64,000 nt of DNA from Bryobacterales bacterium. Its GTDB lineage: Bacteria; Acidobacteriota; Terriglobia; Bryobacterales; Bryobacteraceae. The stretch is from positions 132,266 through 196,265 of the forward strand of contig PMUP01000097.1 in the NCBI GenBank assembly GCA_003166865.1, given 5' to 3'. How positions within the stretch are numbered: position 1 is the stretch's first letter; each line of letters opens with the position of its first letter. Positions 1-64,000 of this stretch are shown one piece after another. Both the position numbers and the translations under genes were made by a program. Below the pieces are notes generated by a model, which made no database searches, was not told the origin of the DNA, and saw only the letters and a program-made list of their open reading frames with translations.

Positions 1-908
1 GGGCCGCCCAGCGTGAAGCCATAATCATTGCGCCTTATGTCGTTCTTGATGTGGCCGGAGTTGGGGTTCGTCGGGCAGTTGTTTTCCTGGTTGCAGTTCG
101 CCGTAAACGGCAGACCGGCGTCCAGCACAGGATTGACAAAATAGTCGTATGCGCTCCCGTGATATTGGTTGGTGCCGGATTTCATGGTGAAGTTCAGATA
201 ACCGCCGCCCGCCCCGCCGTATTCAGCGGCGAAGTTGCTGGTCTGTACCGAGACTTCCTGGACGGCGTCGGCTCCCTGCTGGGTGGACTGATTCTGCTGG
301 CGCCACATACCATTGGTGGCGTCCATCCCTTCAACCATGATGGTCTGCGAACTCGAGGGCAGACCGTTGATGCGCAGCACTGTATCGGTGGTCTGTTGCG
401 CGCCTGGCAGTATGTTCAGAACGGTCAGCGGATCGCGGATATTACCCATAGTGCTGGTACCGGTGCCGTTGGTCGTGAAGAGAGGCAACAGATCCGCAGC
501 TTCGTAGTCCACCTGATGGCTGATTTCGCCGCTTTCCGTTTTCAGCAGCGGGGCTTCGGCGTTGACCGTAACCGTCTCGGTAGAAGCGCCTACCTGAAGA
601 ATCGCATCGACGCGGATAGTTTCGGACACCTGCACCACCAAGCCGGGCCGTTCGAACTTCTTAAAGCCCGCCGCCTCCACGGTAAGCACGTACGTGCCTG
701 CAGGAAGATTGGCCAGCGTGTAATTGCCGGTGCTGGTGCTGCCAACCTGATAGAGGGCGGCCGTTTCGCTGCTCGTTATCTGAATGTTGGCGTTGGGAAC
801 GACGGCTCCTGTCGGATCCGTAACCGTTCCAGTAATCGTGCCGCGATCTCCCTGAGCAAACGCCGCTACGGCGCACACCAACAAAAAGCCTGCCACTCTC
901 AGCTGCAT
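1..908 (-). CDS. Oar-like TonB-dependent receptor, 5' part only
   Basis: The reading frame stays open to the left edge, so only the first ~302 codons are present. The start ATG at 908-906 follows GGGAGG by about 8 nt. The N-terminus is a signal peptide (MQLRVAGFLLVCAVAAFAQ), followed by a carboxypeptidase-regulatory/CarboxypepD_reg-like beta domain (GTITGTVTDPTGAVVPNANI) and then a plug-like region with TVTVNAEAPLL and EVSVQTSNFAAEYGGAGG. This order is typical of the ~1100-residue Oar-like outer-membrane receptors abundant in Acidobacteriota, which are thought to import polymeric or complexed nutrients with TonB energy. It is distinct from the two complete receptors at 15360 and 31809. The substrate cannot be told. 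The family call is secure; the rest of the barrel lies outside the window. Confidence 0.9.
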   Translation of the reverse strand, partial: MQLRVAGFLLVCAVAAFAQGDRGTITGTVTDPTGAVVPNANIQITSSETAALYQVGSTSTGNYTLANLPAGTYVLTVEAAGFKKFERPGLVVQVSETIRVDAILQVGASTETVTVNAEAPLLKTESGEISHQVDYEAADLLPLFTTNGTGTSTMGNIRDPLTVLNILPGAQQTTDTVLRINGLPSSSQTIMVEGMDATNGMWRQQNQSTQQGADAVQEVSVQTSNFAAEYGGAGGGYLNFTMKSGTNQYHGSAYDYFVNPVLDAGLPFTANCNQENNCPTNPNSGHIKNDIRRNDYGFTLGG

Positions 909-982
909 TTAATTCGCCTCCCGAACGTACAAAGTTCAAAGGTCGTCGCGTGACACTGACCCACAAAGACAAACCACAACTT

Positions 983-1010
983 TCAATATGATATACCAGA
1001 GTTTCGTCAA
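983..1010 (-). promoter_or_regulatory. Possible sigma-70 promoter of the left-edge TonB receptor
   Basis: Reading the minus strand, TTGACG (1010-1005) is followed after 16 bp by TATTGA (988-983). The leader to the ATG at 908 would be about 65 nt. The -10 match is imperfect, so this is tentative. Confidence 0.35.
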
Positions 1011-1202
1011 TGTCGACAGGGGAGTTAAGATTTTTCTGGCGGCGGGCGGCTGGAACTAGGTGTGACCGCTCAAGACGAGAATTTGACGCCATTTTGACGG
1101 CGCATAAGCTTTGAGAGCGGGTCCGGGCGTTCAGCCTAGCCGGATCATCACGCGGCGTGGGGTGGCTGTATCAACTGATATGATACGCAAGCCTCGGGGG
1201 GG

Positions 1203-3122
1203 CTATTGGGCTTTACGCAGACGGTTCAGCAATTCCTCGAGCTGGGGGTCGGGTCTGATACGCGCCGCCGCCTCGATCTCCTGAATTGCTTCCGGAAGCC
1301 TGCCGGGCATGTGCGACAGGGCGATTCCGAGCTGATAATGAGATCCCGCGTCATCGGGGTCGATCCTTACCGCGGTCTCAAGCTGCACGATGGCCTCGGG
1401 CAGTCTACCTGGTATCTGTAAGAGAACGCTTCCCAAAGCGGCGCGCCGGCGTGCGTTTTCGGGATCCAGACGCACTGCGGTTTCCAGTTCGGCGGTAGCT
1501 TCGGGTAGCCGGCCGGGAATCCGCGAGAGCGCGCTTCCCAGATTGCTGTGTGCGTCGGGGTAATCCGGATCGAGACGCACCGCAGCCCGATACTCCGCGA
1601 CCGCTTCCGTGGTGTGGCCGGACTCGAGGAGAATCGCCCCGAGATTGTTGTGCGCGTCGGCGTAGTTTGGATAAATCCGCAGGGCTCTTTGATACTCGGA
1701 GAGCGCGTCCGGCATTCGGCCCGGAATTTCGAGCAGAGCATTTCCCAGATTCACGTGAGCCAGCGCGTCATCGGGGTTCACCTCCGTAACGGCCGTCCAA
1801 AGTGTGGCTTCATCATGCCAATCGAAGTTACGGGCGTAGGTTCGTGCGCCCAAGGCGAGGCATACGAGGCCGGCTGCAGCCCACAGGTACTTCCGGAGGA
1901 CTTGCTGCGAATAGCGTCGGGAGAGAGCGCAAATCAGCGCCACTACGCAACCTGTTAGTCCGATGGCGGGCAGGTACATGAAGCGCTCCGACATCGCGCT
2001 GCCGATGAGGATGAAAAGGTTCGAGGTGGGAGCCAGCGCGATAAAGAAGAACACGACAAAGAAGCAGAGCGGCTTATTTTCGCGGCGCAGCCGTAATGCA
2101 AGCGCGATTCCGGCGACGCACAACGCAAGCACGATCGGCGCCTGCAGATCCTCCCAGCGGGCCAGAGGCCACTGGAACACCCGAGGCCATTGAAACAGGG
2201 GTACGGAGTTGTAAGAGTAGTCCGCCGATAAGCGGGCCGGCCAGATAAACAGCCACAGAAATCTGCCGATTACCTTCAAGGCTGTCATTCGCGCCGGCCA
2301 GAAGGCAGCGCCAACCAGGGGATTCTTGTGGAAGGGAACTTCCAGATGCATGTGCAACTGGCTGCGCAGAACGAAGAAAGCGATGAGCGGGAGCGCCAAA
2401 ACCGCATAGGACAGGATGCGCCGCCAGACGGGCCGCCAGGAGAAATGCTCGGACCAGATCAGGTCATACGTCAGCATCAGGGCCGGCAAAACGACGCCAT
2501 TCTCTTTCGAAAACAATGCGATGGTCTGAGAGAGAGCCAGCGCGATCAGCCAGCCGGCCTTGCGCCATCCGGCGCCAGCCGTCGCCCGAATGTGGCAAAG
2601 CAGGCCCATTAAGACGCCCAAGGCCGCGAGTAAGTCGGCTCGGCCAACGATGTTGGTGACACCTTCCGTCAGCAGAGGATGCAATCCCCAGATGGCCGCC
2701 AAGGCAAGGCCCAGCGCAGGCACGCCAAAAATCGATATGCCCAGGGCGTATACCAGTGAGACGTTGGCTGCGTGCAGAACCAGGTTCACCCAGTGATAGC
2801 CCGCCGGGTTCGTGCCGTTGCCGAGAATCGCGTAATTCAGGAGGTAAGAAAGCGTAGTGACCGGACGGTACAGGTCGGTGGTGGGCTGACTTACCCAATA
2901 GCCTTCCGTAAGAATGCGGTGGGCGTTATGCAGGTTCGCCTGGTGGACACGCGCGTCTTCGAGGATGGCCGATTCGTTGTCGTATACAAAACCGGCATCG
3001 AATGAATTGGAGTACGCTGCAAGCACAAAGGCCCAGAGCAGGGCGAGTTTCCAGAGGTGCGGCCACCAGGAGGGACGCGTCGGGATCGCAGCTTTGGGTG
3101 TCCGGGCCGGTTTTTTCTTCAT
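1203..3122 (-). CDS. TMTC-like GT-C membrane protein with C-terminal TPRs
   Basis: 639 residues. The N-terminal ~430 residues are multi-pass membrane and resemble the TMTC/PMT-like GT-C fold family: GFVYDNESAI near the start (acidic residues after the first helix), then YRPVTTLSYLLNY and a GRADLL motif in luminal-type loops. The last ~190 residues are five or six TPR units of an unusual type in which an IPGR(L/M)P(E/D)A insert is repeated. Eukaryotic TMTC proteins are protein O-mannosyltransferases; the bacterial relatives are mostly uncharacterised, so glycosyl transfer to a periplasmic protein is inference. The start ATG is preceded by AGGGAG at ~9 nt. A second TPR gene follows on the same strand but upstream (3167-4570, 44 bp away), so the two are likely co-transcribed. 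Confidence 0.75.
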   Translation of the reverse strand: MKKKPARTPKAAIPTRPSWWPHLWKLALLWAFVLAAYSNSFDAGFVYDNESAILEDARVHQANLHNAHRILTEGYWVSQPTTDLYRPVTTLSYLLNYAILGNGTNPAGYHWVNLVLHAANVSLVYALGISIFGVPALGLALAAIWGLHPLLTEGVTNIVGRADLLAALGVLMGLLCHIRATAGAGWRKAGWLIALALSQTIALFSKENGVVLPALMLTYDLIWSEHFSWRPVWRRILSYAVLALPLIAFFVLRSQLHMHLEVPFHKNPLVGAAFWPARMTALKVIGRFLWLFIWPARLSADYSYNSVPLFQWPRVFQWPLARWEDLQAPIVLALCVAGIALALRLRRENKPLCFFVVFFFIALAPTSNLFILIGSAMSERFMYLPAIGLTGCVVALICALSRRYSQQVLRKYLWAAAGLVCLALGARTYARNFDWHDEATLWTAVTEVNPDDALAHVNLGNALLEIPGRMPDALSEYQRALRIYPNYADAHNNLGAILLESGHTTEAVAEYRAAVRLDPDYPDAHSNLGSALSRIPGRLPEATAELETAVRLDPENARRRAALGSVLLQIPGRLPEAIVQLETAVRIDPDDAGSHYQLGIALSHMPGRLPEAIQEIEAAARIRPDPQLEELLNRLRKAQ

Positions 3123-3166
3123 GGCGGACCACTCCCTGACGGTCGTGGCTCAGTAAGAACTTCCGA

Positions 3167-4570
3167 TCAACCGGAGCCCAGGCTCTTCAAGTTACTTTCG
3201 ATCTGCGGCAGCAGATTCGATGGTCCGTTGCGCAGCACATACTGGTGGGCTTGCTCGAGATATTTTCGCGCGGTCGCCCGATCTCCGGTGTTCACGTACG
3301 CCTGCACGAGGAACATCATTGCAACGGGGGTGTTCTGGTCTTCCACCTGAAGTGCCGGGAGCAGCACAGGGATGGCTTCTCTGCTGCGGCCTGCATAGAG
3401 CAGGTCTTTCGCCAGTTCCAGCCGGGCTATGCGAAAATCGGGCTGCTGCGCGATGGCGATGCGATATTGCTCGATCGCATCGGCAGGACGGTGCTGGCGT
3501 TCGCGCACGTCGGCCAGCCATGCGTGGGCTTCGGCAGTGTTGGGCTTGAGCTGGATGGCTTTATCGAGCTCGGCCACGGCCGCATCGTACTTGCCCTGCG
3601 CGGCAAGCGCGGTGCCGTGGTACATGTACACCTCCGCCAGCTGCGGACTCGCGGCGCGGGCTCTCTGATAGAGATCTTCCACTTCCTCGGGTGTCGCCTG
3701 GTTCGGGTATTGCGCGATGTAAAGAAGGTTCACCAGGCAGTCCAGATTATCCGGATATTGTTTGAGGACCTCTTTGTAAATCCTCGAGGACCGGTCGTAC
3801 TCCCGCTTGTTCATGAGCCTTTTGGCCTCCATGAGCCGGTTCTCGATGCCGGTGGCGAGCTTCGTCATTTCGAGGTAGAGCTCGTCTGCGCTGGGCGGGT
3901 AGTGGTCCTTGTGGGTCTCCGCGAGCTGGTAGTCTCTTTCGGTTTCCGCGTCACGGCCAAGTCTTTTGCTGGTTTCGCCCAGGCCGAACCAGGCGGAGCC
4001 GAAGGTCGGGGAGGCTTCGGTAGCGCGGCGATAGAGATCGTCGGCAGCGGCGAAATCCTGCTGCGCGAACTTCACCCGGGCCATGAAGTAGAGAGCCATC
4101 GGCGAGCCGGGGTTCTTTGCGAGGAAAGGTTCCAGCGCGGCGGCGCTTTCGGGGAATCGTCCCAGCTTCAGGAGCAGTTCGGCTCGTTTGAGGATCGCGG
4201 GCGCATAGTCGGGCCGGATCCTCAGACCTTCGGAAATCGACGCCAGCGCCTCATCCAGCTGGCCGGTTTTTTCGAGGCAAAGCGCCAGATAGTATCGCCA
4301 CGCGAAGTCTTTCGTGTCGAGGCGCACGGCGCGTTGATAGACAGGCACAGCGGGTTGATACAGAGTATGCGCTTCCAGGACCATGCCGAGATTGCCCGAG
4401 GCCTGGGCGCTTTTTGGCTGGGCCACGGCTTCATCGCGGGCTTTGACTATGGCGTTTCTTACGTCCGCGTCGAGACCGTCGACCGGGATGGCCGGGACGG
4501 GCGGGACGGATTTAGCACACGACAACTCCAGCAACGCCGCCAAAATTACGGAGGCGATTCCCCGCTTCAT
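3167..4570 (-). CDS. TPR-repeat protein, probable lipoprotein
   Basis: 467 residues with the start placed at the ATG at 4570. A longer frame to 4690 exists, but it would overlap the divergent gene at 4600, and the shorter start gives a signal peptide (MKRGIASVILAALLELSCAK) ending in a cysteine. The lipobox is imperfect (Glu at -3). The rest is a run of TPR units (for example LDTKDFAWRYYLALCLEKTG and LKPNTAEAHAWLADVRERQ), so it is probably a periplasm-facing scaffold. It lies just upstream of, and on the same strand as, the TMTC-like gene. Its start is only 29 bp from the start of the CRTAC1-like gene on the other strand, leaving almost no room for two independent promoters. The family of its partner is not evident. 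Confidence 0.8.
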   Translation of the reverse strand: MKRGIASVILAALLELSCAKSVPPVPAIPVDGLDADVRNAIVKARDEAVAQPKSAQASGNLGMVLEAHTLYQPAVPVYQRAVRLDTKDFAWRYYLALCLEKTGQLDEALASISEGLRIRPDYAPAILKRAELLLKLGRFPESAAALEPFLAKNPGSPMALYFMARVKFAQQDFAAADDLYRRATEASPTFGSAWFGLGETSKRLGRDAETERDYQLAETHKDHYPPSADELYLEMTKLATGIENRLMEAKRLMNKREYDRSSRIYKEVLKQYPDNLDCLVNLLYIAQYPNQATPEEVEDLYQRARAASPQLAEVYMYHGTALAAQGKYDAAVAELDKAIQLKPNTAEAHAWLADVRERQHRPADAIEQYRIAIAQQPDFRIARLELAKDLLYAGRSREAIPVLLPALQVEDQNTPVAMMFLVQAYVNTGDRATARKYLEQAHQYVLRNGPSNLLPQIESNLKSLGSG

Positions 4571-4599
4571 AAAATATCGCCATGATATCATGCCCTGCG

Positions 4600-6387
4600 A
4601 TGGTGCATCATAACGGGTTTTTAGTCGTAGTGTCGGTGTTGTCGTTCGTCGGGCTGTTAGCCTGTAAAACGTCCTCTTCTCAGAAATCATTCCCCTTCGA
4701 GGACGTCTCCAAACAGGTCGGGATAGACTTCTGGCAGTATTCCGGCGCCACGGGCGAGATGCTTCTTCCCGAAATGGTCGGATCTGGCGCCGCGCTGTTC
4801 GACTACGATAACGACGGCGATATGGACGTTTATCTGGTCCAGGGGTATCCCACCGCTCCTCAAGGCAAGCCTCTGGTGCCCGTTCCGCCGGGTTGGAAAC
4901 CGGGCAACCGCCTGTTCCGGAATAATCTCGCCGAAACGGGCAAACTGACGTTCACCGATGTCACGGAATCGGCTGGATTGGGCTACGCCGATAAAGGCAT
5001 GGGCGTGGCAGCCGGCGACTACGACAACGACGGGTACGTCGATCTCTATGTCACCAATTACGGCCACAACATTCTGTATCACAACAACGGAAACGGCACG
5101 TTCACAGATGTAACCGCCAGCGCCGGTGTCGCTTCATCCGGCTGGTCCACTAGCGCCGCATTCATCGATTACGACCGGGACGGCCGGCTGGACATTGCGG
5201 TGGTTCACTATGTCGACTTCTATCGCCGTCCTTGCTACATGTTCGATGGCAGACTCGATTATTGCGGTCCGTCACCTTTCAAGGGAACGGCGACCGAGTT
5301 GTACCACAACCTCGGGAACGGGCGGTTCAAAAATGTGACCGAGGAGGTCGGTCTGAACGCGAAGCCGGGGCCCGGGCTCGGCATTTTGACGGGAGATTTC
5401 GGTGCCGACGGGTTTCCCGGTTTCATGGTCGCCAACGATGGCGCGGCGAATTATCTCTGGATCAATGAGCGCAGCGGCCCGCAATCGAAGCCGGGCATTA
5501 GTGTATTCAACGACAGAGTATTCAAAGAAGCGGGGCTCACCCACGGGCTGGCCTATGCTTCGGACGGCAGGCCGCGGGCCGGCATGGGCATTGCTTCGGG
5601 CGATATTTTTGCCGACGGCGGCGAATCCATCATCGTGACGAACCTGCCGACCGAGGCGTTCACGCTGTTTCAACGACAGCCGAATGGGGACTTTGTAGAC
5701 GCGACGGAGCAATCGGGGCTGTCGCATATTTCCCTGCCCTATACGGGATTTGGCGTGGGCCTCTTCGATATGACAAATAGCGGGTTATTGGACATGTTCA
5801 GCGCGAATGGCGGCGTGAGATCCATGGCCGGGGATTTGAAGTCGAATCCGAAGGGCGATCCGTTTCCCTACCGCGAGCGCAAGTTGTTGCTGCGGAATGT
5901 CGGAAAAGGGAAAGGGTTCGAAGATATTACGGCGCAAGCGGGTCCGGCGCTGGCTACCGAGGAGGTGAGCCGGGCGGCGGCGTTCGGCGACGTAAATAAC
6001 GACGGTGGAGTGGACATCCTGGTGACGAATAATAATGGCCCCGCGCGGCTGCTGCTGAACACCGTGCCAAACCGCGGACATTGGCTGCTGGTTCATCTGG
6101 AGGGCACGAAAACTAATCGTTCGGCATATGGGAGCGTGGTGGAACTGGTGCGCAAGGATGGCACATCGGTGAAGGCGTGGGTGAGAGGGGATGGGAGTTA
6201 CCTGGCGGCCAACGACCCCCGGGTTCATTTCGGTTTGGGGAAGGACGCCGAGGTGAATCGCATACGAGTTTATTGGCTGGCGGGTGAATGCGAGTCGTGG
6301 AGCCAGATAAAAACGGATGCGATTCTGAATCTGAAGGAAGGCACGGGTCAATCGTGCGTCGTAGTGCCGTCAGGGTCGAGTCACTGA
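4600..6387 (+). CDS. CRTAC1/ASPIC-UnbV secreted lipoprotein, copy A
   Basis: 595 residues from ATG 4600 (an ATG at 4582 is in frame; 4600 gives the cleaner lipoprotein signal, ending LLAC). The protein is built of FG-GAP/VCBS-type calcium-binding blades: FDYDNDGDMDVYLVQG, AGDYDNDGYVDLYVTN, IDYDRDGRLDIAVVHY and GDVNNDGGVDILVTNN. It ends in an ASPIC/UnbV domain (NRSAYGSVVELV ... NDPRVHFGLGKDAEVNRI). Such proteins form beta-propellers and are common in Acidobacteriota, but their function is unknown. The paralogue at 6942 is nearly parallel over its whole length. A copy of this gene's last ~60 bp, including its stop codon, lies at 6790-6854. Confidence 0.9.
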   Translation: MVHHNGFLVVVSVLSFVGLLACKTSSSQKSFPFEDVSKQVGIDFWQYSGATGEMLLPEMVGSGAALFDYDNDGDMDVYLVQGYPTAPQGKPLVPVPPGWKPGNRLFRNNLAETGKLTFTDVTESAGLGYADKGMGVAAGDYDNDGYVDLYVTNYGHNILYHNNGNGTFTDVTASAGVASSGWSTSAAFIDYDRDGRLDIAVVHYVDFYRRPCYMFDGRLDYCGPSPFKGTATELYHNLGNGRFKNVTEEVGLNAKPGPGLGILTGDFGADGFPGFMVANDGAANYLWINERSGPQSKPGISVFNDRVFKEAGLTHGLAYASDGRPRAGMGIASGDIFADGGESIIVTNLPTEAFTLFQRQPNGDFVDATEQSGLSHISLPYTGFGVGLFDMTNSGLLDMFSANGGVRSMAGDLKSNPKGDPFPYRERKLLLRNVGKGKGFEDITAQAGPALATEEVSRAAAFGDVNNDGGVDILVTNNNGPARLLLNTVPNRGHWLLVHLEGTKTNRSAYGSVVELVRKDGTSVKAWVRGDGSYLAANDPRVHFGLGKDAEVNRIRVYWLAGECESWSQIKTDAILNLKEGTGQSCVVVPSGSSH

Positions 6388-6439
6388 CGAGTCTGAGGCT
6401 CCCCCGCCGTGTTTCGCAACGCGTTACAATCGGCGCGTG

Positions 6440-6721
6440 ATGGAGGAAGAGCGGCACGAGGAAAGCCCGCCAACGAAGTGGTTAATCCCCGCCTGCGCGG
6501 TTTTCGTATTCTTGTGCGGGTGCGGAAAACCTAAGGCCCCTTACCAGCGGTTCGTTCCCCTATCGAGTCAGCCTGAAAGCCTCAAAGGCGATGCGTGGCA
6601 GGGAGCTTATGCACTCGATACGAAGACAGGCCAGCTTTGCGTAACATTCGATCCGAGCGCCTCCCGCTCTGCAGGCGCAGTTCCAACTTGCTTAAAACTC
6701 TACCGCGACTTTCCTGATTAG
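6440..6721 (+). CDS. Small putative lipoprotein of unknown function
   Basis: 93 residues from ATG 6440 (a GTG at 6437 is also possible). A charged start is followed by a hydrophobic segment ending in a lipobox (FVFLCGCGKPK). The mature part contains YALDTKTGQLCVTFD, a pattern I have seen in short bacterial outer-layer proteins ending in a conserved Cys. The gene lies between two CRTAC1-like paralogues on the same strand and may have been carried in or trapped during the duplication that produced them. Function unknown. Confidence 0.6.
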   Translation: MEEERHEESPPTKWLIPACAVFVFLCGCGKPKAPYQRFVPLSSQPESLKGDAWQGAYALDTKTGQLCVTFDPSASRSAGAVPTCLKLYRDFPD

Positions 6722-6789
6722 GAAATCATGCCATCGTAGACACATTCAACAAGCTGACCGAGATTATTGACCAACGGCGAGCTGCAGGA

Positions 6790-6854
6790 ATCTGAAACAA
6801 GGCACGGGGCAACCGTGCGTCGTAGTGCCGTCAGAGTCGAGTCACTGACGGGTC
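6790..6854 (+). repeat. Relic of the 3' end of CRTAC1 copy A
   Basis: This stretch matches 6329-6393 with about six mismatches in 65 bp, including the stop codon and the bases after it. No matching upstream coding sequence precedes it. It is a leftover of a tandem duplication rather than part of a gene. Confidence 0.85.
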
Positions 6855-6911
6855 AAATTTGTGTCAAATTTTTACATTATTTGACAAACTTTTCTCAAAC
6901 CGCAATATGCT
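6852..6911 (+). promoter_or_regulatory. Promoter and possible operator of CRTAC1 copy B
   Basis: A perfect -35 TTGACA (6881-6886) is followed after 19 bp by TATGCT (6906-6911). Three GTCAAAT half-sites cover it: 6852-6858 and 6863-6869 as direct copies 11 bp apart, and an inverted copy ATTTGAC at 6879-6885 overlapping the -35. The spacing (one helical turn, then an inverted pair) suggests a dimeric regulator; the regulator is unknown. Confidence 0.5.
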
Positions 6912-6941
6912 GTACCCACGTCGAGACGGGGTGTAGTTGCA

Positions 6942-8663
6942 GTGTTGTTGTTACACGTGTTGTCCGCGTGTAGATACACGTCTGTTCATAAGGAGTCCCC
7001 TTTCGAGGACGTGGCCAAACAGACCGGGCTCGACTTCTGGCAGTTTTCCGGCGCCACGGGAGATTTCCTGCTGCCGGAGCTGATGGGATCGGGCGCTGCC
7101 CTGATCGACTACGATAACGACGGCGACCTGGACGTATTTCTGATCCAGGGCTCGCCAACGTATCCGCAAGGCACGCCGCTGGTGCCGATACCGGCCGGAT
7201 GGAAACCGGGCAATCGCCTGTTCCGCAATAACCTGCGCGAAACCGGGAAGCTTTCGTTCACCGACGTTACGGAATCGTCGGGCCTGGGCCTAGCCGATCA
7301 AGGCACGGGCGTGGCGGCGGGCGATTACGACAACGATGGGTACATTGATCTCTACGTCACCAATTACGGCCACAACGTTCTGTATCACAACAACGGCAAC
7401 GGCACGTTCACGGATGTGACCGCGACGGCGGGAGTGGCGTCGTCGGGATGGTCGACCAGCGCCGCGTTCATCGACTATGACAAGGACGGCCTGCTGGATC
7501 TGGTGGTGGTTCATTATCTGGACTTTTATCGCCGGCCTTGTTACACGCCGCAGGGATCGCCGAATTATTGCGGACCGCAGCCGTTCAAGGGGACGGTCAC
7601 TGAGGTGTACCACAACCTCGGGCAGGGGCGGTTCAAGAACGTCACGGATGAAGTCGGGTTAAACGCGAAACCGGGACCTGGGCTGGGCATCCTGACCGGG
7701 ACGTTCGGCACGAGCGGGTATCCGGATTTTCTGGTGGCCGACGATGGGGCGGCGAATCATCTTTGGATCAACGAGCGCAGGAGCCCGCAATCAAAGGAAA
7801 GCGATCGGGTGTTTCGTGAGGAGGGTCTGAGCCGCGGGCTCGCCTACGCTTCAGACGGGAAGCCGCGGGCCGGCATGGGGATTGCGTCGGGAGATTTGTT
7901 CGGCGATGGCGGTCAGGCCCTGGTGATTACCAATATTCCGACCGAGGCGTTCACCATGTTCCAGCGGCAGCCCACCGGGGATTTCATGGACGCCACCGAG
8001 CAGAGTGGACTCGCGCACATTTCCTTGCCGTATACGGGTTTCGGCGTGGGTTTAATCGATATGGAGAATCGGGGGCTGCTCGATCTGTTCACCGCCAATG
8101 GCGCGGTTAACGTGGCGATGGTGCGGGCGGGGGACAGGTTTCCCTACCGCGAGAAGAAGCTGTTGCTGAAAAATATGGGCAAGGGGAAGGCGTTTGAGAA
8201 TATTACGGCGTCCGCCGGTCCGGTTTTTCAGATTCCCGAGGTGAGCCGGGCCGCGGCTTTCGGCGACGTGAATAATGACGGCGGAATGGACATCCTGGTG
8301 ACGAATAATAATGGCCCCGCGCGGCTGCTGCTGAATACCGTGCCGAAGCGCGGGCATTGGCTCCTGGTACATCTCGAGGGCACGAAAACCAATCGTTCGG
8401 CATATGGGAGTGTGGTGGAACTTGTGCGGATGGACGGCACATCGGTCAAGGGGTGGGTGAGAGGCGATGGCAGTTACCTGGCGGCAAACGACCCGCGAGT
8501 TCATTTCGGTCTGGGGAAGGGCGCCGAGGTGAATCGCATACAAGTTTATTGGCTAGCTGGGGAATGCGAGTCGTGGAAGCAGACCGCGGTCGACACCATC
8601 GTGAATCTGAAGGAAGGCACGGGCCAGCCGTGCGAGAGGCTGTCCGCCGGCGCCGGCCGCTGA
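6942..8663 (+). CDS. CRTAC1/ASPIC-UnbV secreted lipoprotein, copy B
   Basis: 573 residues from GTG 6942. The short signal ends in a good lipobox (LLLHVLSAC). FG-GAP blades (IDYDNDGDLDVFLIQG, AGDYDNDGYIDLYVTNYG, GDVNNDGGMDILVTNN) are followed by an ASPIC/UnbV domain (NRSAYGSVVELV, NDPRVHFGLGKGAEVNRI). It is a paralogue of the gene at 4600 with long identical stretches, but the tail after the UnbV domain differs (EGTGQPCERLSAG here, EGTGQSCVVV in copy A). It has its own strong promoter, whereas copy A has none of comparable quality, so the two are probably regulated differently. Function unknown; extracytoplasmic calcium-stabilised binding is the family expectation. Confidence 0.9.
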   Translation: MLLLHVLSACRYTSVHKESPFEDVAKQTGLDFWQFSGATGDFLLPELMGSGAALIDYDNDGDLDVFLIQGSPTYPQGTPLVPIPAGWKPGNRLFRNNLRETGKLSFTDVTESSGLGLADQGTGVAAGDYDNDGYIDLYVTNYGHNVLYHNNGNGTFTDVTATAGVASSGWSTSAAFIDYDKDGLLDLVVVHYLDFYRRPCYTPQGSPNYCGPQPFKGTVTEVYHNLGQGRFKNVTDEVGLNAKPGPGLGILTGTFGTSGYPDFLVADDGAANHLWINERRSPQSKESDRVFREEGLSRGLAYASDGKPRAGMGIASGDLFGDGGQALVITNIPTEAFTMFQRQPTGDFMDATEQSGLAHISLPYTGFGVGLIDMENRGLLDLFTANGAVNVAMVRAGDRFPYREKKLLLKNMGKGKAFENITASAGPVFQIPEVSRAAAFGDVNNDGGMDILVTNNNGPARLLLNTVPKRGHWLLVHLEGTKTNRSAYGSVVELVRMDGTSVKGWVRGDGSYLAANDPRVHFGLGKGAEVNRIQVYWLAGECESWKQTAVDTIVNLKEGTGQPCERLSAGAGR

Positions 8664-8709
8664 GAGGTAGTCCTCGAAAACTGATATAAAAAAATTAGAC
8701 GGGAAATTT

Positions 8710-9576
8710 ATGCGAAAAGCTATTTTCGCGATCTTGCTGACTCGCCTGCTTCTCGCCCAGTCTCCGCAGTTCGAGGTGGCGTCCGTCAAGCCTTTCGCCC
8801 CCGGGCAGGGACAGGTCGCCGCCGGCCTTCACTTTGACGGTGCGCAGGTTCGGGCAGTCGGGCTGTCGCTCCGAGACTATCTGGCCACCGCCTACAGGTT
8901 CAAGGCGACGTTGATCTCCGGACCGGATTGGACGGCGACGGAGCGCTACGATATTTCGGCAACGCTTCCGGACGGCAGCACTAAGGCTCAGGTTCCGGAA
9001 ATGCTTCAGGCTCTTCTCGCCGACAGGTTCGAGGTGAAGCTGCACAAAGAGAAAAAGGAGCTTCCGATTTACGCGCTCGTGCTTGCCAAAGGCCCGCCGA
9101 AGCTGAAAGAGTTACCGCCCGATCCGAACGAAGATAAGGATAATGACGAGCCTGTGGGAATGGCCAATGTCGCGACCATCGTCGCTGTCGGCAACGGAGT
9201 GAGCGTGAACTATGCGCGCGGAGCGTCATTCTCGGTCGGCGACAACCGGATTGAAGTCAGGAAGCTGCCGCTGTGGGTGTTTTGCAGGAACCTGGAACGA
9301 TACTCCGATCGCCAGGTCGTCGACATGACCGGGCTAACCGGCTCCTACAATTTCGCGGTCGATGTCACTCCGGAGGATTATGTGGCCATGATGCTCCGTT
9401 CCGCGGTCATACGCGGCGCGAATCTCCCGCCGGAGGCCCAGAAGTTGCTGGACGCCAGTTCACCCTCTGCGCTGAGCGACGCCCTGCAGCAGGTGGGCCT
9501 GAAGCTGGAGGCGCGCAAAGCCCCGCTCGACATTCTTGTAATCGACAGCGCCCTGAAGACCCCGACAGCCAATTAG
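8710..9576 (+). CDS. TIGR03435-family soil-associated exported protein
   Basis: 288 residues. The signal peptide (MRKAIFAILLTRLLLAQ) runs into FEVASVKPF, the hallmark start of the TIGR03435 family, which occurs in large paralogous sets in Acidobacteriota and Planctomycetota. Other family features are LRDYLATAYRFK, MLQALLADRFEVKLH and a C-terminal LKLEARKAPLDILVIDSA. The family has no established function. It sits 46 bp after CRTAC1 copy B and 36 bp before the VWFA-related gene, so the three may be co-transcribed. Confidence 0.93.
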   Translation: MRKAIFAILLTRLLLAQSPQFEVASVKPFAPGQGQVAAGLHFDGAQVRAVGLSLRDYLATAYRFKATLISGPDWTATERYDISATLPDGSTKAQVPEMLQALLADRFEVKLHKEKKELPIYALVLAKGPPKLKELPPDPNEDKDNDEPVGMANVATIVAVGNGVSVNYARGASFSVGDNRIEVRKLPLWVFCRNLERYSDRQVVDMTGLTGSYNFAVDVTPEDYVAMMLRSAVIRGANLPPEAQKLLDASSPSALSDALQQVGLKLEARKAPLDILVIDSALKTPTAN

Positions 9577-9612
9577 GCGGGAGCTTGCTTTCTTTTCAGA
9601 TAGACTCTAGTC

Positions 9613-11400
9613 ATGCGTTTCCGCGCTCCTCTGCGACTGATACTGATCGTTTCCGCCTGTGCGGTTATGATCTGTCCGGCGCAGCAAACGCAGACCACCG
9701 CCGAGGTGACCCAGCGCGATACGCCGTTCACCTTCAGCACCGGGGTAAATCTGGTGCTGGTGCCGGTGGTGGTTCGCGACCGCGAGGGGCGGGCCATCGG
9801 CACGCTGAAAAAGGAAGACTTCCAGCTCTTCGACAAAGGCAAGCTTCAGGAAATATCGAAATTTTCCATTGAGAAGGCCGAGGCGCCGCCCACTCTGGCC
9901 GACACCTCGATCGAAACCGACGCTAACGGAAATCCCCAGGCAAAACCTGCCGGGACGGCCGCGCAACCCATCGCCGGGCATTTCATCATTTGGCTCTTTG
10001 ACGATATGCATCTGAGCTTCGGAGATCTGGCGCAAACGCGCGAAGCGGCGAAACGCGTACTGAAGGAGTCGTTCGCGCCTGGCACCCGCGCCGCCGTTTA
10101 CACGACGTCCGGCCACACTTCGCTCGACTTCACCGACGATCGGGATAAGCTGGACGCAGCCTTGGACCAGATCAAGCCGTGGCCGACGATACCCACCGAC
10201 GCAGCGGTGAAGCCTTGCCTGGATGTGAGCTACTTCCAGGCCGATCGAATCATCAACGCAAACGATCAGCAGGCACTTGTTGCAGCGCAGGCCGATTATC
10301 TCTCGTGCCCGGACGCCGTCGGCATTACGGCCGAGGCCAACGCGGTCGCGCGTCAGAACGGTCAGACACCCAACGTCCAGCCTTATATTGCCGAGCCGGT
10401 AAGAATGCTGGTGCTGAAAGAAGTCGAAATCGGCTTTCAGGATACGCGGAACACACTGCTGATTCTGAAGGGGCTGGTCCGGCGCATGTCGGCCATGCCC
10501 GGCACCCGCGCGATTGTTATGGTTTCGCCGGGATTCTATCTGGTCAGCGACCATCGAATCGACGAAATGGACGTGATCAATGCCGCCATTCGTAACAACG
10601 TCGTCATCAGTTCGCTGGACGCGCGCGGTCTCTACTCACTGACTCCCGGCGGCAATGCGGACACCCCGGCCGGCGTTATCGATCCGAATACAACCAACAT
10701 CAAAACGAACTACGAGCGCCAGACCGCTCTAGCCAATATGGACGTCCTGGAAGAATTCGCCGAGGACACTGGCGGCGCGTTCTTCCACGACAACAACGAT
10801 TTCGCCGCGGGCCTGAAGCTGGTTGCGACGCAGCCGGAATACATTTACGTCCTGGGGTTCGCGCCGCAGAACCTGAAGCTCGACGGCAGTTACCACAAGT
10901 TAAAGATCGTGCTGAAGAACGACGCCGGGCTGCAGATGCAGGCGCGCCGCGGATATTTCGAACGCAATCATCTGCAAGATCCTGCCGAGGAGGCGAAGGA
11001 AGAACTCAAGGAAGCGTTCTTCTCGCGCGATGAGATACGCGAGCTGCCGGTGGAGTTGAAGACGCAGTTCTTCAAGACCGGCGATCTCAAGGCCACGCTC
11101 TCCATTCTGGCGCGCATCGACGCCAAGCACCTGCGCTACAAGAAAGCCGACGGCCGCAACGACAATACGTTGACAGTGGTGGGAGGAGTGTTCGACCGGG
11201 ATGGAAAATATGTTGTCGGCACTCAAAAAGTCGTGGACTTGAAGTTCCGGGACCAGACGCTGGATGCGCTCCCCGAGGCTGGCATAACGGTGAAGACGAA
11301 TCTGGATGTGGCCAGCGGCAGCTATATCGTGAGGCTGGTGGTGAGAGATTCAGCAGGCAACGTGATGTCGGCGCTGAACGGTTCCGTCGTAATTCCGTAG
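9613..11400 (+). CDS. TIGR03436 VWFA-related acidobacterial protein
   Basis: 595 residues. A signal peptide (SACAVMICPAQQ region) precedes TGVNLVLVPVVVRDREG and LKKEDFQLFDKGK, the signature of the acidobacterial VWFA-related family. A von Willebrand A-like domain follows (IWLFDDMHLSFGDL; MVSPGFYL), then a C-terminal beta domain. The MIDAS-type Asp residues appear in FDDMHLSF. These proteins are exported and of unknown role; adhesion or protein-protein contact is the usual guess. It follows the TIGR03435 gene closely on the same strand. Confidence 0.92.
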   Translation: MRFRAPLRLILIVSACAVMICPAQQTQTTAEVTQRDTPFTFSTGVNLVLVPVVVRDREGRAIGTLKKEDFQLFDKGKLQEISKFSIEKAEAPPTLADTSIETDANGNPQAKPAGTAAQPIAGHFIIWLFDDMHLSFGDLAQTREAAKRVLKESFAPGTRAAVYTTSGHTSLDFTDDRDKLDAALDQIKPWPTIPTDAAVKPCLDVSYFQADRIINANDQQALVAAQADYLSCPDAVGITAEANAVARQNGQTPNVQPYIAEPVRMLVLKEVEIGFQDTRNTLLILKGLVRRMSAMPGTRAIVMVSPGFYLVSDHRIDEMDVINAAIRNNVVISSLDARGLYSLTPGGNADTPAGVIDPNTTNIKTNYERQTALANMDVLEEFAEDTGGAFFHDNNDFAAGLKLVATQPEYIYVLGFAPQNLKLDGSYHKLKIVLKNDAGLQMQARRGYFERNHLQDPAEEAKEELKEAFFSRDEIRELPVELKTQFFKTGDLKATLSILARIDAKHLRYKKADGRNDNTLTVVGGVFDRDGKYVVGTQKVVDLKFRDQTLDALPEAGITVKTNLDVASGSYIVRLVVRDSAGNVMSALNGSVVIP

Positions 11401-11423
11401 CGGCGCGACCGTCAAGTGAGGAA

Positions 11424-12503
11424 CTAAACTGTCGGTCCTTTGACAGCTTCTATCCGATCAGACGCCGCGGTAATCACGCTGTAAATGCGGGGTGCACGCC
11501 GGAAAATCAGCGGTGAGTGAAGCACAATACGCCATAAGTTCGGCTTCGAGACGCCGGCCGAGGCACACAAGCTTCGCAAGCGCTCAATAGCCAGCTCATT
11601 CCCATTCTGCATTAGTATTTGACAAACAATCCGCTCGGCATCACTAATCAACTTGCTTGCGGCGAGCTGAGTAACCCGCTCCAAGCAGCCGTTAGTAACA
11701 CGACAGAGCGGCACCTGCCTGCAAAAGTTGATTAAGAGGCGGCGACTGATGGCTGCTCTTTGCTTCGCCGGCAGGCGGCCTATCGCTCGATGAAGATCCG
11801 AAAGAGCCACGGGACTCACATAACAAATTACCTTCTTTAAGCACCGGACCATTGGATTCCGCGGCACAGACGCGAGCCAGAATGCTTCTTCTGCGGAATC
11901 CAGCCAACGGATATCGCGACGTGTGTTCAACACTTGCCTGATAAAGAGACGGCCGGTACGACGCCGGTGAATCTCAGGTATAGCGGAGCACAACGCGGAG
12001 ACAGTCTGGACTCCCCGCCTGCCGCTCGATCTCAAAGCGGCTTTAATAATCGAGCGAACCACACCAGGACCGGCGACTACAAACAATTTCCCCCCGGTTT
12101 CCTCCAGGGTAAATTTAAGAGCACGCCCAAATATTTGAGCCGTCTTCACTAGGGCTCGAATTGCAAACGGATATCTCGTGAATCGGCGCAGTAGCAGCTC
12201 GGTCTCGATATCGCCGGCGGCCCTGTTGGACATGCGATTCACAAAAGCGAGCACCTCATCCAGCGCGGAACTGACTTCGGCATTACAGAGCTGCTCGATC
12301 GCCTGATCATAGATTTGGCGCGCTCGCTCGCGTGTGATCCGCAACTCTTCTCCCGCATCCTTTAGGCCACATCCCCGGCGGCCGTCCCATCCCAGAACAC
12401 GCCGCACCAAGCGGCAATCCCGTGGGCTCGGAACACTGGACTCCAACAGGCGCGTAAGATCATCCTCCAAGGGCGTTCGAAGCGAGGTAATACTCCTGAG
12501 CAC
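11424..12503 (-). CDS. Sigma region 4-like helix-turn-helix protein
   Basis: 359 residues. Residues ~27-72 contain LKDAGEELRITRERARQIYD, closely matching the region 4.2 helix-turn-helix of sigma-70 factors (consensus LEEIG..FGVTRERVRQIE). There is no region 2, so it is unlikely to be a complete sigma factor. The remaining ~280 residues are helical and basic and are not recognised. It is a single gene, convergent with the VWFA-related gene (23 bp between stops). A DNA-binding regulator is likely. Alternative: a degenerate or split sigma-like protein of mobile origin. Confidence 0.65.
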   Translation of the reverse strand: MLRSITSLRTPLEDDLTRLLESSVPSPRDCRLVRRVLGWDGRRGCGLKDAGEELRITRERARQIYDQAIEQLCNAEVSSALDEVLAFVNRMSNRAAGDIETELLLRRFTRYPFAIRALVKTAQIFGRALKFTLEETGGKLFVVAGPGVVRSIIKAALRSSGRRGVQTVSALCSAIPEIHRRRTGRLFIRQVLNTRRDIRWLDSAEEAFWLASVPRNPMVRCLKKVICYVSPVALSDLHRAIGRLPAKQRAAISRRLLINFCRQVPLCRVTNGCLERVTQLAASKLISDAERIVCQILMQNGNELAIERLRSLCASAGVSKPNLWRIVLHSPLIFRRAPRIYSVITAASDRIEAVKGPTV

Positions 12504-12733
12504 GCCTCATCTTATGGGGGCTATCGGAAGGCGTCAATGGACTCGAGCGGATATTGGCGTTCATGACTCTTGATACCGTCCTCGATTGAGGAATTCGCCA
12601 CTTTTGCGACTCATAGTTCCATGGCTTTAAGCTCGGCATCACAAAAAGTGATAGCGACGATCTGCATTTCTCTATTGGTAGAGCCAGTTCGGCCGCTCGG
12701 GCGCACCCGCGTCCGCTAGATCCTGCGCCGCTC

Positions 12734-13918
12734 CTACTGCGCCGGTTCTATTCGCAGAAGGGCGCCGTCATCTTCGTCCGTCAGCAGGTAAAGGTACCCA
12801 TCCGGACCCTGCCGGACCTCGCGAATCCTCTGCCTTAACTCGCCCAGCAGTGATTCGCGCCGTAGCTCCTGGGTACTCTCATTGAACACGATGCGCTCCA
12901 GATGACCGGTGCCGGGGATCTCGCCAGTGCGCATCGAACCAACAAAGACGTTGCTCTTCCACTTAGGAAAACGGTCGCCGGTATAAACGGTCATTCCAGC
13001 AACCGCGATGGAGGGTATCCACACTACCAGAGGATTCTCCATGCCTTCCCGCGTCGGGCTCTCCGAAATACGCGGGCCCGCGTAATCCCGCCCGAAGCTG
13101 ACAACGGGCCAACCGTAGTTACGGCCGGGGAGAATGATGTTGATCTTATCGCCACCGTTCGGCCCATTTTCGTGGTTCCACAACGCGCCGGTCTCCGGAT
13201 GAACGATGAGACCCAATGAATTGCGGTGCCCCAGCGTGTAGATCTCGGGCCTGTAACCGGCACGGCCAACGAACGGATTATCGGGCGGCGCCGAGCCATC
13301 ATCGCGCACGCGGAGAATCTTGCCCCTCAGGCTGCTTGGCTCTTGCGCGACCCATCCCACATTCCCGCCGGTCGCCATGTAAAGCATCCCGTCGCGCCCA
13401 AACGCGATGCGCCCGCTGAGTCCTCCGGTGCCCTCATACGCGTCGGTGACCACAATGTCGCGCACATCCGTGAGAATGCCGCCTTCCAGCTTTCCGCGAG
13501 CAACCGTTGGTGCGCCTTTGTCGTTTTCCATCGGCTTGTCGTAGGTGAAGTAGACCAAATGATTCTCGGCGAACTTGGGATGCAACGCGATGTCCATCAG
13601 GCCGCCGTTTCCCTTGGTTCTCGCCTCCGGCACACCGCCGATCGGTTTCGGGTCCAGCACTCCCTCGCGCACCACGCGAATCCGGCCCGGCCGCTCGGTG
13701 ACGAGCATGCTGCCATCCGGAAGAAATACCAGGCTCCAGGGATGCACAAGTCCTTTGGTGACGACTGTGACTCGAATCTTATGCTGCTCCGCTGTATCAA
13801 CCACGAACGGACCGGCGCCCAAGGGAGGCACCGGGACGCCGATGGGCTGCTGCTGGGCTGTGGCCGGGTAGAGCGCGGCGAACAACATCGGTATCGCGAA
13901 CCAAGAGGCGGCGCTCAT
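12734..13918 (-). CDS. PQQ-dependent soluble sugar dehydrogenase (YliI/GSDH family)
   Basis: 394 residues. After a signal peptide come the six-bladed propeller motifs of the glucose/sorbosone dehydrogenase family: VTKGLVHPWSLVFLPDGSML, GLMDIALHPKF, RIAFGRDGMLYMATGGN, YTLGHRNSLGLIVHPETG, LWNHENGPNGGDKIN and PGRNYGWPV. The family oxidises aldoses or other sugars in the periplasm using PQQ. Its ATG lies 2 bp after the stop of the HbpS-like gene, so they form an operon with that gene first. The substrate is not predictable. Confidence 0.9.
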   Translation of the reverse strand: MSAASWFAIPMLFAALYPATAQQQPIGVPVPPLGAGPFVVDTAEQHKIRVTVVTKGLVHPWSLVFLPDGSMLVTERPGRIRVVREGVLDPKPIGGVPEARTKGNGGLMDIALHPKFAENHLVYFTYDKPMENDKGAPTVARGKLEGGILTDVRDIVVTDAYEGTGGLSGRIAFGRDGMLYMATGGNVGWVAQEPSSLRGKILRVRDDGSAPPDNPFVGRAGYRPEIYTLGHRNSLGLIVHPETGALWNHENGPNGGDKINIILPGRNYGWPVVSFGRDYAGPRISESPTREGMENPLVVWIPSIAVAGMTVYTGDRFPKWKSNVFVGSMRTGEIPGTGHLERIVFNESTQELRRESLLGELRQRIREVRQGPDGYLYLLTDEDDGALLRIEPAQ

Positions 13919-13920
13919 AT

Positions 13921-14466
13921 CTACCGTGCCGTCGCGGTCGCTTGTTTCTTAAACACCGCGTCGATCGCCGCCTGCGCGCATTTCTCGCCGTCGGCACCGG
14001 ATACGCCCATGGCCCCTACGACTTGGCCATCGACCACGATGGGAAGCGCACCCGGTTGTGGGAAGTCGTGCATGAAGGTCGGCGCCAAATTTTCACCGCT
14101 CCGCACCATCTTGTTAGTCTCTGAGGTCGGGCGCCGCCAGCGCAAGGCCGACTTGGCCTTCAACAACGCAGTGTCGATCGCGTTCATCGGCGCGCCTTCC
14201 ATGGCGTGGGATTCGATGAGATTACCGCCCCAATCCAAAATCGCCATTGCCACGATTTGTTTGTTCTGCTCGGCCCAAGCGGTACAGGCGTCCGCCAAGG
14301 CGCGCGCGCCCGCACTCGATATGACCTTGATATCCCTCGTGGCTTGAATCACCGGTGTCGCTGGCATCGCCGGCTCTGAGCGCGTCTGCTCCTGAGCGTT
14401 CAAGTGCACGAGTAACGACAGCGTCAGTCCAATGATCGTTCCAGAAATGGCAAACTTTTTCTTCAC
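13921..14466 (-). CDS. Exported HbpS/GlcG-family (DUF336) protein
   Basis: 181 residues from GTG 14466, which is preceded by GGGGAGG at a good distance; upstream in-frame starts have no such site. A signal peptide (KKKFAISGTIIGLTLSLLVH) leads into the DUF336 fold: ARALADACTAWAEQNKQIV, AILDWGGNLIESHAMEGAP and GALPIVVDGQVVGAMGVSG. Members bind haem or small molecules; GlcG-like copies accompany oxidoreductases. Here it is the first gene of an operon with the PQQ sugar dehydrogenase. Partnership with that enzyme is inference. Confidence 0.85.
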   Translation of the reverse strand: MKKKFAISGTIIGLTLSLLVHLNAQEQTRSEPAMPATPVIQATRDIKVISSAGARALADACTAWAEQNKQIVAMAILDWGGNLIESHAMEGAPMNAIDTALLKAKSALRWRRPTSETNKMVRSGENLAPTFMHDFPQPGALPIVVDGQVVGAMGVSGADGEKCAQAAIDAVFKKQATATAR

Positions 14467-14626
14467 GTCGATCCTCCCCACACCACGCACGCACTGCCCC
14501 ATCGAGTTTATCGCAGCGACATAGAGTTTTCCTCCCCGACGGGGGTCCGTCTCCCGGCGGCCAACGCGGTGCTTATGGGCGTAAGATAAACAGGTGTCGT
14601 CAATCCGCCTGATGAAAGGAAACGTT

Positions 14627-15328
14627 ATGCGTCTCGTCCGCGCTTCTTCACTCGCCTTTTCACTTTGTGCAATCGTTGCCCCGGCGCTCCATGCGCAAGG
14701 CGACGCTTCCCGTGTTGTTCCAAGCGGCGGTATTTCCGTCCCGCAGTGGGCCGGCAAGATCGACGCCGGCGAAGAGCGCGCGGGCCGAAGCTTGAACGAT
14801 GCGAAACTCGCGAAAGATGGCGACACATTCCGCGTAACCACGGGTCCTGCCGTGGCCTATTGGAATCCAGCCAACAAGGCGACGGGCGACTACACGGTGA
14901 AAGCCACCTTTACCGAGCCAAAGTACATGAACCTGAACAACCACCCACATCCGTACGGCATTTTCATTGGTGGCAACGAAATGGGATCGGCCAGTCAGAG
15001 TTATCTTTACTGCGCGGCATACGGCAACGGAAGATTCATCGTGCGCGGCTTCGGCCCCGGTCCTTTCCAGATGAACGGCTTCCAAGGGGACGCGAACGCC
15101 GCGGTGCACCAGGCTGCCGGCGTAGGACAACCCGTGACTCAGGAGATCGCCCTTTCCGTGAAGGGCGACCGCGTGGCGTGCTCCATCAACGGAACTGTCG
15201 TTGCCAGTTACAACAAGACTGAGTTAGTCACGGAAGGAAAGCTCAAGTCCACCGATGGCGTCTATGGCCTTCGTTTCGCCCACAACACGGAAGTCAACGT
15301 CACGGGATTCGGCGTGTCGAAGAACTGA
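14627..15328 (+). CDS. Secreted DUF1080/LamG-like beta-sandwich protein
   Basis: 233 residues from ATG 14627, which has GAAAGGA about 6 nt upstream. A signal peptide (MRLVRASSLAFSLCAIVAPA) precedes a single jelly-roll-type domain: PAVAYWNPANKATGDYTVKA, YGIFIGGNEMG and GVYGLRFAHNTEVNVTGFGV. The pattern resembles DUF1080/concanavalin-like domains that bind or cleave glycans, but I see no clear catalytic residues. It diverges from the HbpS-PQQ dehydrogenase operon and converges on the TonB receptor at 15360. Confidence 0.7.
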   Translation: MRLVRASSLAFSLCAIVAPALHAQGDASRVVPSGGISVPQWAGKIDAGEERAGRSLNDAKLAKDGDTFRVTTGPAVAYWNPANKATGDYTVKATFTEPKYMNLNNHPHPYGIFIGGNEMGSASQSYLYCAAYGNGRFIVRGFGPGPFQMNGFQGDANAAVHQAAGVGQPVTQEIALSVKGDRVACSINGTVVASYNKTELVTEGKLKSTDGVYGLRFAHNTEVNVTGFGVSKN

Positions 15329-15359
15329 AAATGTCGAACTAAAACGCATCCGCGGCCCG

Positions 15360-18300
15360 TCAGAAAGTGATGCGAGCGGTCAACTGGATTTGCCGCGGCC
15401 CAGCTCCTTCGGCCGATTGCAGAGCCGTGATCGTCCCGAATGCGGCAACCCCCACCGTTAGGGTGGAAGGCGTCGCGAAATTCGGATGGTTGAACAAATT
15501 GGCGACTTGCACTCCCACTTGAGCGCGAACGGACTCCTTGATCGGGATGCTCTTAATGAGAGACATGGATACCGCCTCAGTGCCTGGTCCCACCACATCG
15601 CCCGCCTCTGAGTCTCCGAAGCGGCCGATGGCGTTAGCCGGGGTTGTGAAAGCAGCCGGATTGATCCATTGGGCCAGCGATTGCCCCGCGTACGGACTGA
15701 CTCCGGGGACCGTGTCCGCCCGGCCTCCGGTAGAGTTGAAAATGTTGAAGCCGCAACCACAGGGATCGTTGAGCTGAGAGACCGTCATGAACGGACCGGT
15801 TTGAAACAGCAGCACGCCGGCGAGTTCCCAACCACCGACCACCCGGTCGACAAATCCGTTGCCGCTGTTCAGCAACATCTTTCCCCTACCGAACGGCAAG
15901 TCGTAAAGAAACGTGGTGAGAAAGCGATTGCGTCGTGAGTAATTGACATTCCCGTAGTCGATACCCGGCTGGGCGGGATTGGAAAGCACCCCGCCATACT
16001 CTCCGGCGAAACCGCCCGCCGGGGTGCCGGGGTTCCCGCCCTGATTGGACAGATTCCGCGTATAGATATAGCTGCTTTGCAGCTGCAACCCAAACGACAG
16101 CCGCTTTTTCACGGATATCGTACCTGCATTGTAGTTGCCGAAGCCTTCGTTGTCGTTGTAGTAGATCTCCGACCACAGGGGGTACGGGAAAGCCGATGTC
16201 GGCAGATTACCAAATCCAATCTTGTTCGGACCAGGCTGATCGATATTCATACCCGTTCCAAGATCCGAGGAGTGGTTCCCGTCATAGGACAGCCGCAGAC
16301 CGAAGCCCGCGCCCAGATCCCGCTCGAGGGTGAGATTCCATTCCTGAACGAAGGGGTCCTTGTAGTGCAGAGCGGTCGCCTGGAAGTAGGCTTGCGATCC
16401 GGGTTGCGCGATGTTGGAGGGCCAAGAGTAAGGCAATTGGAAGGTCGGAACGCCGCTGCCGCCGATCGAATTGGGAAAGGTCCCCACATCGCTCGCCGTC
16501 GTGCCCCAGGCGCTGAGTGCCGCTGTACCCCCCAAAGCCTCGATGTATCTTCCGTAACCTCCGCGCAGAACCGTCTTCTCGTTTCCGAACATGCGCCATG
16601 CGAATCCAAAGCGCGGCGCGAAATCCGTCTTTGTGGAATATCGCAGCGCCGAGGGGTCACCAATCGACTGGGCAGTGACGATCGGCGTGGGAGCGATCGA
16701 TTGCACAAAGCCCTGATCGAGAAACCCCAAGGTGCCCTGACCCGGGACGATCACCGCTCCGTGCACGCTCTGGCCGTTCACGACGCTGGTGTAATTGAGA
16801 TCGATATTGGACACGTTGTTGTACTTGTCGCGGAACGTCGGATGGTACTCATAGCGCAGTCCGTAGTTGAGCGTCAGGTTTTTGGAAAGCTTGTAGTCGT
16901 CCTGCGCGAAAACAGCGTAATGTTGCGCCATTGCGAAAGTGCAGCACGCCAGATTGGTGGCGATGGTGCTGCTGTCCGGGTAACCCAGGAGAAAGGAAGC
17001 AATCGGAGTAGCGTTGCCGGGACCGAGCAGTGAACTCATCACCGATCCGTTGAAGGCATAACTACCTTCCAGATCGTTATAAAAATCGGCGTTGTAATAG
17101 GCGTGGAGACGCCGGTAATCGGCGCCGAACTTGATGGTATGCTTTCCTTTGGTCCACGTCAGTGTCTCCAGTAGCTGTTTGGTGCCCTGGTTGGAGTTCT
17201 CATTCTGAAGTCCGAGCGGTGAAAACCCGGCGATGATGAATTGTGGAACGATGTCCGCCCCTGCTGGTGGAGCTTGCGGCAGACCTGTCAGACCCAGCAA
17301 ATTGGCGGACTCCTGCGCAGTGACACCGAAAGTGTTTGCCACGTGGCTTACGCTGAATCCCCCGCGTAATTCGTTCACGATGGTTGGGCTGATGGTGTAG
17401 TTCCATGCGATAGTCATTGCTTGATCCAGCTCGGGCTGGGAATTCTCGCCTACTGTAGGAAAAGAGGGAGCGCCCGGGTTCGCATACGCGGGCGCCTCAG
17501 GCACCGCGGTTACCCGCCGATTCTTATACGTGTATCGGGCAAAGACGAGGTTTTTCGAACCGATCATTTGATCCACGCGGGCATCGCCCTGAGCGCTGTT
17601 AATCGGTATGGCGAAGCTCGCCAGATAATTATTCGCGATCGCACCCGGCGGGCCGTAGTTTGGCAATGGGTAAAAGGTGCTCAGCACTCTTTGCGAATAA
17701 GGCGAAAGCATGGTCGCCGGGATGATGTTCCCCGGGTAACCAGTCAACTGGTTGGTCGCGCCTCCGTTGGCGGCAGACAGATAGGCGGACAAATCACCGT
17801 CGCGCATGGCCACCGTGGGAACGCTCTCGATTGCGGTCTGAGTCTTGGGCAGCCGCAAAGCTTCAAAGCTTCCGAAGAAGAACGTCTTGTCATGTCCGTT
17901 ATACAGTTTTGGAATCACCACCGGCCCGCCCATATAGATGCCGAAATTGTTCATCTTCACTTCGTTAACCTGATGGCTGAAGAAGTCGGCGGCGTTGGTG
18001 TAGCTGTTCTGAAAGTTTTCAAAGACCCCTCCGTGAAGGTGATTGGAACCCGCCTTTGAGATGGTGGTGATGTCGGCGACTCCTCCAAATTCAGCCGGAT
18101 TGATGGTCTCGCCGATGCGGATCTCCTCAATCGCGTTGAACGACGGGAACATTTCGGAAATGGCTCCAACGGAGTTAGTAGTAATGGCTGAACCGGTTCC
18201 CATGGAGCTGATTCCGTCGATGCTCATGGAAAGCTGGCTCGGCAAAGTGCCGGCGACAGAGATGTTCCCATTGGCATCTGTTTGCACCCCCGACTGCGCG

Positions 18301-18839
18301 GTCAGCGTCGACATCGCGCTGGTGGAACCAGTGGAGCGCGAGGTAATCGCCACCGGAAGATCGGTCAGCTCGATGGATCCTTTCGTCTCCGCGATGCTGG
18401 ATGTATCGGTTTCGATGACAGAGCCTGCCGAGGATTGAACCTCGATCGTGGTAGTTTGCGTCGCGATCTGCAACTGCGCGTCCAGTCGTTTCGTTTCGCG
18501 TCCACCCAGGTCGAACGAAGCAAAGTCAGCCTTTTGAAAGCCGGCCGCTACGACATCCATTTTGTAGGTCCCCACTTCCACATTCACGAACTGGTACGCA
18601 CCCGTTTCATTGGTAACGGTCGAATGTTTCGCGTTGGTTCCGGTGTTAGTCAAATTCACTACGGCGCCGGGCACGACGGCTCCCGAAGGTTCCTTCACGG
18701 TGCCTAGCACCGTCCCGAGCGTCGATTGGCCGTTCAGCGCCTCCGAAAACAATAGCGCGGCAAAAAGCGCAACGAAACAACCGAACCTGGACCTGGAATG
18801 GGGTCTCGGGAAAGATGGGCGAACCATCGTCGCTGGCAT
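15360..18839 (-). CDS. Oar-like TonB-dependent receptor (1159 aa)
   Basis: Full length. The ATG is preceded by AAGGAG at 6 nt. Order: signal peptide (FGCFVALFAALLFSEALNGQ), CarboxypepD_reg-like domain (LGTVLGTVKEPSGAVVPGAV ... VNVEVGTYKMDVVAAGFQKA), plug (AISEMFPSFNAIEEIRIGE, INPAEFGGVADITTISKAG), then a long beta-barrel ending IQLTARITF with a C-terminal aromatic residue, as outer-membrane proteins have. It is a close paralogue of the receptor at 31809. The gene has a strong sigma-70 promoter and a ~215-nt leader. The ligand is unknown; neighbours (sugar dehydrogenase, DUF1080-like protein, cyclase-fold protein) suggest a carbohydrate or related compound, but that is weak evidence. Confidence 0.92.
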   Translation of the reverse strand: MPATMVRPSFPRPHSRSRFGCFVALFAALLFSEALNGQSTLGTVLGTVKEPSGAVVPGAVVNLTNTGTNAKHSTVTNETGAYQFVNVEVGTYKMDVVAAGFQKADFASFDLGGRETKRLDAQLQIATQTTTIEVQSSAGSVIETDTSSIAETKGSIELTDLPVAITSRSTGSTSAMSTLTAQSGVQTDANGNISVAGTLPSQLSMSIDGISSMGTGSAITTNSVGAISEMFPSFNAIEEIRIGETINPAEFGGVADITTISKAGSNHLHGGVFENFQNSYTNAADFFSHQVNEVKMNNFGIYMGGPVVIPKLYNGHDKTFFFGSFEALRLPKTQTAIESVPTVAMRDGDLSAYLSAANGGATNQLTGYPGNIIPATMLSPYSQRVLSTFYPLPNYGPPGAIANNYLASFAIPINSAQGDARVDQMIGSKNLVFARYTYKNRRVTAVPEAPAYANPGAPSFPTVGENSQPELDQAMTIAWNYTISPTIVNELRGGFSVSHVANTFGVTAQESANLLGLTGLPQAPPAGADIVPQFIIAGFSPLGLQNENSNQGTKQLLETLTWTKGKHTIKFGADYRRLHAYYNADFYNDLEGSYAFNGSVMSSLLGPGNATPIASFLLGYPDSSTIATNLACCTFAMAQHYAVFAQDDYKLSKNLTLNYGLRYEYHPTFRDKYNNVSNIDLNYTSVVNGQSVHGAVIVPGQGTLGFLDQGFVQSIAPTPIVTAQSIGDPSALRYSTKTDFAPRFGFAWRMFGNEKTVLRGGYGRYIEALGGTAALSAWGTTASDVGTFPNSIGGSGVPTFQLPYSWPSNIAQPGSQAYFQATALHYKDPFVQEWNLTLERDLGAGFGLRLSYDGNHSSDLGTGMNIDQPGPNKIGFGNLPTSAFPYPLWSEIYYNDNEGFGNYNAGTISVKKRLSFGLQLQSSYIYTRNLSNQGGNPGTPAGGFAGEYGGVLSNPAQPGIDYGNVNYSRRNRFLTTFLYDLPFGRGKMLLNSGNGFVDRVVGGWELAGVLLFQTGPFMTVSQLNDPCGCGFNIFNSTGGRADTVPGVSPYAGQSLAQWINPAAFTTPANAIGRFGDSEAGDVVGPGTEAVSMSLIKSIPIKESVRAQVGVQVANLFNHPNFATPSTLTVGVAAFGTITALQSAEGAGPRQIQLTARITF

Positions 18840-18999
18840 GTTGTCTCCTTGATCATCAAAGCGTGTGAACAGTCAATGAATGCGGATGAAGGCACAAGAC
18901 TGCCCACCTCTGCTTGAACGAGAGCAGCAGCCGAGAGCACAAGGGGGGCTCTGGCAGGACGTGAGATTTCATTGCGCCCTATGGCGCCTGGGGGTTACG

Positions 19000-19049
19000 T
19001 TCGCCAGCGGGAATACGGGGAGTGACTTGCTCTAAAGCCCCCTGGCGAA
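19000..19049. repeat. 8-bp inverted repeat in the receptor leader
   Basis: TTCGCCAG (19000-19007) and CTGGCGAA (19042-19049) are exact inverted copies separated by 34 bp. They lie in the predicted 5' leader of the TonB receptor at 15360, just downstream of its promoter. A leader structure or an operator are both possible. Confidence 0.4.
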
Positions 19050-19061
19050 AAGGTAGAAGCA

Positions 19062-19090
19062 AGTGTAATCGGGAAACTGTTGAGTGTCAA
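19062..19090 (-). promoter_or_regulatory. Sigma-70 promoter of the TonB receptor at 15360
   Basis: On the minus strand TTGACA (19090-19085) is followed by exactly 17 bp and TACACT (19067-19062). The transcript would start near 19055 and leave a ~215-nt leader. The rest of the intergenic stretch 18840-19198 holds no gene. Confidence 0.7.
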
Positions 19091-19106
19091 TAAAGAAAAC
19101 ATTAAG

Positions 19107-19127
19107 AAGTCATAAAAAAGTCATAAA
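19107..19127. repeat. Two direct copies of AAGTCATAAA, 11 bp apart
   Basis: Copies at 19107-19116 and 19118-19127 lie just upstream of the -35 box, on one face of the helix. This is the usual place for an activator; no activator is identified. Confidence 0.45.
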
Positions 19128-19198
19128 GAACCTTGAGGCGCCGTAGGGGGCGATCCCAACTTCGGCTATCGCGGCCGGAGCAGAAGATCGAGGAGTCC

Positions 19199-20302
19199 TT
19201 ACTTCGCGTTTTCGAGCGCCAGCACCGCATAAGCGGTAGCCGCATCGCTCATGAATCGTCCCGCGTCGGAGGATAATTCCCGTTGTTTATTCAGCGAAGA
19301 GGCCGGCCAGCGGCCGTCGCTGGGCTCCTGATGCTGCCCCAGCCAGTCGATGGCGCGCTTCAACCCGTCTTGAGACTGGGTCCATCCGGCCTGTTCCAGC
19401 GCGAAAGCAACCAAGCCCGTGGCATAGCCGTCGCTTCCCGCGTCGAGAGGGGTGTTGTCCCTGCGCTTCCAAGAACCGACGAGTGAAGACATACTGAAGC
19501 CTCCGTCGGCCTGCTGCTTCGCCAGGGTCTGGTCGATAATGGTTTTCTGCTGAGCTTCCGTGAGAAGTCCCGGAATCTTTGCGGCCGCCCACAGCAACAC
19601 CACGCGATCCGCGGGTGTTTGCGCATTCATGCCCTTCACCAGGTACTCGCGCAGAAGCTTGAGGCCGGGCTGAATTGCCGGCTCGGATTTGTAATCTCCG
19701 GGTGCGGAGCCGATGGCGATCGCGGCCAGCGCCGTCCCGTAGTATTGTGAATCGCCCTCCCAAGGAGCGTTGTGAAACTGCAGCCACGCCCAGGCGCCAT
19801 TCATGTCGTCGGCGGACTTCAATTGCAGCGCCCACATGTTGTCGAGGGCGAGGCGGGCATCGGCACTCAGCTTGCCGGAAGGCGCATCGTTCCAGACCAG
19901 AATCAGGGCGTCCAGGATCGATTCGGTTCCGCGCGATTCGGACGTTTTCGGCAGCCCCCTCGCCTGATCGGAATAGAACGGCTCTACTTCTTTCCACATT
20001 CGGACGCGCTTGGTGACGTTGTCCAGCAACTTCTGTTCAGTGGGCGAGGCAGATCGCTCCGCTAGTGCCCCGCGCAGCGCCGCGCGGCCCAGCGCATATG
20101 GCGCGGCGGTGTGGCATGAGATGCAAAACGTTTCGTGATCGCGCGCGGCCGTGGGCCAGTTCATCCACCATGTGGATCGCTGGTCAAGATAGGCGGCCGC
20201 GGCTTTCGGACTCCACGTGGGAGCTTCCGAAGATTGTGCGAGCGCATGCCCTGCCAAACAGAAGGCGCCGAGAGCGCATGTTGCGAATAGAGACTTAGGC
20301 AT
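19199..20302 (-). CDS. Exported alpha/alpha-toroid (cyclase-fold) protein with CxxCH motif
   Basis: 367 residues from ATG 20302, which has AAGGGGGT about 8 nt upstream. A signal peptide (SLFATCALGAFCLAGHALAQ) is followed by FCISCHTAAPYALGR, a c-type haem-binding CxxCH. The rest resembles the alpha-helical barrel of prenyltransferase/squalene cyclase proteins: QQADGGFSMSSLVGSWKRR, DGYATGLVAFALEQAGW and DGRWPASS, with QW-like repeats. The catalytic DxDD of squalene-hopene cyclase is not visible, so cyclase activity is doubtful. The combination suggests a periplasmic haem protein with a cyclase fold. It diverges from the amidohydrolase at 20458. Confidence 0.7.
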   Translation of the reverse strand: MPKSLFATCALGAFCLAGHALAQSSEAPTWSPKAAAAYLDQRSTWWMNWPTAARDHETFCISCHTAAPYALGRAALRGALAERSASPTEQKLLDNVTKRVRMWKEVEPFYSDQARGLPKTSESRGTESILDALILVWNDAPSGKLSADARLALDNMWALQLKSADDMNGAWAWLQFHNAPWEGDSQYYGTALAAIAIGSAPGDYKSEPAIQPGLKLLREYLVKGMNAQTPADRVVLLWAAAKIPGLLTEAQQKTIIDQTLAKQQADGGFSMSSLVGSWKRRDNTPLDAGSDGYATGLVAFALEQAGWTQSQDGLKRAIDWLGQHQEPSDGRWPASSLNKQRELSSDAGRFMSDAATAYAVLALENAK

Positions 20303-20457
20303 CAATTGGACCCCCTTTTGAACAGTCCGACAACACATTCCAGACGGGGGAAAACAACTGCGCCGCGGACAGGTCAGGCCAAACCTGATGATAACCGAAA
20401 AAGGCGGCGCAGGTGCCGGCAAGTTGCGTTCGAGCGAATTCATAGTACCCTCTACCC

Positions 20458-21870
20458 ATGCGCATTCTTGCAACATTCTGGCTCGCAGCGATGATTGCGT
20501 TCTGTCAGCTTCCTCCGCCAGTTCCTGCCACGATTGCGATTACTCACGTCACCGTTATCAATCCGGGGACATCATCAGTTCAAGCCAATCGGACCGTTGT
20601 GATCGCCGGCGATCGCATCGCCTCCGTTTCCGATGCGGCAAAGGCCCAGCCGCCGAAAAACGCGCGTGTGATCGACGCCACTGGTCAATACCTCATTCCG
20701 GGGCTTTGGGACATGCATGTCCACTCCGCCTTTGGCGATTGGTTTCCCGGTGGGCGCGACATCATCCTGCCGCTTTTTATCGCCAACGGCGTCACCGGCG
20801 TGCGTGATATGGGCGGAGATGTTCCGGTTCTCTTCGGGTGGCGCAAAGAGATAGCGAACGGCCAAATAATAGGTCCACGCATGGTGGTCTCAGGCCCCAT
20901 GCTGGACGGGTATCTGCCGGACGGCAAACTGCGCTTCCCCAGTTCCATCCCCGTCACTACTCCGGCCGACGCGATTGCCGCCGTGGACTTGCTCAAGAAG
21001 CAGGGAGTGGACTTCATCAAGGTCCAGTCTGAGATTTCGCGTGAAGCGTATCTTGCCGCCGCCGCGGAAGCTCACAAACAAGGCTTGCCCATTGTCGGCC
21101 ACGTCCCCGACAAAGTTCGTATGCGGGAGGTGGTCGAAGCGGGGCAGAAGAGCGTGGAGCACCTGATGGGTATTTTCGAAGGCTGTTCCACTGAAGAGGA
21201 CAAATTCATCAAGGGTGAAGGCAACCTGAAGCTGTTGCTCTCGACCCAGGACAAGCAACGATGCGACGCGCTCATCAAATTGCTCGCGCAGCGCCAGACA
21301 TGGCAGGTACCCACGCTGGCCTGGCAGCGTGGCGGAGAATTTCTCGACCAGCCCGATCCGAAGCGTCAGCCTCTCGACAAGTACGTTCCCCCCTATTGGC
21401 GCGACGTAACTTGGCGCCGCTTTACCGATGAGATGATGCCTGACCTTTTACGCGATCCGCTGGCGCTGCGTCAGGAGTACTTCGCGCGCAATCTGCAAAT
21501 AGTGGGCGCGCTGCACCATGCGGGTGTGCCGTTCATGGCGGGGACCGACTCAGCCCCGGGCGTCTACATCATGCCTGGTTTCAGCTTGCACGATGAGCTA
21601 GCGAATTTCGTCGAAGCCGGTTTCACGCCGATGGAATCGCTCCAAACGGCGACCAGCAATCCGGCGAAGTTTCTGGGGATCGAAGCCAGCTCGGGTGCGG
21701 TGGAATCCGGCAAGATCGCCGACCTGGTGTTGCTTACCGCGAACCCGCTCGAAGACATCGGCAATACCCACAAAATCAGAGCCGTCTTGGCCCGCGGCCG
21801 GCTATACGATCGCGCCGCGCTCGATCAGATCCTGCAGCAAGTGGAGGCCGCCGCGAAACGGCGGAAGTAA
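20458..21870 (+). CDS. Exported amidohydrolase (imidazolonepropionase-like)
   Basis: 470 residues with a signal peptide (MRILATFWLAAMIAFCQ). Metal-site motifs of the amidohydrolase superfamily are in order: GLWDMHVHSAFGDW (HxH), FIKVQSE (bridging Lys candidate), GLPIVGHVPD (His), KSVEHLMG (His) and FMAGTDSAPGVYIMPGFSLH (Asp). The C-terminal segment GKIADLVLLTANPLEDI is typical of the small beta domain. Members cleave cyclic amides or Xaa-Pro dipeptides; the substrate cannot be told. A second, unrelated-subfamily amidohydrolase follows on the same strand. Confidence 0.9.
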   Translation: MRILATFWLAAMIAFCQLPPPVPATIAITHVTVINPGTSSVQANRTVVIAGDRIASVSDAAKAQPPKNARVIDATGQYLIPGLWDMHVHSAFGDWFPGGRDIILPLFIANGVTGVRDMGGDVPVLFGWRKEIANGQIIGPRMVVSGPMLDGYLPDGKLRFPSSIPVTTPADAIAAVDLLKKQGVDFIKVQSEISREAYLAAAAEAHKQGLPIVGHVPDKVRMREVVEAGQKSVEHLMGIFEGCSTEEDKFIKGEGNLKLLLSTQDKQRCDALIKLLAQRQTWQVPTLAWQRGGEFLDQPDPKRQPLDKYVPPYWRDVTWRRFTDEMMPDLLRDPLALRQEYFARNLQIVGALHHAGVPFMAGTDSAPGVYIMPGFSLHDELANFVEAGFTPMESLQTATSNPAKFLGIEASSGAVESGKIADLVLLTANPLEDIGNTHKIRAVLARGRLYDRAALDQILQQVEAAAKRRK

Positions 21871-21996
21871 TCGGCACTATTTTCGCCGGACCGCGCAGAG
21901 TGGTACATTATCCCAATACCCACCGGTAGCTTTTGTGCCACGTTTGCTTGCTTGGGTAGTTGCAGGTGTGCAGCGGCCCAACAGGAGGAGCCGATC

Positions 21997-23334
21997 ATGA
22001 AGCGAAAGCAAGCTCAGTGGGTTCTCATTGCAATCCTCGCCATCGCAGGGGCGCTCCCTGCATCGGCGCAATCGCACGCGTTGCCTTCAGGAGATGTCCA
22101 GGCAATTTATCAGCGCCTGTTGGAGAAGATCAAATCGATCAAGATCTTCGACCACCACGCGCATCCGGGATACGGCGACGATTCGGATGTGGACGCTCAA
22201 GCCACCCCGCCCCAACACCTGCCCTTCCGCGAGCGCGAGACGAACCCGGAGCTGGTAGCGGCGGTCAAAGCCTTGTTCGACTACCCTTACTCAGACATGT
22301 CCGAGGAGCATATGCACTGGTTGCAGGAACGATCCAGCGCGGCTGAGAAAGCGGGAGGCACCGCCTATTGGGACCATATTCTCGACTTGTGCGGCATCGA
22401 GTCCGGCGTGGCGAATCGCGTGGCCATGGCGAGCTATCTGAACCCGAAAAGGTTCCGTTGGGTATTCTTCGCGGACTCGTTTCTGTTCCCCTTCGATAAC
22501 AAGACCGTGATCGCTGAAAACCCCGACGAAGGCGTGTACATCCCGCTCCAGGAAAAAGTCCTGCACCGCTATATGCAGCAGGCCAGCCTCGGCGGCTTGC
22601 CCAAAAGCTTCGATGAGTATCTGGCTTTCATTTCGCGCATCCTGGAGGAGAACCAGAAAAAGGGCGCCATTGCCGAGAAGTTCGAAGCCGGCTACTTCCG
22701 TTCGCTGTATTTTGCCGATCCGCCGCGCCAGGCCGCGGTCGCCGTGTATCAGAAATATCATTCGGGTGGGGTTCCCACGCCGGAGGAATACAAGATCTTC
22801 CAGGATTACGTTTTTCGTTACCTGGTGACGGAGGGCGGCCGGCTGCATTTGCCCGTGCATATTCACACGGCGGTGGGGGAAGGCGACTATTTCAGCCTGC
22901 GGAAAGGCGACGTGCTCAATCTGGAGAACATCGTCAAGGACCCGCGCTACCTCAACACAACCTTCGTCCTCATCCATGGCGGCTATCCGTATTTCCGGGA
23001 GGTGATCTGGCTGGCGTCGATGAAAAATGTTTACCTCGACAGCTCAGAAATGGAAACGCTGGTCTACCCTTCGGAGATGAAGAATGTTTTGAAGTTCTGG
23101 CTGGAGACCTATCCCGAAAAGATTACATTCGGCACGGACGCGTACCCATACAGCGCGGCTCTGGGTTCAGAGGAGACGTACTGGTTGGGCGTCTACTCGG
23201 CGCGCGACGCTCTGGCGGCCGCTCTTGCCGAAATGGTGGCTTCGAATGAAGTAACGGAGGACAAGGCGTTGGAAATCGCGCATGGCTACTTGCACGACAA
23301 TGCCGTGAGCCTTTACCCGCCGTTTCCCCGATAG
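21997..23334 (+). CDS. Exported amidohydrolase-2 type TIM-barrel hydrolase
   Basis: 445 residues from ATG 21997, preceded by AGGAGG. The signal peptide (VLIAILAIAGALPASAQ) is followed by KIFDHHAHPGYG (HxH metal site). Later come LHLPVHIHTAVGEGDYF (His pair), TTFVLIHGGYPYFREV and ITFGTDAYPYSAALG with the catalytic Asp. This resembles the amidohydrolase-2/uronate-isomerase-like branch, which includes decarboxylases and lactonases. The substrate is unknown. It lies 126 bp after the first amidohydrolase. Confidence 0.88.
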   Translation: MKRKQAQWVLIAILAIAGALPASAQSHALPSGDVQAIYQRLLEKIKSIKIFDHHAHPGYGDDSDVDAQATPPQHLPFRERETNPELVAAVKALFDYPYSDMSEEHMHWLQERSSAAEKAGGTAYWDHILDLCGIESGVANRVAMASYLNPKRFRWVFFADSFLFPFDNKTVIAENPDEGVYIPLQEKVLHRYMQQASLGGLPKSFDEYLAFISRILEENQKKGAIAEKFEAGYFRSLYFADPPRQAAVAVYQKYHSGGVPTPEEYKIFQDYVFRYLVTEGGRLHLPVHIHTAVGEGDYFSLRKGDVLNLENIVKDPRYLNTTFVLIHGGYPYFREVIWLASMKNVYLDSSEMETLVYPSEMKNVLKFWLETYPEKITFGTDAYPYSAALGSEETYWLGVYSARDALAAALAEMVASNEVTEDKALEIAHGYLHDNAVSLYPPFPR

Positions 23335-23368
23335 CTGTTGTTGGCACGCGACGCAGGAAGGTTGGCTT

Positions 23369-23791
23369 TCAACTTGTGTGGTCCAGAACGACTTTCCACC
23401 CCATCCGGGTTTGCTGGAACAACAGCGAAAATACGCCCGAAGCATCCCCGCCTGCCGCTGCGGTGCGCTGCAAGTGGAAACGACCGGTTACGGACGCATA
23501 ATCGCTGCCGAGAAGCTTCACGGTAAGGTCCGTAAAAGTGAGCGAGCCCATACTTTCTCGCGTCGGGTAGCGCTCATGATAGTTGCGCAGAACATCCTGA
23601 TATCCGTGCTGCACAGTCTTTCCAATGAACGTCGTTTCGGGAGAGTTATCGTACCCGGTCATGTACCCGTCGATGTCACCCCGGTTCCAAGCCTGAGCCT
23701 GATCGCTCAAGACGCGACGGATCGCCTGCTCCGGGGAATCGGCGCCGCTACAACATGTTGCCGCCAACAAGAACACAAGTGTACGGAACAT
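23369..23791 (-). CDS. DUF4440/SnoaL-like exported small protein
   Basis: 140 residues. A signal peptide (MFRTLVFLLAATCCSG) is followed by one NTF2-like cone: QAQAWNRGDIDGYMTGYD, FIGKTVQHGYQDVLRNYHER and FSLLFQQTRMGWKVVLDHTS, which is the DUF4440 pattern. These domains bind small ligands or act as hydrolases or isomerases; no catalytic pair can be assigned. It is transcribed towards the amidohydrolase at 21997 and diverges from the amidase at 23873. Confidence 0.88.
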   Translation of the reverse strand: MFRTLVFLLAATCCSGADSPEQAIRRVLSDQAQAWNRGDIDGYMTGYDNSPETTFIGKTVQHGYQDVLRNYHERYPTRESMGSLTFTDLTVKLLGSDYASVTGRFHLQRTAAAGGDASGVFSLLFQQTRMGWKVVLDHTS

Positions 23792-23872
23792 ACAACTGAT
23801 GTTAAACCAGGAAGCGCTTGCCAGTTGTGATCCCTCGCGAGATGCCCGCTACAATGTGGGATCGGAGTGAAC

Positions 23873-25681
23873 ATGTCAAATACGCGCCGGAGGTTTTTCA
23901 GCAGTGCATCAGGTATTCTCACGGCCGCTCTTGCTGCGTGCCGCAAATCGGAGTCGAGCTCAGTAGGTGCTTCATCGACCGCCGCGCCAGGCACCCCGCC
24001 GGCCTTCGGCACTGCGCCGGATGTAGGACCGCCGGTCTCGACTTCCACCTTCGCCGAAGCCGAAAAGCTGGTGCAGTTTCAGCTCAGCCTCTCAGAACGT
24101 GAAACAGCCGCGGGCAATTGGCGCAGCTCGATGGCTCCCCTTTACGAGCGCCGCACTGGACCGCGCAAGTTCTTTCCGCCGTCATCTGTGGCGCCCGCTT
24201 CGCGATGGGAACCGGCGACGGTGGGGCCGCGAGCCGATTCCGTAAAGGATCGCTTGGTTCGCACAGCTAGTGCGCGGCTGGCGCTTCCCTCGAGCGACCA
24301 GGACATCGCCTTCGCTCCGCTGTCGCAACTGTCGCGCTGGATTGAAACGCGCCAGCTCACCTCTGAACGTCTCACGCGCCTGTATCTGGATCGCCTCCAG
24401 CACTTCGATCCCAAGCTGCACTGCGTCATCACGCTCACCAGCGACTTGGCGCTGTCGCAAGCTCAACAGGCCGACCGCGAGATTGCCGCCGGACACTATC
24501 GCGGTCCGTTGCATGGCATACCGTGGGGCGCGAAAGATCTGCTTGATACTGCCGGCATTCCGACCACATATGGCGCTGAACCATATCGCAACCGCGTTCC
24601 GAAGCAAGACGCGGTCGTTGTGAAGCGCATCCACGATGCCGGAGCCGTACTGGTTGCCAAGCTGAGCCTCGGTGCGCTGGCGCTGAATGACATCTGGTTC
24701 GGCGGCCAGACGGTGAATCCCTGGCTGCTGGAAGAAGGAGCGTCAGGGTCGAGTGCCGGTCCAGGCGCCGCCACCGCAGCCGGATTGGTCGGCTTCTCCA
24801 TCGGCAGCGAGACGGGAGGCAGCATCGTCGGTCCCGCCATGCGCTGCGGCATCACAGGTCTGCGCCCTACGTATGGAAGAGTGCCCCGCACGGGCGCGAT
24901 GACGTTGTGTTGGTCGCTCGACAAGCTCGGACCAATGACGCGCGGAGTAGAGGACGGACTGCTCGTGTTACAGGCGATCTCCGGCCCGGACGCCGCGGAT
25001 GTCGCGAGCGTCCCAAGTTCCCTCGATTTCGACGCATCCGCTCCGGTGAGTGGTCTGCGTGTCGGCTACTTCCCTGGCTGGATGAAGGAAGCCCCCGCCA
25101 CCGATGTCGATCGCGCCGCGCTCGATACCATCCGAAAACTCGGGATGGTTCCAACAGAGGTGTCGCTTCCGGATTGGCCGTATGACTCGCTCAACCTGAT
25201 TCTCTTTGCGGAAGGCGCGGCCGCGTTCGAGGAACTCACGCTGTCCGGCGGCCTCAAGGAACTCAAGGCGCAGGTTCCCGACGCATGGCCCAATCTTTTT
25301 CGCCAGGCTCGTTTTCTATCCGCCGTGGACTTTGTCCAGGCCGACCGCTTTCGACGCAGCGTGGCCCAGGAAATGGCCCGCATCTTTTCTCAAGTGGATC
25401 TGCTTCTGGTTCCATCGCTGCGCGATGAAATGCTCACCCTCACCAACTTCACCGGTCATCCGTCTCTTACTCTCCGCGCCGGTTTCATTGAAGTATCGGA
25501 GGCGCGTAGCGATTGGGCTCCCGACCCGGCGTACCCCCTTCCAAAGTTCTCGCCGCCTCGACGCGTGCCCCACGGCGTGACGCTCATTGGGCGGCTTTTC
25601 GATGAAGGGACGATCGGACGTGTCGGGCTCGCCCTGGAGCGCACGCTGAATGTAACAGCCGAGCGTCCGCCGGGTTTCTGA
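23873..25681 (+). CDS. Tat-exported amidase (amidase signature family)
   Basis: 602 residues from ATG 23873 (an in-frame GTG lies at 23867; GGAG is better placed for the ATG). The N-terminus has a twin-arginine motif (NTRRRFFSSASG) ending in a Cys (ALAACRKS), so it may be a Tat lipoprotein. The Ser-cisSer-Lys triad elements are visible: GIPWGAKDLLDT (Lys), then ASGSSAGPGAATAAG and SIGSETGGSIVGPA (the two Ser). About 150 residues precede the core, longer than GatA-type enzymes. The substrate is unknown. A broken amidase of a different subtype lies at 38982. Confidence 0.9.
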   Translation: MSNTRRRFFSSASGILTAALAACRKSESSSVGASSTAAPGTPPAFGTAPDVGPPVSTSTFAEAEKLVQFQLSLSERETAAGNWRSSMAPLYERRTGPRKFFPPSSVAPASRWEPATVGPRADSVKDRLVRTASARLALPSSDQDIAFAPLSQLSRWIETRQLTSERLTRLYLDRLQHFDPKLHCVITLTSDLALSQAQQADREIAAGHYRGPLHGIPWGAKDLLDTAGIPTTYGAEPYRNRVPKQDAVVVKRIHDAGAVLVAKLSLGALALNDIWFGGQTVNPWLLEEGASGSSAGPGAATAAGLVGFSIGSETGGSIVGPAMRCGITGLRPTYGRVPRTGAMTLCWSLDKLGPMTRGVEDGLLVLQAISGPDAADVASVPSSLDFDASAPVSGLRVGYFPGWMKEAPATDVDRAALDTIRKLGMVPTEVSLPDWPYDSLNLILFAEGAAAFEELTLSGGLKELKAQVPDAWPNLFRQARFLSAVDFVQADRFRRSVAQEMARIFSQVDLLLVPSLRDEMLTLTNFTGHPSLTLRAGFIEVSEARSDWAPDPAYPLPKFSPPRRVPHGVTLIGRLFDEGTIGRVGLALERTLNVTAERPPGF

Positions 25682-25699
25682 CTTCGCGGATGGTCGCCG

Positions 25700-27281
25700 C
25701 TACTCGGAGCAGGCCACGCCGGCCGGGGCGCCGGTTGGAGCAACCAGTCGGACGTCCTTTGAATCAATCTTGCGGAACGCGAGGTACTGCACGGCCGGCG
25801 GCGCGGTCGGCGCGAGCGTGTAGAAAACACCGACGGTGCCTTTCACGCAGGTCATATTGAACTGCCCCCGCAGCCAGTTCTCTGGAATCACCGGACCGGC
25901 CGCACTGCACTCGCCAACTTCATCCTTCAGCTTTTGGATCTCGGCGCGCCGCTGCGCAACCGGAGCATCGAGGAACAGGTTCATGGACGCGATCTGCTTC
26001 GCCTCTGCGTCATCCCACCTCTTCCAGAGATTCACGATGTGGCCGCGCATCTCGGAGAGGATCGGCGAAGCGGGCCACTCGCGCTTCTGCAGTCCGCCGG
26101 TTTTCAGCAGGACATCCCACGCCTGGCTGATGGGCTCGGACGGCCCAACATACGTCAGGTCGGCCATGGCAAACATTCCGATACCGTAGTCGGGGAGCCA
26201 CGCCATGTAGGAGCCAAAGCCCGGAAGCCCGCCGCCGTGGCCAACGATGTGTTCGAAGCGGCAATCGGTGGAAATGCGCAGGCCGTATCCGTAGCCGGAT
26301 TCAGTCGCCTGCAACATGCCCGCGGAACGCCCCGCGGTCAGGTTCGAAGGCGTCCACATGTGGCTCATTTCGCGCACCGAAGAGCGCCGTACCGGACCGG
26401 TTTCCGCGTCGTCGCGCGCCGGCCACGCCGAAAGGTGAAACGCGACGTAATGCCCAAGATCCGTGGCCGTGGTGAGCAGACCACCCGCGGACCCGAAGGC
26501 CCCTTGCGGAAGAGGAGGTTCCTCGGCGTAGGTTCCGTCCGGCTGCAGGCGATAACCTAGCGCGCGGTTTCCGGCGGGCACTTGGGAGAACTCGAAGGTC
26601 GACGCATCCATGTGCAACTTCGCCAGAATCTCGGCGCGGACGTACTTCTCGTAGGGCATCCCCGACGCCTTAGTCACAACGCGGCCGAGGAGGCCGAAGG
26701 CGTAGTTGGAATATTCGTAGCGCGTGCCCGGCGGCGTGGAAAAAGGAATGCCGCGGCGGAGCCATTGCGTAAGATCGGCATCGCTGGCGGCGAGTTGCTG
26801 ATCGCCCCAAGGATTGTCCTCCGGGAAGCCGCTGCTGTGGCTGAGGAGTTGCCGGATTCGGAGAGGCGCGGTGTCGCGCGTCGGCAGCTCCATGCGCGCG
26901 AATTCGGGAAGCCATTTCGATACCGGATCTTCGAGCGACAGTTTGCCCTCATCGCGCAGCTTGAGAATAGCGAGAACGGTGAAACTCTTCGTCATGGAAG
27001 CAATACGAAACTCCGTATCGGCCGTGATGGGACCGTGCGCGGAACGATCCCGGACACCGGCCGATTCGACATGCGCGAGCCGGCCATCAATGACGACGCC
27101 CCACACCATGCCTGGAATTTTCCCTTTCGGCGGCATAACGGCGGAAGATCTGGTCGACTTCCGGAAGCGCGGATTCGAGCTTCCGGACTCTCTCGGGATC
27201 GATGAAGCGCGGTGGTGGGTAGGCGTCGCTCGCGAAGAGCGCGGCAGCGGCAAAGAAGCAGAACACGGGAACGAATCGCAT
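25700..27281 (-). CDS. Exported serine hydrolase (beta-lactamase/esterase family), apparent frameshift
   Basis: Two frames make one protein. From ATG 27281 comes a signal peptide (MRFVPVFCFFAAAALFASD) and a normal family N-terminus (DPERVRKLESALPEVDQIFR). The frame then runs out, and the protein continues one frame over as KIPGMVWGVVIDGRLAHVE. The break is at the A4 run at 27121-27118 (minus strand); one more A would restore AERE-KIPGM. Catalytic motifs are intact: SMTK (Ser-x-x-Lys), YSNYAFGLLG (Tyr-x-Asn) and HGGGLPGFGSY. A C-terminal extension follows. Either a sequencing or assembly slip, or a young pseudogene. Last gene of the amine-oxidation block, 51 bp after the PQQ dehydrogenase. Confidence 0.8.
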
Positions 27282-27332
27282 GTACGCTATTCTCGCGCGG
27301 CCCGACCGTGTTTGTGGCGAGCAGTCAATTAC

Positions 27333-28937
27333 TCACGGCAGCGCAAACGCAAACAACGTTCCGCCGGCCGGGATCACGACGTATTGCCTGCCATCCAGCG
27401 CGTATGTCATTGGTGACGAGTAAACGGCAGCGCCGATTTGGATATGCCACAGGTCCTTCCCGGTACGCGCGTCCAATGCCAGGAAGTTGCCATCGGAATC
27501 CCCGGCGAACACCACTCCGCCGGCCGTAGAGAGGGAGCCGCCATTGGGAGGTGTAAAGTACTTAAACTCCCACTTCTTTTCTCCCGTGAATGGGTCAAAG
27601 GCCCGTAGGGCTCCCCAAGTTTTCTCGCCGGTTGCGGGCACATAGACGCTTCCCATAAAATCATGACCTTCGTGGTATTTCTGCGGCGCGTTGGTGAAAA
27701 CGTCGCATTCCTCGGCTGCCGCGACATACAGCAACCCGGTCTCGGGACTGTAGGAGGGTGAAAACCAGTTGGTGGCCCCCAGGGCTCCCGGGCAGGTTCG
27801 AGTGCCCTCGAGCGTAGGTTCGCTGCCGGGCACGACAACCGGCCGCCCGTCAGAGCCAATCTCCTTGGCCCAGTTGAGGCGCGTGAAGAACGGCTTGGCC
27901 GAAAGGAATTTGCCATTGGTTCGGTCCAGCACATAGAGAAAGCCGTTTCGATTCGCCTGCACCAGCAGCTTGCGCGGCTGCCCTTGCCAAGGTGCATCCA
28001 GCAGGACCGGGATCTGAGTGGAGTCGTAGTCATGCAGGTCGTGGGGGGTGAATTGGTAGTGCCATTTTAGTTTCCCCGTGTCGGCGTCGAGCGCCAGCAT
28101 CGAGTTACTGTAAAGATTGTCGCCGCCGCGTTCGAGGCCATTATTGCTTGGTGAAGGATTGCCAGTCGGCCAATAGATGAGATTCAATTCGGGATCGTAG
28201 GAGCCGGTGATCCACGCGGGTGCGCCGCCGGTCTTCCACGAGTCGCCCGCCCAGGTCTCGTGGCCCGGTTCGCCGGGGCCAGGTACGGTGTAGAAACGCC
28301 AGGCACGCTTGCCGCTATCCGCGTAGTAGGCATCGATAAAGCCGCGCACTCCATATTCGCCGCCTGCGATACCGACGATAATTTTGTCCTTTACCAACAG
28401 GGGGGCGACCGTAAACACATAGGCCTGACGGTAATCGGCTGCCTCAACATCCCAGATGACGTTTCCGGTCTGCATGTCGAGGGACATCACATGGCCGTCT
28501 AGCGTCGCCATGAAAAGGTGCTCACCGAGCGCCGCGAAACCGCGGTTCACCATCCCGCAGCAGGCTTGCACTTTGTCCGGCAGCCGGCGCTGATAGCGCC
28601 AGATGGCCCGGCCGGTGCGCGCGTCTAAAGCGAAAGCCCGGTTGTCTTGTCCCGTGCCGTAGAGGACGCCGTCGATCTCGAGCGGCGTGGTTTCAAACTG
28701 GCCGAGATCGGCGCTTTGAAACGCCCACTGCAAGGCCAGATTCCCCGCGTTCGAGGTATTAATCTGTTCGAGCTTGCTGTACCGCCAGCTCTTGTAGTCT
28801 CCGGAGTAGGTAAGCCAATTCTGCGGCTCCTCCGCCGCCTTCAGGATGCGGTTGTAGCTCACCTGCGAACGGCCGATCACCGCCGCGGTCATCAGGCCGG
28901 CTACCGCCAATGTCACGCGGATTGTAGCCATCTTCAT
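27333..28937 (-). CDS. PQQ-dependent alcohol dehydrogenase-like quinoprotein
   Basis: 534 residues. A signal peptide is followed by an eight-bladed propeller with W-motifs such as LDARTGRAIWRYQRRLP, SDGNFLALDARTGKDLWHIQ and LDADTGKLKWHYQF. Features of the methanol/ethanol quinoprotein family are present: adjacent cysteines C126-C127 (VQACCGMVNRG), ITGSYDPELNLIYWPTGNPS, and HDYDSTQIPVL with the likely catalytic Asp. PQQ quinoproteins oxidise alcohols or aldehydes in the periplasm and pass electrons to cytochrome c. Its start is 2 bp after the stop of a dihaem cytochrome c, the natural acceptor. It is shorter than methanol dehydrogenase (~600 aa), as is common for acidobacterial members. Confidence 0.9.
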   Translation of the reverse strand: MKMATIRVTLAVAGLMTAAVIGRSQVSYNRILKAAEEPQNWLTYSGDYKSWRYSKLEQINTSNAGNLALQWAFQSADLGQFETTPLEIDGVLYGTGQDNRAFALDARTGRAIWRYQRRLPDKVQACCGMVNRGFAALGEHLFMATLDGHVMSLDMQTGNVIWDVEAADYRQAYVFTVAPLLVKDKIIVGIAGGEYGVRGFIDAYYADSGKRAWRFYTVPGPGEPGHETWAGDSWKTGGAPAWITGSYDPELNLIYWPTGNPSPSNNGLERGGDNLYSNSMLALDADTGKLKWHYQFTPHDLHDYDSTQIPVLLDAPWQGQPRKLLVQANRNGFLYVLDRTNGKFLSAKPFFTRLNWAKEIGSDGRPVVVPGSEPTLEGTRTCPGALGATNWFSPSYSPETGLLYVAAAEECDVFTNAPQKYHEGHDFMGSVYVPATGEKTWGALRAFDPFTGEKKWEFKYFTPPNGGSLSTAGGVVFAGDSDGNFLALDARTGKDLWHIQIGAAVYSSPMTYALDGRQYVVIPAGGTLFAFALP

Positions 28938-28939
28938 CT

Positions 28940-29764
28940 CTATTCTCCGCGTTGTCTGCTCAAGTAAGCTAACAGGTGTTGCAACTCCTGGTTGCTTAGG
29001 CGAGATTCCGTGTATGCGGGCATCAGCGAGCGCCGCTCGTGAATTACGTCGCGCAAATCCTTCTTCAAAAATAAATGCAGCTTGTCATCTTGACCTAGAA
29101 GCTGCAGTGAAAATGCATCTTCGTTCTTGGCCACCCCGATCACTCGCTCTCCTTCTTTTGTCACCGCTGTCACCGTATCGTACTCAGCGGGAATTCCGTA
29201 ATGGTTATTTGGGTCGGACATTGCCAGGCTGAGTTCTTTGTCCGGTTCACGGATCGACTCGGTTAAGTACTCCACGGATCGCGCGGCGCCAACCCGCGTC
29301 AAGTCCGGACCCAGACGCCCTCCGCGTCCCTTCACCATATGACATTGCGCACACCCGGCCTTGCCAAAAAAAAGGCGCTCCCCCTGGGCCGAATCGCCGG
29401 CCACGGGCGTTTTCGTCCCGGCGCTGACGGAACGCAGATAGGCCACCAGCGCCCAAACCTCGCTATCTTCGAACGGATTGGCCGGCATCTCCGTGCCCGG
29501 AACGCCCTGGCTGATGGTGCGGAAAATGGCCGCGTCGCTGGCCCCATGGACCCAGAGGCCGGCACGAAGGTCAGGCCCGCGCCCCCCGCCGCCCGCGTTA
29601 AGCCCGTGGCATGGCGAGCAGTTGGCGCGGAACAGCGAAGACCCTTCCTTGATCGCCGACTGGTCGCCTGCCAGAGGATTCTGGATCTCTTTCTCTTGCC
29701 CAAGCGCCTGGGTTGTCCACGTGAGCGCGCAAGCAGCAAAGTAAACGTATCCCACCCGCATCAT
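28940..29764 (-). CDS. Dihaem cytochrome c with two CxxCH domains
   Basis: 274 residues. A signal peptide (YVYFAACALTWTTQALGQ) is followed by two class I domains. The first haem site is CSPCH at residues 49-53, with later GTEMPANPF supplying the Met ligand. The second is CAQCH at 138-142, followed by GRLGPDLTRVG and a C-terminal RRSLMPAY with a Met. The gene lies between the copper amine oxidase (3-bp gap) and the PQQ dehydrogenase (2-bp gap), so it is almost certainly the electron acceptor of the quinoprotein. The C-terminal half also matches the haem-binding domains attached to PQQ dehydrogenases. Confidence 0.93.
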   Translation of the reverse strand: MMRVGYVYFAACALTWTTQALGQEKEIQNPLAGDQSAIKEGSSLFRANCSPCHGLNAGGGGRGPDLRAGLWVHGASDAAIFRTISQGVPGTEMPANPFEDSEVWALVAYLRSVSAGTKTPVAGDSAQGERLFFGKAGCAQCHMVKGRGGRLGPDLTRVGAARSVEYLTESIREPDKELSLAMSDPNNHYGIPAEYDTVTAVTKEGERVIGVAKNEDAFSLQLLGQDDKLHLFLKKDLRDVIHERRSLMPAYTESRLSNQELQHLLAYLSRQRGE

Positions 29765-29767
29765 GTC

Positions 29768-31717
29768 TTAGGGCCGGGCGGAAAGGCTCTTCGGAAGATC
29801 GAGAACCGGGTTGGCCTGGAAGAAGTGGAAAGGCCGGATGTAGAACGAATGCCACATGGTTGGCATGATTGGCCAGTCTTCCGATCGCGTGATGTGGTGG
29901 AATCCAAGCGTGTACCAGCCAACAATGTCCGTATTCGCAATCGGCCGGTTGGCCTGGGTCCAGACGGCGAGGCCATCGTTCCCTTTCGAGCTGATGGGGT
30001 AAACGCCAGAAGCGTATCGTTCATTTTCGTTGTAGGGCGTTACCCAGAATTGATGTTCAGAGAAGGCGCCCACCTTTTGCGGTGGATCGTCCGGGGACAG
30101 TAACGACTTTGCCGTGGCGCCCGGCATTACTTCATAGCCGGTTGGATGGTTGAGGGGTCCTTTGACGGATGGATTGATGAACATCCACATGGACGGCTTA
30201 TCAAGCTGAATGTCGAGGATGGCATCCTTTTCGCTGGCTGCAACGCTTGGTTGGGCCACCCACATGGATTTGCGCATGGGGTCGTTGGCCAGGCGCTGGA
30301 GCACCATGCGATCGGTCATGAAGCTGTTGTTTGGTCCATCGACATCGAAGTCCAAACGAAACGAAAAGAAGTGGTCGTGGTTAATGCCGATGGTATGCGC
30401 CGCGACGAATTGACCGTATTCGGGCGCATCGTGGTCTGCATGGTCCGGGGCCTTCTCCTCAATTGTGGCTTTTGTCTCGATGACTCCCGTAGCGCCAACG
30501 GCAACTTCGATGCCGCCGTCGGGGTCGAACCGCCAGTCCATGATGTAGTCGTAGTTGCCGATGGTCGCTGCCGAGCGCAGAACCAGTTGGCGCGTGGGGC
30601 GGCCGTAGATTTCGCCATCTTCGGAGTGGCGCCAAGCGGCGGTTTCCGGGTCGCGCTCAAATAGGCAGGCCACGTTCGAATTGAATTTGGGCGAGCCGTT
30701 CTCGTTGGCCGATAAGCCGTCGAACCAGGTTGCATCCGCCGGACAGTCGACGCCGAGACGAAGAGGCGAAAGGAAACCCGTAGCGTAGAATTCGCCGGCG
30801 TCCACGAAGACGCGATTGTTCCACCCGTTCGACGGCTCCATATAGGGGACGAATAACTCGCTGACGCTGGCTTCATAAAGAATCGACCGGGGCCGGCCTT
30901 TGTCGACGAAGCGCACCAGGTTGAGGACGGTACCAACGCGCTGATCGATGCGGACGCGGAAGAGCCAGTTCTGCCAGGAGATCTCCCCGTTCTCGATTTT
31001 GTAACCGGGGCCGGCGGGTTGGGAAATAGAGATGGGTGTGGTGTGTGGGCGAGGATTTTCCGGAATCCCTTCGTAGTCGATGTTCCCGGTGGGGACCGGG
31101 GCGATTTCGGTGTCGACGACCTTGAGGATTTTCTTGGTGGCCATGTTCACTTGCAAGGTGAGGCCTTCGATGGTGCGTCCCCAACTGTGATAGACGCCGT
31201 GCCTTTGGGAGCACGAGCCGAAACCCATGCGCTGGGTGGCCTGTTCGGGAATCGACTGGTAAGCGCCCGGCAGGACGATGCACTGGATAGTTCCGAGATC
31301 GGTGATGCCCCGCTTCTTCAGAGCTTCCACTACTCTTGGGTCACTCTTGATGGCTTCGTCTTCGCCGAACAGTTCGCTGGCCAGGATGGGGGCTTGGACG
31401 CCTGGCAGCTCTTCAAAGCTGAGAACTTTTTTTCCCACGATGTCCACTCGAGCGGCAAACGTTTTTTCACCGCGTAGAAGGACCACGTCGGCCTCTCGCG
31501 CGAATGGTTGGCCGGCTCGATAGCTGAGTACGGCCGATTTGGCGGGAGCATGGAGGAGGACACTCGCAAAGAGAGTGGTGGGAGTGACTTGGCCCGCTTG
31601 TTGGAGAGCATCGTAGACGGTCCAGTATTCGGCGGTCGTAAGACTATCGAGAGGGTGACTGGGGGATTGGGCGCACACTTCGGCGGCGACGATGACGAAT
31701 AGAGAGACAAGGCGCAT
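29768..31717 (-). CDS. Exported copper amine oxidase (TPQ enzyme)
   Basis: 649 residues from ATG 31717, which has GAGGAG upstream; a longer in-frame start exists but lacks this site and the signal (MRLVSLFVIVAAEVCAQ). The topaquinone site is intact: TIGNYDYIMDW, with Y389 as the residue modified to TPQ. Copper ligands are H447 and H449 (NHDHFFSFRLD) and H623 (TMWHSFYIRPF). The family oxidises primary amines to aldehydes, releasing ammonia and hydrogen peroxide. It heads a tight run with a cytochrome c and a PQQ dehydrogenase, which could oxidise the resulting aldehyde further. The amine is not predictable. Confidence 0.93.
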   Translation of the reverse strand: MRLVSLFVIVAAEVCAQSPSHPLDSLTTAEYWTVYDALQQAGQVTPTTLFASVLLHAPAKSAVLSYRAGQPFAREADVVLLRGEKTFAARVDIVGKKVLSFEELPGVQAPILASELFGEDEAIKSDPRVVEALKKRGITDLGTIQCIVLPGAYQSIPEQATQRMGFGSCSQRHGVYHSWGRTIEGLTLQVNMATKKILKVVDTEIAPVPTGNIDYEGIPENPRPHTTPISISQPAGPGYKIENGEISWQNWLFRVRIDQRVGTVLNLVRFVDKGRPRSILYEASVSELFVPYMEPSNGWNNRVFVDAGEFYATGFLSPLRLGVDCPADATWFDGLSANENGSPKFNSNVACLFERDPETAAWRHSEDGEIYGRPTRQLVLRSAATIGNYDYIMDWRFDPDGGIEVAVGATGVIETKATIEEKAPDHADHDAPEYGQFVAAHTIGINHDHFFSFRLDFDVDGPNNSFMTDRMVLQRLANDPMRKSMWVAQPSVAASEKDAILDIQLDKPSMWMFINPSVKGPLNHPTGYEVMPGATAKSLLSPDDPPQKVGAFSEHQFWVTPYNENERYASGVYPISSKGNDGLAVWTQANRPIANTDIVGWYTLGFHHITRSEDWPIMPTMWHSFYIRPFHFFQANPVLDLPKSLSARP

Positions 31718-31808
31718 CGAGAATTCTCCTCGCTTTAGGATCACAACAGTATAGCCTGCCAAACCGCCCAGGCACCTTTTCGCGCCGCGTTCGGTTTGCG
31801 CGAGTTCC

Positions 31809-34800
31809 TCAAAAGGTCAGGCGCCCGGTTAACTGGACCTGGCGTGGCCCTGCGCCCTCGGTGTTTTGCATGGACACGATCTGGCCGAACGCCGGAACCC
31901 CGATCGTCAGATTGGCAGGAACGTTATAGTTTGGATGGTTGAACGCATTTGCTACTTGCATTCCAAACGCGACCCCAAACCGTTCCTTGATTGAAACCCG
32001 CTTGAGCAGCGACAGGGAAACAGCCTGGGTGCCGGGCCCGGCGATGGAGCCTGATGTCTCGTCGCCGAACCGGCCGATGGCAGTGGTAACCCCGCTCGCG
32101 GATGTTTGGCAATTCGCACACGGGTCGGCGAAGGCATTCGGATTGATCCACTGGTTGATCGATTGACTGGCGTAGGGACTCACTCCGGGCACCGTGTCAG
32201 CACGTCCGCCAAGACCACTGAAGTTGCCCCAGTCGGTGAAGCCGGTGCCGGATGGATCACTAAGAACTGAGACGGACATGTAGGGTCCGGTCTCGAACAG
32301 AGCGACGCCGCCCAGTTGCCAGCCGCCTACGATTCTGTCGAGCAGGCCACTGCCGCTTAGCAACGCCTGGCCCCTACCAAACGGGAGTTGATAAAGAAAC
32401 GTCGCCAGGACTCGATTGCGGTGGATATACGGCACGTTCCCGTAATCCAGACCTGGATTTTGAGGATCGGTCAAAATATTGCCATATTCACTGGCGAAGC
32501 CGCCGGTGGGTGCCGAGGGAGATCCATTGACGTTGGAAAGATCGCGCGCGAATGTGTAACTAAGCTCGAACTGCAGGTTCGCCGAGCGCTTTTTCATAGA
32601 GATTGTACCGGCATTGTAATTGGAAAAGCCGAGGTTGTCCTGAGTGCCGATTTCCCCCAAGAACGGGAACGGAATGGCGGCCTGGGTACTCGCGGCATTA
32701 TACCCGGCAGTATTCGGGGCAGGCTGATTGGAGTTAACGGCAACCGGCAGGTTGTAGCCGTGGCTGCCATCGTAGGAAATGCGCAGACCCACTCCTTTGC
32801 CCAAGTCCTGCTCCAGGGTAAGGTTCCATTCCTCTACGATCGGATCCTTATAGTGAATGGCTACGGCGTCGTCAAAGAATTCTGAGCCGGGTTGGGCGAT
32901 ATTGGAGGGGTAGGAGTAGGGCATCTTGTAGATCGGCTGACCGTTAGTGCCGAAGGCCTGCGGGAAGTATCCGATTTCGCTCGATCCCATCGACCAGCCG
33001 GCTTCCGCCGTGCCGCTCAGTAACGTTTCAATGAATCGGCCGTATCCGCCACGCAGTACTGTTTTGTTGTTGTTGAAAACTCGCCAGGCAAAACCGATGC
33101 GAGGAGCAAAGTCCAAACGGGAAACGTCACGCAAGTAGCTCGATACACCAGCTTGTGAGGCGAGGATCACTGGAGTGGGAGCGATGGACCCTACGAAATA
33201 GGAATTCAGGTTCGCAAATGCGGCCCGGTCGGGATAAATGATGGCTCCCTGAACGACCTGACCATTGACCGTGCTCGAGTAGTTGGGATCGAAATTCGCA
33301 ACGTTGTTGTAATAGTCTTTGAACGGGGGGTGATACTCCCAGCGCAGGCCATAGTTGAGGGTGAGGGACTGTGAGACTTTAAAGTCGTCTTGCGCAAAAA
33401 GCGCATACGAACTCGCCCATGCGTATGTGGCTGGGTTCACCACGCTGCCGATGGTAGTCACGTCCGGATAGCCGAGCAAGAAGGAAGCGAATGGCGTGGC
33501 GGCGCCGTTTCCGAGCAGCGCGCCCATTACCGAACCGTCGAACAAATAATCGCCCATAGTATAGTTCGTATTTACCCCGGTGTTGAGAGCCTCAAGATAC
33601 CGATAATCGACACCAAACTTAAAGGTGTGTTTGCCTTTGGTCCAAGTTAAGTTGTCGGTGACCTCGTAGGTGCCTTCATGCGGAATTATGTATTCCTGCT
33701 GACCCTGAATTCCCATGAATCCGTAGATAGACAAAGTCGGAAGGTTATCTCCCTGCGGATTCTCCAGCAGGGCGCCCGGGCCGGCGGTCAGGCCTAAGTC
33801 GCTGGCCACTTGCTGCGCGGTGGGAGAAGACGTGATGTTTCGGTGAATCAAGCCAAACCCAGCTCGAAACTCGTTCACCACAGCCGGAGAGATGACCCAG
33901 TTGTAAGAGAAAGCTAATGAATTATAGACCTCGGGCCTCGAGACCCCTCCTAGGAGTGGCGTGCTCGGGGCGCTGGGATAGTAGGACTGTCCCTGAGGAG
34001 TGGTGATGCGGCGGTTCTTGTAACTGTACCGGATGTAGATCGAGCGCTTGGTACCAAAGTTCTGATCAAGGCGAGCGTCTCCCTGCGCGCTGTCGATCGG
34101 GATTTGATAGTTACCGACAAAGTTGTTCGAAATAGCGCCAGGCGGGCCGTAATTGGGCAACGGATAGATCAAGTCCATCAATTTCTGCGAATAGGGGTTC
34201 AGCTGGCTAGCGGGAATCTGGTTGTCTGGGTAGCCGGTCAACTGGTTGGCTGAACCACCGAGGGCGGGCGCGAGATAGGCGGATAGATCGCCATTGCGCA
34301 GGGCCTGAGTAGGAACGCTATTGACATAGGTCTCGGTATTCGGCAGCCGAAGCACTTCGAAGCTTCCGAAGAAGAACGTCCTGTTGCGGCCGTTGTACAG
34401 TTTCGGAAAGATCACTGGGCCACCCAGGTAGATTCCAAAGTTGTTCATTTTGTCTAGGGCGACGATGTGACTGAACGTGTCGGCGGCATTGAAATCGGTG
34501 TTCTGAACGTTTTCAAAGACGCCGCCGTGGAACTCATTGGTGCCGGACTTGGAAATGGTGGTAATATCGGCGACGCCCCCAAACTCGGCCGGATTCAGTG
34601 TTTCGCTGATCCTGATTTCTTCAATCGAGTTGAACGAAGGGAACATTTCAGATAGAGCTCCCAAGGTCCCTGGGCCTACCGAACTGATGCCGTCGACAGT
34701 GATGGAGAGCTGCGAAGGTCCGGCTCCGGCGACCTGAATCGAGTTGGCGTTATCGATCTGCACTCCCGGCTGCCCGGTCAACGTCGCGTAGGCGCTCGTA

Positions 34801-35327
34801 GAGCCGGAGGAACGCGTAGCGATGGCCACCGGGAGATCAGTCAACTCCAGGTTGCCCTTGGTCTCGGCGATATTGGAGGCATCGGTCTGGACCACCGCCA
34901 CCGCCTCCACGGTTACAGTGGTAGCTTGCGACGCGAGCTTCAGATCGATGTCAATGCGTACCGTGGCTCGGGCCGCCACGTCGAACGCCTGGTACTCGGT
35001 CTTTTGAAAGCCTGTCGCCACTACTGTAAGTTTGTAATTCCCGATCTCGACGTTGACGAACTCATACCCTCCGTTTGAGTTGCTGATGGTGGACTTTTCC
35101 GAGTTCGTGCCGGTATTCATTAGATTGATGATCGCCCCGGGAATCAAGCTCCCCGACGGATCCTTCACCGTACCGAGCACGGTGCCGAAGGTGGACTGAG
35201 CATAGCTTGCCTGACAGAACGCCAGAACGCAAGAAACCGCGAGGGCCAGGTGAACGAAAAAGAGCATCCGCCGGCGATCACGCGATACAAAAGAAACCAA
35301 GTATGTTGGGGAACATGCAGAGGACAC
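31809..35327 (-). CDS. Oar-like TonB-dependent receptor (1172 aa)
   Basis: Start at GTG 35327, preceded by AAGGAG; an in-frame ATG at 35267 would give a shorter signal peptide (MLFFVHLALAVSCVLAFCQ) but lacks a clear ribosome site. Order: CarboxypepD_reg-like domain (FGTVLGTVKDPSGSLIPGAI), plug (LSEMFPSFNSIEEIRISE, LNPAEFGGVADITTISKSG), barrel, and a terminal VQLTGRLTF. It is a paralogue of the receptor at 15360, alignable end to end. It has a near-perfect promoter and a ~310-nt leader, and is followed 91 bp later by the copper amine oxidase. This suggests that it imports something related to the amines oxidised by its neighbours. Confidence 0.92.
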   Translation of the reverse strand: MSSACSPTYLVSFVSRDRRRMLFFVHLALAVSCVLAFCQASYAQSTFGTVLGTVKDPSGSLIPGAIINLMNTGTNSEKSTISNSNGGYEFVNVEIGNYKLTVVATGFQKTEYQAFDVAARATVRIDIDLKLASQATTVTVEAVAVVQTDASNIAETKGNLELTDLPVAIATRSSGSTSAYATLTGQPGVQIDNANSIQVAGAGPSQLSITVDGISSVGPGTLGALSEMFPSFNSIEEIRISETLNPAEFGGVADITTISKSGTNEFHGGVFENVQNTDFNAADTFSHIVALDKMNNFGIYLGGPVIFPKLYNGRNRTFFFGSFEVLRLPNTETYVNSVPTQALRNGDLSAYLAPALGGSANQLTGYPDNQIPASQLNPYSQKLMDLIYPLPNYGPPGAISNNFVGNYQIPIDSAQGDARLDQNFGTKRSIYIRYSYKNRRITTPQGQSYYPSAPSTPLLGGVSRPEVYNSLAFSYNWVISPAVVNEFRAGFGLIHRNITSSPTAQQVASDLGLTAGPGALLENPQGDNLPTLSIYGFMGIQGQQEYIIPHEGTYEVTDNLTWTKGKHTFKFGVDYRYLEALNTGVNTNYTMGDYLFDGSVMGALLGNGAATPFASFLLGYPDVTTIGSVVNPATYAWASSYALFAQDDFKVSQSLTLNYGLRWEYHPPFKDYYNNVANFDPNYSSTVNGQVVQGAIIYPDRAAFANLNSYFVGSIAPTPVILASQAGVSSYLRDVSRLDFAPRIGFAWRVFNNNKTVLRGGYGRFIETLLSGTAEAGWSMGSSEIGYFPQAFGTNGQPIYKMPYSYPSNIAQPGSEFFDDAVAIHYKDPIVEEWNLTLEQDLGKGVGLRISYDGSHGYNLPVAVNSNQPAPNTAGYNAASTQAAIPFPFLGEIGTQDNLGFSNYNAGTISMKKRSANLQFELSYTFARDLSNVNGSPSAPTGGFASEYGNILTDPQNPGLDYGNVPYIHRNRVLATFLYQLPFGRGQALLSGSGLLDRIVGGWQLGGVALFETGPYMSVSVLSDPSGTGFTDWGNFSGLGGRADTVPGVSPYASQSINQWINPNAFADPCANCQTSASGVTTAIGRFGDETSGSIAGPGTQAVSLSLLKRVSIKERFGVAFGMQVANAFNHPNYNVPANLTIGVPAFGQIVSMQNTEGAGPRQVQLTGRLTF

Positions 35328-35624
35328 CAGATTTCTCTCCTTCTGAATTTCGAGCAGTCCTGCTGTTCAGGGACGTACGTTAATTTCCATCAAAGTTTTT
35401 GATGGACCTTATGCCGAGTGCTTTCAGCGGCTCGTCGGAGAGTCTCCAGCCAACCTCATCATGGCGGTTGCACCTTCCGCAGACCGCAACAGACCTGCTC
35501 TTGGAACGTGACTCGCGCAGCCGGATAAGTTTACATTACAACCAGTTGGACGACTATTTCAGCTTTTCTTAAATTAAGGGCGCGCCGTCGCGTCCGGTGC
35601 CCCTTGTATAAAAAACCAACCTGG

Positions 35625-35641
35625 GTCCGATGAAATCGGAC
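35625..35641. repeat. 7-bp palindrome at the predicted transcription start
   Basis: GTCCGAT (35625-35631) and ATCGGAC (35635-35641) flank a 3-nt loop. It lies immediately downstream of the -10 box of the receptor promoter, where a repressor dimer could bind. As RNA it would form a hairpin at the very 5' end. Confidence 0.55.
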
Positions 35642-35644
35642 AGC

Positions 35645-35673
35645 AGTATAAGCGACCATCGAATTGCTGTCAA
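35645..35673 (-). promoter_or_regulatory. Strong sigma-70 promoter of the TonB receptor at 31809
   Basis: On the minus strand TTGACA (35673-35668) is followed by exactly 17 bp and TATACT (35650-35645). The predicted start is near 35638, giving a leader of ~310 nt. The rest of the intergenic stretch 35328-35703 holds no gene that I can see. Confidence 0.75.
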
Positions 35674-35703
35674 GCACTAGTCTCGCAATGGCCGGCGTTT
35701 GCC

Positions 35704-36201
35704 CTATTTCGACTTGACGGCGATGACTTCGACCTCTAGCAGAGGCCCCGGAGCCGCCAGGGCTGCCACCTGCACGGTGCTGCGAGAGGGCTTATTGGGC
35801 TGCTCCTTGGTGCCGAAGAATTGGCTGTAGACGGCGTTCATTCCGGCAAAATCGAGCTTTCCGCCATTGGCCGGATCGCCGATCATGTAGACGTGCATCA
35901 TCACCACGTCGCCCATTCCGAGCCCCTGTTCCTTGAGCAGGGCTTCAATTTTCCCGAAGACGCTCGCGGATTGTGTCTTGGTGTCGCCCCATACCGCCGC
36001 AGTGCCTTTGTCGGGAACCGCGGGAGTTACCGGCGAGGGCAATTGCCCGCTCACGTACAGCGTGTCGCCTACCCATACGGCGGATGCGATGGCGGCCGTT
36101 CCCGACTGGATGTGCTTGACGGTGGGGCCGCTCTGCGCCGCAGCTGTCCCATAGAAGGCCGCCGTCAACGCCATTAGTGAAATTGTGTGGTTGAGGTTCA
36201 T
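35704..36201 (-). CDS. Exported RidA/YjgF-family imine deaminase
   Basis: 165 residues, about 35 longer than cytoplasmic RidA because of a signal peptide (LMALTAAFYGTAAAQ). The RidA fold is clear: VGDTLYVSGQLPSPV, KIEALLKEQGLGMGDVV, FAGMNAVYSQFFG and PSRSTVQVAAL, the last carrying the Arg that binds substrate carboxylate in active RidAs. The family hydrolyses reactive 2-imino acids to keto acids. It lies 38 bp after an exported flavin amine oxidase, an enzyme class whose direct product is an imine, so a sequential reaction in the periplasm is likely. Non-RidA subfamilies of other function exist. Confidence 0.9.
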   Translation of the reverse strand: MNLNHTISLMALTAAFYGTAAAQSGPTVKHIQSGTAAIASAVWVGDTLYVSGQLPSPVTPAVPDKGTAAVWGDTKTQSASVFGKIEALLKEQGLGMGDVVMMHVYMIGDPANGGKLDFAGMNAVYSQFFGTKEQPNKPSRSTVQVAALAAPGPLLEVEVIAVKSK

Positions 36202-36239
36202 GTTTTTGTCTCCAGACCGATCCGGGTTGAACTGAACGA

Positions 36240-37805
36240 TTACGTTTTTACCGAGCGCACCCGTTCACCGATCATTCGTACAGTGCGGTGCGCGGAAAGC
36301 GCGGCGCCCTCCTGCCAGGCGACCACGTGACTGCAATGATCTCCCGCGAAATAGACGCGCTCGTCAGGCTCGAGAAAGGTACGATAGGGCCCGCCGTAAT
36401 AGTCTCCAAACGAGGAAATCCAGGCGCCTTGATTGTAAGGTATCTTCTCCCAAACCACGAACATGGGACTGTTCAGATCCTTGCCGTGCCCGGGATGGAG
36501 CGTCTCCACGGCAGCTCGCGACGCGGCGAACCGGGCTTCCATGTTCGGGAGCTGATTGAACGCGGGGAGGCTTTGCAGCCCATAACCCGAGAGCACGACT
36601 CCCATGTCGCTGTGCATCTTTCCGCTTGGATACCATACCATGTTTATGGGTCCACCCTGCAGCCAGGAGATACCGCCGTAGATGTTGTACTCGGTTTCCC
36701 AAAAGCGCTTCGACTCCCACGCGATCTTGTACGAATCGTTGTAGTGCGTGTCCGCGATGGCTTGCTTGACTTGCGGAGAGAAATCGTTGGCGATGGACTT
36801 GAGCATATTGACGGGCAACGCGCAGATGCAATAATCCGCAACGATACTCTTCTCCGCGCCATGATGCGTGTAGACCACCTTCACGCCGTTGTCCGATTTC
36901 CGGATCTCCTTCACGACGGATTGGTACTGCATGACTTTGCCCAGCTTTTTGGCAAAGGCGTAAGGGATGTGATCTAAGCCGCCAACGGGCTGGAACATGG
37001 TCGCTTGCATGTCCAGCGTTTCTTCATGCGTCGTGTCGATCCATAGGTTAGCGTCGAGCAGCGAGTGCAGATCGAGACAGGGACGCGGAGTCTCGGTCAC
37101 CTCGCCCGCACCAGGCAAACGCGCGACACCGGCCCGCTCGGACCCTGGATAGTCGAAACCGGGCCTCAGGTCGCCGAAGGATCGCAACAGCACCAGCAAC
37201 CGCTCCCGGTCATCTTTGTTCAGCTCCTGGTCCAGAGCACCCTGGTTTACGCACTTGGCAAGAAGCTCCGCGACGTGGCCGCGCGTATCGTTGATCACCT
37301 GCCGCTGCTCCACCGGTTTCCCGCCAAAGGCTTTGTCGCTCACCATCAGCGTGCTGCGATTGGTATTTACGAAGACCTCCAGAGCGACGTCCAACTCCCT
37401 GCAGTAGCCCAGCATGGTTTTGTGAATCGAGGGAATGCGGGCGGGGCCGGCGTTAAAATAGCTATCCGAACTGATGTATTGGGCGGTCTGTTTCGTACCA
37501 TCCACGAACTCCACCGTGGTTCCGTTGCGCACGGTCCAGTTACGGCCGCCGGGGCGTTCCCTGGCCTCCAGCACAGTGCAGTGAAATCCGGCTTTGCCCA
37601 GCTCGTACGCGGATACGAGTCCGGCGATTCCTCCGCCGAGGATGACGATCTTCACGCCTTTGCCCGCGGTCACCGGCAAGTCGACCACCGAAGCGGCGGA
37701 GCCCACGCTCGGTAGCAGCCCCAGCGTTTGCATGGCCGTGAATGTGGCGCCGTAACCCCCGGCCAGCCCTACCTTCGTGAGAAAGTCGCGTCTGGTGTTC
37801 GCCAT
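36240..37805 (-). CDS. Tat-exported flavin monoamine/L-amino acid oxidase
   Basis: 521 residues from ATG 37805, preceded by AGGAG. The twin-arginine signal (NTRRDFLTKVGLAGG) is followed by a Rossmann FAD motif (VKIVILGGGIAGLVSAYEL) and LEARERPGGR. The C-terminal FAD motif is ERVYFAGDHCSHVVAWQEGA. ISWLQGGPINMVWY lies in the substrate domain. This is the flavin amine oxidase family, covering L-amino acid, polyamine and monoamine oxidases; members export via Tat because FAD is inserted in the cytoplasm. It is followed by the exported RidA. It diverges from the 38100 gene. Confidence 0.92.
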   Translation of the reverse strand: MANTRRDFLTKVGLAGGYGATFTAMQTLGLLPSVGSAASVVDLPVTAGKGVKIVILGGGIAGLVSAYELGKAGFHCTVLEARERPGGRNWTVRNGTTVEFVDGTKQTAQYISSDSYFNAGPARIPSIHKTMLGYCRELDVALEVFVNTNRSTLMVSDKAFGGKPVEQRQVINDTRGHVAELLAKCVNQGALDQELNKDDRERLLVLLRSFGDLRPGFDYPGSERAGVARLPGAGEVTETPRPCLDLHSLLDANLWIDTTHEETLDMQATMFQPVGGLDHIPYAFAKKLGKVMQYQSVVKEIRKSDNGVKVVYTHHGAEKSIVADYCICALPVNMLKSIANDFSPQVKQAIADTHYNDSYKIAWESKRFWETEYNIYGGISWLQGGPINMVWYPSGKMHSDMGVVLSGYGLQSLPAFNQLPNMEARFAASRAAVETLHPGHGKDLNSPMFVVWEKIPYNQGAWISSFGDYYGGPYRTFLEPDERVYFAGDHCSHVVAWQEGAALSAHRTVRMIGERVRSVKT

Positions 37806-38099
37806 TATTCTGCTCCTGAAAACAGCAAGTATATTCGCTGAGCTGCGCTCTTGCGGTCTGACTGGGCGCAAATTCCGACGATCCAGGACACTGTGAGCGT
37901 GGTCGGAGCAGATCTTCGCTCAACGATTGAAGGATCATAGCACAAAGATCTGCCGGGACACGAGATCATTCCCGAAATGGTGTAGAGTATAACTCGTATC
38001 CTTCACTCGCCAGGTCGCATGATGGATTCGCCAGGTTGCGTGCCATGTCGCGTGATGGCTGAATCCGCGCGCGATTCAATTCACTCAATTTGAGGCAAA

Positions 38100-38621
38100 A
38101 TGGAAATCACACGACGCGAGTGGATGCTGGCGGCCGCTTGCTGGGCTGAAGTGCTCCGCGCTCAAAACCAGCAGTTCGCCTGGTTCGACACCAGTTCCGC
38201 GGCTGAAGTCAACGCCATCGCCTGCCAGATTATCCCCGATGATGAAACCCCGGGCGCGGACCGCGCGGGCGTGATCTGGTTTATCGATCGCGCGCTGGCC
38301 GGTTACGATGAGGACAAGCGCGAACTCTACCAGCGGGGTCTCAGCCAAATGCATTCCAAACGCGTCGAGATGTTTCCTGGTTCTTCCAGCTTCGCCAGCC
38401 TCTCCAAAGACCAGCAAATTCAATTGCTCCACGCGATGGAGCAGACCGAGTTCTTTCAACTGGCGCGCTATCACACCATCCTGGGATTCTTCGGACATCC
38501 GATGTACGGCGGCAATCGCGATCGGGTGGGCTGGAAACTTCTCGGCGTCGAATACTCCATGCACTACGAACCTCCGTTCGGCTACTACGATGCGGAAGCG
38601 GCTGAAGCAGGTTCCAAGTGA
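38100..38621 (+). CDS. Gluconate 2-dehydrogenase subunit 3-like protein
   Basis: 173 residues. The Tat-like start EITRREWMLAAACWAEVLRA is followed by the subunit 3 (gamma) pattern: INAIACQIIPDDETPG-type sequence (here VNAIACQIIPDDETPGADRA), VIWFIDRAL and FQLARYHTILGFFGHPMYGG. The small subunit helps export the flavin GMC subunit, with which it forms a membrane-bound polyol or sugar-acid dehydrogenase. Here the GMC gene begins in a 4-nt GTGA overlap but is cut after ~83 codons, so this subunit is probably orphaned. Confidence 0.88.
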   Translation: MEITRREWMLAAACWAEVLRAQNQQFAWFDTSSAAEVNAIACQIIPDDETPGADRAGVIWFIDRALAGYDEDKRELYQRGLSQMHSKRVEMFPGSSSFASLSKDQQIQLLHAMEQTEFFQLARYHTILGFFGHPMYGGNRDRVGWKLLGVEYSMHYEPPFGYYDAEAAEAGSK

Positions 38622-38866
38622 GTGCAACGTTTCGCCCCTCCGATGCAGTCGACTTCGTCGTGGTCGGCGCCGGCGCCGCGGGTGGCGTTGTGGCGAAGGA
38701 ACTATCCACGGCGGGCTTCAAAGTGGTGGTGTTGGAACAAGGGCCGTGGCGCCGCGAGAAGGACTTCGTTCACGATGAAATCGGCGTCACTCTACGCGGC
38801 GGACTGATCAACGATCCCAAGCAGCAGCCCAACACGTTTCGCAAAACACCCGGCGAGCAGGCCAAA
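38618..38866 (+). pseudogene. GMC oxidoreductase, N-terminal fragment only
   Basis: GTG 38618 overlaps the previous stop codon. The FAD-binding start is normal (DFVVVGAGAAGGVVAKELST, VLEQGPWRREKDF, then FRKTPGEQAK). After about residue 83 the sequence switches to the reverse complement of an unrelated acetyltransferase gene, and the frame stops at 38905. GMC dehydrogenases have ~550 residues, so the substrate domain and all catalytic residues are gone. Confidence 0.85.
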
Positions 38867-38968
38867 CTGCAGACCGCGCACGGAACGTTCGATCAGAATT
38901 CGTAATTCGCCAACATCGGCGTGATTCGCCGGCCGGATCTGGAATTGCTGACCAATCACTCTGTTCAT
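38867..38968 (-). pseudogene. GNAT acetyltransferase, N-terminal fragment
   Basis: Read on the minus strand from ATG 38968: FQIRPANHADVGELRILIER then SVRGLQ, the usual first strand and helix of a GNAT domain. It joins the GMC fragment head to head at ~38866, so only ~34 residues remain. Confidence 0.7.
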
Positions 38969-38981
38969 TTTCTCTACTGGA

Positions 38982-39565
38982 TCACAGATCCGGACGCCTA
39001 TGGCGAACGCCCGCGGCTTGTTCGAAGGCAGCTCCAATCCGGAATACGTCCGGCTCATCGAAGGCCCGGCCGGCAATCTGTATCCCCAAGGGCGGCAATA
39101 GAGGGCGGCGGCCAGTCCAGTGGGAATTCGTCGAGCCTCGGTGCCGGAGTCAGCGCAGTCGCGGTCAGCAGCGCGCCGTGGTACGCGAGGGCCTCCGTGT
39201 TAAGAATCCTCGTTAACTCACGGCGCAGACGAAACGCCTGCGTGATATCCGCGGCCGAAAGCGTTGCTCCGGCGATCATGCGCTGGTAAGTATAGCGTCC
39301 ATAGTCCAAGGGCCGGCTCCTGAGATTGTCCTCATGGATCGCGTACGCAGCGTTTGCGCTGCTGCGTCTACCGGTGGCGACTACTTCGTTCGAAACGCCC
39401 TGAAGTCCCGCAAAAAGTCCTCGTGCGTATCCGATTCTCAAGCCCTTCAACTTCTGGCCGATCTGCCCCGTGAAATCCGGAATCGGAGCGTCAACGCTGC
39501 TGGGGTCGAGCGGATCGACGGCCGCAATCACATTCATTGCAATCACCGCCTCGCCAACCGTCGAA
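38982..39565 (-). pseudogene. Amidase C-terminal part, deleted and frameshifted
   Basis: From ~39561 leftwards: TVGEAVIAMNVIAAVDPLDP, KLKGLRIGYARG, then (after an internal loss of some 50 residues compared with the family) IHEDNLRSRPLDYGRYTYQR and LDEFPLDWPPPSIAALG. A G4 run near 39090 has one base too many: reading on one frame over gives IQIAGRAFDEPDVFRIGAAF and ends RRPDL at stop 38984-38982. The amidase core with the Ser-Ser-Lys triad is missing. It is unrelated in detail to the intact amidase at 23873. Confidence 0.8.
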
Positions 39566-39576
39566 GCATCGGGCGA

Positions 39577-39864
39577 CCGTTTACTCGATACCGGAGACTG
39601 GCGGGTCTCAACAAACCGGTAAGACCACACCTTCTGCGGCACACAGCGGCCACACAGCTGTTGTTCAATGGCTGTCCTATCGGACTCCTAGGGCATGAGC
39701 GCCTGGAGATGACCTGCCGGTACTACTTAGGATTGGATCGCCGCGCGGCTAAGCAGGCTCATCAACGGTACCTGGCCTACGAGCCACAGCAGAGCGACGA
39801 ACCAGCTATTGCTGCGGCGGCCGCTTCGGCGCTTGGCAATAGTGAGGCAGTAGTGCTCGGCTGA
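39577..39864 (+). pseudogene. Tyrosine recombinase, C-terminal remnant
   Basis: RYRRLAGLNKPVRPHLLRHT carries the HxxR box of phage-integrase family enzymes. It continues AATQLLFNG, GLLGHERLEMTCRYYLGLDR with the later His and the Tyr nucleophile. A few residues between NGC and GLLGH are lost and the N-terminal two-thirds are absent. This is probably the trace of the mobile element that scrambled the region. Confidence 0.75.
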
Positions 39865-40263
39865 AGCGACCCATTCCGGGAACGGAAACTGGGAACCGAT
39901 CCGTCATCCAAGCGGCAGGCGCGCTATGAGGGGGAATTGAGAGACGGGCTGTATCATCCAGCCGAAGCCGTGCGGGTTGGTTCCACAAACGGCTCTCGAA
40001 GACGCGGCGTCGTTCAGGATCTCTCAAAGGAGCACAACCGGACTTCGCGTTCTGTGGCTCCACTTCCACGGGCCGGGCGTCTCATCCAAGTGGCGAAGCC
40101 TACATATCAGGCGGCGGAACGGTGTGACGTGACAATTTTCCGGTGCTGCCAGAATCGGCATCGCCCAAGTTTCGAGACGACCCGCGACAAAGGTCCGGGC
40201 GTTGATAATCCTGCTTTCCTCATGAGTATAAAGAAGTTCCTTCGCTATACCGATTCTTAGATC
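39865..40263. other. No recognisable gene
   Basis: Reading frames here show no family pattern or ribosome site. It probably continues the degraded region, plus the upstream region of the histidine kinase, which starts at 40264. Confidence 0.5.
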
Positions 40264-42483
40264 ATGCAGGGTCCGGCTCAGACCGCCTTCCCGAGTGACT
40301 CGCGGCCCAACGCGCCGAGTGAGGCGCAGATCCGTTCGGCAACGGACTTAGTCGTGCGGCACAGCCTGCGTACGCTGAGCGGCTGGACCGTGTTTATCGT
40401 TGGGGTTAACACGCTTGCCGATACCGTGTTCCGTCCACCCGGTGCAATCATACAGCTTGAATTCGTCTTTCTGGCCGCGATCCTGGGGGTTTATCTTTCC
40501 CTGCGGAAATGGTGCCTTCCTGCATCCTGGGCGAATCCGGCGGTAGTGGTGATCGGCGGCCTAGTCATGATCGATAGCCTGATTCCGCCGCTCTTCGTGA
40601 AGGATCAGATTCAAGGCTGGACTGTCGCGATGGTGATGATGGGCGTGGGCTGCTTTCTTCTCTCGTACCGTTGGCTGATCGCGTTCATCGGCATGTCCCT
40701 CGGCGCCTGGGCCCTCATAACCGCGACGATGGCGACCACCCCGGATTGGCTGACGGGTTTCTTCATGCAATTCTCGGCTGCCTCCATGGCCCTGATGATT
40801 CACACCGCCAGGTGGCAGGCCCACCGTCGCATTGAGGCGATGCGCATCGAAGAGGACCGCCGGAAGCTGGAGCTCGAACGGGCCAAAGACTCCGCTGAAG
40901 CGGCCAACCGCGCGAAGTCTGAATTCCTAGCCAATATGAGCCACGAGATCCGGACTCCCATGAATGGCATCCTCGGGATGACGGAACTCACGCTGGATAC
41001 CGCGCTGGATTCCACGCAGCGCGAATACCTGAATGCAGTCAAGTATTCGGCAGACTCTCTGCTAACCGTAATCAACGACATCCTGGATTTTTCCAAGATC
41101 GAAGTGGGAAAGCTGAGTCTGGACGCCACCGAGTTCAATCTGCGAGACCATCTGGGACAGGCGATGAAAACCCTCGCGGTCCGAGCCCACGAAAAGAAGT
41201 TGGAGTTGGCGTACTTCGTCCCACCAGAACTTCCAGACTTCTTCGTCGGAGACCCTACCCGGCTGAGGCAAGTCATCTTGAACCTAGTCGGCAACGCCAT
41301 CAAGTTCACCGAGCAGGGCGAAGTGGTCCTGCGCGTGGAGGCCGAATCGCAACAAAAAGATTGTGTGACCTTACACTACGCTGTTACAGATACCGGGATT
41401 GGGATTCCTCCCGACAAGCAGAACCTGATTTTTGAGCCGTTCAGCCAGGCCGATACATCGACCACGCGCAAGTACGGCGGTACAGGCTTGGGGCTCTCTA
41501 TCTCGATTCGCCTGATTGAAATGATGGGGGGACGAATCTGGCTGGAAAGCCAACAGGGTTGTGGAACAACGTTCCACTTTACGGCACGGCTTGAAAACGG
41601 GAGTCCTTTGGCGTCCAGAACGGCCAGCCTGGATCCGACTATGCTCGCCGATGTGCGAGTCCTGGTCGTTGACGACAATGCCACCAACCGGCAGATACTG
41701 GAGACGACCCTCAGCCACTGGCGCATGAAATCATCCTCCGCGGCTGGGGCCGAAGACGCGATCCGTCTTCTTAAGAATGCGAAGTCGGCTGGGACGCCGT
41801 TCGGACTGATGGTGGTGGACTGCCAAATGCCGGACATCGATGGCTTCATGCTCGTGGAGCGAGTTCAGAAGCTACCCGAACTGGACGGCTTGATCACCGT
41901 GATGCTGACCTCCGGCGGACAACGCGGCGACGCCATTCGCTGCAAAGAGCTGGGCATCGCAGCCTACATGATCAAACCCGTGCTGCAATCCGATCTTCTG
42001 GAAGCGCTCCTTAACGTGATGGGATTGTGCGAAGGGGCGGCGCGACCCGCCGAACTCGTGACACGCCATACCCTACGAGAGGGACGAGCGCCGCTGCGCA
42101 TACTTCTCACGGAAGACAACGCCGTCAACCAACTGCTGGCGTTGCGAATCCTGGAGAAACAAGGACACGTGGTAGTAGTGGTGGACAACGGGGCCAAGGC
42201 TTTGAAGGCCTGCCAGGAAAATACCTTTGACCTGATCCTGATGGACGTGCAGATGCCCGTGATGGATGGAGTCGAGGCCACAGCCGCCATACGAGAAAAA
42301 GAGAGAACGACTGGCAAGCACGTTCCGATTGTCGCTATGACCGCGCACGCGATGGCTGGTGACCGAATGCGCTTCCTGAAAGCCGGGATGGACGGGTATG
42401 TGTCCAAACCGATCCACCTCCAAGAGCTGTTGGAAGCAATCGAGTCGGTACTTTCGGTAACCGCCCCTAGCAATCCCAATTGA
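40264..42483 (+). CDS. Membrane hybrid histidine kinase with two receiver domains
   Basis: 739 residues. Residues ~30-185 hold about six membrane helices with no recognised sensor domain. A short coiled segment leads to a HisKA domain ([18 protein letters not shown], phospho-acceptor H227), then HATPase (LIGNAIKF-type N box seen as [39 protein letters not shown]). Two receivers follow: [12 protein letters not shown] ... [11 protein letters not shown] with D519, and [11 protein letters not shown] ... [13 protein letters not shown] with D661. All phosphotransfer residues are present. No Hpt domain or partner regulator is adjacent. Its signal is unknown. It sits between the degraded region and the copper-protein pair, which is on the other strand. 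Confidence 0.93.
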
Positions 42484-42690
42484 AAATCGCAAGAAACGAG
42501 TGGCTCTTGTGCACTTTTGGGTTTCTTGAGGCTTGCGCCCGGCCGAGTGATCGATCACAAGTAAACTCCGAAGGACTTTCCACGCTCATTCGTGTTGCGG
42601 TGGGATTGTCTCGCGCCGCCACTCTGGCTTTTACCATAGGGCTGCCCGCAAGCCCGCCAGCGTGTCTGACACGGCCTGCCCATGGCCCAT

Positions 42691-44106
42691 TTAGTCGACT
42701 TTCGCGTCGAAAATTCCCGTCTCTATTACGCCGCGGTGCTTCATCTGTACGATGACGCGATAGTCGCCAGGGGTGGGAAATCCATAAGGAAAATCGGCTT
42801 CGGGTGGCAGGCCGGACATGTGGTGCATGCTGTGATCCTCGCCCGGCGTGGGATTCGCCAATGCGAGCGCCGCCATGGGTACGGACCCCGAGGGATGCAC
42901 GTGCGCGAATGCGGTGCCGTCGTTTTTCAGGAACGCCGCATGGCCCAACATTCCCATGTACAGTTCAGCATCCTGGACTGGTGCGCCGTCCCGATCGACC
43001 AGGCGAAACTTGAAGATGCTGGCCTGATGGGCTTTAGGCGGCACCGGATCGCGATCCCATACGATGTGTGCGCCATCCGGCGATTCGCCGCGGACGCCAG
43101 CGGCATCGTCGCCGCCGATGGGAGTCCCGGCCAAGTCTTGCGGAACGGTAAGGCTCGCGACCATGGTCTCCGCCAGGCCATCCCGGTGGACCACGTCGCC
43201 GTACAACTGGTATTGGCCGGCGGGAATCGGCGGCAAGGCAAGTGTGAAAACACCGCTCGCGGTCATCTCCGGATGCAGATGCCAGACGCGCGCGGCATCC
43301 GGCTGGCGAATCATATACAGGTGCATGAGATGGCCGTGATCCGGCAGAAAATCGTCGATCTTGCGTGGGACCGACCAGGCGGGATTGGCAAGGGTCAGCA
43401 CTAATCGGTCATTCGGAGCGATGCTTGTATGCACGATGCTGGCCGTCATTTGAAGAGGCCGGTAGAGGTTTCCTGCGAAGTCGCTGGCTTCTGCCGTCCA
43501 CCAGCGGTCGCCGGTCCAGAGAATCAGGATTACCAGAGCCGCGGTCGCCCCCATCAGAATGCGCGCGCGGCGTTTCGACCTTGTGGTAGCCTGCATTCCT
43601 GGTTCGAGCTGCCCTTCACGGACCCCCGCGCCTACGATGCTCACGAGTCCCACCGCGAGGACCATCATCATCGCGAACAGCGTTGCTCCCAGGGCGAATA
43701 GCATCGGCTTGGCCCGCGTCGCCACGGCCGGCACCGGCACCGAGAGCTGGCCGGCTCCCTTCGCGCCGTCGGCTTCGATTCGGACCTGCCATGAGCCGGG
43801 CGCCATCATCCATAAGGTTCCGGTGAAAAACTGTGCATCTGCCTTGGACCGCTGCATCGCGTCCGGCGTGGGAGCGAACTTCGCGGCTGCGCCAGTCAGA
43901 GGCGTGGGCGTGACGTGAATTGCTTGAATTTCCGGCGAGGCGCAGCGGATTTCGATCTCAGCGACGCCGGGGATCACCGACGGCGGCCGGATGGTGACGT
44001 ACATCGGGTACGGACCGGCTGAGCCTTCCAGGAACACGTCGGGGGAACCGACATGTGCGTAGGCGCACGCCGCGGTCCATGCGACGAGGAGCGCGCGCCG
44101 CATCAT
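42691..44106 (-). CDS. PmoB-like-topology, His-rich membrane-anchored protein
   Basis: 471 residues. ATG 44106 overlaps the upstream gene's stop as ATGA. The signal peptide is MRRALLVAWTAACAYA; cleavage after AYA would expose His18 (HVGSPDVF) as the mature N-terminus, as in CopC, LPMOs and PmoB. Layout: soluble beta domain (~18-130), two helices (~132-160 and ~181-199), then two His-rich soluble domains: DHGHLMHLYMI plus VWHLHPEM (H257, H259, H262, H276, H278), and GMLGHAAF plus FAHVHPSG (H389, H402, H404) with a DHSMHHM stretch. These soluble motifs resemble YtkA/FixH-like copper-associated domains. Soluble-TM-TM-soluble order matches subunit B of copper membrane monooxygenases. Sequence identity with PmoB is not evident by eye; function is inference. 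Confidence 0.65.
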   Translation of the reverse strand: MMRRALLVAWTAACAYAHVGSPDVFLEGSAGPYPMYVTIRPPSVIPGVAEIEIRCASPEIQAIHVTPTPLTGAAAKFAPTPDAMQRSKADAQFFTGTLWMMAPGSWQVRIEADGAKGAGQLSVPVPAVATRAKPMLFALGATLFAMMMVLAVGLVSIVGAGVREGQLEPGMQATTRSKRRARILMGATAALVILILWTGDRWWTAEASDFAGNLYRPLQMTASIVHTSIAPNDRLVLTLANPAWSVPRKIDDFLPDHGHLMHLYMIRQPDAARVWHLHPEMTASGVFTLALPPIPAGQYQLYGDVVHRDGLAETMVASLTVPQDLAGTPIGGDDAAGVRGESPDGAHIVWDRDPVPPKAHQASIFKFRLVDRDGAPVQDAELYMGMLGHAAFLKNDGTAFAHVHPSGSVPMAALALANPTPGEDHSMHHMSGLPPEADFPYGFPTPGDYRVIVQMKHRGVIETGIFDAKVD

Positions 44107-45269
44107 CGCTGAACCGTGCGCATCCAATCACCCCACCCGACGCCGATCCGCGATGTGACGATCGCGACCAACCAACCGATCCCCATCAACGTCCAGAAGT
44201 TGCTTTCGGGTCGCATAAACATCGAAAGAGCTTCAAACGAGTCGGAGGGATTCCCGTAGTCCCGGTACATGGTTCCGAAAAAAGCGTTCGCGGCCGCGGG
44301 CGTCATCAGAAAATTCGCGAAGGCCCACTGCGCGGCAAGAAAAACCACGAAGAAGACCGAGCCCAGCGCGCCTGCCTGAAGCCATCGATTCCATCCACCG
44401 AGACGCGGCCGCAGCAGATCGATGGCAATGGCCGGTACGATCAACAGCAGCGGAAAATCCGGCGGGATGAACTGGGATACCGGATTCAATACCGGACCCA
44501 GCTTGGGTTCCGCGGGGAACAGCGGCAGAATCCATATCAGGGATGCCGTGAAAAGCATGTACACGGAGGCAACGATGGTCGCGCTCCAGCGCCGGTCCGA
44601 CGCGATGGCGACTCCGATCAGCGACGTGGGCACCGCGATCGCGACCGAAATATAAAACCACGCGGTGTGTTGCTGGACATGACTGGTGTGCTCCATCGTG
44701 AGGATCTGCAAGACCACCACGATCATCGATCCGAGATACAGATACAACCAGCTCAGCCGCAGCCGTTCGTCCCCGTGGGCGCGATTCATGTAGCCGAGCA
44801 CCAGCATCAGCGCGCCGATCTCGATGGCAAGTATTCCCGCCGCCAGCACCATGTGCGGCGGGCTCAGGATCTTTACGTCGAGCCCATAGGCGTTGTGCCA
44901 CCAGTCGTCGAACGGCGCCGAGACTAGCATCGCAACGCCGCCCCAAGCTGTAACGAACGCGCCCAGCGGGCCGTGAAAACCCCACATCCGGACCGACGAC
45001 GCGCGGACCGCGGGCAAGCGACCGAACGTCGTCGCGAGGATCAGGTACGCCGACCAAATACCTGCGATCACGCCGCACAGATAAATCGCGATGTGCGGCG
45101 GCGTCCAGAAAGTATCGCGGCCAATCGAGCGGTGCCAGGAGATGTCCCAGTGCACGCCGATCATGGCCGAGGTGACGCCAATCACCGAAGCCCACAGATA
45201 CCAGGGAATAGTCGAAAGAGAGATGGCGCGTGGCTCCGCACGCGCCGGTAACGCAATGCTGTCCGCCAT
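44103..45269 (-). CDS. Ten-helix membrane protein with AmoC/PmoC-like copper-site motif
   Basis: 388 residues, ~10 helices (roughly 20-41, 60-82, 101-119, 140-160, 173-191, 202-222, 228-250, 272-287, 297-321, 358-376). The first outside loop reads DISWHRSIGRDTFWTPPH (D42, H46, H59): D-x3-H-x12-H. PmoC binds copper through Asp156, His160 and His173 with the same spacing, and AmoC/PmoC sequences I recall read D-x-T-W-H-x-T-I-x-R-D-T-D-F-T-P-x-H there. A second loop after helix 3 repeats it: DDWWHNAYGLDVKILSPPH (D121, H125, H139). EHTSHVQQH (194-201) adds further His. PmoC is ~250 residues, so the extra helices might cover subunit A. First gene of a coupled pair. No known family can be assigned with certainty. 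Confidence 0.65.
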   Translation of the reverse strand: MADSIALPARAEPRAISLSTIPWYLWASVIGVTSAMIGVHWDISWHRSIGRDTFWTPPHIAIYLCGVIAGIWSAYLILATTFGRLPAVRASSVRMWGFHGPLGAFVTAWGGVAMLVSAPFDDWWHNAYGLDVKILSPPHMVLAAGILAIEIGALMLVLGYMNRAHGDERLRLSWLYLYLGSMIVVVLQILTMEHTSHVQQHTAWFYISVAIAVPTSLIGVAIASDRRWSATIVASVYMLFTASLIWILPLFPAEPKLGPVLNPVSQFIPPDFPLLLIVPAIAIDLLRPRLGGWNRWLQAGALGSVFFVVFLAAQWAFANFLMTPAAANAFFGTMYRDYGNPSDSFEALSMFMRPESNFWTLMGIGWLVAIVTSRIGVGWGDWMRTVQR

Positions 45270-45290
45270 CCCTCTATAATTTCACACCTT

Positions 45291-45332
45291 AGGCGATTGC
45301 GCAGCTTACGGAGGCGATTGCGCAGCTTACGG
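45291..45332. repeat. Perfect tandem repeat, 2 x 21 bp
   Basis: Two identical copies of a 21-bp unit starting AGGCGATTGCGCAGC (45291-45311 and 45312-45332). They lie ~20 bp upstream of the start of the membrane gene at 45269, so a regulatory role is possible; a chance slippage duplication is equally likely. Confidence 0.8.
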
Positions 45333-45654
45333 CCGAATTTTCATCTGCTTTGCGGCGCGGGTGATAATTTGAATCGCGCGTTCGAGAATATCCGTGGCGC
45401 TTGCCGCTGCAGTCGTCCTTCAGCGGCTCGCGAGCGTCTACCCTTGAAGAGAATGCCGTCAAATTGAGGAGGCGTGTAAAACGGTGGCGAGGGACCGAGC
45501 CGAACAGCCGACCCAAGTTGGTTCAGGTGGGTCATCCACAGCAGAGCGAAGCGACATTCGCTTCAGTTCATCAAGCTCTAGCTAACTCTCCGGATGAGGT
45601 ACTGGCGCAATTCTTCCGGTAAGCTGGTTTAGGGCACGGAGGTCGCCAATTGCT
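45333..45654. other. Intergenic, no recognised gene
   Basis: Short frames on both strands show no family pattern. It must hold the promoters of the divergent membrane gene (45269) and thiolase (45655), but no convincing -35/-10 pair was found. Confidence 0.5.
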
Positions 45655-46782
45655 ATGAGCGACGTTTTCATCGTAGACGCCATTAGAACTCCGATCGGAC
45701 GTGGAAGGCCCGATGGGGCGCTGCACCATGTGCATCCGGTCGATCTGCTCGCGCAAACGCTCGAAGCCCTGATGGTGCATGCGCGCGTAGACAAGGGCCA
45801 GGTGGAAGATATCGTCACGGGTTGCGTCACGGCGCAGGGCGAACAGGGGACCAACATCGGCCGCCTGGCGGGCCTGAAAGCCGGCTTCCCGGTGGAGGTG
45901 CCGGCACTGCAACTGAACCGGTTCTGCGGCTCCGGCCAGCAAGCCATCCATTTCGCGGCGCAAGCGATTGCGGCGGGCGATATGGAGACGGCGATCGGTT
46001 GCGGCGTCGAATCGATGAGCCGGGTTCCGATGGGCTCGGACAGCGGGATCACCGACGAGTTTCGCGCCGACTTTCCGTGCCAACTGCTGCACCAGGGCGT
46101 TTCCGCCGAAATGATCGCCGCCAAGTGGGGCGTCGGACGCGAAGAGTTGGACGAGTTCGCCGCCGAGAGCCATTGCCGGGCAGCCGCCGCTCAACGTAAT
46201 GGCTGGACCCGATGCGAGATTTTCCCGATACACGCCCTGGAATCCGATGAAGGGGTGCGCTGGAATCCCGACCTTGCGAAAATGCGTGCGCTGAAGCCGG
46301 TCTTCCGGCCCGACGGCGTCGTCACTGCCGCGAATTCGAGCCAGATTTCAGACGGCGCGGCGGCTGTGCTGTTGGCGAGCGGCCGTAAAGCCGATGAGCT
46401 CGGATGGCGGAAGCGAGCGCGAATTGTTGCGAGAGCCGTGGTCGGCAGCGATCCGGAGTTGATGCTGACGGGTCCGATCCCAGCGACTCAAAAAGCTCTC
46501 GCGATGGCGGGACTGCAGGTGGAAGACATCGACGCCTTCGAGATCAACGAGGCCTTCGCGGCTGTTCCGCTGGCGTGGGCGCGCGACATCCGGCCGTCCA
46601 TGGACCGTGTGAACATTCAAGGCGGCGCGATCGCACATGGGCATCCGCTGGGCGCGACGGGCGCGGTGTTGATGACCAAACTGGTGAATATTCTCGAACG
46701 CACCGGCGGGCGCTACGGTCTGCAATCGATGTGCATTGGGTTCGGCATGGCGACGGCTACGATCATCGAATGTCTGAATTAG
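45655..46782 (+). CDS. Acetyl-CoA acetyltransferase (thiolase)
   Basis: 375 residues; GGAGG lies ~10 nt before the ATG. All thiolase catalytic elements are present: LNRFCGSGQQAIHF with nucleophile C91, FEINEAFAAVPLAW, GGAIAHGHPLGATGAV (His) and LQSMCIGFGMATATI (second Cys). It catalyses the last step of beta-oxidation or, in reverse, acetoacetyl-CoA formation. It converges on the acyl-CoA operon on the other strand (30 bp between stops), which supplies ligase, dehydrogenase and hydratase, so degradation of fatty or branched acids is the likely role. It is slightly shorter than typical thiolases (~390 aa). Confidence 0.95.
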   Translation: MSDVFIVDAIRTPIGRGRPDGALHHVHPVDLLAQTLEALMVHARVDKGQVEDIVTGCVTAQGEQGTNIGRLAGLKAGFPVEVPALQLNRFCGSGQQAIHFAAQAIAAGDMETAIGCGVESMSRVPMGSDSGITDEFRADFPCQLLHQGVSAEMIAAKWGVGREELDEFAAESHCRAAAAQRNGWTRCEIFPIHALESDEGVRWNPDLAKMRALKPVFRPDGVVTAANSSQISDGAAAVLLASGRKADELGWRKRARIVARAVVGSDPELMLTGPIPATQKALAMAGLQVEDIDAFEINEAFAAVPLAWARDIRPSMDRVNIQGGAIAHGHPLGATGAVLMTKLVNILERTGGRYGLQSMCIGFGMATATIIECLN

Positions 46783-46812
46783 TTCAACTTCTGAGTCGAT
46801 GTGCTCAGTAAT

Positions 46813-47658
46813 CTACTGGCCGGTGAACGCGGACGGGCGTTTTTCCAGGAAATGGGCTACGCCTTCCTTGAAATCCTCAGTTCCGAAACTGCCTTTCATC
46901 TCTTCAATCGCAAGGTCGAAAGCCTCGCCCAGGTTCTGCAAGAGACCGGTGTAGATCTGCTGCTTCATCACGCGTAACGATCGTGGCGATACGGTCGAAG
47001 CCAGTTCTCGCGCGAACTCCTGCACCGCTCCCAGAAAATTCTCTTCCGGCAGAACGCGGCTCACCAGGCCGATTCGCAGCGCCTCCCGCGCGTCGAAGAG
47101 CTTCGAGGTGTACATCAGCTCGATCGCGTTGCCGACGCCTACCAGTCTGGGCAGCATCCATGCCAGTCCATACTCGGCCACCAAGCCGCGCTTCGAAAAA
47201 ATTACCGAAAAGCGGGCTTTCTCCGATGCGAACCGGAAATCGCAGTACAGCGGCACGACGAAACCGAGCCCGACGGCGGGTCCGTTGATCGCCGCAATGA
47301 TGGGCTTTGGCACTGTCAGCAGCCACGCATGCTTTTTCTGAAAATCCGCCCGTACAGCGCCTTCGACTTTCATGTCGAATAGAAATTCAGAGCGCGGCGA
47401 GGACTCCTGCGAGATCGCGGAAAGTAGCGACATGTCCGCTCCAGCGCAAAAACCCTTACCGGCCCCGGTAAGAATAATGACGCGCACCTGATCGTCGGAG
47501 GACGCCGCTCGAATCGCCTCGGTCACTTCCTTTTCCATCGTCTCGGTCCAGGCGTTCAGCTTATCGGGCCGATTCAGCGTAACCGTGGCGACCTGGTTTG
47601 AAACCTCGTAGGCGATCTGCTCGTAGGGCACATCATGAGTATAAACTTCGTGATTCAC
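46813..47658 (-). CDS. Enoyl-CoA hydratase/isomerase family protein
   Basis: 281 residues. Crotonase fold: VTLNRPDKLNAWTETMEKEV, VIILTGAGKGFCAGADMSLL (oxyanion-hole strand), KPIIAAINGPAVGLGFVVPL and LVAEYGLAWMLPRLVGVGNA. The last stretch has Glu where many hydratases have one of the two catalytic Glu; the first position (GAAVGLG versus GPAVGLG) is not acidic, so hydratase activity is not certain and other crotonase reactions are possible. Its start overlaps the stop of the acyl-CoA ligase by 4 nt. Last gene of the run. Confidence 0.92.
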   Translation of the reverse strand: MNHEVYTHDVPYEQIAYEVSNQVATVTLNRPDKLNAWTETMEKEVTEAIRAASSDDQVRVIILTGAGKGFCAGADMSLLSAISQESSPRSEFLFDMKVEGAVRADFQKKHAWLLTVPKPIIAAINGPAVGLGFVVPLYCDFRFASEKARFSVIFSKRGLVAEYGLAWMLPRLVGVGNAIELMYTSKLFDAREALRIGLVSRVLPEENFLGAVQEFARELASTVSPRSLRVMKQQIYTGLLQNLGEAFDLAIEEMKGSFGTEDFKEGVAHFLEKRPSAFTGQ

Positions 47659-49262
47659 CGGTTGTATTTCACCTCGATCTCCCCCTTTGCGTGACGCGCC
47701 CGCAACACCTTCTTGTCGAACTTGCCAACGCTGGTCTTGGGCACCTCATCGAGGAACGCCCACCTCTCCGGGATCCACCATTTGGCGACTCGCTCGCTCA
47801 GATGCGCGCGCAGGTCGTCAATCGTCGTTTTGACACCGGGCTTAAGCACGACGCACGCGAGTGGACGCTCGTCCCAACGCTCGTCGGGAACACCGATCAC
47901 GGCCGCCTCCAACACGTCCGGGTGGCCGATAATCACGCCTTCCAACTCCACCGAGGAGATCCACTCGCCGCCAGATTTGATGACGTCCTTGGACCGGTCG
48001 GTGAGATGGATGTATCCGCGCTCGTCCACCGTGCCGACATCGCCCGTTCGCAGCCAGCCGTCGTGAAATTTGTCGGGTGTCGGGTCGCCGTAATACGACG
48101 CCGTCACCCAGGGTCCGCGCACTTCGATCTCGCCGATCGACTCGCCATCCCACTCGAGAACCTGTTCGCCAACGCACAGCCGCACTTCCACTCCGGGCAC
48201 CAACCTGCCGGTCTTCGTGATCCAGTTGATCTCCTCGCCCGCCGGACAATCCCTGGGCGGATGCGCCACGGCCGCGAGCGGGCTGGTCTCCGTCATGCCC
48301 CACGCCTGCACGATTTTGACGCCATACTTCTCAAGGAACTGCTCCGTCAGACTGCGCGGCACGGCACTCCCGCCGCATAACACCATACGGAGGGAAGAAA
48401 AGTCCACTGGCTTTGTAGACGCGTGGTGGAGTGCGGCGGCCCAGACCGTCGGCACCGCGCCGGCTATGGTCGGTCGGCAGGTTTGGATCATGCGGCATAC
48501 CGGCTCCGCTTGAAGGAAGGGCCCGGGCATCAGGAGGTCGGAGCCGGCCATCCATCCGGCGTATGGCAACCCCCAGGCGTTCGCGTGAAACATCGGAACG
48601 ATAACAAGAATGCGTTCGCGATCAGTCAGCCCGGCCGCCCACGGCTCGCACATCCCGAGGGTATGCAGGTACGTTGACCGATGGCTGTACGCCACGCCTT
48701 TCGGATCGCCCGTCGTACCCGTGGTGTAACACATGGCGGCTGCCGACCGCTCGTCAAGCACGGGCCAGTCGTACTCGGACCGCTCGGCCGCCAGCAGCTC
48801 CTCATAGCTCAGGATTTCGCCCGGCAACCCTTCTTCGCGGCCGATCACGATGTAAGATTCCACCGTTTTCAAATCCTTCGCTATTTTGGCAAGAAGCGGC
48901 GTCAAAGATCCGTCGACAATCACGACGCGGTCGCCGGCGTGATTGATGATATAGCTTAACTGCTCGGGAAAGAGCCGGAGGTTCAGCGTGTGCAGTACGG
49001 CGCCCATGCAGGGTACGGCAAAGTATGCCTCCAGATGCTGCTGCGTATTCCAGCCGAGGGTCCCCACACGGTCGCCAGCGCGAATCCCGATTCGTCGAAG
49101 CGCCGACGCCAGTTGCCTCGCGCGGGCAGCCACCTCACAGAAGCTGGCGCGGCGGACGCCGTCACCCGTCCAGGTTGCCACCTCGCTCGAACCGTGGATC
49201 TTCGCGCCCTGCTCAAGAATCGGCACGAGGGTCAACGGATAATCTTGCATCGTTCCAAACAT
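47655..49262 (-). CDS. Fatty acyl-CoA ligase (AMP-forming)
   Basis: 535 residues. ANL-superfamily motifs in order: YTTGTTGDPKGVAYSHRST (P-loop/A3), QAWGMTETSPLAA (A5), GWLRTGDVGTVDERGYIHL (A7), DRSKDVIKSGGEWISSVELE (A8) and KTSVGKFDKKVLR with the A10 catalytic Lys. This matches medium/long-chain fatty acyl-CoA synthetases. It activates free acids for the adjacent dehydrogenase and hydratase. An in-frame ATG at 49250 is an alternative start. Confidence 0.94.
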   Translation of the reverse strand: MFGTMQDYPLTLVPILEQGAKIHGSSEVATWTGDGVRRASFCEVAARARQLASALRRIGIRAGDRVGTLGWNTQQHLEAYFAVPCMGAVLHTLNLRLFPEQLSYIINHAGDRVVIVDGSLTPLLAKIAKDLKTVESYIVIGREEGLPGEILSYEELLAAERSEYDWPVLDERSAAAMCYTTGTTGDPKGVAYSHRSTYLHTLGMCEPWAAGLTDRERILVIVPMFHANAWGLPYAGWMAGSDLLMPGPFLQAEPVCRMIQTCRPTIAGAVPTVWAAALHHASTKPVDFSSLRMVLCGGSAVPRSLTEQFLEKYGVKIVQAWGMTETSPLAAVAHPPRDCPAGEEINWITKTGRLVPGVEVRLCVGEQVLEWDGESIGEIEVRGPWVTASYYGDPTPDKFHDGWLRTGDVGTVDERGYIHLTDRSKDVIKSGGEWISSVELEGVIIGHPDVLEAAVIGVPDERWDERPLACVVLKPGVKTTIDDLRAHLSERVAKWWIPERWAFLDEVPKTSVGKFDKKVLRARHAKGEIEVKYNR

Positions 49263-49284
49263 GCGGAATGCGCCTCACGGAAGT

Positions 49285-50457
49285 TTAGATTTTTTCTTCT
49301 TTGGCGATGATCTCTTTCATGATTTCGGAGGTCCCAGCGCCGATCGTGTTGAGGCGGAGGTCGCGCCACATGCGGCCAATCGCGTATTCGGTGGTATAGC
49401 CGAAGCCGCCGAAGATCTGCATGCAGTCATAAATCACTCTTTGAGAAAGATCGGACGTGTATAGCTTCGCCATGCTGATTTCCTTGACGGCGCGCTGGCC
49501 GCGATTCATGAGGTCGAGCGCGCGGTAAACCAGCCACCGCCCGGCTTCAATGCCGGTCAGGTGCTCGGCGAAGCGGTGACGCCAGACCTGGTACTTTCGC
49601 ACGGGAGTGCCGAAGGCTTCCCGCCCGGCACCGTATTCAAGGGCCTTGCGGACGGCATAATCCATCGACGCCAGGGCGCCGATCGCGGCAGCAAGCCGCT
49701 CGCCCTGGAAGTTGTGCATGATGTAGTAGAAGCCTTTGTTCAGTTCGCCGAGCACGAAGCGCCGGTCGACACGGCATTCATCAAAGAACAGCTCGGCCGT
49801 GTCCGACGCCAGATTGCCAATCTTGCGGAGCTTCTGTCCTACTGAAAACCCTTCGGTCTTGGCGGGGACCAGCACGAGCGAGATGCCTTTGTGGCCCTCC
49901 TCTCCAGTCCGAACGCCGAGCACGATAAAATCGGCGCGGCAGCCATTGGTGATCCACAACTTCTGACCCGAAATGACGAGCGTGTCACCGTCGATTCGCG
50001 CGCGGGTTTTCATCGCCGCAACGTCCGAACCACCACCGGGTTCACTGATGGCAAGAGCGGCAATCCAGTCGCCACGAATCGCCGGCGGCAGGAACTCCCA
50101 CTTTTGTTTTTCCGTGCCAAGCTCTTCGATTACGGGAATGGTTATGTCGGATTGGACCATGAATGCCATGCTGACACTCCCGCTTTCGGAGTAACGCATG
50201 GCTTCGAGGTAGGCCGCCGTGGCCCACCAATCGAGTCCGCTACCGCCCCACTTCGGATCTACCCGGATTCCGAAGAGTCCTAGAGCGCCGGCCTTTCGAA
50301 ACAGCTCACGCGGGAACTCCCCCTCTTCATCCCACCGCTCGGCATGCGGCGCGATTTCCTCCTGGCAGAACCGCTGCACCGTCTGCCGGATCATCTCGTG
50401 CTCTTCGGTGAAGCCGGGAAACGGCGTCGGGGTCGTTTCAGTCAGTTTTGCATTCAT
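49285..50457 (-). CDS. Acyl-CoA dehydrogenase
   Basis: 390 residues from ATG 50457, which overlaps the stop of the CoA-transferase-family gene as ATGA; a longer frame upstream would run far into that gene. FAD and substrate motifs: [38 protein letters not shown] and [20 protein letters not shown]. The C-terminal segment is [11 protein letters not shown] rather than the YEGTSQ of MCAD, so the catalytic base is not at the MCAD position; IVD/LCAD-type enzymes share this sequence and use a Glu in another helix. A long or branched-chain acyl substrate is therefore plausible. Confidence 0.94.
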
Positions 50458-51536
50458 AGGCGTCCCAGTTGTTCGTCGGTGTGTTCGCCTAGGCGCGGCG
50501 GCCGGCCGCCCAAGTGTCCCGGCGTGGCGCTCAGTCTTGGCACGACGACGCTCTCGCCCTTGCCGAGGTCGAAGTCGCGCATCACTTCGGACACGTTTCG
50601 TACAGGCGCCACGCAAGCATCGAACGGTTTCAAGTGAACGAACCATTCCTCGGCGGAGCGGGATTCGAATAGTCCCGACAGCGCCTCGATAATCTCGATC
50701 CGCCGCTTGCCCTCAGCGAATTGGTCGGGTATGAACTGTTCGCAGGCGAGTGCCCGGCACAGCGCCGCCCAGAACTTCGCTTCGAGTGCCCCAACCGAGA
50801 TCCATCGCCCGTCCGCGCACCGGTACAGGTGGTAGCAAGCGTAACGCCCGGTCAGCACGCTCGCGCCGCGCTCCGGTATCACTCCTGTGCCCTGGTAGAA
50901 CGCTAACGCGGCCGGTAACAGCCAAGCCACGCCATCCAGCATCGCGACATCCACCATCTGCCCCTGCCCGGTCCGGGATCGCGCCGCCAGAGCCAACAGC
51001 ACACCGATCACCGCTTGCAGAGCACCACCCGACAGGTCGGCAACCTGCACGCCGGGAATCGCCGGCGGCCCGCCCTCCGGCCCCGTGATATCGATCGCCC
51101 CGCCGAGCGCCATGTAATTGACATCGTGCCCCGCCATCTCTTTATATGGTCCATCTTGGCCGTACCCGGTAATCGCGATGTAAATCAGCCGCTCATTGCG
51201 TACCCGGAGGATTTGATAATCCAGGCCCAGCCGCGCCATCACTCCGGGGCGGAAGCTCTCCACCACAACATCGGCGCGCGAAACCAGGTCCAGAAACGCG
51301 GCCTTCCCCCGCGCATCCTTCAGATCCAAAGCCACGCTCTTTTTTCCGCGGTTCACCAAAGCAAAGACGGCGCCCTCTCCGTCGAGAAATGGCGGCATCG
51401 CCCGCCCGTAATCGCCGGTCCCCGGCTCCTCGATCTTGATCACGTCCGCGCCGAAATTGGCCAGCAACATCGTGGCCGCCCCGCCTGGAAGCAGCCGGCT
51501 AAGATCCAATACCGTGATTCCGTCGAGGGGTCTCAT
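50454..51536 (-). CDS. CaiB/BaiF family III protein, alpha-methylacyl-CoA racemase-like
   Basis: 360 residues. Family III CoA-transferase fold: [38 protein letters not shown] and [37 protein letters not shown] and [16 protein letters not shown] match the catalytic His/Asp neighbourhood of alpha-methylacyl-CoA racemases, which interconvert 2-methylacyl-CoA epimers before beta-oxidation. It is the first gene of the overlapping run, upstream of the acyl-CoA dehydrogenase. CoA transfer is the main alternative. Confidence 0.88.
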
Positions 51537-51573
51537 TTCTTCTTTTTCACCAGCAGCTTATCCACGTAGACCA

Positions 51574-51783
51574 TCACCGGCTCAGCGGGCCGCCGCCGCG
51601 CCCTTCTTGTTCAAACCGGCGGACCCGGTCGGGATCGCTGGCGAAACCAGCGGGGAGCACCTTAATCGCTACGTCGCGTTCCGGCTTGGTGTCGCGTGCG
51701 CGATACACCTCGCCCATCCCGCCAGCCCCGAGAGGCGCAATGATTTCGTAAGGACCGAGTTTCGAGCCTGCGGCCAAAGACAT
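51574..51783 (-). pseudogene. Ser/Thr protein kinase, N-terminal stub
   Basis: Starts as a normal PknB-type kinase: [42 protein letters not shown]. It then loses the frame and stops after 69 residues, so only the P-loop and the ATP-binding Lys remain. It lies directly upstream of the CoA-transferase-family gene on the same strand. Confidence 0.8.
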
Positions 51784-52079
51784 CGAGTTTGAACGATTCT
51801 ACTCCAAACCAAGGCTCAAGGACTGTATAACGCGTTATACGGAAAGTGAACTTGGCGGACGCGAGCCAGAATCGGACTCTTCGGTACCGACAAACACGCT
51901 TCTGGAAACTCCTGCCTGGTCGCCCAGCAGTTTACCGATCGCGCCGCGGATTGTTTGCGACCCTACTCGGATACTGGAAGCAGGCTTTTGAGACTCAGCG
52001 CAGACCGCCTGGGTCAGTTTGGAAAGCACACGGGGTCACTTCTAGCAAACGCTGAATGCCGGTTCCAGATTCAGGAGTA

Positions 52080-52262
52080 GTTGAAGTCTCTAGGTCCCTG
52101 GCGCTGGCGGGATTTTGTGAGCACGGTTTCGCTTCTTTTGGTCGTGCAGCTTGGCAAGAGTAATACTTGTAGCGCCGCCCGTGCCGGGTCGTAGCCACAT
52201 GCAGCGCAATACAGCAGACCGGAGAGCGGTGAGTGCTGTCGGCCATGCGCCTTGTTGTTGAC
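52080..52262 (-). pseudogene. Serine recombinase zinc-ribbon remnant, frameshifted
   Basis: On the minus strand NNKAHGRQHSPLSGLLYCAA with CG (CxxC) is followed, after a frame change near 52195, by HGRRYKYYSCQAARPKEAKP and CSQNPASARDLE. This is the recombinase zinc beta-ribbon of large serine recombinases. The catalytic resolvase domain is absent. The surrounding 51784-52475 holds no intact gene. Confidence 0.7.
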
Positions 52263-52475
52263 AGCATCCGACGACGGCGAAACTACACTTCTATCCGCAA
52301 GACTGGCCATGTGTTGCCGTTTTCGCGTCCTGTTAACTTCGTTCAAAAGGGAGCGTCCAATGGGGGCAATCGAGGGCGGGCCCACTCCGGAAAAGTGCTG
52401 CCGTCTTCCTCAGTCAGGCGAGTGATGGCGGGTTGCCGTCGCATACCCGAGCGTATACCATTACGCTAACTAATG

Positions 52476-55001
52476 TTACGGAAGAGGGTTACGCGCACTC
52501 GTCTCCACAGGGTCTTCCAGGAGCTTTGGCCGGCTCACTGCATCGCGAAGGGAGATAATCCCTTCCAGTGGCCGGCCATCTTGCTGCTTGGGTGATTCCG
52601 TCAAGCGTACGAGATTCTCGGATGCTGAGCTAGCCTCGCTCTGGACTTTTGATCGTCTGGCGGCAAACATTCGTTTTTCGGCTTCCGTGATCAGGGTCTC
52701 AGGTGTATCGCCGTTTAAGGGAAAAGTGACTGCTCCCGCGCTGAGTGATAAAAGGTCGGCGGCCCAGAGCTCCAGACCCGCTTCGCGGATTAGATGCGTC
52801 AGCGTGCTGATCCGCCCAGCGACTGCCTCTGCCGGCAAGCCAGGAAGCACGAACACAAAATCATCTCCGCCCCGCCAGGCGAGGTAATCGACTTCCCGGC
52901 ACCTCTCGCGAAAACGCCGCGTCACGAACTGAAGCGTCTTCTCCGCCGCTTCTCGCCCGAAGGATTCGTGAACGTCGGCGACTCCCTCCAGACCGCACAG
53001 CAAGACCGTCAGAGTAGAAGTGGTGCCCCGCCGCTTCGCTATTTCTGCCGAGATATTTGAAAACAGCGCCCTGGTATCCGGTAAACCTGTGAGCTCATCC
53101 ACGTTGGTAAAGGTCTTGCTGGGTTCCTGCTCTAAGGAAGTCTCAACTGCGAGCGAGATTTTATCGCTCACCGCCATTAAGTCCTCCAGGTTGTCGCGAG
53201 AAAACGCGTCTTTCTCTGTCCGGTACAGAGCCAGCACGCCGATGGTTCCCGAACTGGTCTGTAGTGGAACGGCGAGCACTGAATTGAGCGTGCTGGACGG
53301 GCCGGCACAATAGCCGGGTTCTACCGCCGGGTTTCCGTTCAGAATGGCCTTGTGGTTCTCCGCAACCCAGCCGGTGACTCCTTCGCCCAAGCCGATGCGC
53401 AAGGATGTCAAGAGTTTGAAATTTTCGCCGTGGACATATTTGGGAACAAGTGTGCCGCCCTCCAGTAGGTATATCGAAACGGCATCAGCCGAGACCAGCG
53501 TGCTCATGCGAGAGCACAGGACGCCGAGTGTTTCCGTCACGCTAAGTGATATCCCCAGCGTGCCTATAACTTCATCGAAGGCGTTTACCTTGACACGATT
53601 ACCGTCCCAGCCGGCCTGACGATTTAATGAATTCGCCTCCTTCCGTGAAGCGGCGGACTCAAAGCCCGCATCGGGCGAGCTACCCCGCACCACCTTCACA
53701 TCCAGCGATAGCTTCGGTTGAACGCGTGATGGCTTGGCTTGGGCTAACTCCTCAATTTCCTTGTAGCGCCGGCCCAGCAATTCGACGATCTGTGGATCGA
53801 AGCTCTTTCCGGCTTCATGGGTGACCACCGCCATGGCTTGTCCCAGTGGCAGCGCTTTGCGGTACTGACGGTCCGACGCCAGAGCGTCGAAGCAGTCCAC
53901 CACCGAGAGTATCCTAGCTCCAATGGGAATCTGATCGCCGCGTAAGCCGAAGGGATATCCAGATCCATCCCACTTCTCATGGTGGGCTCGTACGATGGCC
54001 GCCACCGGATAAGGGAATTCGATGAAATCGACGATCTCGGCGCCAACGATCGGATGAATCTTCATTTTCTCGAACTCGTCCGGGCTAAGCCGTCCCGGTT
54101 TCGAAATGATGTAGTCTGGAACCGCAATTTTTCCCACATCATGGAGAATCGATGCAGCCTGCAGCGCCAGCTTCTCGTCTTCCAACAAACCCAATTCCTG
54201 GGAGAGCTCTCTGGAATAGATCTGAACCCGCTTCAGATGATCGGCGGTAGTCTGATCCTTTGCTTCGATCGCAAGCGCAAGTGTCTCAATGGTGCGCAGA
54301 TGGAGCGCGGCCATTGTCTCCGCGTTCCGTTTCTCCTGTTCCAGCTGCCTAACGTGCAGAGTATGAGAACGATAGATGATGAAGATCATCGGCAGGACGG
54401 CGAGAGCGATCTCCCAATTGAACTTCGTCACATAATTGATCGAAGCCGCGATTGAGGCGCCTAGCAGGTAGTAAGGAAACGACCAGAGATAGAAGTTTTT
54501 CCAAGTCGCGATCAGCGGCTTATGCTCCATTAAAGCAATCCCGCCCGCGACCGAGGTGGTGTTGCTAAGGAAATAAGCACAAGTGGCGGAGGCGATGGAG
54601 ATGACCAGGCCGAAGCGAGGCCGGCAAACATGGTACGCCGCGTACGCCATCGCGGTGCTTAAGACCATCACGCTGGTGTTGAATGAGAGATGGATGAGCC
54701 GGGGCCGCTCTTTCGCCTTCCACAAGCACTGGACCAGAGCGGAAATCACTGCAATATCCACCACCTCACCCAAGGAGAACTGGATAACGCAGGACAGCAC
54801 CAGGACAAAGCTCACTGATATCGTCCCGGTGATGCCGGGCAGCCCGACCTTCATGCCGGATGCGACCGCGGTTAGAAGAAAATAGGCGAGAAAGCGAGCA
54901 TAATCGGTGGAAGCCCAGTGGAGGTTCGCTCCGAGCAAGATACTCAGCCCGGCGCAGATGACGCCCCCGATGTAGACCCTGGCTGTGGTCGATAGGCCCA
55001 C
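52476..55001 (-). CDS. Membrane HD-GYP/GAF/GGDEF cyclic-di-GMP protein
   Basis: 841 residues. Residues ~8-210 form about seven membrane helices (MASE-like input). The HD-GYP phosphodiesterase domain (~235-410) has ILHDVGKI (H287, D288) and HHEKWDGSGYP (340-350). A GAF domain (~470-625) follows with GEGVTGWVAENHKA and TLNSVLAVPLQTSSGTIGVL. The GGDEF domain (~635-800) has DELTGLPDTRALF and an intact GGDDF signature. Both opposing c-di-GMP activities therefore look possible in one protein; which dominates cannot be told. It is a single gene flanked by the recombinase remnant and the TPR module. Confidence 0.93.
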   Translation of the reverse strand: MGLSTTARVYIGGVICAGLSILLGANLHWASTDYARFLAYFLLTAVASGMKVGLPGITGTISVSFVLVLSCVIQFSLGEVVDIAVISALVQCLWKAKERPRLIHLSFNTSVMVLSTAMAYAAYHVCRPRFGLVISIASATCAYFLSNTTSVAGGIALMEHKPLIATWKNFYLWSFPYYLLGASIAASINYVTKFNWEIALAVLPMIFIIYRSHTLHVRQLEQEKRNAETMAALHLRTIETLALAIEAKDQTTADHLKRVQIYSRELSQELGLLEDEKLALQAASILHDVGKIAVPDYIISKPGRLSPDEFEKMKIHPIVGAEIVDFIEFPYPVAAIVRAHHEKWDGSGYPFGLRGDQIPIGARILSVVDCFDALASDRQYRKALPLGQAMAVVTHEAGKSFDPQIVELLGRRYKEIEELAQAKPSRVQPKLSLDVKVVRGSSPDAGFESAASRKEANSLNRQAGWDGNRVKVNAFDEVIGTLGISLSVTETLGVLCSRMSTLVSADAVSIYLLEGGTLVPKYVHGENFKLLTSLRIGLGEGVTGWVAENHKAILNGNPAVEPGYCAGPSSTLNSVLAVPLQTSSGTIGVLALYRTEKDAFSRDNLEDLMAVSDKISLAVETSLEQEPSKTFTNVDELTGLPDTRALFSNISAEIAKRRGTTSTLTVLLCGLEGVADVHESFGREAAEKTLQFVTRRFRERCREVDYLAWRGGDDFVFVLPGLPAEAVAGRISTLTHLIREAGLELWAADLLSLSAGAVTFPLNGDTPETLITEAEKRMFAARRSKVQSEASSASENLVRLTESPKQQDGRPLEGIISLRDAVSRPKLLEDPVETSARNPLP

Positions 55002-55335
55002 GGAGTAGCTATCGACGTAATTGAGTGGAAGGTGTAATCCTTGGAATCTACAGTGGAATCGACGGTGTTAGATAAGTAAGCGCGTTCCTTGATTTAAGGC
55101 CTTTAGCCGAGTTGTAGACTTTAAGCCAAGAACGATAGCAAACGGTCGCCAAACAGACGGCCATCGATGTCCGCAGGCCCAAAGCTTGAGGTGCCAAGTT
55201 GGAACCGCACGACCGTACGCGGCGCGATGCTGCGATGCGGCACGCATGCCCGGCCCGACTTCGTCCTGAAATTACCAAGGAGAGCCGTGCGCACAGGTCG
55301 CTCATCCAGTTGCTTGCACCACAAAGTGCAATAAT
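55002..55335. other. Intergenic, no recognised gene
   Basis: No family pattern or convincing small gene on either strand. It contains the region upstream of the HD-GYP gene and the 3' side of the TPR gene. Confidence 0.5.
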
Positions 55336-56955
55336 TTACGCCAAGTAGTAACCAATCGCCAGTTCTGGTTTCAGTTGCAGCGCGCGCACCCAATGATCTC
55401 GCGCCGCGTCCTTTCGGCCTGTGGCGTTGAGCACGTTTCCCAAGTTCAAGAGGGCTTCCGGAAAGTCTGGTTTGAGCGCCAGGGCATCCCTGTATTCCGA
55501 TTCGGCCTTCGCACTTTCCCCCTGATTTTGATAAAGAACGCCCAGATTGTGCCGTACCTCAGCCGATTGATCCCCTAGTTCGAGAAGCCGGAGGTGGTAT
55601 CGAATCGCGGTTTTGAATTGATTCTGTTCGAGCGAGAGCGCCGCAAGCATGCGGATCAGTTCCACGCTATCAGGTTCGTGGGTCAGTGTGTTCTGAAGCA
55701 CGCGTTCCGCCTGTTCCTTTTGACCGTGTTTTCCATAGGCGATGGCGAGGTTAATTTCGGCTTCGATCCAATCGGGGCGTAACTGTACACACTTCTCAAA
55801 ACAGAGCACTGCTGCATTGAACTCGCCTGATCTTAGGTACATCGCGCCCAGGCGGAACCAGGCGCCCGTCATGTTCTCGTTCGTTTCCAGCAGCGCCCTG
55901 TACATGTCGGCGGCTTTCTCGGTTTCACCGCAGTCGTCGAGAGCGATGGCGGCCTCATATCGAATGTCATCGCGCTCCGGAGCAATCCGATGAGCTTGCT
56001 CCAATGCATTGGCCGCCTGCGCGGCGTCACCCCGCTCCTGGTAGAGAAGTCCCAGGTTTACGTAGGCCGAAGTGCCCTCGGGACGAACCTGCAACGCCTT
56101 TTGATAGCTTTCGGTGGCGCCGTCATGATTTCCAACGCGGTGCCGCGCAACGCCCAGGTTTAACCAATAATCGTAATTCGTGGGATGCAGTTCGACCAGC
56201 TTTTCGTAATACTGCGCTGCAACCTTAAACTCTTCCACCGCCAGGCCGGCAGCGCCGAGTCCCTGGAGGGCGATCTCCGAATTGGGGTCCAACTTGAGAA
56301 GACGGTCGGCGGCCGCTCGAACCAAATCGAAATCCGAATTCTGCAGGCCCAACAAGGTCAAGTTTGCCAGGCATTCTGCGGAAGGCGAACTTCGTTCCAG
56401 AAGCTGGCCGGACACACGCGAAGCCGCCTCGATATCGCCGACCATTTGGAGCGCGACCGCTTTACCCACCATGGCGCTTTCGTTATCGGGATGCTCCGCA
56501 AGACACTTCTCAAATGTGGACGCGGCGTCCCCAGGGCGATTGAGGTTCAACAAACAATTCCCTAGCGCTATCTGCGTGTCGGCCCCGCCTGGCGCCAGCT
56601 TGCGGCTTTCCTCGAACGCACCCAGGGCCGCTTCATACTGACCGAGCTGGTACAGACAAAATCCCGAATGATAGTGAGCAGCTTCGAGCGACGGCTTGAT
56701 GGAGAGCAGCCGCGCGAATTGTCTCTGCGCTTCCTCGAAGCGGTTGGCACGCAACAGTAGATGCGCCTTGGCGGCAACCACATCGGCGATGTTGCCGTCT
56801 TCGCCGTCTAGGGAATTGAGCTTGGCCAGCGCGCCTTCGATATTTCCGTTTAAATGATCGGCGAGCGCCTGAGCCAATGGAATCGTTGCGCCATTCACCA
56901 GCTCTGAATGGTTTTCCACGGGAGTTGAGTCTTTTTGTCTTCGAGTCAGTTTCAT
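55336..56955 (-). CDS. Large TPR protein, module 1
   Basis: 539 residues, no signal peptide or membrane helix, so cytoplasmic. Almost entirely TPR units from residue ~25, for example FEEAQRQFARLLSIKPSLEA, AVLCFEKCVQLRPDWIEAEI and AESEYRDALALKPDFPEALL. It ends LQLKPELAIGYYLA. It is alignable along its full length with the protein at 61425, most clearly at the C-terminus (KPDFPEALLNLGNVL here, KPEFPEALLNLGHVL there). It follows the zinc-finger/repeat protein by 61 bp on the same strand. Its likely role is a scaffold for its partner proteins. Confidence 0.9.
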   Translation of the reverse strand: MKLTRRQKDSTPVENHSELVNGATIPLAQALADHLNGNIEGALAKLNSLDGEDGNIADVVAAKAHLLLRANRFEEAQRQFARLLSIKPSLEAAHYHSGFCLYQLGQYEAALGAFEESRKLAPGGADTQIALGNCLLNLNRPGDAASTFEKCLAEHPDNESAMVGKAVALQMVGDIEAASRVSGQLLERSSPSAECLANLTLLGLQNSDFDLVRAAADRLLKLDPNSEIALQGLGAAGLAVEEFKVAAQYYEKLVELHPTNYDYWLNLGVARHRVGNHDGATESYQKALQVRPEGTSAYVNLGLLYQERGDAAQAANALEQAHRIAPERDDIRYEAAIALDDCGETEKAADMYRALLETNENMTGAWFRLGAMYLRSGEFNAAVLCFEKCVQLRPDWIEAEINLAIAYGKHGQKEQAERVLQNTLTHEPDSVELIRMLAALSLEQNQFKTAIRYHLRLLELGDQSAEVRHNLGVLYQNQGESAKAESEYRDALALKPDFPEALLNLGNVLNATGRKDAARDHWVRALQLKPELAIGYYLA

Positions 56956-57016
56956 AGTAGCCCCTTAGAGTATCGGACTATTCCTACTTGTACTTTATGG
57001 ATAGAACTTGGGTGTC

Positions 57017-59944
57017 TCATGGCATCGGCACCCAGGGTATTTTGTGGGCCACCCACTTCAGGTCGCCCTTGGCGCCACCCGGCTTGGTTCCAGTGGAACG
57101 GCACACCGCTGCTGCGGTCTCGCTGGCACGCAACTGTAAATGCAGTCTTGTTCCAGGCAGAGCCCAAGTGGCGGTGCGAGCCACGCGGGAAGATCCAACC
57201 AGAGCGACCTTCGCACTGTTCGGATTGGCGGCAAATTGGAGGCATGGCGTCCGCTCGGGATCCCAAGATGGCAGCCGTCGAGATGGAACACCAATCTTGT
57301 AATTAAAGTCGAAGCCTTTGGCTACGAATTTCGGCCGCTGTGAGCTTAGCTCGCCTCCCAGAAAAACAGGCGAGTCGAATAACATTGAGGCTACGGACGT
57401 CAGGCGAAGATCTCTGGCATAGATACGAATCGCCACAGTCTGGCCGGAGCCTAGCTGCTGGGTAGTCCGGATTTGCGAGTCCATGGGTGATGCGCCAAAA
57501 CGGATGGCTAGCGCATGGAAGCTACAGTTAGGTAGCACCGGCGCCGTCCGCCCGCTAGTGATTCCGAACGCTTGCCGTGCTCGGATCTGCACGGCCGATG
57601 GCAGAGGCGGAGTGGTTGGGCGCGCCAAGATCGGGTTAGATGTAATATGCCAGGCAAATACCGGCTTGCGCGTCGCCCTTTGACTGCGTAACGCGATGCG
57701 CCGCGGTTGTCGGAGCTGGCTCGATGCAGCGTATTCCTTGGTTTCCAGCTTCTCTGGCCTGGACGCGACGATCTGCGTCGTTCGGGTAGTAGTGAAGACT
57801 TGAGAAGGCCTAAAATCTAGCTTTCTTCGCTGGACTTGCGCCGCGCCGGCCTGGAGGCTGGGCGGCGAACTAGCGTAGGGTTGCGTCGTCGTTTTGGCAT
57901 GAGCCGGTGTACTCGGTCTGGTCGCCACTGCTTGAAAGGTGCAATTGGGCAGGGTCAGACTCAACCGTACCAGCGAAACGGGTGCCGCCTGGGATGTTCG
58001 CGTCGCCGCAGTCACGTGCGAACCCCCGTTGATCGGGCCTACCAAGCGGGTCAGGGGGATCTTCAGAACCCATGCATCCACTGGCTGGCGGTCCGCGGTC
58101 CGTCGGAGGAGGGCCAATGGCCGCACTTCGTAGCTGAGTTCGGATGCGCGGCACACCTTATTTTCCGCCTTTACCGGCAAGACCTGAATCGCGGCGGCGG
58201 AAAGTCGAAACACCTGAAATTCTCGCTGTCTCGACTGGACCGGTAATACTGTCCCCCGGACCTTCTGGCGCGGCGAGGCGATGGGTCGTTCGGAGGCGAT
58301 GCGCGGTAGAGTTGTAGGCTCCGTCTTGACTGGTATGCTCTGGTTGATCGCTAGCGCGCGGTCCGCGCAATCGAACAGCCTGGAACTTAGACGCCCGATC
58401 GAAATTGCCACGCCTCGCGGCTGGGCGCTGGAATGCTGCGGCCGCGAGACTTCTGGACGAGGCAAACTCGCCGGGCGAATCTTCGGGTACGGGATTAATG
58501 GCGCGGTCTGCTCTGGCATCTCGCGCCTACACAGCGCCGTCAGGCTCACTTCAGAACTTCGTTTGCCCGCGCTCTGAAGGGCCGTCGGCTTCTCTCGATT
58601 TCGCGCGAAACCTTCGACCGGAGTGACGGGCACTCGACAGCCTGCAAACCCACCAAACTGTCTCGGCTGGAGTTGCTGTGCGAGCGGCTGCTGCGGCATA
58701 CCTGCGCCTGACGCAACTAGGGATGTCGCTCGGGTTGATACAATCCGCTCCGGTGCCAATGCGTAGGAGCCGCAATTGCGCGGCGCTGGATTGGTGCGCC
58801 CTACCGTGAGAGCGAAGGCTTGTGGCGCCTGAGTGTACCCAACCGGCTGTGTGGCGGCGGACTGCGGCAGGCTCGCCTGACCAATTTTCGGACTCTGCGT
58901 GCGGGTGGAGCGACTTTCGACCTCACGCGTACGCAAATGCACCGGCCGCACTTCGTACGATCCAACGGCCGCAGTGGGCACCCTCGCTTGCCAGGGTCGC
59001 GGCTCTAGTTCGCAGGGGTGGAGCACAGGGTGCGCGACTTTACAAGCTTGAAACTGTAGCGGCGTAAACTGACCCGGTAGGATCTGGCAAGCGGGCAGCG
59101 CTTGGAAACTGCTGGGTGCCGGCGAATGTAACGGCTCGAGTGCAGCTCCAAGCGCCAAGCTCGGCAAGCTCGCCGGGATGGTTTTCGAAGGCACGGTCAC
59201 AGGAGCTGGCAGTGTCTCACGCTGAAGCAGGAGCGTTGGCTGGACTGCATAGGCCGCCCGCAGCCCACTGTACAGGGTTAGTTGCGAAGCCTCTGGTTGT
59301 AATGCACAGGCCTGAACCGGCTGGCCAGGTTCGGCACAGGTGAGAGTTGCGAGGCTCCTTAGCTGGACTTGTCGAACCTTGTCCAGGTGCTGACCGTATG
59401 GCAAATTCAGAGATGGCGTGGGAGCCGAATGGCCAAATAGCCGTGCTTGGCATCCCTCGGTTGAGGAGATGCTCAGCGCCGGAATGAACCGTATCCGCTC
59501 GTATCGCGCATCTGGGGTTCGAACTACTCTGTTGATTAGGTTCGAGTCGAAACCGTCGTTGCGCCCCTTCTCTGACAGCGCCGGACGCCGGTTGAAAACA
59601 GGAAGATGCAAATCCTTGTTAACGCCGATTGTCGAGATGAAGCCCGCGGCTGGCGGCGCTTGGCGGTCGAAATCTGAGCCGTAGTAGAAAACACCTCGTT
59701 TTTCGGAGGCGTCTGGGATTGCGGGGGTGACTGGAGGATTTATTGCCTCGCGCGAATTGCGATGCGCGAATAGCACCGGAGGAGGAACGGTATCTCTTGC
59801 AGTCTTGTCATAACCGAAGGCCTCTGTGAGGCGCTGCATAGACAATTCGGCTTGCTGCTCACGCCATTGTTCGCGGTGTTTCTTATTACAGAATTCGCCC
59901 CGTGATAAGAGCCCTAAGGTTGTCCCGCAATACAAGCACTCCAT
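57017..59944 (-). CDS. Unrecognised 975-aa zinc-finger protein with ~138-aa degenerate repeats
   Basis: The N-terminus is a small CxxC-x12-CxxxH finger (C3, C6, C19, H23: ECLYCGTTLGLLSRGEFC then NKKHREQW), resembling short zinc motifs at the start of other acidobacterial proteins. The rest is rich in Pro, Ala, Gln and Arg and is not a known domain. Blocks recur: SYEVRPVHLR/SYEVRPLALL; SPKIGQASLP/YPKIRPASLP/KTIPASLP; LTVGR, ISIGR, VRLSL and ITSGR followed by an NC or DC pair and ALA. The four later blocks lie near 58807, 58400, 57967 and 57557, a ~415-bp period. No signal peptide. Partner of the TPR gene downstream. Function unknown. Confidence 0.7.
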   Translation of the reverse strand: MECLYCGTTLGLLSRGEFCNKKHREQWREQQAELSMQRLTEAFGYDKTARDTVPPPVLFAHRNSREAINPPVTPAIPDASEKRGVFYYGSDFDRQAPPAAGFISTIGVNKDLHLPVFNRRPALSEKGRNDGFDSNLINRVVRTPDARYERIRFIPALSISSTEGCQARLFGHSAPTPSLNLPYGQHLDKVRQVQLRSLATLTCAEPGQPVQACALQPEASQLTLYSGLRAAYAVQPTLLLQRETLPAPVTVPSKTIPASLPSLALGAALEPLHSPAPSSFQALPACQILPGQFTPLQFQACKVAHPVLHPCELEPRPWQARVPTAAVGSYEVRPVHLRTREVESRSTRTQSPKIGQASLPQSAATQPVGYTQAPQAFALTVGRTNPAPRNCGSYALAPERIVSTRATSLVASGAGMPQQPLAQQLQPRQFGGFAGCRVPVTPVEGFARNREKPTALQSAGKRSSEVSLTALCRREMPEQTAPLIPYPKIRPASLPRPEVSRPQHSSAQPRGVAISIGRLSSRLFDCADRALAINQSIPVKTEPTTLPRIASERPIASPRQKVRGTVLPVQSRQREFQVFRLSAAAIQVLPVKAENKVCRASELSYEVRPLALLRRTADRQPVDAWVLKIPLTRLVGPINGGSHVTAATRTSQAAPVSLVRLSLTLPNCTFQAVATRPSTPAHAKTTTQPYASSPPSLQAGAAQVQRRKLDFRPSQVFTTTRTTQIVASRPEKLETKEYAASSQLRQPRRIALRSQRATRKPVFAWHITSNPILARPTTPPLPSAVQIRARQAFGITSGRTAPVLPNCSFHALAIRFGASPMDSQIRTTQQLGSGQTVAIRIYARDLRLTSVASMLFDSPVFLGGELSSQRPKFVAKGFDFNYKIGVPSRRLPSWDPERTPCLQFAANPNSAKVALVGSSRVARTATWALPGTRLHLQLRASETAAAVCRSTGTKPGGAKGDLKWVAHKIPWVPMP

Positions 59945-60209
59945 CAGATGTTCCGCCGTTCTTGCATGTGGATCGAGCCGAGCCCTCAGTTTTGCCGACC
60001 GGGAAGTTCCACGGCACCCGATCGCCGACTAAGATTTTGAGATGATTCGCTGACTCACTTTAGATCGTCTGCTCGGCGGACCTTTCGATATAGGAGAGAA
60101 ACCTTAGCCGCGTAAGCGCTGCCGCTATGACCGCAGCCCCTAGGGTTCTACAGGAAAGCGCTCACCCTACCGATGTAGGACCTAAGGAGCAACGCCGGCC
60201 TAGTACCCT
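59945..60209. promoter_or_regulatory. Shared divergent intergenic region of the two modules
   Basis: 265 bp between the starts of the two unrecognised proteins. It should contain both promoters; I could not identify convincing -35/-10 pairs. Confidence 0.45.
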
Positions 60210-61340
60210 ATGCTGCCTACGACCATTCCAGCGAGCGATCCGACGAAAATTTGCCCAGCCGTGGCCATATGGCTGGTTCCGGTGTCTCAGTCAGGCCACG
60301 AATGTAATCAAATTCAACCTTTCGCGCCCCGTTCCTCCGTCTTTGAATTTATTGCGGCAGCCGATTTCAGGCGGAAAACCGGGCAGCCGGAAGGTGAGCT
60401 GTTTGCGTTTCTGGTTGCGCCCGCTGAGCTGCATACCGAACGGGTCGAGATTGCGCCCTTCGTTCCGAAGCAGCACATTTCCGCGCCTCCCTGTTACGCC
60501 AAACCCGGCAACGCCTGCGGGCCTCGCACCGGCGGAATGGGCGGGATCGAGTTCGCCTGCGCAGCGGGGCGGAAGGATCGAAACGGCCGTTTGCTGGATG
60601 CGACGCTTCCCGTGCCGCCGCCTTTGACTTGCGAGCCACATGCGCAGACAGAAGCGTGGCGGGCTGCGGCACTGCAGCCGTCCCAGCCCCTGTCAAGTAA
60701 ACCATCGCGCCTGGTGTGGCGAGCACAAGCGGGAGGTTCTAAGGCGATTCGGCCGAAGCAGGGTTTACGCGAGCTGGCCTTGCCCTCGCCGCGGCCTTGG
60801 CATTCGCTGACAGTTTTATGGGAGTCGCTTGACGGCTTCCATTTTGCGATGCCCATGCCGGAATCGGCGGCTGCGGTTCGTTTACCGAATCCAAGGTCGA
60901 TCGCGCCATGGAATACGTGCGTGGACGCGGCTCTCCCCGCCAGCCGATTTCTTCAAGAATCAGCAGAGATACCCTTTGAGCTTCAACCCTCCCTCGAGGG
61001 CGCGCGCACTTTGTTAGCGCCCGTTGAGATGCGGGAAGCAATCGCGCCGTTCTTGCCAGGGCTGGACAAACCCTTGAGAGGCGGCAACCCGTCTGTGGAA
61101 ACAGAGCCGATTCCCGAAGCCGCGTTATCCGAAATGCTGCCCTTGCCTATGTCTCCCAAGACGCCGTTACCTGGCATCGCGCTACCGGAAGGCCTATTGA
61201 TCTGGAGCGGAAGCACCAATTCGTATACACGCCGCTATTGGTGCGCACCCAGGCTGCGCGAAGGAGGACGGGTTGTTCACACTCTGCGGCTTGCTCCGGC
61301 GAGCGAAGTAAGCGAATCGTTGGAAGTGTTGGCACTATAA
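60210..61340 (+). CDS. Unrecognised Pro/Ala-rich protein, module 2
   Basis: 376 residues from ATG 60210; an in-frame stop at 60201 excludes an earlier start and there is no clear ribosome site. It has no zinc finger and no signal peptide. The composition (Pro, Ala, Leu, Arg) resembles that of the divergent 975-aa protein, but I could not align them. It ends with a more ordered-looking segment (RYWCAPRLREGGRVVHTLRL, then APASEVSESLEVLAL). It is followed by the module 2 TPR gene after ~85 bp. A real gene is likely from position and length, though short stretches overlap antisense frames. Function unknown. Confidence 0.5.
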   Translation: MLPTTIPASDPTKICPAVAIWLVPVSQSGHECNQIQPFAPRSSVFEFIAAADFRRKTGQPEGELFAFLVAPAELHTERVEIAPFVPKQHISAPPCYAKPGNACGPRTGGMGGIEFACAAGRKDRNGRLLDATLPVPPPLTCEPHAQTEAWRAAALQPSQPLSSKPSRLVWRAQAGGSKAIRPKQGLRELALPSPRPWHSLTVLWESLDGFHFAMPMPESAAAVRLPNPRSIAPWNTCVDAALPASRFLQESAEIPFELQPSLEGARTLLAPVEMREAIAPFLPGLDKPLRGGNPSVETEPIPEAALSEMLPLPMSPKTPLPGIALPEGLLIWSGSTNSYTRRYWCAPRLREGGRVVHTLRLAPASEVSESLEVLAL

Positions 61341-61424
61341 CCCTGAAGTACTAGCATGATTCCGCCGATGATCTAAGGGAAAAGCTACTCGGCGTAATTG
61401 CCGGACTGTGAGAGGAGAAACCGA

Positions 61425-63050
61425 ATGATGAAGGAAGAGGTCGTTACGGCCAACGAAATGCAGAACGCCAAGGACATATCCAGTGCGCTCGCCAAGGCCG
61501 TCACACACCACCTGGCTGGTCAATCCGAGAATGCGTTAAGCGACTTGGGGATTGCGCTAGACAGCGGCAACCGGAGTGCCGAGCTATTCTCGGCCCGCGG
61601 TTACCTCCAATTGGAATTAGGCCACTTCGACGAAGCCTGGGAAAACTATTCCAAGGCTTTGGAGACCGGGCCCGGCGACGCGCAAATCTCCTTTAATAGC
61701 GGCATTGCTTTGCAGAATCTTGGACGCACCCAAGAAGCCATTCCGCATTTTAAACGCGCCTTGTCGGAGAATCCAAACTGGATCGAGGCGAAAACGTCCA
61801 TCGGCGTCTGCACGCTGAACCAAAAGGAATACCCGGAAGCGATGAAGATCTTCGAAGAATGCCTCGGGTCCGATCCGTCCTATCAACCGGCCCTGTTTGG
61901 CAAAGCAGTATCGCTCCAGTTGCTCCTCCGCTTCGATGAAGCAAAGGCGCTTTACGAAAAGATACTCCAGATGTCGCCCGATTTTGAGCCTGCTCTCCTG
62001 AACTTGATCAGTCTGGGCCTGCAAAAGAGAGACTACGATACGGTTCGGAAATACGCCGAGCAGCTTTTGTCGCAGCGCCCCGATCATCAGGTGGCCCTCG
62101 AAAGTCTGGCGGCGGCGGCCTTTGCCCGCAACGATGTCGATCAAGCTCAACGTCTCTGTGCGAAGCTCACCCAAATCGCTCCGAAGGAATTCGAACATTG
62201 GTTTAATCTTGGGCTCGCCTGTCAGCGGCAAGGCAATTTCAACGACGCCATTCAGTCCTATGTTCGGGCGCGGGCGATACGGCCGGAGTCGGCCGACGCT
62301 CACATTCAACTGGGTGCTGTGTACTTGGAAATCGGAGATCTGACGAGTGCTCGCGTCGCGTTCGAGCGCGCGGTGGAACAAGCGCCCCAGCGGAGCGACC
62401 TGCAATATCAACTAGCGTGGGTCCGCGAGCAGCAAGGCGACGTCGACGACGCTGAGAAGATTTACGCAAGAATCGTCTCTCACCATCCGGAATTTGTCGA
62501 GGCCGAGTTTCGTCTCGGCTATTTGCAGCTGAGGCGCGGAGACTACGCTCGGAGCAGCGCCGCCTTCGAATCGTGTGTGGAAAAACGCAAAAACTGGCGC
62601 GAGGCCGAGCTCAATTTGGCGATGGCTCTCTGGAAGCTCAACCAGCACGATGCCGCTCGGGACGTGTTGATTCGGTTAATAGACCGCGAGCCGGGTTGTG
62701 TTGACGCCGTGCGAGGCTTGGCGGCGATCGCTTTGGATCGCGATTATGCGCAAGAAGCGCTAGATCATCACTTGCGCCTGCAAGACCTTGGCGAGAAGAC
62801 CGCGGAAATCCTTTACAACAGCGCGCTGCTATCGCACAAACTGGGTAAGAACGAGCAAGCAGCAGTGCTCTATCGTGAGGCACTGAATCAAAAGCCTGAG
62901 TTCCCAGAAGCTCTCCTGAACCTTGGACATGTGCTCAAAGCTATCGGCCGCGAGGATCAAGCACGCTCTTACTGGACGCTCGCGATAGAGGCCAAACCCG
63001 AACTTGCTCGCGGATATTTCCATGCGGGGTTGAGTAACAGCCAACAGTAA
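61425..63050 (+). CDS. Large TPR protein, module 2
   Basis: 541 residues; the ATG at 61425 has GAGAGGAG just upstream, better than a TTG at 61398. Cytoplasmic, nearly all TPR: FDEAWENYSKALETGPGDAQ, FNDAIQSYVRARAIRPESAD, EQAAVLYREALNQKPEFPEA. It is a full-length paralogue of the protein at 55336, shown by matched blocks such as LDHHLRLQDLGEKTAEILYN against IRYHLRLLELGDQSAEVRHN. The Ser/Thr kinase starts 42 bp later on the same strand, so it may be co-transcribed and serve as its scaffold or substrate. Confidence 0.9.
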   Translation: MMKEEVVTANEMQNAKDISSALAKAVTHHLAGQSENALSDLGIALDSGNRSAELFSARGYLQLELGHFDEAWENYSKALETGPGDAQISFNSGIALQNLGRTQEAIPHFKRALSENPNWIEAKTSIGVCTLNQKEYPEAMKIFEECLGSDPSYQPALFGKAVSLQLLLRFDEAKALYEKILQMSPDFEPALLNLISLGLQKRDYDTVRKYAEQLLSQRPDHQVALESLAAAAFARNDVDQAQRLCAKLTQIAPKEFEHWFNLGLACQRQGNFNDAIQSYVRARAIRPESADAHIQLGAVYLEIGDLTSARVAFERAVEQAPQRSDLQYQLAWVREQQGDVDDAEKIYARIVSHHPEFVEAEFRLGYLQLRRGDYARSSAAFESCVEKRKNWREAELNLAMALWKLNQHDAARDVLIRLIDREPGCVDAVRGLAAIALDRDYAQEALDHHLRLQDLGEKTAEILYNSALLSHKLGKNEQAAVLYREALNQKPEFPEALLNLGHVLKAIGREDQARSYWTLAIEAKPELARGYFHAGLSNSQQ

Positions 63051-63091
63051 TTAACAATGGACTCGGAGTCCGGCGACTTGGACATGCTCAC

Positions 63092-64000
63092 GTGGATCTC
63101 CATGTAGGACAAAAGTTCGGCGAGTACGAAATCATTGGCCTGCTCGATGTCGGCGGGATGGGGCCAATGTACAAGGTCGAACACCGCCTCAGCAAGCGAA
63201 CTGAGGCAATGAAGGTTCTGTCCACGGAACTGGCAACCGAGTCCCAGATCAAGAGATTCGAGCGCGAGCTGCGGGTCTTAGCCCGTTTAAGCCATCCCAA
63301 TATTGCTGTCCTTTATAATGCCCTTCATTCGGAAAATCAGCTGATCCTGTTCATGGAGTTTATCGATGGGCAGACGCTCGAAAGCATGCTTAGTGCCGGG
63401 CGCCTGCCTCTCGAGAGAGGAATCGGATACATTAAGCAGATCCTGCTAGCGATTCGCTATGTGCATCAACAGGGCGTCGTGCATCGGGACATAACTCCCG
63501 CCAATGTCATGATCACCACGGCCGGCGAAGTGAAGCTGAGTGATTTCGGACTCTCGAAGGCTTTCAGCGATTCTCTGTTGACCAATTGCGGAGAGATACT
63601 TGGCGCCCTACCGTACCTGGCGCCCGAACAAGTGAAGGGCTCCACTCACCCAGACCGGCGATCCGACCTCTATTCCGTCGGAGCCATCCTGTATGAGCTT
63701 CTCACCGGACGAAAACCCTTTGGAGCAAACCGAAAGCTTGCGCCGGTGCTAACTGACTCAGAGGGCGACCCTCAGCCGCCCAGTCAGCTTGAGCCAAGCC
63801 TGTCACCGCAATGGGACAAGATCACCCGCTGTGCCCTGGCCAGAGATCCGCGACACCGCTATCAGTCGGCCGATGAATTCCTGGACTCCATTGCTCAGCT
63901 TGAGCAATCGGTCAAAGCCGGATTTTCAGCGGCCCACAAGGGTGCTCTTGGCATCGGACTCGCGATCGTAACCGGTCTGATCCTGGCGTTGGTAGCTTCG
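63092..64000 (+). CDS. Ser/Thr protein kinase with membrane helix, 3' end outside the window
   Basis: Open to the right edge, ~303 codons. Start chosen at GTG 63092 (VDLHVGQKFGEYEIIG), the usual start of acidobacterial PknB-type kinases; no strong ribosome site is visible. The kinase domain has EAMKVL (ATP Lys), VVHRDITPANVMI (catalytic loop), LSDFGLSKAF (DFG) and LPYLAPEQVKG, with RSDLYSVGAILYELLTG. A membrane helix begins after ~residue 288 (GIGLAIVTGLILALVAS). Two oddities: the glycine loop reads LLDVGGMGPMY, lacking the first Gly, and the catalytic loop has Thr where Lys is standard. Thr occurs in some bacterial kinases, so activity is still likely. An extracellular sensor part probably lies beyond the window. 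Confidence 0.88.
   Translation, partial: MDLHVGQKFGEYEIIGLLDVGGMGPMYKVEHRLSKRTEAMKVLSTELATESQIKRFERELRVLARLSHPNIAVLYNALHSENQLILFMEFIDGQTLESMLSAGRLPLERGIGYIKQILLAIRYVHQQGVVHRDITPANVMITTAGEVKLSDFGLSKAFSDSLLTNCGEILGALPYLAPEQVKGSTHPDRRSDLYSVGAILYELLTGRKPFGANRKLAPVLTDSEGDPQPPSQLEPSLSPQWDKITRCALARDPRHRYQSADEFLDSIAQLEQSVKAGFSAAHKGALGIGLAIVTGLILALVAS

Follow-up and report, generated by a model that had tools for sequence, protein, structure and literature searches.

A two-gene locus of soil Acidobacteriota encoding a probable PmoC-core/PmoA-like fusion protein with CuC- and CuD-type ligand sets

Organisation of the Locus

The window studied here, i.e., the whole 64,000-nucleotide stretch of a Bryobacterales genome that was analysed, carries on its minus strand two adjacent genes, the start of the second overlapping the stop of the first by four bases (ATGATG). 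Gene 1 (44103–45269, minus strand) begins with an ATG and encodes a protein of 388 amino acids; the plus strand was rejected as the coding strand of this stretch, the translated frame holding two stops. The AlphaFold2 model of the protein (pLDDT 92.6, pTM 0.90) features ten long helices, predicted at residues 23–48, 57–81, 102–128, 137–163, 166–190, 203–224, 229–250, 277–290, 295–321 and 358–384. We distinguish a C-half with four helices (residues 13–163; 44781–45233, minus strand), recognised by hhalign comparison with AmoC/PmoC/HmoC, and an A-half with six helices (residues 165–388; 44106–44777, minus strand), recognised by VIA-align as a PmoA/AmoA-like fold. Both parts lie in a single open frame in the 81 aligned gene 1 sequences, whereas CuMMOs are encoded by three separate subunit genes. 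Gene 2 (42691–44106, minus strand) encodes a protein of 471 amino acids (AlphaFold2 pLDDT 93.4) with a PmoB-like layout.

Taken alone, the gene 1 protein (P0001) matches no known family above any cut-off and, in Pfam, neither PF04896 nor PF02461 nor the CopD membrane domain at E ≤ 10. Family labels returned by single-sequence scans (DUF6131, PEP_his_kin, etc.) were weak and unrelated, and were discarded. Likewise, Foldseek gave no match to the gene 1 model at E ≤ 0.001, its first row being unrelated, and a viral fold library yielded nothing useful.

Two Sets of Putative Copper Ligands

The initial annotation had pointed to D42-x3-H46-x12-H59 in gene 1 as a motif with the spacing of the PmoC copper ligands, matching the AmoC/PmoC signature at nearly every conserved position and sitting between two helices of a ten-helix protein, and had made its conservation among homologues the critical check. 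All of this was borne out. The CuC-type site (45093–45146, minus strand) aligns D42, H46 and H59 with the PmoC CuC ligands Asp156, His160 and His173, and R51 with PmoC Arg165. The longer signature D-x-S-W-H-x4-R-D-T-x2-T-P-x-H is also present, and eight of the nine positions identical across five reference AmoC/PmoC/HmoC sequences are matched, the only mismatch being W55 in place of the reference F. In the gene 1 model, the motif extends from the end of helix 1 to the start of helix 2.

A second set, which that annotation had missed, is formed by D121-x3-H125-x13-H139 across helices 3 and 4 (CuD-type site; 44853–44909, minus strand). Its spacing is that of the PmoC CuD ligands, given as N227, H231 and H245 in a passage of PMC12576850. 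The six residues D42, H46, H59, D121, H125 and H139 are invariant in all 81 aligned members of the gene 1 family, which thus carry Asp instead of the PmoC Asn at the CuD position (81/81) along with both histidines. The two spacings, in order and 50–110 residues apart, arose in 2 of 200,000 shuffles of the gene 1 protein; the same arrangement occurs in none of 1354 background ORFs (called mechanically, at least 200 amino acids long, drawn from the fetched loci and matching neither gene 1 nor gene 2), but in all 81 members of the family. A chance motif was rejected on the combined grounds of the shuffles, the background ORFs and the conservation. Both sites are inferred to bind copper.

Relationship of the Two Halves of Gene 1 to PmoC and PmoA

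When the C-half was compared by hhalign with a profile of five AmoC/PmoC/HmoC sequences, the alignment was in register with both copper-ligand sets and obtained E-values of 1.1e-4 in local and 1.9e-5 in global mode. The score in global mode was 28.9, whereas none of 30 column shuffles exceeded 7.5. Searched against PDB sequences, a gene 1 profile (A1) recovered three AmoC as its only matches (E 0.0067–0.023), while a larger one (A2) had no match at E ≤ 10. AmoC is also the Pfam family matched by most gene 1 members (14/81 at E ≤ 1, best 7.5e-4). Across the whole genome of origin, PF04896 pointed to a single place, the motif region of gene 1, with 11 bits and below the cut-off; this match is not specific, since sub-cut-off matches were also obtained in 2 of 14 control genomes with the same search. 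Altogether, the C-half resembles PmoC/AmoC in the D/H/H of the CuC site, the H/H of the CuD position, the identical spacings, the Arg165 equivalent and the placement at helix ends, but it differs by the lack of the N-terminal ~100 residues, the fusion to a second membrane half, the Asp for Asn at the CuD position and the sub-cut-off status of P0001 in Pfam.

For the A-half, the argument is structural and rests on the predicted model. Its best VIA-align match is chain 6cxh_B (rmsd 3.6, 195 aligned residues), with a Z of 14.8 that should be read beside the best Z of 14 typical of five mostly helical models by the makers of the tool. Among the matches listed, the top 13 rows, whose chain identities were checked, are all PmoA/AmoA chains (Z 14.8 to 10.1), and the next other fold follows at Z 8.7. 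PmoA/AmoA (PF02461) would thus be the closest structural relative of residues 165–388. In terms of sequence, the A-half stands apart from these proteins, with 9–15% identity, no Pfam match and a similarity not above that of shuffles (hhalign against PmoA: E 0.0085, score 24.7, the highest of 30 column shuffles reaching 29.2), although the weak alignment is in the same register as the structural match (273 to 124).

Gene 2, the Partner Protein

The product of gene 2 comprises, in order, a putative signal peptide, a beta domain, two helices and further beta domains. H18 (44053–44055, minus strand), which follows a hydrophobic start, is conserved as His in all 82 aligned rows, with Ala before it in 77; a signal cleavage read by eye from the sequence (AYA|H) would make it the mature N-terminal residue. 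The C-terminal beta domains (42691–43452, minus strand) bear the His-rich motifs DHGHLMH, HLHP, GHAA and HVHP and may represent a copper-binding region. The most distant of the acidobacterial members, L014, has lost most of these motifs.

PmoB is likewise built of two helices and beta domains, and gene 2 further resembles PmoB/AmoB (PF04744) by the His at its putative mature N-terminus and by its location next to the C/A gene. However, the gene 2 protein has an additional His-rich beta domain and no sequence similarity to PmoB: the comparison gave E 0.049, no better than shuffles, and an identification as PmoB by sequence was therefore abandoned. The CuB site consists of the N-terminal His and two further His, and as far as the alignment tells, the latter two are missing from gene 2: the W-H-V-H or Y-H-L-H of PmoB corresponds, when matched by eye, mainly to W-Q-V-R (Gln in 62/82 and Arg in 68/82 at the two His positions), and no other His of that domain is at least 90% conserved over the 82 rows. 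Moreover, the best place for PF04744 in the genome of origin is on contig 80 and not in gene 2. PmoB is not among the matches listed by Foldseek for gene 2; this absence proves nothing, as Ig-like domains, such as those of complement proteins, take up the list.

In structural comparison, the N-terminal domain of gene 2 best matches Helicobacter CrdA (Z 10.4 over 100 residues), the next rows (9.4) being unrelated folds, and the same CrdA chain is the best, though insignificant (E 0.77), sequence match in the PDB. The modelled domain may have a CrdA-like fold, and a His at the N-terminus, putative in gene 2, is a trait of CopC and YcnI as well. Nevertheless, gene 2 departs from such periplasmic copper proteins by its membrane anchor, its larger number of domains and its link to a PmoC-like protein instead of CopD. 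Neither CopC nor YcnI was matched by gene 2 itself or figures among the 25 Pfam families listed for the gene 2 relatives. Of 68 members compared with Pfam, three matched YtkA-like, at best with 6.4e-5, and the remaining families were scattered.

Taxonomic Distribution and Genomic Context

In Acidobacteriota, the pair has a wide but patchy distribution; of 200 genomes from the order, 66 carry gene 1. Gene 2 lies directly downstream of gene 1 in 71 of 80 loci; it is missing in the other nine, one of which ends 505 bases past gene 1. Gene 1 also occurs in cultured strains, e.g., of Acidipila rosea, Granulicella aggregans and Silvibacterium bohemicum, which are known heterotrophs. In the open-access literature of PMC, we found no description of this gene family.

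The pair looks self-contained, since no neighbour cluster other than gene 1 and gene 2 exceeds 14 of the 80 loci. These frequencies depend on rough gene calls made by a simple codon-position G+C rule, which recovered gene 1 as a cluster in 65 and gene 2 in 68 of the 80 loci. No conserved substrate pathway emerged from the neighbour clusters of these loci. In the window, beta-oxidation genes (thiolase, hydratase, acyl-CoA dehydrogenase) adjoin the pair, but we dismissed them as a pathway clue, as they fall outside the ten commonest neighbour clusters; an AMP-binding enzyme does belong to these ten (5/80 loci). A short-chain dehydrogenase cluster is seen in 13 of 80 loci and is the second gene after gene 1 in six, numbers too low to build on.

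By Pfam, neither the ten most frequent neighbour clusters of the acidobacterial pairs nor the ten neighbours scanned in the window include a copper gene. Relatives of gene 1 on actinobacterial plasmids keep both copper-ligand sets in all four intact cases, and in 3 of the 5 fetched actinobacterial regions, genes for a cupredoxin, a heavy-metal P-type ATPase, a copper-binding protein or a multicopper oxidase adjoin.

Interpretation and Alternatives

Given the profile match of the C-half to PmoC/AmoC and the PmoA/AmoA-like model of the A-half, gene 1 most likely joins a PmoC core to a PmoA-like half, and we regard this architecture and the relation to the CuMMO superfamily as very likely. The suggestions of the initial annotation, a divergent PmoC-type subunit or a fusion of C with A, are thus upheld by the global profile alignment and by the top structural rows, respectively, but not by Pfam, in which P0001 stays unmatched for both families. 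As for its wording of a copper membrane monooxygenase, the relation to PmoC and PmoA speaks for it, while the absence of two of the three PmoB CuB His from gene 2 speaks against, as does the placement of several actinobacterial relatives in copper-resistance regions.

An unrelated membrane protein, with a motif due to chance or to convergence on a metal site, would fit the lack of any family assignment for P0001 and the non-significant sequence comparison of the A-half with PmoA; we nonetheless regard it as quite unlikely in view of the two ligand sets, each of which reproduces its PmoC spacing exactly, the in-register profile match of the C-half and the predicted fold of the A-half, which independently designates PmoA. 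At the other extreme, the pair might be a standard monooxygenase with which an Acidobacterium oxidises methane or ammonia. This would fit the retention of the CuC and CuD ligand sets, but it is highly improbable: C and A are fused, CuB ligands are missing, there is no pmoCAB gene order, the cultured strains named above are known heterotrophs, and the genome of origin, at about 96% completeness, lacks any match to PF02461 at E ≤ 10 and any above the cut-off for PF04896 or PF04744. We do not class the pair as a standard CuMMO.

The main rival is that the pair handles copper (uptake, efflux or Cu(I) oxidation for detoxification) on a CuMMO-type scaffold with no oxidation of a substrate, which we regard as a serious possibility, albeit with odds clearly below even. 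The N-terminal His and the His-rich domains of gene 2 would then capture copper and pass it to the membrane sites, in the manner presumed for YcnI/YcnJ or CopC/CopD; for B. subtilis, PMC8424229 and PMC12362106 link the ycn operon, which encodes YcnI and YcnJ, the latter a putative importer, to copper uptake. Such a role agrees with the copper genes beside the actinobacterial plasmid relatives that keep both sites, with the match of the gene 2 N-terminal domain to CrdA, a copper-resistance protein, and with the two missing CuB His. It is, however, at odds with the lack of copper genes among the commonest acidobacterial neighbour clusters and among the scanned neighbours in the window, and with the failure of P0001 to match CopD; furthermore, it leaves the joint retention of two catalytic-type sites and a PmoA-like half unexplained.

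The boldest reading, to which we assign a probability of roughly 45%, is that of an unrecognised deep branch of the CuMMO superfamily, widespread in soil Acidobacteriota and extending to Actinomycetota, in which a catalytic CuC/CuD core fused to a PmoA half would work without CuB and oxidise a substrate not known to be used by these heterotrophs. In our preferred reading, the four-helix, copper-carrying core of PmoC/AmoC type and the PmoA/AmoA-like six-helix half would make up one membrane polypeptide, while gene 2 would provide an exported partner, anchored by its two helices and exposing its mature N-terminal His, in the place of PmoB. The two proteins would most likely assemble into a membrane complex loaded with copper. 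At the CuC/CuD-type sites, located at what would be the periplasmic ends of helices 1–4, this copper might then activate O2 for the oxidation of a small, probably hydrophobic substrate, with gene 2 supplying copper or electrons. Oxygenase chemistry is our best guess for the pair, at about even odds.

Whether the chemistry of pMMO and AMO takes place at CuB, CuC or CuD has long been disputed, and a natural family with CuC and CuD but without CuB would, if our preferred reading is true, provide a direct test of the question, in a smaller two-gene form that is available in culturable strains and perhaps easier to express. A hidden group would also join a superfamily of key importance for the cycling of methane and nitrogen; the gene 1 family would escape surveys that use amoA/pmoA as marker genes. 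Should the pair handle copper instead, a CuMMO scaffold serving metal homeostasis would bear on the origin of the CuMMO enzymes. Finally, passages of PMC9038741 describe Thermoplasmata CuMMOs from soil genomes as a highly divergent set with a conserved CuC, composed of A, B and C proteins and endowed with all three CuB His but without the D site. Gene 1 is likewise highly divergent and keeps CuC, yet the pattern is otherwise the opposite, the D site being kept, two CuB His missing and C and A fused.

Two Sets of Putative Copper Ligands

Gene 1, the open reading frame at 44103–45269 of the window, encodes a ten-helix membrane protein of 388 residues (P0001), as initially annotated; it lies on the minus strand and starts with ATG. 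In an excerpt of PMC12576850, the copper ligands of PmoC are Asp156, His160 and His173 for the CuC site and Asn227, His231 and His245 for CuD. D42, H46 and H59 of P0001 are indeed spaced like the CuC ligands given there, and the near-complete signature match claimed for the surrounding residues holds as well: 8 of the 9 invariant positions of this stretch in our references (five AmoC/PmoC/HmoC proteins taken from plasmids) agree with P0001, including R51, the counterpart of Arg165. A second ligand set, D121-x3-H125-x13-H139, had been overlooked; its spacing is exactly that of the CuD ligands in the same excerpt, and this stretch reads D-D-W-W-H...S-P-P-H in P0001, against N-E-(W/F)-G-H...A-P-(L/I)-H in the reference alignment.

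Both spacings, in order and 50–110 residues apart, occur in 81/81 family members, in 2 of 200,000 shuffles of P0001 and in none of the 1354 mechanical open reading frames of at least 200 residues that match neither gene 1 nor its partner, gene 2. The expected conservation of D42, H46 and H59 was borne out in an alignment of P0001 with the best 80 of at least 549 confirmed relatives, where the invariant residues are D42, H46, R51, D52, H59, D121, H125, D131 and H139.

Relationship to AmoC/PmoC and AmoA/PmoA

The suspected kinship with AmoC (PF04896) and AMO (PF02461) does not appear in P0001 alone, which has no match to either in single-sequence Pfam and NCBIfam scans, but the N-terminal part (C-half, residues 13–163) is related to AmoC/PmoC/HmoC by profile–profile comparison. 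When the 81 members were scanned singly, PF04896 was the family matched by most of them (14/81 at E ≤ 1, which is not the curated cut-off; best E 7.5e-4). Over the whole source genome, this profile finds one place at E ≤ 10, the motif region of gene 1 (11 bits, below cut-off), a match that alone means little because 2 of 14 control genomes also gave sub-cut-off matches. At E ≤ 10, the only PDB sequences retrieved with a profile of 11 divergent members were three AmoC (E 0.0067 to 0.023), and the profile built from the 81 closer members retrieved none. Compared with the five references, the C-half (residues about 15–165) scores 35.5 locally (E 1.1e-4; maximum of 30 shuffles 31.6) and 28.9 globally (E 1.9e-5; maximum of 30 shuffles 7.5), with the CuC-type and CuD-type sites both in register, and the whole protein scores 35.7 (maximum of 60 shuffles 23.9). 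The global alignment begins near reference column 103; therefore, the N-terminal part of PmoC is absent from P0001.

For the A-half (residues 165–388), we used an AlphaFold2 model of P0001 built from 81 natural sequences (mean pLDDT 92.6, pTM 0.90). Foldseek gave no match at E ≤ 0.001 and ranked an unrelated helical repeat protein first, the AmoA chain 9cl6_B second (probability 0.99) and the PmoA chain 9cl1_Ca ninth (0.77), with the AmoC chain 9pxf_G also listed (0.47). In VIA-align 2, rows 1–13 are all pMMO/AMO chains (Z from 14.8 down to 10.1, in most cases across residues 165–388; best other fold Z 8.7), values to be read against a typical best Z of 14 for five largely helical models that lacked a clear match. 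These chains are A subunits, as the PmoA profile finds them under the same entries as subunit A, and the C subunits of those entries have different chain letters. We trust the fold match because 13/13 rows belong to a single family, a wide gap separates them from the next row and the C-half sequence points to the same enzyme. By sequence, the A-half matches three PmoA proteins weakly (E 0.0085; score 24.7, below the maximum of 29.2 in 30 shuffles), in a register (273 to 124) consistent with the structural one. The guess of a C–A fusion in the initial annotation would thus hold for C by sequence and helix placement, and for A by predicted structure but not by sequence.

The Partner Gene

Gene 2 (42691–44106, minus strand; 471 residues) shares its first four bases with the end of gene 1 (ATGATG). 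Gene 2 directly follows gene 1 in 71 of the 80 loci, and in 70 of these 71 (L067 not in the count) the codon of its putative N-terminal His lies 42–237 nt past the gene 1 stop. This His stands directly behind a putative signal peptide in 82/82 alignment rows (Ala before it in 77), and the reference PmoB proteins likewise have a His after A-x-A; at the positions equated visually with the two remaining CuB His of PmoB, however, gene 2 has mainly Gln and Arg. In its model (pLDDT 93.4), a beta domain is followed by two long helices and then by more beta structure, which is the domain order of PmoB plus extra domains. hhalign found no relation between gene 2 and PmoB, and the best PF04744 (PmoB/AmoB) place in the genome lies elsewhere, below cut-off. 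Structurally, the N-domain is matched best by the copper-resistance protein CrdA (Z 10.4; other folds ≤ 9.4), which is also the best PDB sequence match of gene 2, but with an E of 0.77. Many conserved His lie in the C-terminal domains; most of them are lost in the most distant acidobacterial member, where the N-terminal His is kept.

Gene 1 occurs without gene 2 in 9/80 loci, eight of which extend over 4 kb downstream of it; such copies include L022, L069, L073, L079, L090, L091, L097 and L100. The same gene comes next, on the other strand, in L069, L073 and L079, and by eye starts like glycine-cleavage-T/YgfZ proteins. Two genomes hold both forms (pairs L024/L090 and L030/L091).

Distribution and Genomic Surroundings

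Homologues of gene 1 are present in 16/297 genomes spread over the phylum and 66/200 genomes of the order (own genome included in both), a distribution that is patchy, since two genomes of the same genus have none. The GTDB contig scan confirmed its at least 549 relatives among at least 593 candidate stretches; by title, the best 80 are mostly from Acidobacteriota groups, with a few others (e.g., Myxococcales, Acidimicrobiia). Cultured carriers include Acidipila rosea (L076), Granulicella aggregans (L098) and Silvibacterium bohemicum (L096); in all three, gene 2 follows gene 1. In one acidobacterial genome (L010, 1435–2637), a TAG stop breaks gene 1, and the open frame of gene 2 downstream is intact.

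Outside the pair, every neighbour cluster occurs in at most 14/80 loci (rough gene calls). None of the ten commonest is named as a copper gene; they are an outer-membrane beta-barrel protein, a short-chain dehydrogenase, a MacB/FtsX permease, an ABC ATPase, an esterase-like hydrolase, an SRP GTPase, two riboflavin-synthesis genes, an AMP-binding enzyme and an MFS transporter. Neighbours in the window include a hybrid histidine kinase gene and, upstream of gene 1 at 45655–50646, beta-oxidation genes (thiolase, enoyl-CoA hydratase, AMP-binding ligase, acyl-CoA dehydrogenase; the thiolase divergent), which are not among the ten commonest elsewhere, save the AMP-binding enzyme (5 loci).

Affinity and Predicted Function

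The gene 1 family is very likely related to the copper membrane monooxygenase (CuMMO) superfamily, and P0001 is best described, from sequences and models, as a fusion of a PmoC core and a PmoA-like half that has a PmoB-like protein as its partner. Standard CuMMOs have CuB, three separate subunits and an A subunit recognisable by sequence; because the pair departs from them in all three respects, we do not class it among them. No other CuMMO subunit was found above cut-off in the genome with PF04896, PF04744 and PF02461. The nearest precedent is the divergent Thermoplasmata CuMMOs, which, according to an excerpt of PMC9038741, keep CuB and CuC without the D site, the reverse of the present family. 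The open-access literature, with subscription papers and preprints outside the scope of our search, yielded no description of the family.

We predict oxygen chemistry with a probability of about 0.5, favouring it because the two membrane copper sites have been retained along with the A-like half. A role in copper handling, which we entertain more tentatively, would fit the loss of CuB and the actinobacterial gene context, where six plasmids carry relatives of gene 1 that are either unannotated or labelled hypothetical. Three of the five plasmid regions read (L126, L128, L129) carry clear copper/heavy-metal genes, together comprising P-type ATPases, cupredoxins, a multicopper oxidase and a copper-binding bundle protein; of the remaining two, one has weaker hints and one none. 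The intact proteins of four regions (L125, 5932–7377; L126, 5995–7428; L128, 5953–7443; L129, 5962–7389) have 475–496 residues, keep both ligand sets and carry, after the membrane part, an extra domain that starts with A-H-D-P-G-Q-G behind a hydrophobic stretch. Judging from its residues, this domain looks like a fused N-terminal-His domain; the gene 2 profile has no significant match to it.

In the fifth region, on a Rubrobacter marinus plasmid (L127, about 5900–7022), the C-half is in a different frame from the A-half and the annotation covers the second half only, which may reflect a frameshift, a sequencing error or a split gene. Nitrosomonas and Methylocystis plasmids carry amoC genes (L120, 3668–4483; L122, 3674–4447) for which the plasmid gene table, itself incomplete, lists neither an A nor a B gene within 4 kb. 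Finally, 19 IMG/VR contigs (L101–L119) carry amoC genes close to bacterial AmoC.
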